From Desulfobacula sp. (GTDB taxonomy: Bacteria > Desulfobacterota > Desulfobacteria > Desulfobacterales > Desulfobacteraceae): a DNA stretch of 39,751 nucleotides. The notes beneath the pieces were generated by a model. The model was not told the DNA's origin. It did no database searches and worked only from the letters and a program-made list of their open reading frames with translations. A program made the translations under genes and the position numbers. Positions 1 through 39,751 of this stretch are shown here, piece by piece; position 1 is the stretch's first letter; every line of letters starts with the position of its first letter. The stretch lies in assembly GCA_013792075.1 (NCBI GenBank), contig VMSR01000281.1, forward strand, positions 1 through 39,751. The letters are read 5' to 3'.

Positions 1-93
1 CTTATATATTTTGATGGCTGGTATAATAAAGAGACGTTGAAAGTGGAGATCAAGGACCACTACAAAACAATGAAAAAAGACCAGGCAGCATAA
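1..93 (+). CDS. 3' end of an unidentified protein gene
   Basis: An open frame runs from the window edge to a TAA at 91-93 and encodes 30 residues ending in KTMKKDQAA. The piece is rich in Lys and aromatic residues and carries no motif I can assign. The gene body lies outside the window, so function cannot be judged. It is called real only because the frame is open to the edge, ends about 275 bases before the next gene, and is followed by a hairpin-capable stretch. Confidence 0.4.
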   Translation, partial: LIYFDGWYNKETLKVEIKDHYKTMKKDQAA

Positions 94-128
94 CCCTGAA
101 AGCGTTTGTTCCCTTTACGCAAAGATTA

Positions 129-175
129 ATCCTGTTCATTATGGTCACATCCCTTGTGCCTGTGATGAACAGGAT
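129..175. repeat. Inverted repeat (11-bp arms) after the first gene
   Basis: The arms ATCCTGTTCAT (129-139) and ATGAACAGGAT (165-175) are perfectly complementary, separated by 25 bases. No clean T-run follows, only a T-rich stretch (185-195). It could be a weak or processed 3'-end structure of the upstream gene, or an operator. The rest of the 94-368 gap holds nothing else clear apart from the promoter below. Confidence 0.35.
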
Positions 176-284
176 GGCTGCACTTTGATTTTATTTTCCA
201 TGTGACCCTCCTTATTTTTTTTACCACTCCATATCATATCCTCTGGCCGGTGCGCTCTTGTCTGCCCATTTGCACTGCCACGTT

Positions 285-313
285 TTGTATTGACACAGGG
301 CTGCTTTTATAAT
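285..313 (+). promoter_or_regulatory. Likely sigma-70 promoter of the thiolase gene
   Basis: A perfect TATAAT lies at 308-313. A weak -35 match, TTGTAT at 285-290, sits 17 bases upstream. The better -35 word TTGACA (290-295) is only 12 bases away, which is too close. The start codon is about 55 bases downstream. Confidence 0.45.
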
Positions 314-368
314 ACAGCTATATTGAAGCTAAATTGTAGTTTAGATATCTAATTTTTAGGAGGACTTG

Positions 369-1547
369 ATGAGAGAAGTGGTTATAGTCAGTGCATGCAG
401 AACGGCAATTGGTGGGTTTGGCGGATCTCTTTCCCCATTGAGCGATATAGATTTCGGCCCTGTCCCCATCCGGGAAGCCATTAAACGGGCCGGGCTGACC
501 GGAGATCAAATTGATGAAGTGATTTATGCTTCCGGTTACAGGACCGGGGATTTGCCCATTAATTCCGCCCGGGTGGTGGCGGTAAAGGCCGGCATCCCCC
601 AGGAAAAACCCCAGTTTACCATCAGCAAGGCCTGTGCTGGCAGTATCAAGGCCATTACCCTGGCCGCCCAGGTCATCAAATCCGGTGATGCAGATATTAT
701 TGTGGCCGGTGGTATGGAAAGCATGAGCAATGCCACCTTTATGCTCAAACAAGCAAGATGGGGATATCGCCTGGGCCATGGCCAGCTCATGGACCAGCTC
801 ATTCTGTTTGATCCTTTAAGCGGCAACACCATGGGAGAAACCGCTGAAAATGTAGCGGAAAAATACAATGTCTCCCGGGAAGACCAGGATGCCTTTGGGT
901 TGAGAAGCCAGAACCTGGCCGAGCAGGCCATCAAGGAAGGCCGGTTTAAGTCCCAGATTGTGCCCGTTGAAATCCCCCAGAGAAAAGGGGATCCCAAAAT
1001 ATTTGATACGGACGAACACCCCAGGTTCGGCACCACCATTGAAACCCTTCAAAAGCTCAAACCCCCCTTTAAGAAGGGTGGGTCTGTGACGGCCGGCAAT
1101 GCCAGCGGAATGAACGACGGGGCATCGGCGCTCGTGGTCATGTCAAAGGAAAAGGCCGATGCGCTGGGTATTGCGCCCATGGCCACCATTGTCTCCTATG
1201 CCTCGGTGGGTGTGGACCCTGCCTACATGGGCATCGGTCCCATCCCGGCCACGCGAATGGCCTTGGAAAAAGCCGGGCTTACCATGGAGGATATTGACCT
1301 GATTGAACTGAACGAAGCCTTTGCCTCCCAGGCCATTGCCTGCATGCGCGAGCTTGACATGGACATCAACAAGGTCAATGTAAACGGCGGCGCAATTGCC
1401 CTGGGTCACCCGGTTTCCGCCAGCGGCGGTGCCATTGTGACAAAGCTGTTGTATGAACTTGAAGCCAGGGATTTGAGGTATGGTCTGGCCACCCTGTGTA
1501 TCGGCGGCGGTCAGGGTCTGGCCCTGATTGTCGAGCGGAAAAAATAG
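369..1547 (+). CDS. Thiolase (acetyl-CoA C-acyltransferase family)
   Basis: A 392-residue thiolase of normal family length. It condenses two acetyl-CoA, or cleaves 3-ketoacyl-CoA with CoA, in the cytoplasm. The N-terminus ([15 protein letters not shown]) is typical. The nucleophile is Cys89 in SKACAGS, the catalytic His347 lies in [15 protein letters not shown], and the second catalytic Cys377 lies in CIGGGQG. AGGAGG at 358-363 precedes ATG 369 by five bases, so this start is preferred over the in-frame TTG at 366. It stands alone between its own promoter and a strong terminator. A role in fatty-acid or aromatic degradation, or in acetoacetyl-CoA formation, cannot be settled from context. Confidence 0.94.
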
Positions 1548-1565
1548 ACTGAATGCAAAAGCCCC

Positions 1566-1603
1566 AAAGAGCGCTCCCTGTTAAAGGGTGCGCTCTTTTT
1601 TTT
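1566..1603 (+). terminator. Rho-independent terminator of the thiolase gene
   Basis: AAAGAGCGC (1566-1574) pairs perfectly with GCGCTCTTT (1590-1598), with an inner CCCT/AGGG extension. A run of T follows to 1603. It lies 19 bases after the thiolase stop. Confidence 0.92.
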
Positions 1604-1649
1604 CGATCCAGGCATGGCGGGCAACCCCGGCCAAAAGTCCTGCAATGGT

Positions 1650-3083
1650 TTAAAAATAGTCGGCAAGGCCAGACCGGAACACTTCAAAGGGGGCGGCCCT
1701 GTTTTCCAATTCCCGGGGCAGAGGCCCCTGGATATCCGGGGGAAAATCTGTGTCCGCCAGGAGAAACCTGTGACCAAACTTAAGGATTTGATCCCCTTCA
1801 AACCAAAGGTCTGACACCTCATTCTTCCGTTCGATCACCACTTTTTTATTCTTGTTTAACACCACTTCCTTGAACGGATTCCGGAAGGAAACAGAGGGTC
1901 TCAAAGAAGTGCTGCTGTAGCCGACTTTGAGTCTTACATGGGAAAAATCAATCAAAGGCCAGAGATCGGCTGCGAAAAAAAGCTGGTCACAGGTTTTGGA
2001 CAGATGCCATAAAGAGGGGTCCGTTTTCCGGGATATCAGATCCCCATGAATCGACCCAATGATATCCTTTTGGCCTGTGACCCCCAAGGTCCGGATATGG
2101 CCTGTGGGGGTGACGTCCTCATGGCTCGCTTTTATCTGACCTGCGTTTCTTGCACTGGCCCCGGCCTTTTGGAATTGGTTGCGAAAGGTGAAGGAACAAT
2201 AATTGATGGGCAGGGCAATTTTTTGATCCAGGGAATAAAGGATCAGCTTCAATGCGGCAAGCTCTGTTTCCAGAATGGTGACCCCGGTGCCGTGGAGAAA
2301 GGTATATCCCCTTTGGGCAAGATTTGCTCTGTTGAATTTTGTACACCGGATCTGGTGCAGGTTCAGATGATTGACACCCAGCCCGTAAAGTTCTCTTATC
2401 ACCTGTTGGGTGAGTTCCAGGTCTTCGGGAATGGCCGGTATTTCCACAGTGACCCTGGGAATGATGCCAACGGCCTTTTTCAGGGCATCCAGGCAGTAAT
2501 TATCAGCGCTGATGTCAAAGCGGATTTCGTCAAGGCCATGGTCCCTCAGAAGTTTGAGTTTGTCTTCCGTTACCAGAAGGCCGTTGGTGTACATCCAGAT
2601 ATACAGGGGATGGGAAACCTGGGACCGCAGTGTTTTTAAAAAAAGCACCACCCGTTCAAAGGTCAGGAAGGGCTCTCCTCCGCTGAAGCTGACCCCTTTT
2701 ATCTGAAATCGCCGGACATAATCGGCATAATCCCGGGGATTGGCAAATTCCAGGGTACTGGTCATTGGCTGGCTTTTTTCCTTCTGGGTGGAAGGGCAAT
2801 AAAAGCACTTTGCATTGCAGATGCCATTGATAAAAAGACAGGACCAGTCTCCCTTGCCGCACAGGGCACATCCCGGAGAAATTTCGTGGGTAAAGAGTTT
2901 TGTCTCGGCGAACTGCCATCCGGGTCCATGGGCATGGTCGGTGAAAATGCGGTTGATCAACTCTTTTCGGAGACAGGATGCCGCCTCTGCTGTTTCAGGG
3001 GTGAGCCAGGTCATTGATTCATGGGAATCGGAATAGTCCTCTTGGTTTTGGCGGATAATCTCTGAAATACTAAATTTTGTCAT
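1650..3083 (-). CDS. Radical SAM protein, function unknown
   Basis: This 477-residue protein carries the radical SAM triad CNAKCFYC (Cys89, Cys93, Cys96), which binds the SAM-coordinating [4Fe-4S] cluster, followed by the glycine-rich GVSFSGGEP motif. Further cysteines just before the triad (Cys72, Cys75, Cys82 in GCALCGKGDWSC) suggest an extra metal site or zinc knuckle. Residues 30-70 form an unusual N-terminal extension; the C-terminal ~120 residues have no motif I recognise. ATG at 3081-3083 is used; the ribosome site is weak. It is a single gene, convergent with the thiolase. The substrate is unknown. The family is secure, the function is not. Confidence 0.88.
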   Translation of the reverse strand: MTKFSISEIIRQNQEDYSDSHESMTWLTPETAEAASCLRKELINRIFTDHAHGPGWQFAETKLFTHEISPGCALCGKGDWSCLFINGICNAKCFYCPSTQKEKSQPMTSTLEFANPRDYADYVRRFQIKGVSFSGGEPFLTFERVVLFLKTLRSQVSHPLYIWMYTNGLLVTEDKLKLLRDHGLDEIRFDISADNYCLDALKKAVGIIPRVTVEIPAIPEDLELTQQVIRELYGLGVNHLNLHQIRCTKFNRANLAQRGYTFLHGTGVTILETELAALKLILYSLDQKIALPINYCSFTFRNQFQKAGASARNAGQIKASHEDVTPTGHIRTLGVTGQKDIIGSIHGDLISRKTDPSLWHLSKTCDQLFFAADLWPLIDFSHVRLKVGYSSTSLRPSVSFRNPFKEVVLNKNKKVVIERKNEVSDLWFEGDQILKFGHRFLLADTDFPPDIQGPLPRELENRAAPFEVFRSGLADYF

Positions 3084-3252
3084 GGTGAATGCCTGTTTGA
3101 ATTATGGATAAAACTCCACTGTGTTGCAGGATGGATGCCAAAACACCTGTTTGGGGATTCAATGGGATCGAACTGTCTGAATTGATAAATAATCCAGACC
3201 CAAGGCAAGTTCGGGTTTTGGCGGCCGGGATTTGGGTCAAAGGGCAAAAACA

Positions 3253-3305
3253 GGACATTGAAATTCCCATAAGACACAATACAGGAATTCAAATGTCCTT
3301 TTTTT
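3253..3305 (+). terminator. Long hairpin followed by T7, terminator-like
   Basis: Arms 3253-3267 and 3284-3298 are complementary at 13 of 15 positions. The right arm runs straight into seven T (3299-3305). The complementary strand also has a short T-run after the hairpin (TGTTTTTG). No convincing gene on the + strand ends here, so it may end a short non-coding transcript starting in 3084-3250. Apart from this hairpin and the promoter below, the 3084-3438 gap shows nothing clear. Confidence 0.5.
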
Positions 3306-3361
3306 CCAGGGAGGGCCGGAAGCTGGGCGAAAGATTATATTGTTTGCAGCCGGGTTCGCGT

Positions 3362-3390
3362 TTGGCAGACCGGCAAATCTGTGGTATACA
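3362..3390 (+). promoter_or_regulatory. Sigma-70-type promoter for the 80-residue protein gene
   Basis: TTGGCA (3362-3367) and TATACA (3385-3390) are separated by exactly 17 bases. The predicted transcription start near 3397 is about 40 bases upstream of the ATG at 3439. Confidence 0.55.
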
Positions 3391-3438
3391 CCCTATCTAG
3401 GGATCAGGGTGGCGCGGCATTTGCTAATAGGATAAGGT

Positions 3439-3681
3439 ATGGAAACCTCACAAACCACAATCAACGGCATTATTATCCCTGCTGAATGGAATGACCGCGG
3501 TCATATTCTGGGCATTGCCATTGTTACTTTTGATGAGGATACCTTTCTTGTTGCAGACAATGCTTTTGCAAAAACGCTGACTGGTTTTTTGAGGAAAACC
3601 GTGACTATTTTCGGACAAGTAACGGTTTGCAGCCCCTTGAAAAAAATCAATGTAACCCAGTTTCAGATCCATGATACATGA
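3439..3681 (+). CDS. Small hypothetical protein (80 aa)
   Basis: It encodes 80 residues beginning METSQTTINGIIIPAEW. The composition alternates beta-prone hydrophobic stretches (GIIIPAEW, GIAIVTF, TVTIFGQVTVC), suggesting a small all-beta fold such as an OB-like barrel, but no family is recognised. A modest AAGG lies 7-10 bases before the ATG. It has its own well-spaced promoter and is followed 67 bases later by the lysine-rich small protein, with which it may be co-transcribed up to the terminator at 3884-3927. Function unknown. Confidence 0.62.
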   Translation: METSQTTINGIIIPAEWNDRGHILGIAIVTFDEDTFLVADNAFAKTLTGFLRKTVTIFGQVTVCSPLKKINVTQFQIHDT

Positions 3682-3748
3682 ATACGGTACTACAACGGAC
3701 ATTGGGAGATGATTGTCTGACAGATCCCATAAACTCACGGAGGCACAT

Positions 3749-3865
3749 ATGTCAAAGGGACAAGACACCAAAAAAGCTGTCAAAAAGAAACCGGAAAAAA
3801 CCATGAAGGAAAAGAAAAAAGAAAAACAGGAAAAAAAGAAGGGGAAAGTAGGATTTCTTGAGTAA
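3749..3865 (+). CDS. Very small lysine-rich basic protein (38 aa)
   Basis: A perfect GGAGG (3739-3743) sits five bases before ATG 3749, and the frame runs 38 codons to TAA at 3863-3865. It starts MSKGQDTKKAVKKKPEK, continues with Lys/Glu-rich sequence, and ends in a short hydrophobic tail GKVGFLE. Almost half the residues are lysine. The protein is probably disordered or a charged helix. Nucleic-acid or ribosome binding is plausible from composition only. The strong ribosome site and the terminator directly after it support a real gene. Confidence 0.68.
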   Translation: MSKGQDTKKAVKKKPEKTMKEKKKEKQEKKKGKVGFLE

Positions 3866-3883
3866 AAAAACAGATTAGACATA

Positions 3884-3927
3884 GCGCGCTCTTTGCCCTA
3901 TTCCCGGGTGGGGGCGCGTCTTTTTTT
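3884..3927 (+). terminator. Probable terminator after the lysine-rich small gene
   Basis: GCGCGC (3884-3889) pairs with GCGCGT (3914-3919), with additional G-T/C-G pairs inside, followed by seven T (3921-3927). It lies 18 bases after the preceding stop codon. Confidence 0.55.
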
Positions 3928-3975
3928 GCAGGCACAGGTTTTTTTTGCCCGGGCCGACAAGCAGACGGGTCTTTG

Positions 3976-4004
3976 TTGACACCCAATCTCGTTGCTGATA
4001 TTTA
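3976..4004 (+). promoter_or_regulatory. Sigma-70-type promoter of the sigma-54 activator gene
   Basis: A perfect TTGACA (3976-3981) and TATTTA (3999-4004) are 17 bases apart, about 75 bases before the start codon. Confidence 0.6.
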
Positions 4005-4080
4005 AAATCATTACCACTGTGGACGGCTTCCGGTTTTTTAAACCATCCGCATACAATGATTATTTTTTAAAAAAGGTGTC

Positions 4081-5460
4081 ATGAAAGATATTCTGGTTTT
4101 ATCCACCCGGGCAGAAGATTTTCATCTGATGTTGCATGTGCTTTCAGAGGCCTATACAGTGAAATATGCGCCTGATTTAAAAACGGCCATGGCCCTGCAC
4201 ATCGCTTCCCCCTTTGACATGATCCTATCGGAAATACCTCTCCTGGGGCAGGTCCGGGAAAATCCTTTTGTCAAAACAAATCCCTTTGTTAAGCTGATTG
4301 TCCTCTGTGGCCGGAATGATATCCGAAAGGCTGTAAAGGCTGTAAAAGAAGGGGCTGCCGGATACCTTACCTCTCCCATTGAAGAAAAAGAAATCCAGTT
4401 TATGATGGATTCGACAAACAAAGCCCTGAGCCGGGATTTTGAACTGGATTATTTGCGGGATCATTTTTGGAAAAAAGAATGGCTTGGAATTATCCGATCC
4501 AAAAATCCCCGGATGAAAAAAATTTTCGAGAGTATCCGGTCGGTATCCCCAACCATTGCAACCGTGCTGCTTCTCGGGGATACCGGAACGGGAAAAGGCA
4601 TGCTGGCACGGCTTATTCACTGGCATAGCCAGCGATCGGAACAGCCCTTTATTGCAGTTCACTGTGGTGCAATCCCGGATACCTTGATTGAAAGCGAATT
4701 GTTTGGCCATGAAAAAGGAGCCTTCACCGGTGCCAACAAGCGGAAACCCGGAAAATTTGAAATGGCCCGGGGCGGTACGATTTTTCTGGACGAAATCGGA
4801 ACCATTACTGCGTCTGCCCAGATCAAACTGCTCCAGGTGCTCCAGGACGGCACCTTCAGCCGTCTTGGCGGGGAATCTCTGTTGAAAGCAGATGTCCGGA
4901 TCATTACGGCCACCAATGCTGACCTGGGCGAACGTGTGAAAAATGGAAGTTTCAGAAAGGATCTGTATTACCGGATCAATATTTTCCCCATCGAAATTCC
5001 ACGGCTCCGGGACCGTATTGAAGATTTGTCCAACCTGACCGATCTTTTTCTGGCAAACCTGAACGCCAAATACAGGAAAGGGATTCACTCTCTCCATCCT
5101 TCAGTTGTTGGGGGGTTTGGGCAGTATGAGTGGCCCGGCAACATCCGTGAACTTGAAAATATACTCGAACGGGCATATATACTTGAAAAATCTTTGGTAC
5201 TGACACCCCAAAATTTCCCCCCGGAAATGGTGCGCAAGCAGGAAAGCGTTTCCATGTCCGGAAATATCGCGTCCTCTACCCTGGCCCGGTCAAGGCAGAT
5301 TGCCATTGAAACATTTGAGAGATCCTATCTTTTGGCGCTTCTGGAGCAGCACCAGGGGAAAATAAATGTATCTGCCCAAAAAGCCGGCATCACCACCCGC
5401 CAGCTGAGCCGGCTTCTGAACAAGTATGGACTGGATAAAAAAGAGTTTAAGGAAAACTAA
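4081..5460 (+). CDS. Sigma-54-dependent activator with a degenerate receiver
   Basis: This 459-residue NtrC-type regulator has a receiver-like N-domain (1-~120), an AAA+ domain (~140-385) and a C-terminal Fis-type helix-turn-helix (~410-450). The ATPase is complete: Walker A GDTGTGKG (166-173), GAFTGA (213-218) for contacting sigma-54, Walker B GGTIFLDE. The receiver is not complete. The acidic pair expected near residues 8-10 is replaced (ILVLSTRAED), the phospho-acceptor position is Glu51 (MILSEIPLLG), and the usual LTKP lysine is Ser (LTSP). It is therefore unlikely to be phosphorylated and may be constitutive, mimic phosphorylation, or respond to a partner. ATG 4081 follows AAGGTG with only a two-base gap. 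No kinase gene is adjacent; targets are unknown. Confidence 0.93.
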   Translation: MKDILVLSTRAEDFHLMLHVLSEAYTVKYAPDLKTAMALHIASPFDMILSEIPLLGQVRENPFVKTNPFVKLIVLCGRNDIRKAVKAVKEGAAGYLTSPIEEKEIQFMMDSTNKALSRDFELDYLRDHFWKKEWLGIIRSKNPRMKKIFESIRSVSPTIATVLLLGDTGTGKGMLARLIHWHSQRSEQPFIAVHCGAIPDTLIESELFGHEKGAFTGANKRKPGKFEMARGGTIFLDEIGTITASAQIKLLQVLQDGTFSRLGGESLLKADVRIITATNADLGERVKNGSFRKDLYYRINIFPIEIPRLRDRIEDLSNLTDLFLANLNAKYRKGIHSLHPSVVGGFGQYEWPGNIRELENILERAYILEKSLVLTPQNFPPEMVRKQESVSMSGNIASSTLARSRQIAIETFERSYLLALLEQHQGKINVSAQKAGITTRQLSRLLNKYGLDKKEFKEN

Positions 5461-5555
5461 ACAAGAAAGCTTAACTTGGATTGGGAAACATCGTACAGCC
5501 GGGCAATCGTTATTAAAGGCTTCCCATCACCCGGGAGGGCCGCTGCGGGCAGGGT

Positions 5556-5909
5556 TCAATACTGTGAAAATGCCTGGAGACCGAAAACCCCCCTTGCCTT
5601 ATCGCACAGGCGGTTGCCGATATTGTGTTCCCAGGACAGGCTAAAATTCCGGCAGGTGGAGGGTCTGTTCTCGTAGATGGTGCATTTGACCCTGACGCCC
5701 ACATTGCCTTCCAGGGCAATGCATCGGGGGCTGGTGGTTTCAGTGCCTTTCATGCACCTTTGGGAGCTGTTTGAAAAAAAAATCATGTCGGCAGGGACCA
5801 GGCCGCCGGCGGCGTCATTGGTCTCGGCAGTGGGGACTGAAACACGAAAAAAAGCACAACAGGCACCGCAACGCTCACAGGGGCTATGTCTTATATAAGT
5901 TTCCTGCAT
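5556..5909 (-). CDS. YkgJ-type CxxCxxCC cysteine-cluster protein
   Basis: It encodes 117 residues of the YkgJ/UPF0153 type: CERCGACC near the N-terminus, then further cysteines in RCIAL, VKCTIY and RPSTCRNF, a layout expected to bind zinc or an Fe-S cluster. A perfect AGGAGG seven bases before ATG 5909 sets the start; a longer in-frame reading upstream lacks a ribosome site. It is convergent with the sigma-54 activator (95-base gap without a clear terminator). The biochemical role of the family is poorly defined. Confidence 0.87.
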   Translation of the reverse strand: MQETYIRHSPCERCGACCAFFRVSVPTAETNDAAGGLVPADMIFFSNSSQRCMKGTETTSPRCIALEGNVGVRVKCTIYENRPSTCRNFSLSWEHNIGNRLCDKARGVFGLQAFSQY

Positions 5910-6301
5910 ATCCGGGCCTCCTGAATAAAATACCATTACTTCGCTATAATGAAATCGCAGCACTAACCATGCCATATGGGGTAACTATCTGTATTTACAA
6001 TAATTATTCATAATTTATCAAATGGCTGCCGGAAAAGATTGATCAAAACCAGAACCCGTATGTCCGAATTTTCTGCCGGGAATCCCGGTCTGGTTCCTTC
6101 CTTCTTTTTTCCCCTTGGGAATAAAACCCGGCAATTCCATATAGTTTTTTTCAATCCGTATCCTTTGTTTTTACTTGTATTTTGAATTTGATTCTCTTTG
6201 TCATTCCTATTAGTGATAGGCCAATGGTTTAGGGAAACTTGATCGATGATCCGGATTTTTTTTGGGTCTGATTTGTAAATTTAGATAAAGGAAACAGTAT
6301 A
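5910..6301. other. AT-rich intergenic region upstream of the pst cluster
   Basis: This gap between divergent genes should contain promoters for the cysteine-cluster gene (-) and the pst operon (+). A TATAAT occurs at 5945-5950 on the + strand without a good -35 partner. A TGTCAT word at 6199-6204 recalls half of a Pho box, but no properly spaced second copy is present. No gene, RNA or repeat was recognised. Confidence 0.3.
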
Positions 6302-6391
6302 ATGACCAATGAATATGAATCCATGTGGCAGAAAAAGCGTCTGAAAACAGATAAAGCCATATTGAAATCTTATGGGAAATTCATTAAATAA
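6302..6391 (+). CDS. Candidate 29-residue ORF just upstream of pstS
   Basis: ATG 6302 follows AAAGGAA with a seven-base gap. The 29 codons (beginning MTNEYESMWQKKRLKTDKAI) end at TAA 6389-6391, 19 bases before the pstS start. It is basic and has no signal peptide or known motif. It could be a leader peptide coupling translation to pstS or a small regulatory protein. Only the ribosome site and position support it. Confidence 0.4.
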   Translation: MTNEYESMWQKKRLKTDKAILKSYGKFIK

Positions 6392-6410
6392 TAGAAAAAA
6401 GGAGAGAAAA

Positions 6411-7259
6411 ATGAAAGGCAACAAAAACAAGCGTGCCTTGGTTTGGGTCGGTATCCTTGCCCTGGCCCTGGTATTTTGTACGACCAGCCTTTGTCTGGCA
6501 GGGGAATTGGATGTGTTTGCTGGAGAAAATCAGGTCTTAAGGATTTCCGGGGGTACAGCCCACATCCCGGTGATGAAGGCAGCTGCCCAGAAAATAATGA
6601 CCTTTAATCCCGAAATTCAGATCATCATTGCCGGCGGCGGATCCGGGGCCGGCATCAAACAGGTGGGAGAAGGCCTGGTGGATATCGGCAATTCCGGCAG
6701 GCAGGCCACTGATACCGAAGTCGCCAAATACGGACTGAAAATGGTCAAATGGGCCATTGACGGGGTCGCAGCCGTCACCAACCCCCAAAACCCGGTGAAA
6801 TCCCTTTCCAGCCTGCAGCTCCAGGACATATTCTCCGGGAAAATCGTTTCCTGGAAGGAAGTGGGCGGTAAGGACGCCCCCATCAATGTCTATACCCGGG
6901 ATGCGGCAAGCGGCACCCGTGAGGTGTTCTGGAAAAAGGCCTTAAAGGAGGGTGACATTACGGAAAAGGCCAATGTGGTTGTTTCCAACGGCGCCATGAA
7001 AACCGGAGTCAGCAATGATCCCTACAGCATCGGGTATGTGTCTGTGGGATTTATTGATGATGGGGTTTCAGCACTTACCCTGGATGGGGTGACCCCCAGT
7101 ATGGCATCGGTTAAATCCGGTGAATACACGGTGGCAAGGGGGCTTTTTTCCAACACAAAGGGTGAGGCAAAGGGGCTAGCCAAAAAATTCATTGACTATC
7201 TGCTGGGGCCGGACGGCCAGGCCCTGGCCCTTGAAAAGGGATTTATACCTGTAAACTGA
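6411..7259 (+). CDS. pstS: Phosphate ABC transporter substrate-binding protein
   Basis: This 282-residue periplasmic phosphate-binding protein has a Lys/Arg-rich start, a hydrophobic core (LVWVGILALALVFC) and a cleavable-looking signal ending near residue 30. Phosphate-loop motifs are visible: GGGSGAGIKQVGEG, DIGNSGR and TRDAASGTREVFW. GGAGAG lies close before ATG 6411, which is preferred over an upstream in-frame ATG at 6372 that would add 13 polar residues ahead of the signal. Its stop overlaps the pstC start (TGATG). The four-gene order S-C-A-B is intact, but no phoU or phoBR follows. Regulation by phosphate is expected from the family; no convincing Pho box was seen. Confidence 0.94.
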   Translation: MKGNKNKRALVWVGILALALVFCTTSLCLAGELDVFAGENQVLRISGGTAHIPVMKAAAQKIMTFNPEIQIIIAGGGSGAGIKQVGEGLVDIGNSGRQATDTEVAKYGLKMVKWAIDGVAAVTNPQNPVKSLSSLQLQDIFSGKIVSWKEVGGKDAPINVYTRDAASGTREVFWKKALKEGDITEKANVVVSNGAMKTGVSNDPYSIGYVSVGFIDDGVSALTLDGVTPSMASVKSGEYTVARGLFSNTKGEAKGLAKKFIDYLLGPDGQALALEKGFIPVN

Positions 7260-8110
7260 TGGATGTGAAGGCATTTCTTTCAAAATCTATGTTTCTGGGC
7301 GCCTGCCTTTTAAGCACCGGTATTACCCTGGGCATACTGGGATTCATGTTGGTCCTGGCCTATCCCCTGTTTGCCCGGGGGCTGTTCTGGGAGATGCTGA
7401 TCCAGCCCTGGTCTCCGGGCCAGGGCCTTTTCGGTGTCGGGCCCATGATCACAGGCACCTTATGCATTGCATCCCTGGCGGTTGTCATCAGTATTCCCAT
7501 AAGTCTCGGCGTTGCCTGTTTTGTGGGGATCGTGCACCCCGGGGGCAAGGGGAGAATTCTGAAATCCGTGGTGGAGGCCATGACCTCCGTGCCCACGGTT
7601 ATTTACGGGTTCGTGGGTGTTTTTCTGCTGGTTCCCCTGGTGAGAACGCTTTTTTCCGGGGGATCCGGGATGTGTATCCTTTCTGCCGGCATGATGCTGG
7701 GCCTTTTAATATCTCCTACCATGATTCTTTTTTTTGTCCAGAGTTTTACCCTGGTCCCCCAAAACCATCTGGATGCAGCCGACGCCCTGGGGGCCAACAC
7801 GGTTCAGAAATTTTTTTATATTGTGCTGCCCTGGGCATGGAAATCAATGGTCACAGGCCTGATCCTTTCATTTGGCCGGGCCATGGGCGATACCCTGATT
7901 GCCCTGATGATCAGCGGAAATGCCGCAGCCTTTCCCGAATCTGTCCTGGATCCGGCCAGAACCCTTACCGCCCATATTGCCCTGATCATTGCCGCAGACT
8001 TTGACAGCATTGAGTTTAAAACCCTGTTTGTCTGCGGTATCAGTCTCTATGCCATGACAGGGTTCGGGGTTGTCCTGGCAAGGGGCCTGGGCCAAAGGGG
8101 CAGGGCATAA
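7259..8110 (+). CDS. pstC: Phosphate ABC transporter permease PstC
   Basis: A 283-residue inner-membrane permease with about six hydrophobic helices. The permease coupling region reads LDAADALGANTVQKFFYIVLP, matching the EAA-type loop that docks with the ATPase. The ATG overlaps the pstS stop by one base, indicating translational coupling. It pairs with PstA to form the phosphate channel. PstC is assigned over PstA from gene order and from the TSVPTVIYGFVGVFLLVPL segment typical of PstC. Confidence 0.92.
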   Translation: MDVKAFLSKSMFLGACLLSTGITLGILGFMLVLAYPLFARGLFWEMLIQPWSPGQGLFGVGPMITGTLCIASLAVVISIPISLGVACFVGIVHPGGKGRILKSVVEAMTSVPTVIYGFVGVFLLVPLVRTLFSGGSGMCILSAGMMLGLLISPTMILFFVQSFTLVPQNHLDAADALGANTVQKFFYIVLPWAWKSMVTGLILSFGRAMGDTLIALMISGNAAAFPESVLDPARTLTAHIALIIAADFDSIEFKTLFVCGISLYAMTGFGVVLARGLGQRGRA

Positions 8111-8995
8111 ATGGCATCGCCCTTATGGGACAGAGCGTTCAGGCTGTTTGCATGGGGATGCAGCCTGGTGTTGATGGGGGCCTTTCTCGTCATCATCGGG
8201 TTTTTGTGCATAAAAGGATACACAGCCTTAACCCCCCGGCTTATTTTCGGGGACACGGGTTTCTGGGATGCTGTATTGCTCAGGCGCCAGGTGTTTGACG
8301 GCCTTTTCCCGGCCATGGCAGGCACCCTGTGTCTGATTATGCTGTCCATTGTTCTGGCCGTTCCCCTAGGGCTGTCCACTGGGATTTTCCTGGCCGAGTA
8401 CGCCTCTCCCAGGGTAAAATGGTTTTTTTCACTGGTGTTTGATATTCTGGCCGGTATCCCGTCCATTGTTGTGGGGCTGTTTGGATTTTGCATCACCCTG
8501 TTTTTACACCAGTGTTTTTTTGACAGGCTGTATCCCTGCCTGCTGATATCTGCGCTTTCCCTGGCCTTTCTGGTGCTGCCCTATATGATCCGAACCACCC
8601 AGATGGCATTGGAAAGCCTGCCCGTAAGCGTGCGGCTGACAGCACCCAGCCTGGGGGCCACCCAGCTGCAGAATATTGTGTATGTACTGCTGCCGGCTGC
8701 CCTGTCCACGATTTTAAGCGGCATCATTCTTTCCATTGGCAGGTGTGCCGAAGATACGGCCGTGATCATGCTGACCGGGGCCGTGGCCACTGCCGGTATC
8801 CCCAAGTCCGTGTTCTCAAGTTATGAAGCCCTGCCTTTTTATATTTATTATATTTCCTCCCAGTATGCAGATCATTCGGAGTTGATAAAAGGGTATGGGG
8901 CCTGCCTGGTGTTGATTTTCATCTGTATGAACCTGTTTGTTCTCAGTCATTTTTTAAAAAAAAGACTGTCCCAAAGACTGCTTTTCAGGCATTGA
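8111..8995 (+). CDS. pstA: Phosphate ABC transporter permease PstA
   Basis: A 294-residue permease with about six membrane segments. It contains the PstA-type segment FDILAGIPSIVVGLFGF and an EAA-like loop LTAPSLGATQLQNIVYVLLP. Its ATG begins directly after the pstC TAA. It forms the second half of the phosphate channel. Confidence 0.92.
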   Translation: MASPLWDRAFRLFAWGCSLVLMGAFLVIIGFLCIKGYTALTPRLIFGDTGFWDAVLLRRQVFDGLFPAMAGTLCLIMLSIVLAVPLGLSTGIFLAEYASPRVKWFFSLVFDILAGIPSIVVGLFGFCITLFLHQCFFDRLYPCLLISALSLAFLVLPYMIRTTQMALESLPVSVRLTAPSLGATQLQNIVYVLLPAALSTILSGIILSIGRCAEDTAVIMLTGAVATAGIPKSVFSSYEALPFYIYYISSQYADHSELIKGYGACLVLIFICMNLFVLSHFLKKRLSQRLLFRH

Positions 8996-9002
8996 TAATC
9001 AG

Positions 9003-9701
9003 ATGGAACCAAAAATTAAAATAACAGGTCTCGATTTTTATTATAACGGACGCCCGGTTCTGGAAAACATTTGTATGGAGGTGGTTGAAAACACCATCAC
9101 TGCCGTTACCGGACCCTCCGGCCAGGGCAAGTCCACCCTGTTGATGACATTGAACAGGCTGTGGGAAAGCATTGAGGGCGCCCGGGTAAAAGGAGATATC
9201 CAGATTCGGTTCGGGCAAAAATTTCAAAATATATATGATCCTGGATTTCGGGTGTCGGAGTTGCGCAAAAAAGTGGGAATGGTCTTCCAGATGCCAAATC
9301 CCCTGCCCATGAGTATTTATAAAAACATTGTCTTTCCCTTAAAGCTCACAGGAGATCATAAACAAAAGGATGCAGCCTTTCGGGTGGAAACGGCACTCAA
9401 AAGATCTTTTTTATGGGAGGAAGTAAAGGACCGGTTGAACGAAGATGCAAGATCCCTGTCCGGCGGCCAGCAGCAGCGGCTGTGCATTGCAAGGGCTTTG
9501 ATCTTAAACCCTGAGGTGCTGCTGCTGGACGAACCCACCTCTTCTCTGGATGACACTTCCGGCCGGATGATTGAAGCGCTGCTCCTTGAAGTGAAAAAGA
9601 CCTGCACGCTTCTGCTGGTTTCCCATTACCTGGATCAGGTCAAACGCATTGCAGATAAGGGCATGCACCTGTCCCGGGGACAGATAACACAAGAATGGTA
9701 A
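9003..9701 (+). CDS. pstB: Phosphate ABC transporter ATPase PstB
   Basis: A 232-residue ABC ATPase, slightly shorter than the usual ~250. Walker A is GPSGQGKST (37-45), where most PstB proteins have Cys at the Gln position. The PstB-typical Q-loop stretch VGMVFQMPNPLPMSIYKN, the signature LSGGQQQRLCIARAL and Walker B LLLDEPTSSLDD are all present. It lies seven bases after pstA and powers phosphate import through PstCA. Confidence 0.93.
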   Translation: MEPKIKITGLDFYYNGRPVLENICMEVVENTITAVTGPSGQGKSTLLMTLNRLWESIEGARVKGDIQIRFGQKFQNIYDPGFRVSELRKKVGMVFQMPNPLPMSIYKNIVFPLKLTGDHKQKDAAFRVETALKRSFLWEEVKDRLNEDARSLSGGQQQRLCIARALILNPEVLLLDEPTSSLDDTSGRMIEALLLEVKKTCTLLLVSHYLDQVKRIADKGMHLSRGQITQEW

Positions 9702-9734
9702 GCCCTGATGGGGCGGACCAGACAGGAGAAAACA

Positions 9735-10205
9735 ATGATTCATATTCAAATCCCAGGATCCCGTGACCTGACAATTGAAAATATCTTATTGGATTTCAAT
9801 GGCACCCTTGCCGTTGACGGCCGCTTGATTGAAGGGGTCAGGGAACGAATCGCACAATTTTCAGATTGCCTGAACTTTCATGTGATCACAGCCGATACCT
9901 TTGGGTCTGTTAAAAAAGAACTTGAAGAACTGCATTGCTTTGTGCACATCATACCGGAACAAGACCAGGCCTCAAGCAAATTGTCCTATCTTCAAAAACT
10001 GGGACCCGAGAACACCATTGGCGTGGGAAACGGGGCCAATGACGAGCGCATGCTACAGGAAGCTGTTCTGGGCGTTGCTGTACTCGGGCAGGAGGGCCTT
10101 GCAACCAAAACATTGATGGCATCAAACCTGGCTGTGAACCATATCCTGGATCTGTTTGCCTATTTTGAAAAGCCCGACAGGCTGATTGCCTGCCTGAGAG
10201 AATAA
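9735..10205 (+). CDS. HAD-superfamily protein, soluble P-type-ATPase-like
   Basis: A 156-residue HAD-fold protein. Motif I reads LDFNGTLAVDG: the nucleophile Asp20 is present, but the second Asp of DxD is Asn22, as in the COG4087 'soluble P-type ATPase-like' group. A later GVGNGANDERML supplies the metal-binding acidic residues of motif IV. An N-terminal cap is absent. CAGGAGA just before ATG 9735 sets the start; a longer reading from 9708 has no ribosome site. It lies 33 bases after pstB, so a link to phosphate metabolism is plausible, but the substrate is unknown. Confidence 0.85.
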   Translation: MIHIQIPGSRDLTIENILLDFNGTLAVDGRLIEGVRERIAQFSDCLNFHVITADTFGSVKKELEELHCFVHIIPEQDQASSKLSYLQKLGPENTIGVGNGANDERMLQEAVLGVAVLGQEGLATKTLMASNLAVNHILDLFAYFEKPDRLIACLRE

Positions 10206-10322
10206 GACCCTCCCTGATCAACGGCAGATTTTTGTCGATTGTTTTACATTTCCCAGGGAAAGCGGTAGTATTAAAGATCGTTTCTTAAATATTGCTTATA
10301 AAACTTTTGTTGATGAGTGACC

Positions 10323-13127
10323 ATGGAAAACACCAGACAAACTAGCATCTGCCCTGTTTCAGGATTGAAGGTTCTGAAGGATCCCCAATGGAGCTGTATC
10401 AAAAAACAAGGGTATATCTATTCCTATTCAAAAATTGGCGATGCCATTGTCTATTTGAAAAACTCCGGTATCACAAAAAATTTTGACACAGCACTGCACG
10501 AAGGGTTTATGCGGCAGTTTGTCGCAGAGACAGGTATAAAAAAACCCTATGTTGAAATACGGGATCTTAAAAATCTTAAGGGACGGGCAACCCCCCGGCA
10601 GGTTGCCCAGACAAGGGAATATATAGAGAAAAACCAGGACCTTTTGGCCGGATTTATCTTTTGTAACATGCCCTTTTGGGTGAGAAGTATTGCCAGGGTG
10701 GGGTTTAAAACCTATAAGGTATCGACAAAATTTGTAGCCTGTAAGGATTATGAAGGCGCAATTAAAAGTGCAATGGACATTCTGGAAAATCGTCTGGCTC
10801 CCCCGGGGGAAATGCGTTTTGACCAGCTTGAATTCAGACCCGAGTGGCAATATGAAGGCCCTCCCCAAGGGCTTTCCTATAGGAGTGGCGTGATACCCGG
10901 AAAGATCTTTTATTCCCAGATTTCTACCCGGCATCTGCAAAGCGAAGATGTGAAAATGGGCATGCCCTTCCTTGAACAAGTCTTTAAAGACGGTGTGCTG
11001 AAAGGGTCGGATTATATCAGAATTGCAGATTATTCGGGTGTTAAAAAATCGTCTCTTTTGGGCAGAAGGGCTTATGCCCTGGCGCTGAATCGATTGAACA
11101 AACAATATGGGGTGCGACCCAAGGAGACCTATGTTTGCGGTGCCAGCCTGTTTACCCGATCTGCCATCAAACTTTTTTCCGGATTTGTGGATCAAAGATT
11201 TTATTTTATGGACTCGGTTTCCGATGCATTTGCAGCCATTAATTCCCAAAAGAAAAGACAGGCAGACAAGGACACCCGGATTCTGGTCTCTCAGAAAGAT
11301 GTTGATGAAATAAATGAATTGTGCGGGATGATGGTCTGGCCGGAAGAGGAAATAGAAAAAAAAGCGTCGATCTTTATTTCCCAAGACAACCCTTTGATTG
11401 AATTGGCAGAGACCATGGCCATGGTCAGAAATGATTTGTTTGAACTTCGCAGCTGCCAGGCAGAACAGATGAAGAATATTGAGCAGGCCAGAAAGGAAGC
11501 AGACGCAGCAAACCTTGTCAAAAATCAGTTTCTGGCCAATATGTCCCATGAAATACGGACCCCCATGAACGGGGTGATGGGAATGCTGGATATTTTAAAA
11601 GAGACGCAATTGACCGACGAACAGCGCCAGTATCTTGAAATTGCCAGACAAAGTTCCACCTCTTTGCTGGGGGTTGTCAACGATATTCTGGATTTTTCAA
11701 AGGTTGAAGCTGGAAAGATGGAGATTGAAACAATTGAGTTTGATCTCCGGGCGACCATGGACTCCATTGGTGATGTCTTGTCTGTTATGGCATACGAGGG
11801 CGGGATTGAATTTGGGTGTTTGGTTTCAAAAGAGGTGCCCACTTTTTTAAAATCAGACCCGGGACGGCTTCGGCAAATTATTACCAACCTTATTAAAAAT
11901 GCGATTAAATTTGTATCAAAAGGGGAGGTCTTTGTCAGGGTGTCCCTTGAAAAGGAATTCAGAAACCAGGTCACACTTTTATTTGAGGTAACGGATACCG
12001 GTATCGGCATCCCCGAGGATAAGATAAACATATTGTTTGATCCTTTTACCCAGGCGGATGTGTCCACCACACGCCTCTACGGCGGAACCGGCCTTGGCCT
12101 GGCCATATCCAAACAATTGGTTGAAATAATGGGCGGAAAAATCGGTGTGGAAAGCAAGGTTGGCAAAGGGTCCAGATTCTGGTTTACCCATACCGCCCAA
12201 AAACAGGAGCCCCTGGAGGCCATTCCTGAAAATCTGAAACATCAGTTCAGCGGCACAAGAATTCTTGTTGTGGACCGCCATTCGGTCAATGACCCAATTT
12301 ATTCAGCTTATTTCCAGGAATGGTCCTGCCGCCATATGAGAACCGATGGCACGGAACAGGTGCTTGAACTACTTGAACATGCAGCCGGGCAGAAAGATCC
12401 TTTTCATCTGGTACTTGTGGATGCAGCCCTGGCAGACACAACCCATGACACCTGGGTTCACTCCATTCGTTCCCGGGATGCGCTCAAACAGATTGCCTTG
12501 ATTTTGATTTCTCCAACCGCAAGGGGAGGGCAAGCAATACACAATCAGGAGAAGGGCTTTGATGGCGTTTTGTCCAAACCGATCAAAAAGCAACCCCTGT
12601 TTGAGTGCCTGGAAAAAGCCCTTGGAATTGGTCCTGAGTACAGTTTCGGAGACAACCGACCGATGGTCCCAGAGGCGATGGTCCCGGGGCATTCGGAGAA
12701 GGATACCTGTCCGGGTGAAGACTCTCCCAATAAACCGCTTCGTATTCTGCTGGTCGAGGACAATGTCGTAAATCAGAAGGTTGTAGTGTTGATGCTTTCA
12801 AAACCCGGATACGATGTAAGGATTGCTTCGGATGGGGCCCAGTCAATAGAAATGTTTGAAAACAACCCTTTTGATCTGGTGTTGATGGATATTCAGATGC
12901 CGGTCATGGGAGGAATTGAGGCCGCAAAGAAAATAAGGTTACTTGAAAGAAAGAGCGGTTCCCATGTTCCCATTGTCGCCCTGACGGCAAATGCCATGAA
13001 AGGGGACCGGGAGAAATATCTGGCAGCCGGCATGGATGGATATCTTTCAAAGCCCATCCAAAAGAATAAGCTCATTGGGATGATCGATGATTATTGCCGA
13101 ACCCCTGATTTAAGGAAAAATCTATGA
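10323..13127 (+). CDS. Hybrid histidine kinase with duplicated N-terminal module
   Basis: A ~934-residue soluble sensor kinase without membrane segments. Residues ~1-160 and ~190-310 appear to be two copies of one unassigned alpha/beta module ([16 protein letters not shown] and [16 protein letters not shown], each ending with a similar [16 protein letters not shown] / [13 protein letters not shown] segment). Next come a coiled coil, HisKA with His409 in [10 protein letters not shown], a complete HATPase ([24 protein letters not shown]), a divergent receiver ([11 protein letters not shown]) and a full receiver ([23 protein letters not shown]). A GTG at 10317 is an alternative start; neither has a clear ribosome site. 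The last codons overlap the next gene (ATGA). Confidence 0.92.
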
Positions 13128-13471
13128 AAAAACATGTCCTTTATATGCTGACGCCCTGGACGGAAGCCAATGGCCAGGGCCCTTTTTATTGTCCGGACTG
13201 CGGTGTTGTGGAAGGGTTTCTGGCCTATTCACCTGAAGTAAGGAACCATATCGAGATAATCCACCTGGCCTATCCAAGACCTAGGCCCCTTGTGGTTGCG
13301 GCATTGGGAGCGGAAAACCAGGGCTGTCCCGTCCTGGTTCTGGGGGAGGGCAGCACCCTTCCTGAAACCGCCAAAAAAAGTTTTTCAACCAACCGGTTTT
13401 TTCTGGATGATGCCATCGGGATCTGTGATTTTTTGGGAAATCTATATAAAACCATCAGGCCCCATCCTTAG
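13124..13471 (+). CDS. DUF3088-family protein
   Basis: The 115 residues match the layout of DUF3088 proteins: MLTPWTE, FYCPDCGVVEGFLA with a thioredoxin-like CxxC (Cys23, Cys26), YPRPRPLVVAALGAENQGCP and LVLGEG. The fold is probably thioredoxin-like with unknown function. The ATG overlaps the kinase stop by four bases, so the two are translationally coupled; a role in redox input or output of that kinase is speculation. Its last codons form part of the terminator hairpin. Confidence 0.83.
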   Translation: MKKHVLYMLTPWTEANGQGPFYCPDCGVVEGFLAYSPEVRNHIEIIHLAYPRPRPLVVAALGAENQGCPVLVLGEGSTLPETAKKSFSTNRFFLDDAIGICDFLGNLYKTIRPHP

Positions 13472-13480
13472 GGCCTGATG
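13453..13480. terminator. Terminator hairpin between convergent genes
   Basis: CATCAGGCCC (13453-13462) and GGGCCTGATG (13471-13480) are perfect complements with an eight-base loop. The loop and right arm include the TAG of the upstream gene. T-rich sequence follows on the + strand; the hairpin could also serve the minus-strand operon ending at 13494. Confidence 0.7.
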
Positions 13481-13493
13481 GGATGGGTTTATT

Positions 13494-15056
13494 TTATTCG
13501 ACCCGAACGATCTCGATTTTGTTTTTCGGCATGAGATCATACAGATCCAGACGCATGTCATGCAGGGGGCGAACCGTTGCCACATGCCGCTGCTGGGACA
13601 GGGAAGACAGGGCCAGCTCGGAGATGACAACCGCCTCCACATTGGGATCTGCCTCTCCTTCTATCCCTTTTTCCGGGAAGGAAAAATCACTGGGGGTGAG
13701 GACGGCTGCCTGGCTGTAGTTCAGGAAGGAACCGGATGGGGTCAGCATGTTGCCCACACTGCCTGTCATCACCACATAAATGAAGTTTTCAACTGCCCGG
13801 GCCTGGGCGCAGTGCCGCACCCGGTAGTAGGCCTTTTTTTCTTCGGTGTAAAACGGAACAAAAATGATCTCGGCGCCTGCCAGTGTCAAAAGCCGGGACA
13901 CCTCGGGAAACTCGATATCATAGCATACCTGGATGGCAATCCGGGCCAGGGGGGTGCTGAAAATCCGGACACAGGTTCCCGGTTCGATCCCGCCCTCATT
14001 GCGTTCTGCCGGTGTAATGTGAAGTTTGTCCTGGGTATGAACACTGCCCGAGGGCGTGAACAAATGGGCGGCGTTGTAATATTTGCCCTCCCGCAATACC
14101 GGATGGGAGCCGCCGATGATATAGATGTTGTACTTCTGGGCGAAGCGCTTGAACATGTCAATATACCTGTCCGTATAACCGGCAAGCACAGCGGCCGCCT
14201 GTTTCATGGACAGCTTTCCCTTTTGAAAACTCAGCAATTGGTAGGTGAAATACTCAGGAAACAAAAGAAAGTGGCAGTGATAGGAATCTGCCGTATCCAC
14301 AAAAAATTCAACCGAACGTTCCAGGTCTTCAAAGGACTGGATGGGCCGCATCTGGTATTGGGCCGCGCAGACCCTGACCCTGCGGGCCTGGATTTTGGGA
14401 AACACGGCAGAGGATATTCTTTTTTTGGCCAGGTTATACTCCAGGTTGGGCATGACAAGGAAGGTCGAATAGTTCAGACTGGAACGGTCAATGGTGATGT
14501 CCAGCTGCACCTTTTTGACATGGTAGCCGGTTTTCAGATGGGCACTCAAGGCCTGGTCCTTTAGTTCTCCGTTTGTGACCTTTTCCACATATTGTTCAGC
14601 CGTCATCTTTCCCGCATGATCTCTATATCCGGGAAGCCGTCCGTAGGCAATCATCTGTCTCAGGTTATACCGCTTCAGAATGCTTTTTCGCCGCTGATAC
14701 AGCAGCATGGCAACCCCCCGGCGCTGGTAATCGGGATGGACGGCGATATCCGCACCATAAAGGGTGTCCCCGTCCGGGTTGTGGGTGCTGAAGGTACCGG
14801 CCCCGGTCAGTTCGTCCACATCATACCAGAACTCGTCGTCAATGCTGACAATGATGCTGGTGGCGTAGCCGATGATCTTTTTATCACAGACTGCCACAAC
14901 CTGTCCCTGGGGGAAGGCTGCAAACTGCATTTCATAATGACGTTCCGAGTATATGTATTCTTCGGAATAATCGTGATAGGTTGCTCTGCTGCACTCGATA
15001 ATCTCCGGAATGTCTTCGCGGCGCCATCTCCGGGTCGTTATTTTTGATTTGTTCAT
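13494..15056 (-). CDS. GNAT acetyltransferase-nitrilase fusion
   Basis: A 520-residue fusion. Residues 1-~200 are a GNAT domain with acetyl-CoA loop QRRGVA (111-116) after DIAVHPDY. Residues ~225-510 are a carbon-nitrogen hydrolase with the Glu-Lys-Cys triad visible: Glu268 in LFPEYF, Lys344 in DKLHITP and Cys378 in VCYDIEFPE. The same architecture and length occur in B. subtilis YhcX. The combination implies acyl transfer and amide hydrolysis on a related substrate, but this is not known. AGGAG before ATG 15056 fixes the start. It is the last gene of the five-gene minus-strand operon. Confidence 0.92.
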   Translation of the reverse strand: MNKSKITTRRWRREDIPEIIECSRATYHDYSEEYIYSERHYEMQFAAFPQGQVVAVCDKKIIGYATSIIVSIDDEFWYDVDELTGAGTFSTHNPDGDTLYGADIAVHPDYQRRGVAMLLYQRRKSILKRYNLRQMIAYGRLPGYRDHAGKMTAEQYVEKVTNGELKDQALSAHLKTGYHVKKVQLDITIDRSSLNYSTFLVMPNLEYNLAKKRISSAVFPKIQARRVRVCAAQYQMRPIQSFEDLERSVEFFVDTADSYHCHFLLFPEYFTYQLLSFQKGKLSMKQAAAVLAGYTDRYIDMFKRFAQKYNIYIIGGSHPVLREGKYYNAAHLFTPSGSVHTQDKLHITPAERNEGGIEPGTCVRIFSTPLARIAIQVCYDIEFPEVSRLLTLAGAEIIFVPFYTEEKKAYYRVRHCAQARAVENFIYVVMTGSVGNMLTPSGSFLNYSQAAVLTPSDFSFPEKGIEGEADPNVEAVVISELALSSLSQQRHVATVRPLHDMRLDLYDLMPKNKIEIVRVE

Positions 15057-15122
15057 CAGGTTGCTCCTTTGCCGGCATATCCGCTTTCGGGGTATGCCCC
15101 GGCGTGTTGTGTTCCCGGAAAC

Positions 15123-15872
15123 TCAATCCGGTTTTGCTGTTTTTCTGCGTTGGCTTTCCGTCCAGTCAATCCGGCTCATGAGTCCCCGGATAATTTTGAT
15201 GTCCCGGGGCGTAAGTCCTGCGCTGCCAAACAGCCGCCTGAAGGTTCTCAATATATGGTCCGGGTTCTGGGGGTCCAGGAAATCGATATCCTGAAGGGTC
15301 TTTCGCATGTGGGCAAACATGTGTTCTATCTCTTTTCCCGGGGCCAGGCGCTGGGGGATCGGGTCATGGAACCGTTTGCCTGCATCTGAACCCATGGCGA
15401 TCTCATAGACCAGGATGGAAAGGGAATGGCTCAGGTTCATGGACGGATAGTCCTTATGGGTGGGAATGGTGATAAAGTGCTGGCATAATTCCAGGTCCTT
15501 TGTCGCAAGCCCGGAGTCTTCCGTTCCCATGACCAGGGCGATGGTCACCCCGTCATCACTGCCATTGATCTGTGTTGCAGCCGTTGCAGGGGTGCAAAAA
15601 TTTTTCCGGTATTTGCCGAACCTGCGGGTGGTGCCAAAGGCGATCTGGATGTCATGGAGGGCGGCAGGAAGGTCATCAAAGCGTTCTGCCTGCTCCAGAA
15701 TGGAAAAGGCTCCCATGGCCATCTTTTTGGCATCAAGGCTGGCGTATTCCTGGCAGGGGTTTACCAGGCGAAGTCGTGAAAAGCCGAAATTCATCATGCT
15801 TCTGCAGACGGAACCGATATTAAGGGGGCCCTGGGGTTCCACCAGGATAATGGTCAGGTTTTCAGGTTTCAT
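15123..15872 (-). CDS. trmJ: TrmJ-like SpoU RNA 2'-O-methyltransferase
   Basis: A 249-residue SPOUT methyltransferase of the TrmH group 1/TrmJ type, expected to methylate the 2'-OH of a tRNA wobble-region nucleotide (position 32 in E. coli). Motif 1 is NIGSVCRSMMNFGF with the Arg and Asn, motif 2 is ALVMGTEDSGL, and motif 3 is SMNLSHSLSILVYE. In motif 2, Thr replaces the Arg of the usual GRE. A C-terminal helical extension (~165-249) is characteristic of TrmJ. It lies 36 bases after dtd, so this operon groups two tRNA-acting enzymes. Confidence 0.88.
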   Translation of the reverse strand: MKPENLTIILVEPQGPLNIGSVCRSMMNFGFSRLRLVNPCQEYASLDAKKMAMGAFSILEQAERFDDLPAALHDIQIAFGTTRRFGKYRKNFCTPATAATQINGSDDGVTIALVMGTEDSGLATKDLELCQHFITIPTHKDYPSMNLSHSLSILVYEIAMGSDAGKRFHDPIPQRLAPGKEIEHMFAHMRKTLQDIDFLDPQNPDHILRTFRRLFGSAGLTPRDIKIIRGLMSRIDWTESQRRKTAKPD

Positions 15873-15908
15873 TTTATCGTCTTTGTTTCGTCAATAATAA
15901 AGGCCATG

Positions 15909-16355
15909 TTAAACATCCCGGGTGTCCAGTACCAGGGTGACCGGTCCCTGGTTGACAAGGCAGACATCCATAAGGGCCTGGAACTGGCCGGATTTTGTGG
16001 CCACACCCGAGGCAATGGCCCGGCCGATGAAATATTCATACAAGGCCTTGGCCCTGTCCGGGCCGGCCGCCTTTGTAAAGGAGGGGCGGCGTCCTTTTTT
16101 GCAGTCGCCCAGCAGGGTGAACTGGGACACCACCAGCAGTTCTCCTTTGACATCTTTTAAAGAAAGGTTCATCTTTTCCTGGTCGTCTTCAAAAATTCTT
16201 AAATGAACTATTTTTTCCACCAGAAAATCCGCTTCTTTTTCTGTGTCCTGGTCCTGGACCCCCAAAAGGACCATCAGGCCGTTTCCAATATGGGAGATAA
16301 TCGTATTGTCAACCGTTACATGGGCATTCTTTACCCGTTGTACTACTGCTTTCAT
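15909..16355 (-). CDS. dtd: D-aminoacyl-tRNA deacylase
   Basis: 148 residues, the standard Dtd length. It hydrolyses D-amino acids from mischarged tRNA. The two signature motifs are present: SQFTL (usual SQFTLxxD/N region) and NQGPVT near the C-terminus. The N-terminus MKAVVQRVKNAHVTVD is canonical. The ATG overlaps the stop of the upstream PHP gene (ATGA), showing coupling. Confidence 0.95.
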   Translation of the reverse strand: MKAVVQRVKNAHVTVDNTIISHIGNGLMVLLGVQDQDTEKEADFLVEKIVHLRIFEDDQEKMNLSLKDVKGELLVVSQFTLLGDCKKGRRPSFTKAAGPDRAKALYEYFIGRAIASGVATKSGQFQALMDVCLVNQGPVTLVLDTRDV

Positions 16356-17233
16356 TCCATATCCTTAGCGTTTTTTTTTAAATCTGGGCGTATCATCCGC
16401 GGCTCCGGCCAATGGGTATCAAAGCCTAAGGATTCCAGAATCCGGATGGCCCCGGGCACATGGCCGCCGGCCTGGTCCTTTCCGTGGGAGTCGTCCCCGG
16501 GCACCACAGGGATGCCAAGTTCTTTGATCGTTTCCAGGAGGGGGCGGAAAAGATAGGGTTCTTTTTCCCCCCGGGCCAGTGGCCTGAGATTAAAATCCAT
16601 GACCAGGCCCAGGTCTTTTATCAGGTGAAGGTTCCGCAGTATTTTTCCATGGATTTTTGGGGATAAAAGCCGTTGCCCAAAGTTTTCATCATGGATCCGG
16701 ATCAGATCAAAATGGCCCACCACAAAGGGGTGCAATTCCCGGATCATTTCATATTGAAGGTCAAAATAGCGCAGATACATCTGCTCATGGGAACCGCAGT
16801 GCAGGACAATTTTGTCATATGCCTGCCTGGAGTAGTCAAAACACCGGTCGTCCACATGGTGTACCGAGCCCACAATATAGTCTGGCTTAAAGTCATGGAT
16901 CAATTGTTTTACATGGGGAAGATACCCGGCATAGGTTTCTGTTTCCATGCCTGCATAAATGAGGATATCCGATTGATACAAACTTTTTAACCGTCTGACT
17001 TCTGTCATATACCGGGCAAATTGCTGGTACAGGGTTATGGCGGTCATTCCCTTCTGGCGTTCATCCGGATAAAGAAACCGGTCGCTTGGCGGCGGCATGT
17101 GCTCTGTGATGCCGACAATCTTGAATCCTTTTTCAATATAGGCGCGGATAATTTCTTCCAGCCGGTCCCTGGCGTGGCAGCAGAATTCTCCTGAATGCCC
17201 GCCGTGGAGCGATATGAGTGACCTTGTTTCCAT
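16352..17233 (-). CDS. PHP-family phosphoesterase, HisJ-like
   Basis: A 293-residue PHP-fold metallo-phosphoesterase. Metal ligands are recognisable: SLHGGHSGEFCCHA near the start, GITEHMPP, GMETE, GSVHHVDD, GHFDL and PGDDSH. The layout resembles HisJ histidinol-phosphatase (L-histidinol phosphate to histidinol), and that is the best guess; no other his genes are nearby, so another phospho-substrate is possible. The start at ATG 17233 lacks a good ribosome site. A small inverted repeat (TTTACC 17242-17247 / GGTAAA 17259-17264) lies just upstream, in the 40-base gap after the radical SAM gene. Confidence 0.85.
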   Translation of the reverse strand: METRSLISLHGGHSGEFCCHARDRLEEIIRAYIEKGFKIVGITEHMPPPSDRFLYPDERQKGMTAITLYQQFARYMTEVRRLKSLYQSDILIYAGMETETYAGYLPHVKQLIHDFKPDYIVGSVHHVDDRCFDYSRQAYDKIVLHCGSHEQMYLRYFDLQYEMIRELHPFVVGHFDLIRIHDENFGQRLLSPKIHGKILRNLHLIKDLGLVMDFNLRPLARGEKEPYLFRPLLETIKELGIPVVPGDDSHGKDQAGGHVPGAIRILESLGFDTHWPEPRMIRPDLKKNAKDME

Positions 17234-17273
17234 GGGGGATATTTACCATTAACCACTCGGTAAAATCAAGGGG

Positions 17274-18590
17274 TCACAATCTTTGGATGATATAAAGAAA
17301 CATGGGCAGGCGGCTTTGGGTCTTAAGGTGGTAAAAATCAAAGAGCACTTCCCTTGAAGGGTTGCCAAACTGAAGCGGCGACAGGTAAACACTTCCCTTG
17401 GGGCTGGTATGGCCCATTTTCCCCCTCACAAGGTCCAGCATGGACGCGTTGTGGGAGGCCGGCAAATCCCTGTCCATGACAAAATTGCAGGTCATCTCAA
17501 TTTGCCGATACCTTTGGTTAATGGCCTGGATCCGGTCAAAGGCCCGTTCCACCTGCCGGGCAGTGATGGGCTTGCCGATAAGGGACAGGGTCTTGTCATC
17601 GGCCGATTCAAGGCCGATATTGATGCAGGTGTGAAAGGGGAGGCCATTGAGGTTCTCGAACAGACGGTCATCAGCCCCCAGCAGGGCATCCACGCTGCCA
17701 AAAAAATAAAGCATGGGCCTTTGCATGTAGGCGTTGTGAAACCCGAAGTGTTCGTGGGCCGTTTGGGCGGCATAGAGGATCAGGTCCATGGGGGCGTTGA
17801 GCCCATCGTGTTCCCCTAAAAACAGGGAATTATAATTAACAATATCCTTGCCGTACAGGGATTTAAGGGCCAGAATCTGGTCTTTAATATTTTGCCGGGA
17901 CCTCTGGACAAATGGTTTTTTATTTTTCACTTTGCAAAACCGGCATTTATAAAGGCAGCCGTCCTGGAGGGTCAGGGGAATGATATCATAGTCCGAGTGG
18001 CGTGCATCGGGCGGCAGAACCATAGACCTGGCCCCGGAGATGTCAAAGAGATCTTTCGCCTTTTGGGCAAGGGTTTCGGGGGAAACCTGTTTTACCTGTT
18101 CAAGCCAGTGGGAAATTGCTTCCGGCATACCGGGGGTGCGGGTGTCGATCTTTGACAGGACAGGGTGCCATTCGTCTAAAATTCCAAGGACTTCGGGTGT
18201 ATCAAAGGGTTTGCCGCCCAGAAGCGAATTGGTCTGGTACATGAGGTTGGGCAGGTAATATTCTCCAATGGATTCAACCACACCGGCATACCCGCCCGTG
18301 GAATAGTAGACCCAGTCGTTTCCCATGGTCCGCTTCAGCCACTCTGACGGGTGGGACCAGCCAGGGGGTTTGGCTTTGGCATGCCTGATTTCCTGGTTCA
18401 GGTTAAACTCAAAGATCATTTCCCGGGTTTCCAGACGGGAGAACAGGCCGTATTTGACAGGGAAACTCATTTTGGCATATTCTCTGGCTCCCCGGCAGTT
18501 TAACTGGACATCAATCCGGTCGTCCGTATACCTGTGGGCCGGATAGTTTGCCGGACCTGTTTTATCCATTATATCCATGGGGTAGTTCAT
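17274..18590 (-). CDS. Radical SAM protein with long N-terminal domain
   Basis: A 438-residue protein with the radical SAM triad unusually far in: CLYKCRFC (Cys212, Cys216, Cys219). It is preceded by a ~200-residue N-domain of unknown type. Downstream, GLESADDKTLSLIGKP resembles the SAM-binding GxE region of Elp3/MiaB-like enzymes. It is first in the minus-strand operon with the PHP gene, dtd, trmJ and the GNAT-nitrilase. ATG 18590 has an AGG directly before it; a second in-frame ATG (18575) is possible. The substrate is unknown. Confidence 0.87.
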   Translation of the reverse strand: MNYPMDIMDKTGPANYPAHRYTDDRIDVQLNCRGAREYAKMSFPVKYGLFSRLETREMIFEFNLNQEIRHAKAKPPGWSHPSEWLKRTMGNDWVYYSTGGYAGVVESIGEYYLPNLMYQTNSLLGGKPFDTPEVLGILDEWHPVLSKIDTRTPGMPEAISHWLEQVKQVSPETLAQKAKDLFDISGARSMVLPPDARHSDYDIIPLTLQDGCLYKCRFCKVKNKKPFVQRSRQNIKDQILALKSLYGKDIVNYNSLFLGEHDGLNAPMDLILYAAQTAHEHFGFHNAYMQRPMLYFFGSVDALLGADDRLFENLNGLPFHTCINIGLESADDKTLSLIGKPITARQVERAFDRIQAINQRYRQIEMTCNFVMDRDLPASHNASMLDLVRGKMGHTSPKGSVYLSPLQFGNPSREVLFDFYHLKTQSRLPMFLYIIQRL

Positions 18591-18651
18591 CCTGATGTTT
18601 GTTTCATGTCATCCCCTGTATGGAGAAAGGTTCTGTTTATAATTGAACCCT

Positions 18652-18678
18652 GGTTTTTTGCAATGGTTTTTTTGCAAT
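18652..18678. repeat. Imperfect tandem repeat in a divergent promoter region
   Basis: GGTTTTTTGCAAT (18652-18664) is followed immediately by GGTTTTTTTGCAAT (18665-18678). It lies between the divergent radical SAM operon and the kinase gene at 18779. It may be a binding site for a regulator or a slippage product. Confidence 0.4.
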
Positions 18679-18778
18679 ATTTTTTAAAAATCCTGTCATT
18701 AAAATACAAACATGATACTATAAAACCATAAAATAATGATACTCCATCATTCACTAAAATCCAAAAACAGGTGATACC

Positions 18779-20515
18779 ATGGTGATGTTGTCCATCCGTT
18801 TAAAGGGATACTTCTTATTTTTTTTCTTGTTGATCTGCTCTCTTGCCGGACCCTTGGCTCCTGTACTGGCAGCAGAGCTCCAAGGCCTAAAGACAATTTC
18901 CGATGCCCATGTATTGTCTGGTATCCTGATACTGCTGGCCGGTCTTGGCGTTGCAGTCGGCGGATGGAGAAAACAAAAAAATATCAATCGTGCGCTAACC
19001 CGGCAGACGGCCGAGGCCCAAAAGAGCCGGGAAAAATACCGCATGATGATTGACAACGCCGACGACGGCATCCTGATCGTCCAGAATTTCACCATCAAGT
19101 ACGCCAATCCAAAGGCCCATGGAATAATGGGACTTGAAACAAAAAATCTGCTGTCTGCCAATTTATTCGAGTACATCTTTTCCGATGATATAAGCCATGT
19201 GATTGAACACTATGAACAAAGAATGCTTTCCCCTGATGGTGAAAGCAAATTTACCACCCGGATTGTAAAAGGGGATAAAAGCGCCCATTGGGTTCAGGTT
19301 CGGTCGGTATCGGTCCTGTTTGAAGAAGAACCTGCCAATCTGTATTTTATCCGGGATATATCCAGTCTCAAGCGCATGGAAATGGATCTGCAGCAGGCCC
19401 AGAGAATGGAAGCCATCGCCGCCCTTTCCGGCGGCATTGCCCATGATTTCAATAATATTTTAACCACCATCATCGGCAATGCGGAACTTTCCCTGATGGA
19501 TCTGACCGAAAAAGATCCCCTTCATGAAACCTTCCGGAAGATTCAGGCCTCGGGAAACAGGGCAAGGGATCTGGTTCAGCAGATCTTGACCCTGAGCCGC
19601 AGCTCTTCCATGGAAAAAATGCCCCTGTCCCTTTCCCCTGTGGTCAAAGAGGCATTGAAATTGCTCAGGTCCACCCTGCCGTCCAATATCCGGATTGTCG
19701 AAACCATTGACACCAAGGCCGGTTTGGTAAATGTGGACGCCACCCGGATATACCAGGTGTTCATGAACCTGTGCACCAACGCAAAACAGGCCATGGAGAA
19801 AAATGGCACCGGTGTCCTTGACGTCCGGCTTGCCCGGGTCAACCTGGGTGATGGAGAAATTGAAAATGGTTTGAACCTGCCGGCCGGGGCCTATGTAAAA
19901 TTAAGTGTCATTGACAACGGAGAGGGCATAGATCCCGAGATCCGGGATAAAATTTTTCATCCCTATTTTACAACCAGGGATCTGGGGACCGGATTGGGGC
20001 TTTCCGCCTCCCTTGGGATCATTAAAAACTATGACGGAGATATTGCCTGGCAGAGTGAAATGGGCCAGGGCAGTGAATTCTCCATTTTTTTGCCGGTCCA
20101 TGAACCCCCGCAACCCAGGGACGAAAAGATAAAAGACCTGATGGGCCGCTCCTGCCAGGGCAATATTTTATTTGTGGATGATGAAAAGGAAATAGCCGGT
20201 ATTGTCAAAAAAATATTCAAAACCCTTGGATACTCTGTGGTCACTGCCGGGTCCGGGAAAGAGGCTTTGGAACATTTTCTAAAAGACCCTGGTTTTTTCA
20301 ACCTGGTCATCACGGACATGGCCATGCCCGGCATGACCGGGGAACAGCTCATCCGGGAGGTGGGCCGCATACGACCGGACCTGCCCTTGATTCTGTGTAC
20401 CGGGCACAGCGATACCTTTGACAGACAAAAGGCCCTGGATTCCGGTATCAGAGAATATATTACCAAGCCTTACAGCCTGAAAGACCTTTCGGCCATGGCG
20501 GCCAGGTATATTTGA
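18779..20515 (+). CDS. PAS histidine kinase with C-terminal receiver
   Basis: A 578-residue sensor. An N-terminal hydrophobic segment (~11-31, ending PVLAAE) resembles a signal or first helix, and a second helix follows at ~44-63, giving a short periplasmic loop. A PAS domain (~85-200) precedes the kinase core: His222 in GGIAHDFNNIL (NtrB-like HisKA), a complete HATPase (NLCTNAKQA, DNGEGI, GTGLGLSAS) and a C-terminal receiver with Asp513 in VITDMAMPGM. AGGTGAT sits five bases before the ATG. It is a stand-alone gene; its ligand and partner are unknown. Confidence 0.93.
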   Translation: MVMLSIRLKGYFLFFFLLICSLAGPLAPVLAAELQGLKTISDAHVLSGILILLAGLGVAVGGWRKQKNINRALTRQTAEAQKSREKYRMMIDNADDGILIVQNFTIKYANPKAHGIMGLETKNLLSANLFEYIFSDDISHVIEHYEQRMLSPDGESKFTTRIVKGDKSAHWVQVRSVSVLFEEEPANLYFIRDISSLKRMEMDLQQAQRMEAIAALSGGIAHDFNNILTTIIGNAELSLMDLTEKDPLHETFRKIQASGNRARDLVQQILTLSRSSSMEKMPLSLSPVVKEALKLLRSTLPSNIRIVETIDTKAGLVNVDATRIYQVFMNLCTNAKQAMEKNGTGVLDVRLARVNLGDGEIENGLNLPAGAYVKLSVIDNGEGIDPEIRDKIFHPYFTTRDLGTGLGLSASLGIIKNYDGDIAWQSEMGQGSEFSIFLPVHEPPQPRDEKIKDLMGRSCQGNILFVDDEKEIAGIVKKIFKTLGYSVVTAGSGKEALEHFLKDPGFFNLVITDMAMPGMTGEQLIREVGRIRPDLPLILCTGHSDTFDRQKALDSGIREYITKPYSLKDLSAMAARYI

Positions 20516-20620
20516 CTTTATCTGCAATCTTCCAGGAATTATGCCATTATTGAGCCTGATGCGTTCTAGGGGACGATCCCTCTTATTTTGAAAATCCCAA
20601 AAAATCAGAAAAAGTATAAG

Positions 20621-20634
20621 TTGATCTAAATCAA
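20621..20634. promoter_or_regulatory. FNR/Crp-family operator upstream of fprA
   Basis: TTGATCTAAATCAA is a perfect TTGAT-N4-ATCAA palindrome, the FNR consensus. Its centre lies about 43 bases before the start predicted from the TATACT at 20658-20663, the usual class II activator position. The regulator itself is not in the window; an FNR- or HcpR-like protein is inferred. Confidence 0.72.
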
Positions 20635-20657
20635 TGATACGAGTTCATTTTTTTGTG

Positions 20658-20663
20658 TATACT
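20658..20663 (+). promoter_or_regulatory. -10 element of the fprA promoter
   Basis: TATACT lies 23 bases after the FNR-type site. No good -35 hexamer is present, which fits an activator-dependent promoter. The untranslated leader would be about 90 bases. Confidence 0.5.
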
Positions 20664-20697
20664 ACAGATAACGTAAATTAATATGGCCAATCTAAAC

Positions 20698-20735
20698 GAG
20701 ACACGTTTTCAATGTGGTATACATTGGCGCGTCTT
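20698..20735 (+). promoter_or_regulatory. Hairpin in the fprA leader
   Basis: An inner stem CAATGT (20710-20715) / ACATTG (20721-20726) is enclosed by an outer stem GAGACACG (20698-20705) / CGCGTCTT (20728-20735) with one mismatch. It ends 23 bases before the start codon and could affect mRNA stability or translation. On DNA the inner repeat could also be an operator. Confidence 0.45.
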
Positions 20736-20758
20736 AAAATAGGTATAAGGAGAAACAA

Positions 20759-21946
20759 ATGGGAATTATTGTTAAAAATAACATTCAATGGGTAGGGAAA
20801 ATTGATTGGGAATTGCGAAGGTTTCATGGTGATGAATATTCGACCCATAGAGGGTCATCCTACAATTCCTATCTTATTCAAGAAGAAAAAACCGCCTTGA
20901 TTGATACTGTTTGGGGACCATTTGCAAAGGAATATGTAGAGAATTTGCAAAAAAATATTGACCTTAAAAAAATTGATTTTATAATTGCCTGTCATTCGGA
21001 AAACGATCATAGTGGTGCTTTGCCTGAGTTGATGAAGCATATCCCTGACACGCCCATTTATTGTACCAAAAACGGTGCCAAGATTCTTAAGGGGATGTAT
21101 CATCAGAATTGGAATTTTCAAATTGTAAAAACCGGTGACAAACTGAGCCTTGGTAACAAGGAACTGACATTTATCGAAGCGCCAATGCTCCACTGGCCGG
21201 ACTCCATGTTCACGTATTTAAGCGACGATGCGGTATTGTTCAGCAATGATGCCTTTGGTCAGCACTACGCTTCAGAGTTCATGTTTAATGACCGTGTCGA
21301 TCAGGCGGAACTCTTCCAGGAATGCATTAAATACTATGCCAACATCCTCACGCCGTTCAGTTCCCTTGTTATTGCGAAAATAAAAGAGGTTCTGGGGTTC
21401 AATCTTCCATTGGATATGATTTGTACCAGTCACGGCATCATCTGGAGGGACAATCCGGCCCAGATTGTGGAAAAGTACATGGAATGGGCAGATAACTTTC
21501 AGGAGAACCAGATCACGATATTATACGACACCATGTGGGACAACACCCGGATCATGGCGGAAGAAATCGCAGCTGGAATCAGGCAGGGTGATGACCAGAT
21601 AACCGTTAAGCTCTTTAACCTGGCAAAAACAGACAAAAATGATGCCATTACTGAGATTTTTAAATCCAGGGCGATCCTCATGGGCTCATCGACCATTAAC
21701 AACGGTATTCTGGTACATGTGGCAGCATTGCTTGAGGAGATAAAGGGCTTAAAATTCAAAAAGAAAAAGGCGGGTGCCTTTGGCAGTTACGGATGGAGTG
21801 GAGAGGCCGTTAAAATCATGCTGGAGCGGCTGGATAACTCAGGTTTTGATATCATTGACCAGGGGCTGCGAATCACTTGGGCTCCCGATGATGAAAGCAA
21901 GCTTGCATGCCGGGCGTATGGGAAACGCTTTGTTGAAGGTTTGTAA
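20759..21946 (+). CDS. fprA: Flavodiiron protein (FprA-type A flavoprotein)
   Basis: A 395-residue class A flavodiiron protein that reduces O2 to water or NO to N2O in the cytoplasm of anaerobes. The N-terminal metallo-beta-lactamase-like domain carries the diiron ligands (His79, Glu81, Asp83 in [27 protein letters not shown]). The C-terminal flavodoxin domain (~255-395) has the FMN loop [13 protein letters not shown] and GSYGWSGEA. No rubredoxin domain is fused, so a separate rubredoxin should donate electrons. AAGGAGAAAC precedes the ATG. The FNR-type site indicates control by oxygen or nitrosative state. Confidence 0.95.
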
Positions 21947-22010
21947 CGGGGTATCGGGCCAAAGCAAACCCATCCCATGAATTATTAAACCCATTGAAAA
22001 AGGGAGAAAT

Positions 22011-22097
22011 ATGATGCAAATTGTAAAACTGAGTGAAACAAATGAATTTACACCCGGGGCAATGAAACGGTTCATTTTTGTGGGAATGCCGGTTTAG
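22011..22097 (+). pseudogene. Possible 5' remnant of a Rieske-type gene (28 aa)
   Basis: A good GGGAGA precedes ATG 22011, but the frame stops at TAG 22095-22097 after 28 codons. The residues (KLSETNEFTPGAMKRFIFVG) resemble the first strands of small Rieske [2Fe-2S] proteins, which continue for ~80 residues with CxH and CxxH motifs. No continuation is visible in any frame before the VOC gene starts at 22123. It may be a truncated relic or a true micro-ORF. The resemblance is weak. Confidence 0.35.
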
Positions 22098-22122
22098 ATA
22101 CTCAAGGGGCCCAACACACTTG

Positions 22123-22470
22123 ATGAAAATCAATGCAGTAAATACCATTTTATATTGCAATCAATGGAAGGAGACCGTTGACTTCTACGCGATTGGTTTG
22201 AACCTGCGTGTTCTTCTGGATCGGGAATGGTTTGTTGAATTCCGGTTGACCGATTCGGCCCGATTGAGCATTGCCGATGCCCGCCGCACCACCGTCAAAA
22301 GCAATGGCGGCAGCGGGATCACCATCAGCCTGAGAGTCGACAACCTTCAATCGGCACATATGGATTTTCAACAAAGGAATCTGAACCCCACCCCCATTCG
22401 CCCCTTGTGGGGTTCCATGGTCTTTTACCTCTATGATCCCGAAGGCAACAGGCTCGAATTTTGGTCCTGA
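22123..22470 (+). CDS. VOC / glyoxalase-like metalloprotein
   Basis: 115 residues with the beta-alpha-beta-beta-beta pattern of the vicinal oxygen chelate family, ending in the characteristic FYLYDPEGNRLEFWS. ATG 22123 (MKINAVNTILY) is chosen because it starts the first strand; a longer reading from 22078 adds an unrelated peptide. The ribosome site is weak. VOC members include glyoxalases, dioxygenases and resistance proteins; substrate cannot be told. Confidence 0.8.
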   Translation: MKINAVNTILYCNQWKETVDFYAIGLNLRVLLDREWFVEFRLTDSARLSIADARRTTVKSNGGSGITISLRVDNLQSAHMDFQQRNLNPTPIRPLWGSMVFYLYDPEGNRLEFWS

Positions 22471-22512
22471 TTCAATGCCGCTGCCCCATTTGAGTCTTTT
22501 ACAAAAAGCGGT

Positions 22513-23049
22513 TTAAAACCAGAATTCAGGGTATTTTCTTGTTTTACAAAAATTATTAACCAAGAGTGCTACAATCAACATGATACATGCGCTGACGCCC
22601 ACCGGTACCAAAACATAGTAAAATCCTAAATCATGTATTTTCTGGCTTCCGATGACGGCAATCAGGGCTGTTGCACCACCTGGGGGGTGCAAGGTTTTAG
22701 TGGCATGCATGGCAGCAATCGCCGTTGCAACAGCCAGGGAGGATGCCAGCCATAGATGTCCGCCAAAGAGTTTAAAAACCGCAACCCCGATTATGGCAGA
22801 GATGATATGCCCGCCCAGAAGATTTCTCGGTTGGGCCAGGGGACTTTTGATTGCCCCATAAATCAGAACCGCAGAGGCGCCGAAGGAACCAATGATAAAA
22901 ACCAGATCCGTATCCGCAAAAAGATTATAATTCAAAAACGCAACAGGCATGATGCCGAAAAATGCCCCGAGCCAGGACCATAAAATCTCAGAAAGTCCAA
23001 CAACAGGAGGACTTTGCCCCCCGCCTTTCATCTTATTAAAAAAAGACAT
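22513..23049 (-). CDS. HPP-family integral membrane protein
   Basis: A 178-residue membrane protein with four predicted helices and the family hallmark LHPPGGATALIAV; a second motif (FGASAVLIYGA) is also present. Plant and cyanobacterial HPP proteins have been linked to nitrite transport; that role here is an inference. It lies 24 bases downstream of the CBS gene in the same operon. In many bacteria HPP and CBS domains are fused, so the two products probably act together. Confidence 0.9.
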   Translation of the reverse strand: MSFFNKMKGGGQSPPVVGLSEILWSWLGAFFGIMPVAFLNYNLFADTDLVFIIGSFGASAVLIYGAIKSPLAQPRNLLGGHIISAIIGVAVFKLFGGHLWLASSLAVATAIAAMHATKTLHPPGGATALIAVIGSQKIHDLGFYYVLVPVGVSACIMLIVALLVNNFCKTRKYPEFWF

Positions 23050-23073
23050 AACAGTATTTTCCTTACAGCGTTT

Positions 23074-23670
23074 TCAGCTTAATGTACGAACCAGATCCGA
23101 TCTTGCAATGATACCAGCCAGGTTTGCCTGTCGATCCAGCACCGGAACCCTGTTGATTCTATTTGCTTCCAGTATATCCGCCACTTCCAAAACAGGGGTT
23201 TCCATCGTCACGGTAATTGGAGGCGCTGACATGATTTCTTTCACTTTGAAACGTTTTAATTTATGAGCAAGGCATTGCCCTGAGGTATCCAGGCAAGTGA
23301 GGATGGTATGCATAAATGAGGGTTGTTCTTGGGTGTTCATATGCTTTAAAAAATCTTTTTCGGAAAGAATGCCAGAGACCTTACCCTGTGCGTTCATTAC
23401 CGGAAGTCCTGAAACATTATGGTCGGCCATCAGCTTTGCTGCGTCTGTCAAAGACGAATTTTCATCAATGGTAACAACAGACGTTTCCATCACATGTTCC
23501 GCCTTGATGGCAGATTTCAACCGTTCCAACGCATGTGCCAATGCCCCATTGTACAACTCAAGGAAATCCGAGGGTGTAATATCCAGGTAACCGGGGATTT
23601 TTTTCATGGCTTGAATAATATCCTCATTAGAAATTTTCAGATGGGGGATTTCTAATTTACTGATTTTCAT
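23074..23670 (-). CDS. Two-CBS-domain regulatory protein
   Basis: 198 residues: a ~55-residue helical N-segment, then CBS1 (~58-115, VMETSVVTIDENSSL...VSGILSEKDFLKHM) and CBS2 (~140-198, IMSAPPITVTMETPV...LAGIIARSDLVRTL). CBS pairs bind adenine nucleotides and gate linked enzymes or transporters. The HPP membrane gene follows directly, suggesting it is the gated partner. An FNR-type site and -10 word lie upstream. Confidence 0.9.
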   Translation of the reverse strand: MKISKLEIPHLKISNEDIIQAMKKIPGYLDITPSDFLELYNGALAHALERLKSAIKAEHVMETSVVTIDENSSLTDAAKLMADHNVSGLPVMNAQGKVSGILSEKDFLKHMNTQEQPSFMHTILTCLDTSGQCLAHKLKRFKVKEIMSAPPITVTMETPVLEVADILEANRINRVPVLDRQANLAGIIARSDLVRTLS

Positions 23671-23774
23671 ACTTCCTCCAACAAACTTAGGATTATCGGA
23701 CCAAGCCTTTCACATTCAAAAGAAACGCGCCTGTGAATTTGTTAAATCATTTTTTCTGTTTTCCCCTGTCTATT

Positions 23775-23814
23775 CATATAACAAAACGAGAAAAAGGTTT
23801 TTGACCTGAATCAA
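23775..23814 (-). promoter_or_regulatory. FNR-type site and promoter of the CBS-HPP operon
   Basis: TTGACCTGAATCAA (23801-23814) matches TTGAT-N4-ATCAA at nine of ten positions. On the minus strand, TATATG (23780-23775) is a plausible -10. The site centre would lie about 40 bases before the predicted start near 23768, the same geometry as at fprA. The leader would be about 100 bases. Confidence 0.58.
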
Positions 23815-24286
23815 GAATCTTGAAAATATGTTGGTATCTGTGCGAAAATCGAAAAATTTAAAGGCCTTAATCCAAAATACTAACCCAATATGGCTCTTGC
23901 CTTTGTCTATGGATTTTCGTCCCCACTGCCGGATTAAAAGGGAAGGACTACTATTAAAGCCCGGGTTTTTTTTTGAATCCTGAAAAACCAGGACTATAGC
24001 CAAAAGTGCTCATTCAATTTGATAGATTATTCTTCGTATTTCTCTGGAATCATTGAACAGGCAAGAATGTATTTATACAACCCGGAGACTCTTTAAGGAG
24101 AATTCCTACGACGATTTTTTATCTAAAATTCGTTTTTTGAAAATAGTAATACTCCGTATAGGGAAACCATAATTTATACACTATCACCCAAGCGATCAGA
24201 ATCAGCAAGTCAATAGCAGAAAAGGCATAAGGCAATGAACTGCGCATTGACCCTGGGAACAGCTACCTTATTTTATTCAATTTTTC
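23815..24286. other. Non-coding AT-rich gap
   Basis: No supported gene is seen. The only reading frame of note, a 77-codon minus frame over 23770-24003, has no ribosome site and overlaps the FNR-type promoter. No RNA gene, repeat family or terminator was recognised. Confidence 0.4.
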
Positions 24287-24315
24287 TTGCATTAATAGTA
24301 AGTAAACGATATCTA
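24287..24315 (+). promoter_or_regulatory. Sigma-70-type promoter of the 7TM protein gene
   Basis: TTGCAT (24287-24292) and TATCTA (24310-24315) are exactly 17 bases apart. The predicted start is near 24322, 20-40 bases before the candidate start codons. Confidence 0.5.
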
Positions 24316-24364
24316 CAAAGGCCATAGACGAGGTGATCCTTGCATGAATAACGGAGAGTTTATT

Positions 24365-25381
24365 ATGCCCAATATTGTATTGATTCTTTATCTTCTCATT
24401 GCTGTAAGTGCCTATGCCGGTCTATATCACCTTATGTTTTTTTTCAGGCAGAAAACCGATGTTAAAAACCTATTGTTCTCTCTGTTGTGCTTTGCCCAAG
24501 TTTTCTATTGTGCCGCACACGCAAAATTTTATTCAGCTCTGACGATTCAAGACGCATTGAATAGTATTCAATTTGTGTATGGGGTAACTTCAATCTTAAT
24601 ACCCCTTTATTTGTGGTTTTTTTACCACTATACGGAAAAATCCTTTAAAAAATATATTTGCTATGCTGGTTCCGCGGTTTTCGGAACCTTTTTCATTTTA
24701 AGTTTCATCACAAGCGATGTGACCTTCTCCTTGGACGACGTCTACCAGAAGGGAATCCAGGCTTCCGGTCTTTTTGAAGGAACCGTATATGAGTTTGCTC
24801 CCGGTTTTTTCTTCCAAGTGTTCCCGTTTATTTTGTTTGCAGCAATACTCTTTCTTTTCTGTAACATTCTGCGATATTACCGCCGTCGGTACAAATCTGC
24901 CTTCAAGCTGATGCCGGTCAGTTTCGGCATTGTAGTGGCCGTAGCCGTGTATGATATGTTATCAGCAGTGGGCTTAATAAATTTTATCTATCTGAGTGAG
25001 TTTGCGTATATGTTGATAATCTTGTCCATGTCAAACAGGCTCATGACTGATTTTATCGATTCACAAAAAGAAGTGGAAAACTTAAACACCACACTTGAGG
25101 CAAAGGTAACGAAGCGAACCCAGGAACTTCTGGATAAAAAAAATGAACTTTTAGAATCCCTTGAAAAAGTAAAACTTTTATCCGGCTTTCTTCCCATCTG
25201 TGCAAGCTGCAAAAAAATTCGGGATGATAAAGGGTATTGGAACCAGATTGAGCAATATATCAGCGACCATGCCAATGTGGAATTCTCCCATGGGATCTGC
25301 CCTGAATGCTCTGAGAAATCTTATGGTAAACAACAATGGTATATCAAAATGAAAAAAAGACAGATGGGAAACCCGTCTTAG
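24365..25381 (+). CDS. 7TM sensor-like protein with four-Cys C-terminal tail
   Basis: A 338-residue protein. Seven hydrophobic helices fill residues ~1-225, a coiled coil (~230-275, rich in Lys/Glu/Leu) follows, and the tail contains LPICASCKKIRDDKGYW ... HGICPECSEKSYG. This tail, with two CxxC pairs, is common at the end of deltaproteobacterial PAS and receiver proteins and probably binds a metal; its role is not established. There is no kinase, cyclase or HTH domain, so output must pass through a partner. Two starts are plausible: ATG 24365 (GGAGAG, six-base gap, chosen) and ATG 24344 (AGGTGA, seven-base gap), in the same frame. Confidence 0.85.
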   Translation: MPNIVLILYLLIAVSAYAGLYHLMFFFRQKTDVKNLLFSLLCFAQVFYCAAHAKFYSALTIQDALNSIQFVYGVTSILIPLYLWFFYHYTEKSFKKYICYAGSAVFGTFFILSFITSDVTFSLDDVYQKGIQASGLFEGTVYEFAPGFFFQVFPFILFAAILFLFCNILRYYRRRYKSAFKLMPVSFGIVVAVAVYDMLSAVGLINFIYLSEFAYMLIILSMSNRLMTDFIDSQKEVENLNTTLEAKVTKRTQELLDKKNELLESLEKVKLLSGFLPICASCKKIRDDKGYWNQIEQYISDHANVEFSHGICPECSEKSYGKQQWYIKMKKRQMGNPS

Positions 25382-25492
25382 CAGAAAGACTGCCGGATGT
25401 CCTGATATTGTCTGCAAATCTACACGGATATTGATTGCCGCGTCAAACAATGCAATATTACGACTGAACAAAAGACATGGCACAAGATCATG

Positions 25493-25518
25493 TTTTCGGA
25501 GAACCTTTTCGGAGAACC
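25493..25518. repeat. Perfect 13-bp tandem repeat, recurring upstream of the hdr operon
   Basis: TTTTCGGAGAACC occurs twice head to tail (25493-25505, 25506-25518), about 95 bases before the glycosyltransferase gene. A near copy, TTTTCGGAGAAGCC, recurs at 26884-26897 upstream of the hdr operon. It may be a protein-binding site or chance local duplication. Confidence 0.5.
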
Positions 25519-25611
25519 ATTGTATAGATAGATTGTAATTGAAGTTAAGGCGGAGCCTTTCCCCCCTTTGCCGCCGGTGGTTTTTAAATTGTATATTAAG
25601 GATGGACGGCT

Positions 25612-26703
25612 GTGAAAATTTTGTTTCTTGAACCCTTTTTCGGGGGCTCCCATAAAGAGTTTGCCACGGGATTTGCAGCGCATTCCTCCCATGATGTGGA
25701 CCTTGTTACCCTGCCGGCCCGGTTCTGGAAATGGCGGATGCGGGGGGCGGCGCTGTATTTTATCCGCAAGATAAAAGAGTTGTCCCAATATGATTTGATA
25801 TTTACCACGGATATGATGGACCTTACCGATTTTATGGCCCTGGCAGGCCGCAATCTTCCGCCGGTTGTCATGTATTTCCATGAAAATCAGCTTTCCTATC
25901 CCCTGGGGCCGGACGAAAAACAAGATTTTCACCTGGGGTTTACCAATATTGTTTCCGCTGTTGCTGCAGATGGGCTTTTTTTCAACTCACGGTTCCATAT
26001 TTCGGAATTTTTAAAAGCCGCCAAACGCCTTATCAAACAGATGCCCGATGTCAGACCCGGCTGGATGCCCGAAACCCTGGAGAAGAAAGCCAAGGTTTTG
26101 TATCCGGGCTGCCGGTTTGGTGCCCAGGTGTTTGCGCTGGAAAAAACCCCCCTGGACCGGCCCTTGATCATCTGGAACCATCGGTGGGAATATGACAAAA
26201 ATCCGGAAGATTTTTTTGCAATGCTTGGGGCCGTGAAAAAAAAGGGGATCAAATTTTACCTGGCCCTTCTGGGGGAACAATATGAGATTATCCCGGATGT
26301 GTTTAAAGAGGCCAAAGAAATGTTCAAGGAAGAAATTCTGGTGTATGGGTATCTTGAATCCCGGGAGGAGTATCTTTCCTGGCTTGCCAGGGGCAGTGTG
26401 GTGATCAGTACGGCCCTCCAGGAAAATTTTGGTATTTCTGTTGTGGAGGCGGTTCGTCATGGGTGTTTTCCCCTGCTGCCCGACCGGCTGTCCTATCCTG
26501 AACTCATGCCGCGAAAATTTCATGGCGAAGTCATTTATAAAACCACAGCAGAACTCGGGGAAAAACTGGAAAATTTTTTACGAGACCCGGACAGATTTTT
26601 TCCCATGCGTCAAAGCTTGTCCGATTATACCCGTCGTTTTTCATGGGAAATCCTAGTAAAACAGTATGATAAGATATTGGAAAAATTTATAAAAGGAGCT
26701 TGA
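25612..26703 (+). CDS. QTMAN/GTDC1-like glycosyltransferase (DUF3524)
   Basis: A 363-residue GT-B-fold glycosyltransferase. The N-terminal domain starts LFLEPFFGGSHKEFATG and includes YFHENQLSYP and FNSRFH. The C-terminal nucleotide-sugar domain begins WNHRWEYDKNPEDFF and carries ALQENFGISVVEAV. These motifs match DUF3524 proteins related to human GTDC1/QTMAN, which mannosylates queuosine in tRNA-Asp. A bacterial tRNA-queuosine role is inferred from the family only; no queuosine genes are nearby. The start is GTG 25612, with AAGGA upstream. Confidence 0.87.
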   Translation: MKILFLEPFFGGSHKEFATGFAAHSSHDVDLVTLPARFWKWRMRGAALYFIRKIKELSQYDLIFTTDMMDLTDFMALAGRNLPPVVMYFHENQLSYPLGPDEKQDFHLGFTNIVSAVAADGLFFNSRFHISEFLKAAKRLIKQMPDVRPGWMPETLEKKAKVLYPGCRFGAQVFALEKTPLDRPLIIWNHRWEYDKNPEDFFAMLGAVKKKGIKFYLALLGEQYEIIPDVFKEAKEMFKEEILVYGYLESREEYLSWLARGSVVISTALQENFGISVVEAVRHGCFPLLPDRLSYPELMPRKFHGEVIYKTTAELGEKLENFLRDPDRFFPMRQSLSDYTRRFSWEILVKQYDKILEKFIKGA

Positions 26704-26730
26704 CTAAACCTTTTTTTATCTTTAAGGTTG

Positions 26731-26763
26731 AGTTTTTTCTTAGGAAAAAGACTGATTTTTTTT
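26731..26763 (+). terminator. Probable terminator after the glycosyltransferase gene
   Basis: AGTTTTTTC (from 26731) pairs imperfectly with GAAAAAGACT (to 26753) around a four-base loop, followed by GA and T8. It lies 28 bases after the stop. Confidence 0.5.
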
Positions 26764-26892
26764 GGACAAACACGACAGGGTCGTCGGAATAAATTTAAGA
26801 AATCTAACAGGTTCCAAGATAGCAAAATTTGTTTTTTTTTGGAAGATTTTTTTTCATTTGAGATCAGAAGTAAGGGGTAATTGTTTTCGGAG

Positions 26893-26915
26893 AAGCCAAA
26901 TTTAGTGTTTGGCTT
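26893..26915 (+). promoter_or_regulatory. Hairpin in the leader of the hdr-fdh operon
   Basis: AAGCCAAA (26893-26900) and TTTGGCTT (26908-26915) form a perfect 8-bp stem with a seven-base loop, 31 bases before the start of the first hdr gene. No T-run follows, so it is not a classic terminator. It may be an operator, or an mRNA element controlling the operon. No convincing -35/-10 pair could be assigned nearby. Confidence 0.42.
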
Positions 26916-26946
26916 TGGTTTATATTACACATTTGGAATAGAAAAT

Positions 26947-28092
26947 ATGCAGCTTTCTGAACAGCAGATTGATTATTGTATGGAGTGCGGGGTTTGTACA
27001 GGATCTTGTCCCGTTGCCATGGAACTTGAGGGGTTTTCCCCCCGGCAGATGATCAAGCGCGCCATGAAGGAACCAGAAGGGGATATCCTCAACAGCCCGG
27101 ACTTGTGGGCGTGTCTTAGTTGTTCTCGGTGCTCGGACAGATGTCCTGTGGAAATCGATTTTCCCGCTTTTATCAGGGGGCTCAGGCAAAAGGCCCGGCA
27201 CAAGGACAACCTGCCGAAGTTAAGCCACCACGGGATGTTTCATACCATCACCCGTATCCAGGCCGCCCAAATCGGACAGAACAAAACCACCTCCCATGGA
27301 ACCAAACCGGACAGAATCGGCTGGGCCAAGGCTGCGGGAAAAATTTCAGAAACCGGGGACTATTTTTATTTTACCGGGTGCATTGCCTATTATGACCTGG
27401 CCTTTGAATACCTGGGGCTTCAGATGATCGAATCTGCCAAAAATAATTTGAAATTATTGAATAAAATGGGAATTGCGCCTGTTGTCAGCAATGACGAATG
27501 CTGCTGCGGCCATGATGCCTTCTGGTGCGGGGATGAAAACACCTTTGAAACCCTGGCCCAAAAAAATATGGAAACCATCAAAAAGAGTGGTGCCAAGACC
27601 GTAATCTTTGGATGCCCGGAAGGGTATTCCATGTTCAGGGAAGCTTATACAGAAAAATTTGGGCCCTTGCCCTTTGCGGTTCGCCATATTACAGATTTTC
27701 TGGCAGAAAAACTGCCGGACTCGGGTCTTTCCTTTAAGGCCGATTCTCCTGCCCGGGTCACCTTCCAGGATCCTTGTCGCCTGGGCCGTCGCTCGGGTAT
27801 CTATGAGGCGCCCCGGCAGTTGATCCAGATGGTTACCGACACCCATCTTGTTGAAATGGAACACAACAGGGAAAATGCCGTCTGCTGCGGCACCACGGCC
27901 TGGATGCAGTGTTCCTCCTGTTCAAAGGCCATGCAGATCCAGCGCCTTAAGGAGGCAGATGCTGCAGGGGCGACGGTCATTATCACGGCCTGTCCCAAAT
28001 GCCAGATCCATTTGACCTGTGCCAAGAAAAATACAGACCAGGATATCAAGATCATTGACCTTATCTCGTTTCTTGCTGACAACCTTGTTTAG
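26947..28092 (+). CDS. HdrCB fusion (HdrD-like) heterodisulfide reductase subunit
   Basis: A 381-residue protein. The HdrC-like N-part has two 4Fe-4S motifs, CMECGVCTGSCP (Cys11/14/17/21) and CLSCSRCSDRCP (Cys56/59/62/66). The HdrB-like remainder carries two CCG domains (NDECCCGHD near 185, AVCCGTTAW near 313, then CPKCQIHLTC). CCG domains hold the noncubane clusters that cleave disulfides in methanogen HdrB, so this is the likely disulfide-reducing site. ATG 26947 after GGAATAG is chosen; an upstream TTG reading (26881) adds residues without family features and crosses the leader hairpin. It is the first gene of the operon. The natural disulfide acceptor (CoM/CoB in methanogens) is unknown here. 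Confidence 0.9.
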   Translation: MQLSEQQIDYCMECGVCTGSCPVAMELEGFSPRQMIKRAMKEPEGDILNSPDLWACLSCSRCSDRCPVEIDFPAFIRGLRQKARHKDNLPKLSHHGMFHTITRIQAAQIGQNKTTSHGTKPDRIGWAKAAGKISETGDYFYFTGCIAYYDLAFEYLGLQMIESAKNNLKLLNKMGIAPVVSNDECCCGHDAFWCGDENTFETLAQKNMETIKKSGAKTVIFGCPEGYSMFREAYTEKFGPLPFAVRHITDFLAEKLPDSGLSFKADSPARVTFQDPCRLGRRSGIYEAPRQLIQMVTDTHLVEMEHNRENAVCCGTTAWMQCSSCSKAMQIQRLKEADAAGATVIITACPKCQIHLTCAKKNTDQDIKIIDLISFLADNLV

Positions 28093-28149
28093 GCCAAGGC
28101 ATTCTCGGCTGGGAACAGGGGACTTTATATAAAATTTTGGAGTTAATAA

Positions 28150-31100
28150 ATGGCAACACCTAAAAATATTCATGGTTCGGTGATGGTGGTTGGTTCAGGG
28201 ATTTCCGGCATGCAGGCGGCCCTTGACCTGGCGGATTCGGGCTTTCTGGTTCACCTCATTGAAAAAGATGCCGCCATCGGCGGGGTCATGGCCCAGTTGG
28301 ACAAGACCTTTCCCACCAACGACTGCGCCATGTGAGTGATCTCACCCAAACTGGTCGAGGTCGGCCGGCACTTAAACATCAAGCTTCACACCCTTACAAC
28401 GGTACACACGGTTACAGGAGAGGAGGGTGATTTTACCGTATCCCTTCGACAGGCGCCAAGATATGTGGACATGGACAAGTGTATTGCCTGCGGGGAGTGC
28501 ACCAAAAAATGTCCGGGCAAAACCCCGGACAAATTCAATGAGGGGCTCGACAAACGAAAGGCCATTTATGTTCCCTATCCCCAGGCCGTCCCCTTAAAAT
28601 ATGCCATTGACCCGGCCATATGTCTCAAATTGATCAAGGACAAATGCGGGACCTGTGCCAAGGTTTGCCCCACCGGGGCCATTCATTATGAAGACACGGA
28701 TCGAGAGATTACCCTGAATGTGGGGTCCGTGATCATGGCAGCCGGTTTTACGCCCTTTGACCCTTCGGGGCTGGACAATTACCAATATGGCAATTTTCCC
28801 AATGTGGTTACCAGCATTGAATATGAACGCCTTTTGTCTGCCGGCGGCCCTACAATGGGTCACATTGAATGTTATCCGGACAAACATGCGCCCCAGAAGA
28901 TCGCCTGGCTCCAATGTGTGGGATCACGGGACCAGAACAAATGCGGCAATGCCTATTGCTCTTCGGTCTGCTGCATGTATGCGGTAAAAGAAGCCATGAT
29001 GACAAAGGACCATATTGACGGAGAATTCCAGGCCTCCATTTTTCTCATGGACATGAGAACCTTTGGAAAAGATTTTGAAAAGTATTATGAACGGGCAAAG
29101 GACCAGGGCGTTCGCTTTGTCCGGTCCAGGATCCATTCCATTACCGAGGATGCGGACAAAAAACTGATCTGCACCCATGTGAGTGAGGACGGAATAAACA
29201 TCACGGAAACCTTTGACATGGTGGTCTTGTCCGTGGGCATGGAAACGCCCAAGGACCTTGCCCAGACCGTCCGGGACATGGGCATTGAGCTCAATGCTAA
29301 TAATTTTGTTGAGACCCAGAGCTTTTCCCCGGTCAGCACGTCAAGAAAGGGCTTTTATGTGTGCGGCGCCCTCCAGGAACCCAAGGATATTCCCCTGGCT
29401 GTCATGGAAGCCTCTGCTGCAGCTTGTGATGCCGGAAGCCGTCTGGCAAAATCCCGGGGGACCCTGACCCAGACTCGCACCTATCCGACCGAGACGGATG
29501 TGGCCGGACAGGAAGCCCGCATCGGGGTTTTTGTCTGCAATTGCGGCACCAATATCGGCGGGATCGTGGACGTGCCGGCCGTGGCCGCCTATGCCAGAAC
29601 CCTGTCCCATGTGGCCTATGTGGAAGAGAACATGTTCACCTGTTCCCAGGATACCCAGGACAAGTTAAAGTTTGTGATCAAGGAAAACAGGCTGAACCGC
29701 ATCGTCATTGCCGCCTGCACCCCCCGGACCCATGAACCCCTGTTCCAGGAAACCCTCAAGGATGCCGGCTTAAATAAATATCTCATTGAGATGGCCAATA
29801 TCCGGAACCAATGCTCCTGGGTCCATTCCAAGGAACCGATCCTGGCCACAAAGAAAGCCTGCGATCTGGTCCGTATTGCTGTTGCAAAATCAGCGCTCAT
29901 GCACCCTTTGTCCCAGCCGACCGTAGCGGTTGTGCAAAAATGCCTTGTCATCGGCGGAGGGGTCACCGGCATCATCGCAGCCCTGGGCCTTGCCAATCAG
30001 GGGTTTTTCACAACTCTGGTGGAAAAAGACGAAGGTCTGGGTGGCAATGCCCTGTATCTGAACCAGACCTGGAAGGGCGAATCCATAGAAAAGAATCTGG
30101 CAGACCTCATAGGGCAGGTGGAAGAACATCCCCTGGTTGAGATACTGACCAATGCCCAGGTCACCGGGACTTCCGGATTTATCGGAAATTTTAAAACCGT
30201 TGTAAGTGTTGCTGCCAAAGAAAGGATCATCGACCACGGGGCTGTGATCATGGCCATTGGCGCAAAAGAGAGCAAGCCCGACGAATACCTGTATGGAAAG
30301 GACGAACGGGTGGTCACCCACCTGGAGCTGGATGCCGCATTTAGAAACAAGGAGAGTATGGTGGACGCCTGCCGATCGGCTGTGTTTATCCAGTGCGTGG
30401 GCTCCCGGGACAAGAACCGTCCCTATTGTTCCAAGGTCTGCTGCACCCATTCAATGAAATCGGCCCTTAAGCTCAAGGAAAAGAACCCGAAAATGGATGT
30501 CTATGTGCTCTATCGGGATATCCGGACCTATGGCCAGCGGGAACTGCTATACAAAGAGGCAAGGGATCGGGGAGTAATTTTTATCCGGTATACCCTGGAA
30601 CATAAACCGGTAGTGGAACGACAGACAGATTCTCTGATAATCCGGACCCGGGACCATATTCTGGGACTGCCCCTGGAAATTGAAACAGATCTTCTGGTAT
30701 TGGCATCTGCCATTGAACCCAGGGACAATTCTGCCCTGGCACAGATGTTCAAACTGACCCTGAACGATGACAATTTTTTCATGGAAGCCCATGCCAAGCT
30801 TCGGCCCGTTGATTTTGCCACGGACGGCATGTTCCTTGCGGGCATGGCCCATTATCCCAAGCCCATTGAAGAGAGTATTGCCCAGGCAAAGGCGGCGGTC
30901 TCAAGGGCCACAGTCGTCTTGTCCAAATCCAGCGTGGTGGTGGACGGGGTGGTTTCCTTTGTGAACAAAGCGTTGTGCCGGGGGTGCGGTGCCTGTGAAG
31001 ACACCTGTGCCTTTGGGGCCATTGAAATTTATGAAGATGAAAACAAGGCAAAATTTGCCCGGGTACAGCAGGCATTGTGCAAGGGCTGTGCTGCCTGTTC

Positions 31101-31182
31101 ATCTGCCTGCCCGACGGGTGCTGCCGGTGTTTTCCACTATGACAATGAAGTGCTGGCGATGGTTGAAGCCGCCCTTAATTAA
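28150..31182 (+). CDS. hdrA: Tandem HdrA fusion, selenoprotein (Sec62)
   Basis: 1010 residues when the in-frame TGA at 28333-28335 is read as selenocysteine 62 in NDCAMU-VISPK. Two HdrA modules are joined. Module 1 (~1-450) has the FAD fold GSGISG, ferredoxin motifs [12 protein letters not shown] and CGTCAKVCP, and WLQCVGSRD. Module 2 (from 457, [16 protein letters not shown]) has a second FAD fold (VIGGGVTG), FIQCVGSRD and C-terminal ferredoxin motifs [12 protein letters not shown] and [12 protein letters not shown]. HdrA is the flavin electron-bifurcating subunit. GGAG lies seven bases before the ATG. The paralogous split pair at 31689-34966 has the same UGA position, so this is not a sequencing error. 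Confidence 0.92.
28351..28368 (+). promoter_or_regulatory. SECIS-like hairpin for the hdrA UGA
   Basis: CTGGTC (28351-28356) and GGCCGG (28363-28368) pair, with G-T wobbles, around loop GAGGTC, exposing GGU as in bacterial SECIS elements bound by SelB. It starts 15 bases after the UGA at 28333-28335. Confidence 0.65.
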
Positions 31183-31195
31183 AAAGGATAGATCC

Positions 31196-31615
31196 ATGAA
31201 CGATTCGTTTGAGCCCCAGATTATTACCTTTGCCTGCAATTGGTGCTCCTATTCTGCAGCCGATCTTGCCGGTGTGAGCCGGTTTCAATACCCGCCCAAC
31301 ATGAGAATTATCCGGGTGATGTGTTCCGGGGGAATCAACCCCAACTACATCCTCAAGGCCTTTGAAAAGGGGGCGGACGGGGTGCTGGTCTCGGGCTGAC
31401 ACATCGGAGACTGCCATTACCTGGACGGTAATGTAAAAGCTGAAAAAACCTTTGGGATGACAAAAAAATTTCTGGGATTGCTGGGAATTGATCCGGCCCG
31501 GGTACAACTTGTGTGGATTTCGTCTGCCGAAGGCAATAAATTTGCACAGGTGGCCAATACGTTTACCAAGGAAATAAAAGAATTGGGCCCTGCCGGTATT
31601 AAACAGGTGGCCTGA
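31196..31615 (+). CDS. mvhD: MvhD/FlpD-type electron-transfer subunit, selenoprotein (Sec68)
   Basis: 139 residues with TGA 31397-31399 read as Sec68 in LVSGU-HIGDCHY, where homologues have GGCH. The [2Fe-2S] region [13 protein letters not shown] (Cys14, Cys17) and VMCSGGINP are intact. MvhD passes electrons from hydrogenase or formate dehydrogenase to HdrA. AAAGGATAG precedes ATG 31196, 13 bases after hdrA. The stop TGA 31613-31615 overlaps the next ATG. Stopping at the UGA would leave an unusually short 67-residue product and discard a conserved C-terminal half, so readthrough is strongly preferred. Confidence 0.92.
31415..31433 (+). promoter_or_regulatory. SECIS-like hairpin for the first mvhD UGA
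   Basis: CATTACC (31415-31421) and GGTAATG (31427-31433) are perfect complements around TGGAC. It starts 15 bases after the UGA. The same stem design recurs after the second UGA of the other mvhD. Confidence 0.65.
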
Positions 31616-31692
31616 TGGCAACCCTGAAAGCCTGGTCCGGAGAAAAACAAAAGTTGGAAGACTATATAGCGAAAACAGGAGGTAGATTGTGA
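31615..31692 (+). CDS. Candidate 25-residue coupled ORF between mvhD and hdrA
   Basis: ATG 31615 overlaps the mvhD stop (TGATG). The frame runs 25 codons (starting [20 protein letters not shown]) to a TGA at 31690-31692 that overlaps the GTG start of the next hdrA gene. Its 3' part contains the AGGAGG used by that gene. It could be a true micro-protein or only a coupling device that carries ribosomes to hdrA. No family is recognised. Confidence 0.42.
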
Positions 31693-33227
31693 CAACGGAT
31701 ATACTTGTCCTTGGTGGCGGTATTGCCGGGATTCAGAGTTCACTGGATCTGGCGGAAATGGGATTCAAGGTTCACCTGGTGGAAAGCCTGCCGTCCATTG
31801 GCGGGAAAATGGCCCAGCTGGACAAAACCTTTCCCACCAATGATTGTGCCATCTGAATTCTTTCGCCCAAGATGCTGGATGTCGGTCGACATCCTAATAT
31901 AGAGTTGATGGCCTATAGCGAGCTTATTAAACTTGATGGAAAGGTGGGGGATTTCATTGCCACCATCCGTAAAAAAGCACGCTTTGTGGAAGCGGACAAA
32001 TGCACGGGGTGCGGTGCCTGCACCGAGGTTTGTCCCACATCTGTCTCGGATCTCTACAATGAGGGCCATGCGGAAAGAAAGGCTGTTTATTCCTGGTTTG
32101 CCCAGGGTATCCCCTCCACCCATGTGCTGGATCCGGATCATTGCCGGGTGCTGACCGGAAAACGCTGCGGGATATGTCAGAAAAAATGTCAGGCCAATGC
32201 CATTAATTTTGAGCAGACGGATACACTGGTGGACCTTAACGTGGGCGCCATTGTGGTGGCAACGGGCTATGATATTTTTGATCCCGGTAAAATGCCGGAA
32301 TACCGGTATACGGAACTGGACAATGTGATCACGGCCATGGAGTTTGAACGGTTCTTGTCTGCTTCCGGCCCAACGGCAGGCCATATTGACCGGCCCTCGG
32401 ACCGGCGGGTAAAGCAGGAAATTGCAGAATTGTCCAAGCAGCTTAAAAAATCTAAGGCCGCTTTGGAGCGGTTTGAAAAAGCACACGCCCAGGATAGCTG
32501 TGATTTTTACAAGGACTTTGCCGCCAATACGCTTTTGCCCGGAGACGCCCTGGTAAAGGATGCAGACAAATGGGCGGCCAAATACCAGGCCCACCTTGAA
32601 ATCCAGGGGCCCTTGCAGGCACTTGAAAAACGCGCTGGAAAGTTCACCACAGCCAAAAAGCTTGCCTTTATCCAATGCGTGGGGTCCAGGGATTTGCGGT
32701 TTTATCCGTTTTGTTCCGGATATTGCTGCATGCATTCCATCAAGGAGGCCATCATTGCCCATGAACATGACAATGATACCCATTCCGTGATTTTCGGCAT
32801 GGATATCCGGGCGGTGGGCAAGGGGTTTGAAGAGTATAAAATCCGGGGGGGTAATAAGTCAAACATTGCGTATACCCGGTCCAGGGTGGCCGAGATCACC
32901 CGGGGGGAAGATGACAACCCTGTTCTGATCTATGAGGATACCATTGAACAAAAGGTGATAAAGCGGGCCTTTGATCTGGTGGTCCTGGCAACGGCCTGCG
33001 CCCCGGTGAAAAACACCCGGATGGTGGCAGATATATTGGGCATTGAGCTGGACCGGTTCGGGTTTTTCAAAACCGATCCGGCCGAACCATTGGACACCAC
33101 CAAGGAAGGCATTTTTGTATGCGGGTGTTCCCACAGTCCCATGGATATCCCTGAATCTGTTGCCCAGGCAAGTTCTGCTGCAGCCCGGGCCGTCCAGGCG
33201 GTCATGAAAAACAAAAAGGCATCATAA
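31689..33227 (+). CDS. hdrA: HdrA N-terminal-module protein, selenoprotein (Sec56), with insert
   Basis: 512 residues from GTG 31689 (AGGAGG at 31677-31682, six-base gap). TGA 31854-31856 is Sec56 in NDCAIU-ILSPK, matching Sec62 of the fused HdrA. It has the FAD fold LGGGIAGIQ, ferredoxin motifs [12 protein letters not shown] and CGICQKKCQ, and FIQCVGSRD. It corresponds to module 1 of the fused HdrA but carries an extra ~80 residues (~235-318) with a charged coiled-coil-like start ([20 protein letters not shown]). It resembles QmoA as well as HdrA. The C-module is the next gene, 14 bases on. Without Sec readthrough the first 55 residues would be lost from annotation. Confidence 0.91.
31877..31894 (+). 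promoter_or_regulatory. SECIS-like hairpin for the second hdrA UGA
   Basis: GGATGTC (31877-31883) and GACATCC (31888-31894) form a perfect 7-bp stem capped by GGTC, the best of the set. It starts 20 bases after the UGA. Confidence 0.72.
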
Positions 33228-33241
33228 GGAAAGCTTGGCTG

Positions 33242-34966
33242 ATGAGTGATACATTAGATAAAAATAAGTTGAAGACAAAGGGGTCGTGCATGGCTGAAGA
33301 ACCCAGGATAGGGGTGTTTGTCTGTGACTGCGGGTCCAATATCGCAGGACATCTGGACTGCCCGGATGTGGCCGAGTTTGTAAAATCTCTTCCCCATGTG
33401 GTCTATTCAAAGGAAAATCTCTATACCTGTTCGGAAGCCGGGATTGTGGAGATCAAAAAGGCCATCATAGAACAAAAACTGAACCGGGTGGTGGTGGCGT
33501 CCTGTTCTCCCAGAACCCATCATCCCCTGTTTGCCAGTTCCTGTGCCGAGGCAGGATTGAACCCGTATTTGTTTGAAATGGTCAATATCAGGGACCAATG
33601 TTCCTGGGTCCACATGGGCAATCGGGAAAAGGCCACCCAAAAGGCCAAAAATCTGATCCGCATGGGAGTTGCCAAGGCAGCCGGTTTGGAACCCCAAAAG
33701 GAAATCGAGTCTTCCCTGATCCGGAAGATTTTGGTCATCGGCGGCGGGATTGCAGGCCTGTCTGCAGCCCAGGCCCTGGCTGACATGGACCTTGAGATCA
33801 TTCTGGCTGAAAAACAAAGTCAATTGGGAGGCCTGCTTACAAAGGTGCATGCCCTTGAAACCGGCGGTACGGCACAGGCGCGTCTGGACAAAATTATCAC
33901 GGATGTGAACCTGCGGCCCAATGTTACCTGTTATACCCAGTCTGTGTTAAAGGAAACCAGCGGTTATATCGGAAATTTTGAGGTTACGCTTCAAACACCC
34001 GATGGCCTTGTGACGGAAAAAGTGGGCGCCATTGTGGTGGCCACGGGAGCCGTTCCTTTTATTCCGGAAGGGCTTTTCGGGTATGGAAACCCTGGGGCAT
34101 CCTCTGTCATTACCTTGATGGAATTGGAACAAAAATTTAAACAAGGTGTACTGGACACCCCTGATTTTAATCCCAAACGGGTGGTCTTTATCCAGTGCGT
34201 CGGTGCCCGGAACAAGACCCGGGAATATTGCTCCCGGATCTGCTGTATGATTGCGGTTAAAAATGCCATGCTTGTCAAGGAAAAATTTCCGTTAGCAGAT
34301 GTGCGGGTCCTGTATAGGGATATGCAGATGTATGGTGCCCAGAAGGAACAGATGCTGTGGGATGCCAGGGGCAAAGGGGTGCGCTTTGATGTGTATGACC
34401 CTGAAACGCCCCCCAAGGTTACCGACGGGCAGATTGAATTCTTCCAGACCGTCACCGGAAAGACCCTGAGCCTGGATACAGATCTTATCGTCCTGTCAAC
34501 CCCCCTGATCCCGGGTAGCAGTGCAGGCCAGCTGGCCAACCTGCTCCGGGTGCCGACAGACCAGAACGGATTTTTTCTGGAGGCCCATGCCAAGCTTCGG
34601 CCCCTTGATTTTGCGGCAGACGGTATCTTTGTGGCAGGGTCCGGCCGGTATCCGGCCACTGCAACCGAAAGCCGTACCCAGGGGATTGGGGTTGCCTCCC
34701 GTGTGGCCGCTATTCTGTTCAAGGAAAAGCTGATAAAAAGTGCCATTGTGGCAAAAATTAACCCTGATTCCTGTGTGGGCTGCATGGCCTGCCTGTCCAT
34801 GTGTCCCTATGGGGCCATTGCCTATAACAGGGCGCTGCGGGTTTGTGAAATCAATGAAATTTTGTGCAAGGGCTGCGGCAATTGTGCCGCCACCTGTCCC
34901 TCCCATTCAGCCCTGCTGGCAGGATATAAGCCCGGACAATTGCTGGCCCAGATAGGGGCCGCTTAG
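33242..34966 (+). CDS. hdrA: HdrA C-terminal-module protein
   Basis: 574 residues that align over their length with module 2 of the fused Hdr[17 protein letters not shown], then CSPRTHHPLF, FAD fold VIGGGIAGLSAAQ, FIQCVGARN, YCSRICCMIAVK, and C-terminal ferredoxin motifs CVGCMACLSMCP and CKGCGNCAATCP. It has no UGA. Start ATG 33242 follows AAGGA in the stop region of the previous gene; ATG 33290 (AAGGGG upstream) is an alternative that would remove 16 variable residues. Together with the preceding gene it would rebuild a complete tandem HdrA as two chains. Confidence 0.9.
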   Translation: MSDTLDKNKLKTKGSCMAEEPRIGVFVCDCGSNIAGHLDCPDVAEFVKSLPHVVYSKENLYTCSEAGIVEIKKAIIEQKLNRVVVASCSPRTHHPLFASSCAEAGLNPYLFEMVNIRDQCSWVHMGNREKATQKAKNLIRMGVAKAAGLEPQKEIESSLIRKILVIGGGIAGLSAAQALADMDLEIILAEKQSQLGGLLTKVHALETGGTAQARLDKIITDVNLRPNVTCYTQSVLKETSGYIGNFEVTLQTPDGLVTEKVGAIVVATGAVPFIPEGLFGYGNPGASSVITLMELEQKFKQGVLDTPDFNPKRVVFIQCVGARNKTREYCSRICCMIAVKNAMLVKEKFPLADVRVLYRDMQMYGAQKEQMLWDARGKGVRFDVYDPETPPKVTDGQIEFFQTVTGKTLSLDTDLIVLSTPLIPGSSAGQLANLLRVPTDQNGFFLEAHAKLRPLDFAADGIFVAGSGRYPATATESRTQGIGVASRVAAILFKEKLIKSAIVAKINPDSCVGCMACLSMCPYGAIAYNRALRVCEINEILCKGCGNCAATCPSHSALLAGYKPGQLLAQIGAA

Positions 34967-35024
34967 ATGAACGGTGGATGACCCAAAAAAATGGTACTTT
35001 TTGAATATATAAAGGATTGTCGTA

Positions 35025-35465
35025 ATGAGTGATCAAAATTTTGAGCCCAATATTATCTGCTTTTTGTGCACCTGGTGAGCATATGCCGCTGCTGACCTGG
35101 CTGGGGTCAGTCGTATGCAGTACCCGGCAAATATCCGTATTATCCGGGTCATGTGTTCCGGAAGCGTCTCGCCGCACCATGTGCTCAGGGCCTTCCAACA
35201 GGGGGTGGACGGTGTGTTTGTGGGCGGCTGACATCTGGGTGAATGCAATTACCTGTATGGTAATTATTCCACGGAGAAAAGGGTGACCCTCTTGTCACAA
35301 GTGCTGGATTTTTGCGGGGTTGAACGCGAAAGACTTCGTGCCCGCTGGGTATCTTCTGCCGAGGCACCTGAGTTTGTTGAAGAGGTGAACAGCTTTATTG
35401 ATGCCTTAAAAACACTGGGGCCATCGCCTTTAAAAGCGAAAACCGCCAAAATGGGTGTATCATGA
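35025..35465 (+). CDS. mvhD: MvhD-type subunit with two selenocysteines (Sec18, Sec69)
   Basis: 146 residues if both in-frame TGA codons are read as Sec. TGA 35076-35078 gives Sec18 in [16 protein letters not shown], exactly where the paralogue at 31196 has Cys17 of CNWC. TGA 35229-35231 gives Sec69 in VGGU-HLGECNY, matching Sec68 of the paralogue. The rest of the family pattern ([18 protein letters not shown]) is intact. Start ATG 35025 has AAAGGA eight bases upstream, and its stop overlaps the next gene (ATGA). One Sec would therefore replace a putative [2Fe-2S] cysteine ligand, which is unusual. A conventional gene finder would miss the gene. Confidence 0.9.
35079..35118 (+). promoter_or_regulatory. 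SECIS-like structure for the first UGA of the second mvhD
   Basis: The inner stem CTGACC (35092-35097) / GGTCAG (35105-35110) has loop TGGCTGG. An outer pairing GCATA (35079-35083) / TATGC (35114-35118) starts immediately after the UGA. Confidence 0.6.
35247..35265 (+). promoter_or_regulatory. SECIS-like hairpin for the second UGA of the second mvhD
   Basis: AATTACC (35247-35253) and GGTAATT (35259-35265) are perfect complements around TGTAT, 15 bases after the UGA. Stem size and spacing equal those of the first mvhD. Confidence 0.6.
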
Positions 35466-36289
35466 TTGATATGGTAAAAGAAAAGATAGAAGCGCTTTTT
35501 AAGGAAAAAAAGATCGCGGGTTTCCTGGGGCTTCGGGAGCAGAACGGCCAGGTGGCTCCCCATTTGTTCATGGAGGGGCAGGCGCTGGAAGGAATGTGCC
35601 TGGGCGACAGAAAAATTGCCGGAGATGCCCGTTATCCGTTGAACAAAATATTGGTTACCCTTGCCAGGCAATATCCGGAAGAGACTTTCGGGATTCTTGC
35701 CAGGGGCTGTGATGAAAGAGGGCTGTACGGGCTTTTCCGCCTGAACCAGCTGGACCCGGATAAGGTAATCGCTGTGGGCATTGCCTGTCCAGGGGATCTG
35801 GCCCTGGCCTGTGAATGTAAAAAACCATTTCCCGAGGCCCTTGTGGCAGGGGAAAAAATTCAAGCTGGGGATTCCATAAAAGCAGGCCGGGAAACACTGG
35901 CGGCCATGGACACACTGGATCTGGACAAGCGCTTTTCCTTCTGGAAAAATCAGTTTTCAAAATGTGTCAAATGCTATGGGTGCCGGGATATCTGCCCCAT
36001 GTGCTTTTGCAGGGAATGTAGCCTGGAATGTGAAGATCTTGTTTCCAAGGGGGATCTGCCCGTGGATATTCCGGTCTTTCATCTGACCCGGGCCATGCAC
36101 ATGGCAGACAGGTGTGTGGACTGCGGGCTTTGTGATGAGGCTTGTCCGGCAGACATCCCTTTGCGCCTGCTCTACAAGAAAACCGCCCAGATCATGGACA
36201 TTGAATTCGGATTCACCTCGGGCATCAATAAAGATGAACGCTCGCCATTGAGCATGATGGGGCCGGCCCCCAAAAAAGTGGCCAAATAA
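35462..36289 (+). CDS. FrhB/FdhB-like iron-sulfur subunit of formate dehydrogenase
   Basis: A 275-residue protein. The N-part (~1-150) resembles the FrhB/FdhB fold of F420-type hydrogenase and formate dehydrogenase beta subunits. The C-part carries two Fe-S motifs: KCVKCYGCRDICPMCFCREC (near 165) and CVDCGLCDEACPADIP (near 220). It should connect FdhA to MvhD. The ATG overlaps the mvhD stop, and fdhA follows 17 bases later, so the three gene products are probably made in proportion. Whether a flavin is bound cannot be told. Confidence 0.85.
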   Translation: MIDMVKEKIEALFKEKKIAGFLGLREQNGQVAPHLFMEGQALEGMCLGDRKIAGDARYPLNKILVTLARQYPEETFGILARGCDERGLYGLFRLNQLDPDKVIAVGIACPGDLALACECKKPFPEALVAGEKIQAGDSIKAGRETLAAMDTLDLDKRFSFWKNQFSKCVKCYGCRDICPMCFCRECSLECEDLVSKGDLPVDIPVFHLTRAMHMADRCVDCGLCDEACPADIPLRLLYKKTAQIMDIEFGFTSGINKDERSPLSMMGPAPKKVAK

Positions 36290-36306
36290 GGCATGTGAGG
36301 AAATAA

Positions 36307-38346
36307 ATGGATTACCAGAATATTTTAACAACCTGTACCTATTGCGGATGCGGGTGTAATTTTTTTCTTGAGGTGCTGGACGGGAAACTGGTGGGAACCA
36401 TTCCCTGTAAAACAAGTCCTGTGAACGAGGGCAAGCTGTGTATCAAAGGATGGAATGTGCATCAGTTTGTCCAGAGTGAAAACCGTCTCACCCATCCCAT
36501 GATCCGTAAAAACGGGGTGCTGGAAAAGGTGTCCTGGGACGAAGCCTTTGATTACACAGCATCCAGGCTTTCCGAAATTAAAGCCGAAAAGGGCAGTGAC
36601 GCCATTGGGTTTTTGACATCGGCCAAGGTCACCAATGAGGAAAATTATCTGTTGCAGAAATTTGCAAGGGCAGGGGTCGGGACCAACAATATCGATCACT
36701 GCGCCCGGCTCTGACATTCTTCCACCGTGGCAGGTCTTGCCGCAGCATTTGGAAGTGGTGCCATGACAAACGGGGTTGCCGAGCTTGAAGGTTCGGATGC
36801 CATTTTTATCATCGGCTCCAACACCGCTACTTCCCACCCTCTGGTGGCCACACGGATTTTCAGGGCCATTGAAAACGGGGCAAAGGTTTTGGTGGCAGAT
36901 CCGAGAAAAAATCAGATTGCGCAATTTGCCCATCTCTACGTCCGCCACAAACCTGGCACAGATGTGGCCCTGTTGAACGGGATGATGAAAGTGATTCTGG
37001 ACAGGGGACTTGCCGACCGGGCATTTATTGACGCCAACACCGAAGGGTTTACCGAGTTTAAAACCCTCATCGACCAGGTCTCCTTAGAAGACTGCGCCGC
37101 CATTACAGGGGTGCCTGTCTCCCAGATAGAGGAACTTGCACAGATTTACGGCAAGGCCGACCGGGGTTCCATTGTCTATTGCATGGGCATCACCCAGCAC
37201 ACCAATGGGGTGAACAATGTAAAATCTCTGGCCAATCTGGCCATGGTCACGGGAAACATCGGCCGGGAAGGAACGGGTGTCAATCCTTTGCGGGGCCAGA
37301 ACAATGTCCAGGGCGCCTGTGACATGGGGGGCCTGCCCAATGTGTTTCCCGGGTACCAGCCGGTAACTCTCGGGGCTGCCAGCAAAAAATTTGCCGATGC
37401 CTGGGGAAAGGACACCCTGCCCACAAACATCGGGCTGACCATACCGGAAATGTTCAGCGCCATTGAAAAAGATAAGATGCAGGGATTGTGGATCATGGGG
37501 GAAAACCCCGTTGTTTCGGATCCCGATGCCGATCATGTGAAAAAAGCCCTTGAAGACATTGAATTTCTGGTGGTCCAGGATATTTTCATGACCCCGACAG
37601 CCAGGCTTGCCGACGTGGTATTGCCCGGAGCCTCTTTTGCGGAAAAGGACGGCACCTTTGCCAATACGGAGCGGCGGGTGATGCGGGTCCGAAAAGCAAT
37701 CGATCCTGTTGGCGAATCAAAGGCCGACTGGGAAATCATCCAGGAAATTTCAACTCGGTTCGGCTTGTCCATGGCCTATGCAGGTCCCAGTGAAATTTTT
37801 GACGAGATTGCCCGGCTCACCCCTTCCTACAGCGGCATCTCCTATGACCGCCTGGAAGGGGACGGTATCCAGTGGCCCTGTCCCACCCCGGCCCATCCCG
37901 GAACCCCCTATCTGCACAAGGACGGGCATTTCACCCGGGGTAAGGGATTGTTCCATGCCGTTGAATACAAGGGACCTGCCGAAGTGGTGGACGAAGCCTA
38001 TCCCTTTTGGATGACCACAGGAAGGGTTTATGCCCATTACCACACCGGCACCATGACACGGAATTCTGCGGCCCTGGACAGGGAAGTGTCGGAAGGCTTT
38101 CTTGAAATCAACCCTGCAGATGCGGCTGCCCTTGACATCCTGGACGGCCAGAAAATCTGTGTGGCCTCCCGCAGGGGAGAGATTGAAACCCGGATCATGA
38201 TCACCGACCGGGTGGAAAAGGGGGTGGTTTTCATGCCCTTCCATTTTGAAGAAGCCAATGTCAATAAACTGACCAACCCGGCCTATGACCCCATTGCCAA
38301 GATACCGGAACTAAAGGTCTGTGCCGTAAGCCTTACCAAAGTCTAA
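36307..38346 (+). CDS. fdhA: Formate dehydrogenase catalytic subunit, selenoprotein (Sec136)
   Basis: 679 residues with TGA 36712-36714 as Sec136 in DHCARLU-HSSTVAGL, the Mo/W ligand site of selenium formate dehydrogenases. The N-terminal [4Fe-4S] motif CTYCGCGCN...CIKG is present; there is no NuoG-like ferredoxin extension. Downstream, GSNTATSHPL, MGITQHTNGV, GNIGREGTGVNPLRGQNNVQ and the C-terminal molybdopterin-binding domain (TTGRVYAHYHTGTMTRNS) are typical. There is no signal peptide, so it is cytoplasmic. GAGGAAAT is five bases before the ATG. It is the last gene of the operon; no clear terminator separates it from the convergent hydrolase gene. Confidence 0.95.
36727..36743 (+). promoter_or_regulatory. 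SECIS hairpin of fdhA
   Basis: GTGGCA (36727-36732) and TGCCGC (36738-36743) pair around GGTCT, the same apical loop known from the E. coli fdhF SECIS. It starts 12 bases after the UGA. Confidence 0.78.
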
Positions 38347-38383
38347 TTAAATTTTGGCCAAGGACAGCAGTTAAGAAAACAGA

Positions 38384-39589
38384 TCATGGGTTTGTCAGCC
38401 AGCGCTTAATGGTTTCATATACCTCAGATTGATTGAGCAGGTCCAAATGGTTCATATTGCGGACAATCTTTTGATGGGATTTGGGAAACACCAGTGCCAA
38501 TTCAGTGTTTTTATGGTGTCCCAGGGCGCTGTTCACTGTTACCAGGCTGTCTCCAACAAGCTGATCCCCCAATCGGCTTGTTCCTTTGCAGGTGGTTGCG
38601 GCGATGGTATAGGATTGCACGTTTTCGGGTAAGGGGACATGGCTTTCCCGTTTCCCTGAATATTTAAACCGGTCGTGTCCCTTCCAATCCTCATCCAGTA
38701 TATGGCCGTAACGCAAGTCCGTAATTCCGGCACTCCGAATTTTTCCCAACCGGGAAAAGGGGGCGCTATAGGGATTGATATCCAGAAGGATATCAATCCA
38801 GTTGCCGGCACGCTCCAATGGTGCGCCCCAATGGGGGGTGCCTAAAAAAATAATCTTTTGCAAATGATTTACCCAGGAATGGTTGGCTATTTTTCCATAA
38901 TGGCAGGCGCTCCGAGAGACGAGCCCACCCATGCTGTGGGCAATAATGACAAGCTCTTTCACCTGTGATGATTGTCCAAGGAAGCCTTCAATCAGCCGCG
39001 CAAATTCACGGCCATTTTGGGAAATGTGACGACCTGTATTGTAATGCAGATAAATCGGAAGGTATCCCAGGTCACGGGCAAGGGCTTCGCCATGATCGTG
39101 ACCCTGTCTGTTCCATTCCAAATCATTCATACAGGAACCATGCACCATTAAAACGACTTTACCATCAAATTGATGGACCCATTCGTTAAGCCTTTGGGTG
39201 TCCATGGCCAATGGCGTGCCATTCCGACGAAACTGCATGGGAATGGCAAGGGGATTTCCCCGGGCAGCAAGATGATCGCCCAAGATACCATTTAATACGG
39301 ACAAGATTACTTCGCGCTCCATTGATGACCCGGTTTCTCCGATCAGTGGCGAGAGTCGTTTAAGCAATAAATCAGTACCACCACCGACCAATCCGGACAC
39401 GGATCGAAGATGCCGATACACCCTTCCCGTGATACCGGTTGTCCGGTGTTGATTTGATTTTCCAAGAAAGCCTCCTAAACGATTGATGGTATGGTGCACC
39501 GCTTCCACCAGGGCAATAATGCCGTTAATTCCATCAATTGTTAAAGATCCAACCCCCCTAAGGTCTGATCCATTTATATGTTTTGGCAT
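38384..39589 (-). CDS. Alpha/beta hydrolase, lipase-like
   Basis: A 401-residue protein. A ~140-residue N-segment of unknown fold is followed by an alpha/beta-hydrolase domain. The oxyanion region VVLMVHGSCMND (His150-Gly151), nucleophile elbow IIAHSMGGLVSR (Ser219) and a likely catalytic His381 in NMNHLDLL are visible. The domain resembles PGAP1/lipase-type esterases. No signal peptide is evident, so it is probably cytoplasmic. AAAGGAAAAT precedes ATG 39589. It is transcribed toward fdhA. Substrate unknown. Confidence 0.86.
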   Translation of the reverse strand: MPKHINGSDLRGVGSLTIDGINGIIALVEAVHHTINRLGGFLGKSNQHRTTGITGRVYRHLRSVSGLVGGGTDLLLKRLSPLIGETGSSMEREVILSVLNGILGDHLAARGNPLAIPMQFRRNGTPLAMDTQRLNEWVHQFDGKVVLMVHGSCMNDLEWNRQGHDHGEALARDLGYLPIYLHYNTGRHISQNGREFARLIEGFLGQSSQVKELVIIAHSMGGLVSRSACHYGKIANHSWVNHLQKIIFLGTPHWGAPLERAGNWIDILLDINPYSAPFSRLGKIRSAGITDLRYGHILDEDWKGHDRFKYSGKRESHVPLPENVQSYTIAATTCKGTSRLGDQLVGDSLVTVNSALGHHKNTELALVFPKSHQKIVRNMNHLDLLNQSEVYETIKRWLTNP

Positions 39590-39611
39590 TTTTTTATTTT
39601 CCTTTTGACTT

Positions 39612-39660
39612 TAACGCAAAGCGTTATTATATTTATGCCGTATTCTTAACGGTTAAGAAT
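39612..39660. promoter_or_regulatory. Two palindromic operator-like sites upstream of the hydrolase gene
   Basis: TAACGC-AAA-GCGTTA (39612-39626) and ATTCTTAAC-G-GTTAAGAAT (39642-39660) are both perfect palindromes, 15 and 19 bases long. They lie in the region just before the hydrolase start, where a dimeric repressor would be expected to bind. The rest of the 39590-39725 gap shows nothing clear. Confidence 0.5.
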
Positions 39661-39725
39661 TGTTTGGAGGGCTATTTTGGTTTGGCCATCCAAAGAGATA
39701 TTGGTTTTAACAAATGGAGTGATTT

Positions 39726-39751
39726 ATGTGTTTTTTTCTTATTATTTCAAG
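39726..39751 (+). CDS. Possible start of a gene running off the window
   Basis: GGAG (39716-39719) is six bases before ATG 39726. Eight hydrophobic codons (MCFFLIIS) follow before the window ends. It might be the signal or membrane start of a divergent gene; far too short to judge. Confidence 0.22.

Follow-up and report, generated by a model that had tools for sequence, protein, structure and literature searches.

A predicted double-selenocysteine MvhD in a formate dehydrogenase-Hdr type locus of Desulfobacula, with its second selenocysteine probably at the [2Fe-2S] cluster

The question of why anaerobes place selenium in electron-relay subunits is raised by mvhD2, a gene in the window analyzed here (39,751 nt of Desulfobacula sp. 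DNA, contig VMSR01000281.1 of assembly GCA_013792075.1; all positions refer to this stretch unless stated otherwise). A sequence-only reading of the window had noted two selenocysteine (Sec) codons and a CxxU pair in an MvhD at 35025-35465. Are both UGA codons genuine, and which of the two Sec residues would touch the iron-sulfur cluster?

mvhD2 and its locus

The gene and its two internal UGA codons are as follows.

35025..35465, plus strand: mvhD2, MvhD/FlpD electron-transfer subunit, 146 aa, with Sec18 and Sec69
35076..35078, plus strand: in-frame TGA, UGA codon 18 (Sec18 of CTWU)
35229..35231, plus strand: in-frame TGA, UGA codon 69 (Sec69 of GUHLGEC)

With TGA translated as Sec, the protein contains the motif C15-T-W-U18, plus U69. 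The terminal stop is also TGA (35463-35465) and overlaps, within ATGA at 35462-35465, an ATG able to start the next gene. The protein is a full-length match to PF02662 (176.6 bits against a cut-off of 22.3, profile positions 1 to 123 of 123). It scored 145.8 bits with NF045873 (F420_non_VhuD), under the curated cut-off of 215, and is not classed as a VhuD by this measure. An AF2 model (mean pLDDT, 94.2; helix at residues 19 to 28) superposed on chain 5odc_D with a TM score of 0.90 (Z 24.1, rmsd 1.1 over 138 residues), and the two sequences matched in phmmer at 8.7e-48. The reading frame was thus confirmed as a full-length MvhD with predicted Sec at codons 18 and 69, and it has the CxxU motif and two in-frame UGAs of the Sec-containing MvhD/VhuD selenoproteins.

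The neighboring genes are listed below.

26935..28092, plus strand: HdrC/HdrB-like fusion (4Fe-4S dicluster and CCG domains; PF02754, 86.8 bits; PF13183, 39.7 bits; start approximate)
28150..31182, plus strand: HdrA-like, 1010 aa, in-frame UGA at 28333-28335 (NF040770 HdrA2, 966 bits, under the cut-off of 1100)
31196..31615, plus strand: mvhD1, CNWC and one Sec (UGA at 31397-31399; PF02662, 185.8 bits)
31689..33227, plus strand: HdrA-like, 512 aa, in-frame UGA at 31854-31856 (NF040770, 491 bits, below the cut-off)
33293..34966, plus strand: HdrA-like, 557 aa as searched, start approximate (NF040770, 487 bits, below the cut-off)
35462..36289, plus strand: iron-sulfur protein in the FdhB position (PF13187, 29.8 bits against a cut-off of 27)
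36307..38346, plus strand: FdhA, formate dehydrogenase alpha subunit, in-frame UGA at 36712-36714 (TIGR01591, 876.5 bits, cut-off 666)

Candidate genes for FdhA, FdhB, MvhD, and HdrA occur together, as for a formate dehydrogenase-Hdr complex; FdhB is named from its place, Fer4 domains being the only matches of that protein, and the HdrA assignments are below the model cut-offs. The hdrA-mvhD-fdhB order is conserved among double-Sec loci: an hdrA-like gene adjoins mvhD in 42 of 42, and 38 have a gene in the fdhB position after mvhD. Among the remaining four, the sequence of L059, L093, and L099 ends before that point, and in L124 no such gene was found within about 1 kb. Two further features of the window were observed. 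The run from 28150 to 38346 contains six in-frame Sec-type UGAs in five genes (two hdrA-like genes, mvhD1, mvhD2 with two, and fdhA), and in each of the adjacent 512-aa and 557-aa HdrA-like open reading frames (31689-34966) the best-matching stretch corresponds to part of the HdrA2 model.

Sec18 was proposed earlier to replace a Cys kept by the paralogue in the same operon, and this holds: mvhD2 has CTWU where mvhD1 has CNWC. The pair was also put forward as a natural comparison. It exists, yet the two proteins are 50% identical and mvhD1 has its own second-site UGA, followed by a hairpin ATTACC-N5-GGTAAT at 31416-31432.

The host is probably a sulfate-reducing member of the Desulfobacterota. 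Its genome (5.3 Mb, 308 contigs) encodes Sec machinery, with selB (347 bits) over the cut-off and tRNA-Sec (76.9 bits) over the gathering score. Eight of the nine closest paralogues in the genome were readable at both sites; CxxU was present in three and Sec at the second site in four, and among those read the two occurred together only in mvhD2. In the host, L007 (contig C157, 6638-7057) represents a distinct type of MvhD that has CxYU and GCLEGEC, and similar proteins, such as L217 and L221, are present in the FlpD sample described below.

Evidence that both UGA codons are genuine

Orthologues with two TGAs (66% identity or more) were found in 25 of 86 genomes of the family, including that of mvhD2. 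The 24 from other family genomes (L022 and L032 among them) have TGAs at the identical two codons. More double-Sec orthologues, outside the family too, were present in 395 genomes drawn from the phylum. The 29 loci newly taken from this draw comprised 9 UU, 10 CC, 7 CU, and 3 UC genes, where the letters give Cys (C) or Sec (U) at residues 18 and 69. Genomes of named species were scanned with the pattern CxWU-x-Y-xx-[AG]D-x-AG, giving at least 118 matches on at least 117 stretches. L128, which is not an MvhD, and seven matches cut or masked at site 69 were set aside. Among the 110 listed matches left, at least 11 were double-Sec, two of them (L118 and L132) from genomes already in the sample. 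The listed matches include Geobacter, Geomonas, Bacillota, and Chloroflexi records, and no archaeon was named among them. With a wider pattern, 24 of 30 genomes, the host included, gave a match, while the reversed-pattern control matched in 0 of 30.

A quick tree (LG+G4) was built with columns 12, 16, 18, and 69 left out. A correlation between Sec18 and Sec69 was not shown on this tree, since 5 and 10 changes, with 4 independent pairs on starred branches, left the sign test without power. Two nearby residues also varied with residue 18. At residue 16 (codon 35070-35072), N predominated when residue 18 was Cys (38 of 41 C18 rows versus 16 of 145 U18 rows), and Sec18 usually came with T, H, or Q; in the 102-domain FlpD sample, N occurred in 32 of 47 domains with Cys18 versus 6 of 27 with Sec18 (Fisher P = 2e-4). 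No usable pair on the tree ran contrary to this association, the pairs being too few for significance, and we regard it as a lead only. An extra Cys at residue 12 (35058-35060 in mvhD2), three residues before Cys15, was found in 34 of 145 U18 rows and 1 of 41 C18 rows.

Bacterial Sec insertion is directed by a stem-loop immediately downstream of the UGA codon. A candidate for such a structure lies directly after each UGA of mvhD2, despite weak folding energies.

35091..35111, plus strand: SECIS-like hairpin of UGA18, 8-bp stem GCTGACCT/GGGTCAGT, loop GGCTG
35248..35264, plus strand: SECIS-like hairpin of UGA69, ATTACC-TGTAT-GGTAAT, 16 nt past the UGA

For mvhD2 alone, the native sequence was equaled or exceeded in stability by 2.9% of synonymous shuffles at site 18 and by 6.9% at site 69. 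Across related genes, the site-69 hairpin ATTACC-N5-GGTAAT, scored at a fixed distance of 19 nt from the first base of codon 69, was present in 65 of 66 Sec69 genes versus 0 of 120 Cys69 genes (UU, 41 of 42; CU, 24 of 24; UC, 0 of 103; CC, 0 of 17). Among the 120 Cys69 genes that lack it, 43 encode the identical residues, [NH]Y..GN. Within the set studied, this nearly perfect hairpin offers a simple DNA test for Sec versus Cys genes. Consensus (alifold) and single-sequence energies at site 69 were no better than those of column-wise synonymous shuffles because the stem hardly varies.

At site 18, RNAalifold folding of 20 distinct UU sequences gave a consensus stem that 0 of 200 synonymous shuffles equaled in stability, and a repeat run agreed. 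Codon choice in this region also followed residue 18: Ala26 was GCT in 123 of 145 U18 genes versus 5 of 41 C18 genes (Fisher P = 5e-18, with rows that are not independent), and Gly27 was GGR in 131 of 145 versus 20 of 41, in rows that share history. Most of the 145 U18 rows come from the CxWU pattern search. The CU class, which has Cys18, also showed a weak site-18 consensus fold (3 of 200 shuffles as stable), and its single-sequence excess (z = -2.9) matched those of the Sec18 classes (-2.7 and -2.4). Consensus folding found no common site-18 structure in the CxWU, Cys69 class. A single consensus fold for all U18 genes failed, as the classes share no one structure. Scans of the window with Rfam gathering thresholds and for tRNAs gave no match.

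Substitution patterns were compared in 40 double-Sec rows more than 60% identical. Codons 6 to 17 contained no stops in 40 of 40 rows, with a mean pN of 0.126 versus a pS of 0.781. Median dN/dS was 0.085 for codons 19 to 68 (762 of 780 pairs unsaturated) and 0.142 for codons 70 to 128 (489 of 780 pairs unsaturated). These values indicate purifying selection on all three segments of mvhD2.

The two-Sec reading would fail if UGA18 or UGA69 were an error or a degraded codon, or if translation began downstream of codon 18; together these possibilities are extremely improbable. A read error, which the sequence-only reading had named for position 35076 as grounds for giving up its claim, is very unlikely because so many family genomes carry a two-TGA orthologue with the same codons. 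A pseudogene or degraded codon was rejected in view of the selection across the three tested segments and the SECIS-like signals after both UGAs. A late start, the other ground that had been named, is disfavored by the constraint on codons 6 to 17. In mvhD2 the next in-frame ATG, GTG, or TTG codons before codon 45 are ATG 31 and ATG 43, both past Cys15.

Candidate cluster ligands and the place of Sec18

Proteins commonly bind a [2Fe-2S] cluster through four ligands, and MvhD has five family-typical Cys positions. By analogy with solved relatives, the mvhD2 protein would hold one [2Fe-2S] cluster, and its candidate ligand positions are all Cys or Sec. Natural variation at the five positions was read from 102 FlpD domains that were chosen, not random: two divergent host paralogues and 100 translated stretches from the matches listed (50 non-host TGA rows, and 30 lower-scoring and 20 higher-scoring stretches without TGA). 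Positions 15, 44, and 74 were Cys in 102 of 102 domains, and position 69 was Cys in 79 and Sec in 23. Position 18 was Cys in 47 and Sec in 27; in the other 28 it was neither (Asp in 16, Ser in 6, Gly in 5, and Met in 1). The two host paralogues have CNWS and CERS at the 15-18 motif and keep the other four Cys. Asp or Ser at position 18 could bind iron themselves; the five Gly and one Met domains escape that objection. Since four ligands are usual and positions 15, 44, 69, and 74 are invariantly Cys or Sec, these four form the natural set and position 18 is the extra one. Sec69 is therefore the likelier ligand and Sec18 an adjacent residue, which reverses the earlier emphasis on Sec18.

In L264, L274 to L282, L284, L285, L287, L288, and L291, CxxC is replaced by CEND while the other four Cys remain; these FlpD domains sit in open frames of about 710 to 910 residues. 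The cluster or the function of the divergent FlpD domains may not be that of MvhD.

Sec18 had originally been placed at a [2Fe-2S] ligand or at an adjacent redox site. That Sec18 is itself a ligand, with one of the other four conserved residues as the spare, is unlikely. CxxC pairs often bind clusters, and residue 18 is Cys or Sec in 186 of 186 typical MvhD rows, though the search expression demanded that; against a ligand role stand the 28 chosen FlpD domains in which residue 18 varies while the other four positions do not. The adjacent site fits better. A further reading would make Sec18 a reversible redox switch, forming a selenenyl-sulfide with Cys15 or another thiol in the manner of a thioredoxin-like CxxU. 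CxxU does mark a number of selenoprotein families akin to thiol oxidoreductases (PMC2398784, Table 2 and text), but Cys15, invariant in the 102 domains, is a strong ligand candidate, and the mvhD2 model resembles MvhD and then, far lower, mainly lumazine synthases. No thioredoxin appears among the 50 structure matches listed, which is no exclusion. We consider the switch improbable, more so than a ligand role for Sec18.

The reading we prefer, and judge likely, is that the product of mvhD2 is the MvhD subunit of an electron-transfer complex of the formate dehydrogenase-Hdr type and has Sec at two of the five family-typical Cys positions, residues 15, 44, 69, and 74 being the ligands and Sec18 lying beside the cluster. 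A single [2Fe-2S] cluster would pass electrons between the formate dehydrogenase arm and the FAD of HdrA, as in solved relatives. On the evidence of natural variation, residues 15, 44, 69, and 74 would hold this cluster, and Sec69 would probably place its selenolate at one of these ligand positions. Sec18, which follows Cys15 by three residues and immediately precedes the first helix, is probably not a ligand but a neighboring fifth residue; it would most likely tune the potential of the cluster or electron transfer, or protect the cluster, without binding iron. We infer the ligands from conservation and, in a second step, the tuned potential from the ligands.

More tentatively, with the chances a little short of even, Sec69 may ligate a biological [2Fe-2S] cluster as a native selenolate, with Sec18 as an independent selenolate in the second sphere of the same cluster. 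If so, the CC, CU, UC, and UU proteins would form a natural double-mutant cycle in one bifurcating relay, and the effect of selenium on the cluster would be separable from that of selenium beside it. Related proteins with the same partner genes but a difference at either or both positions would allow the effect of selenium at the likely ligand and at its neighbor to be measured apart.

Comparison with known systems

Sec-containing MvhD proteins have been described before. Table 1 of a 2026 review lists MvhD/VhuD as a CxxU protein with two Sec (WP_012980414.1), and its text mentions multiple Sec in some archaeal FrhD/VhuD (PMC13188914); FrhD with CxxU was already listed in a 2008 survey (PMC2398784, Table 2). 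Sec-containing mvhD genes are reported for Desulfobacterium autotrophicum HRM2 (mvhD1, 2, 3, and 5; PMC2702500) and Desulfococcus multivorans (PMC5109826). A literature search over text passages found no statement of which MvhD residues bind the cluster and no bacterial double-Sec MvhD, which is not proof of absence; 2007 work on Olavius symbionts might describe such a protein.

With the Sec-containing MvhD/VhuD (FrhD) family of the review (PMC13188914), mvhD2 shares PF02662, CxxU, two Sec, and an operon with hdrA. The multi-Sec proteins of the review text are some archaeal FrhD/VhuD, whereas mvhD2 belongs to a Desulfobacterota clade with a predicted hairpin directly after each UGA. WP_012980414.1 is compared here by its listed motif and number of Sec. 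In the marine sulfate reducer D. autotrophicum HRM2, loci with hdr, mvhD, fdhB, and fdhA are described (PMC2702500); its mvhD genes resemble mvhD2 in the presence of Sec.

In published complexes, the [2Fe-2S] cluster of MvhD lies between the donor arm and the HdrA FAD (PMC12350162, PMC6019823), and we infer the same role for mvhD2 by analogy. The fold and five Cys positions are shared with 5odc_D (MvhD of Methanothermococcus thermolithotrophicus) and with 7bkb_F (Methanospirillum hungatei), which belongs to a formate dehydrogenase-Hdr complex. Residues 15, 18, 44, 69, and 74 correspond to Cys13, Cys16, Cys42, Cys67, and Cys72 of 5odc_D. Five aligned MvhD chains of solved structure have Cys at all five positions and CNWC, whereas mvhD2 has CTWU. 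The two-Sec CxxU MvhD is thus already a listed kind, of which mvhD2 is a further member. New here are a clade of predicted double-Sec MvhD in the Desulfobacterota and the occurrence of all four Cys/Sec combinations (CC, CU, UC, and UU) among related genes. Also new is a corrected mechanism, in which the pattern of conservation suggests that the second Sec, residue 69, rather than Sec18 touches the iron-sulfur cluster.
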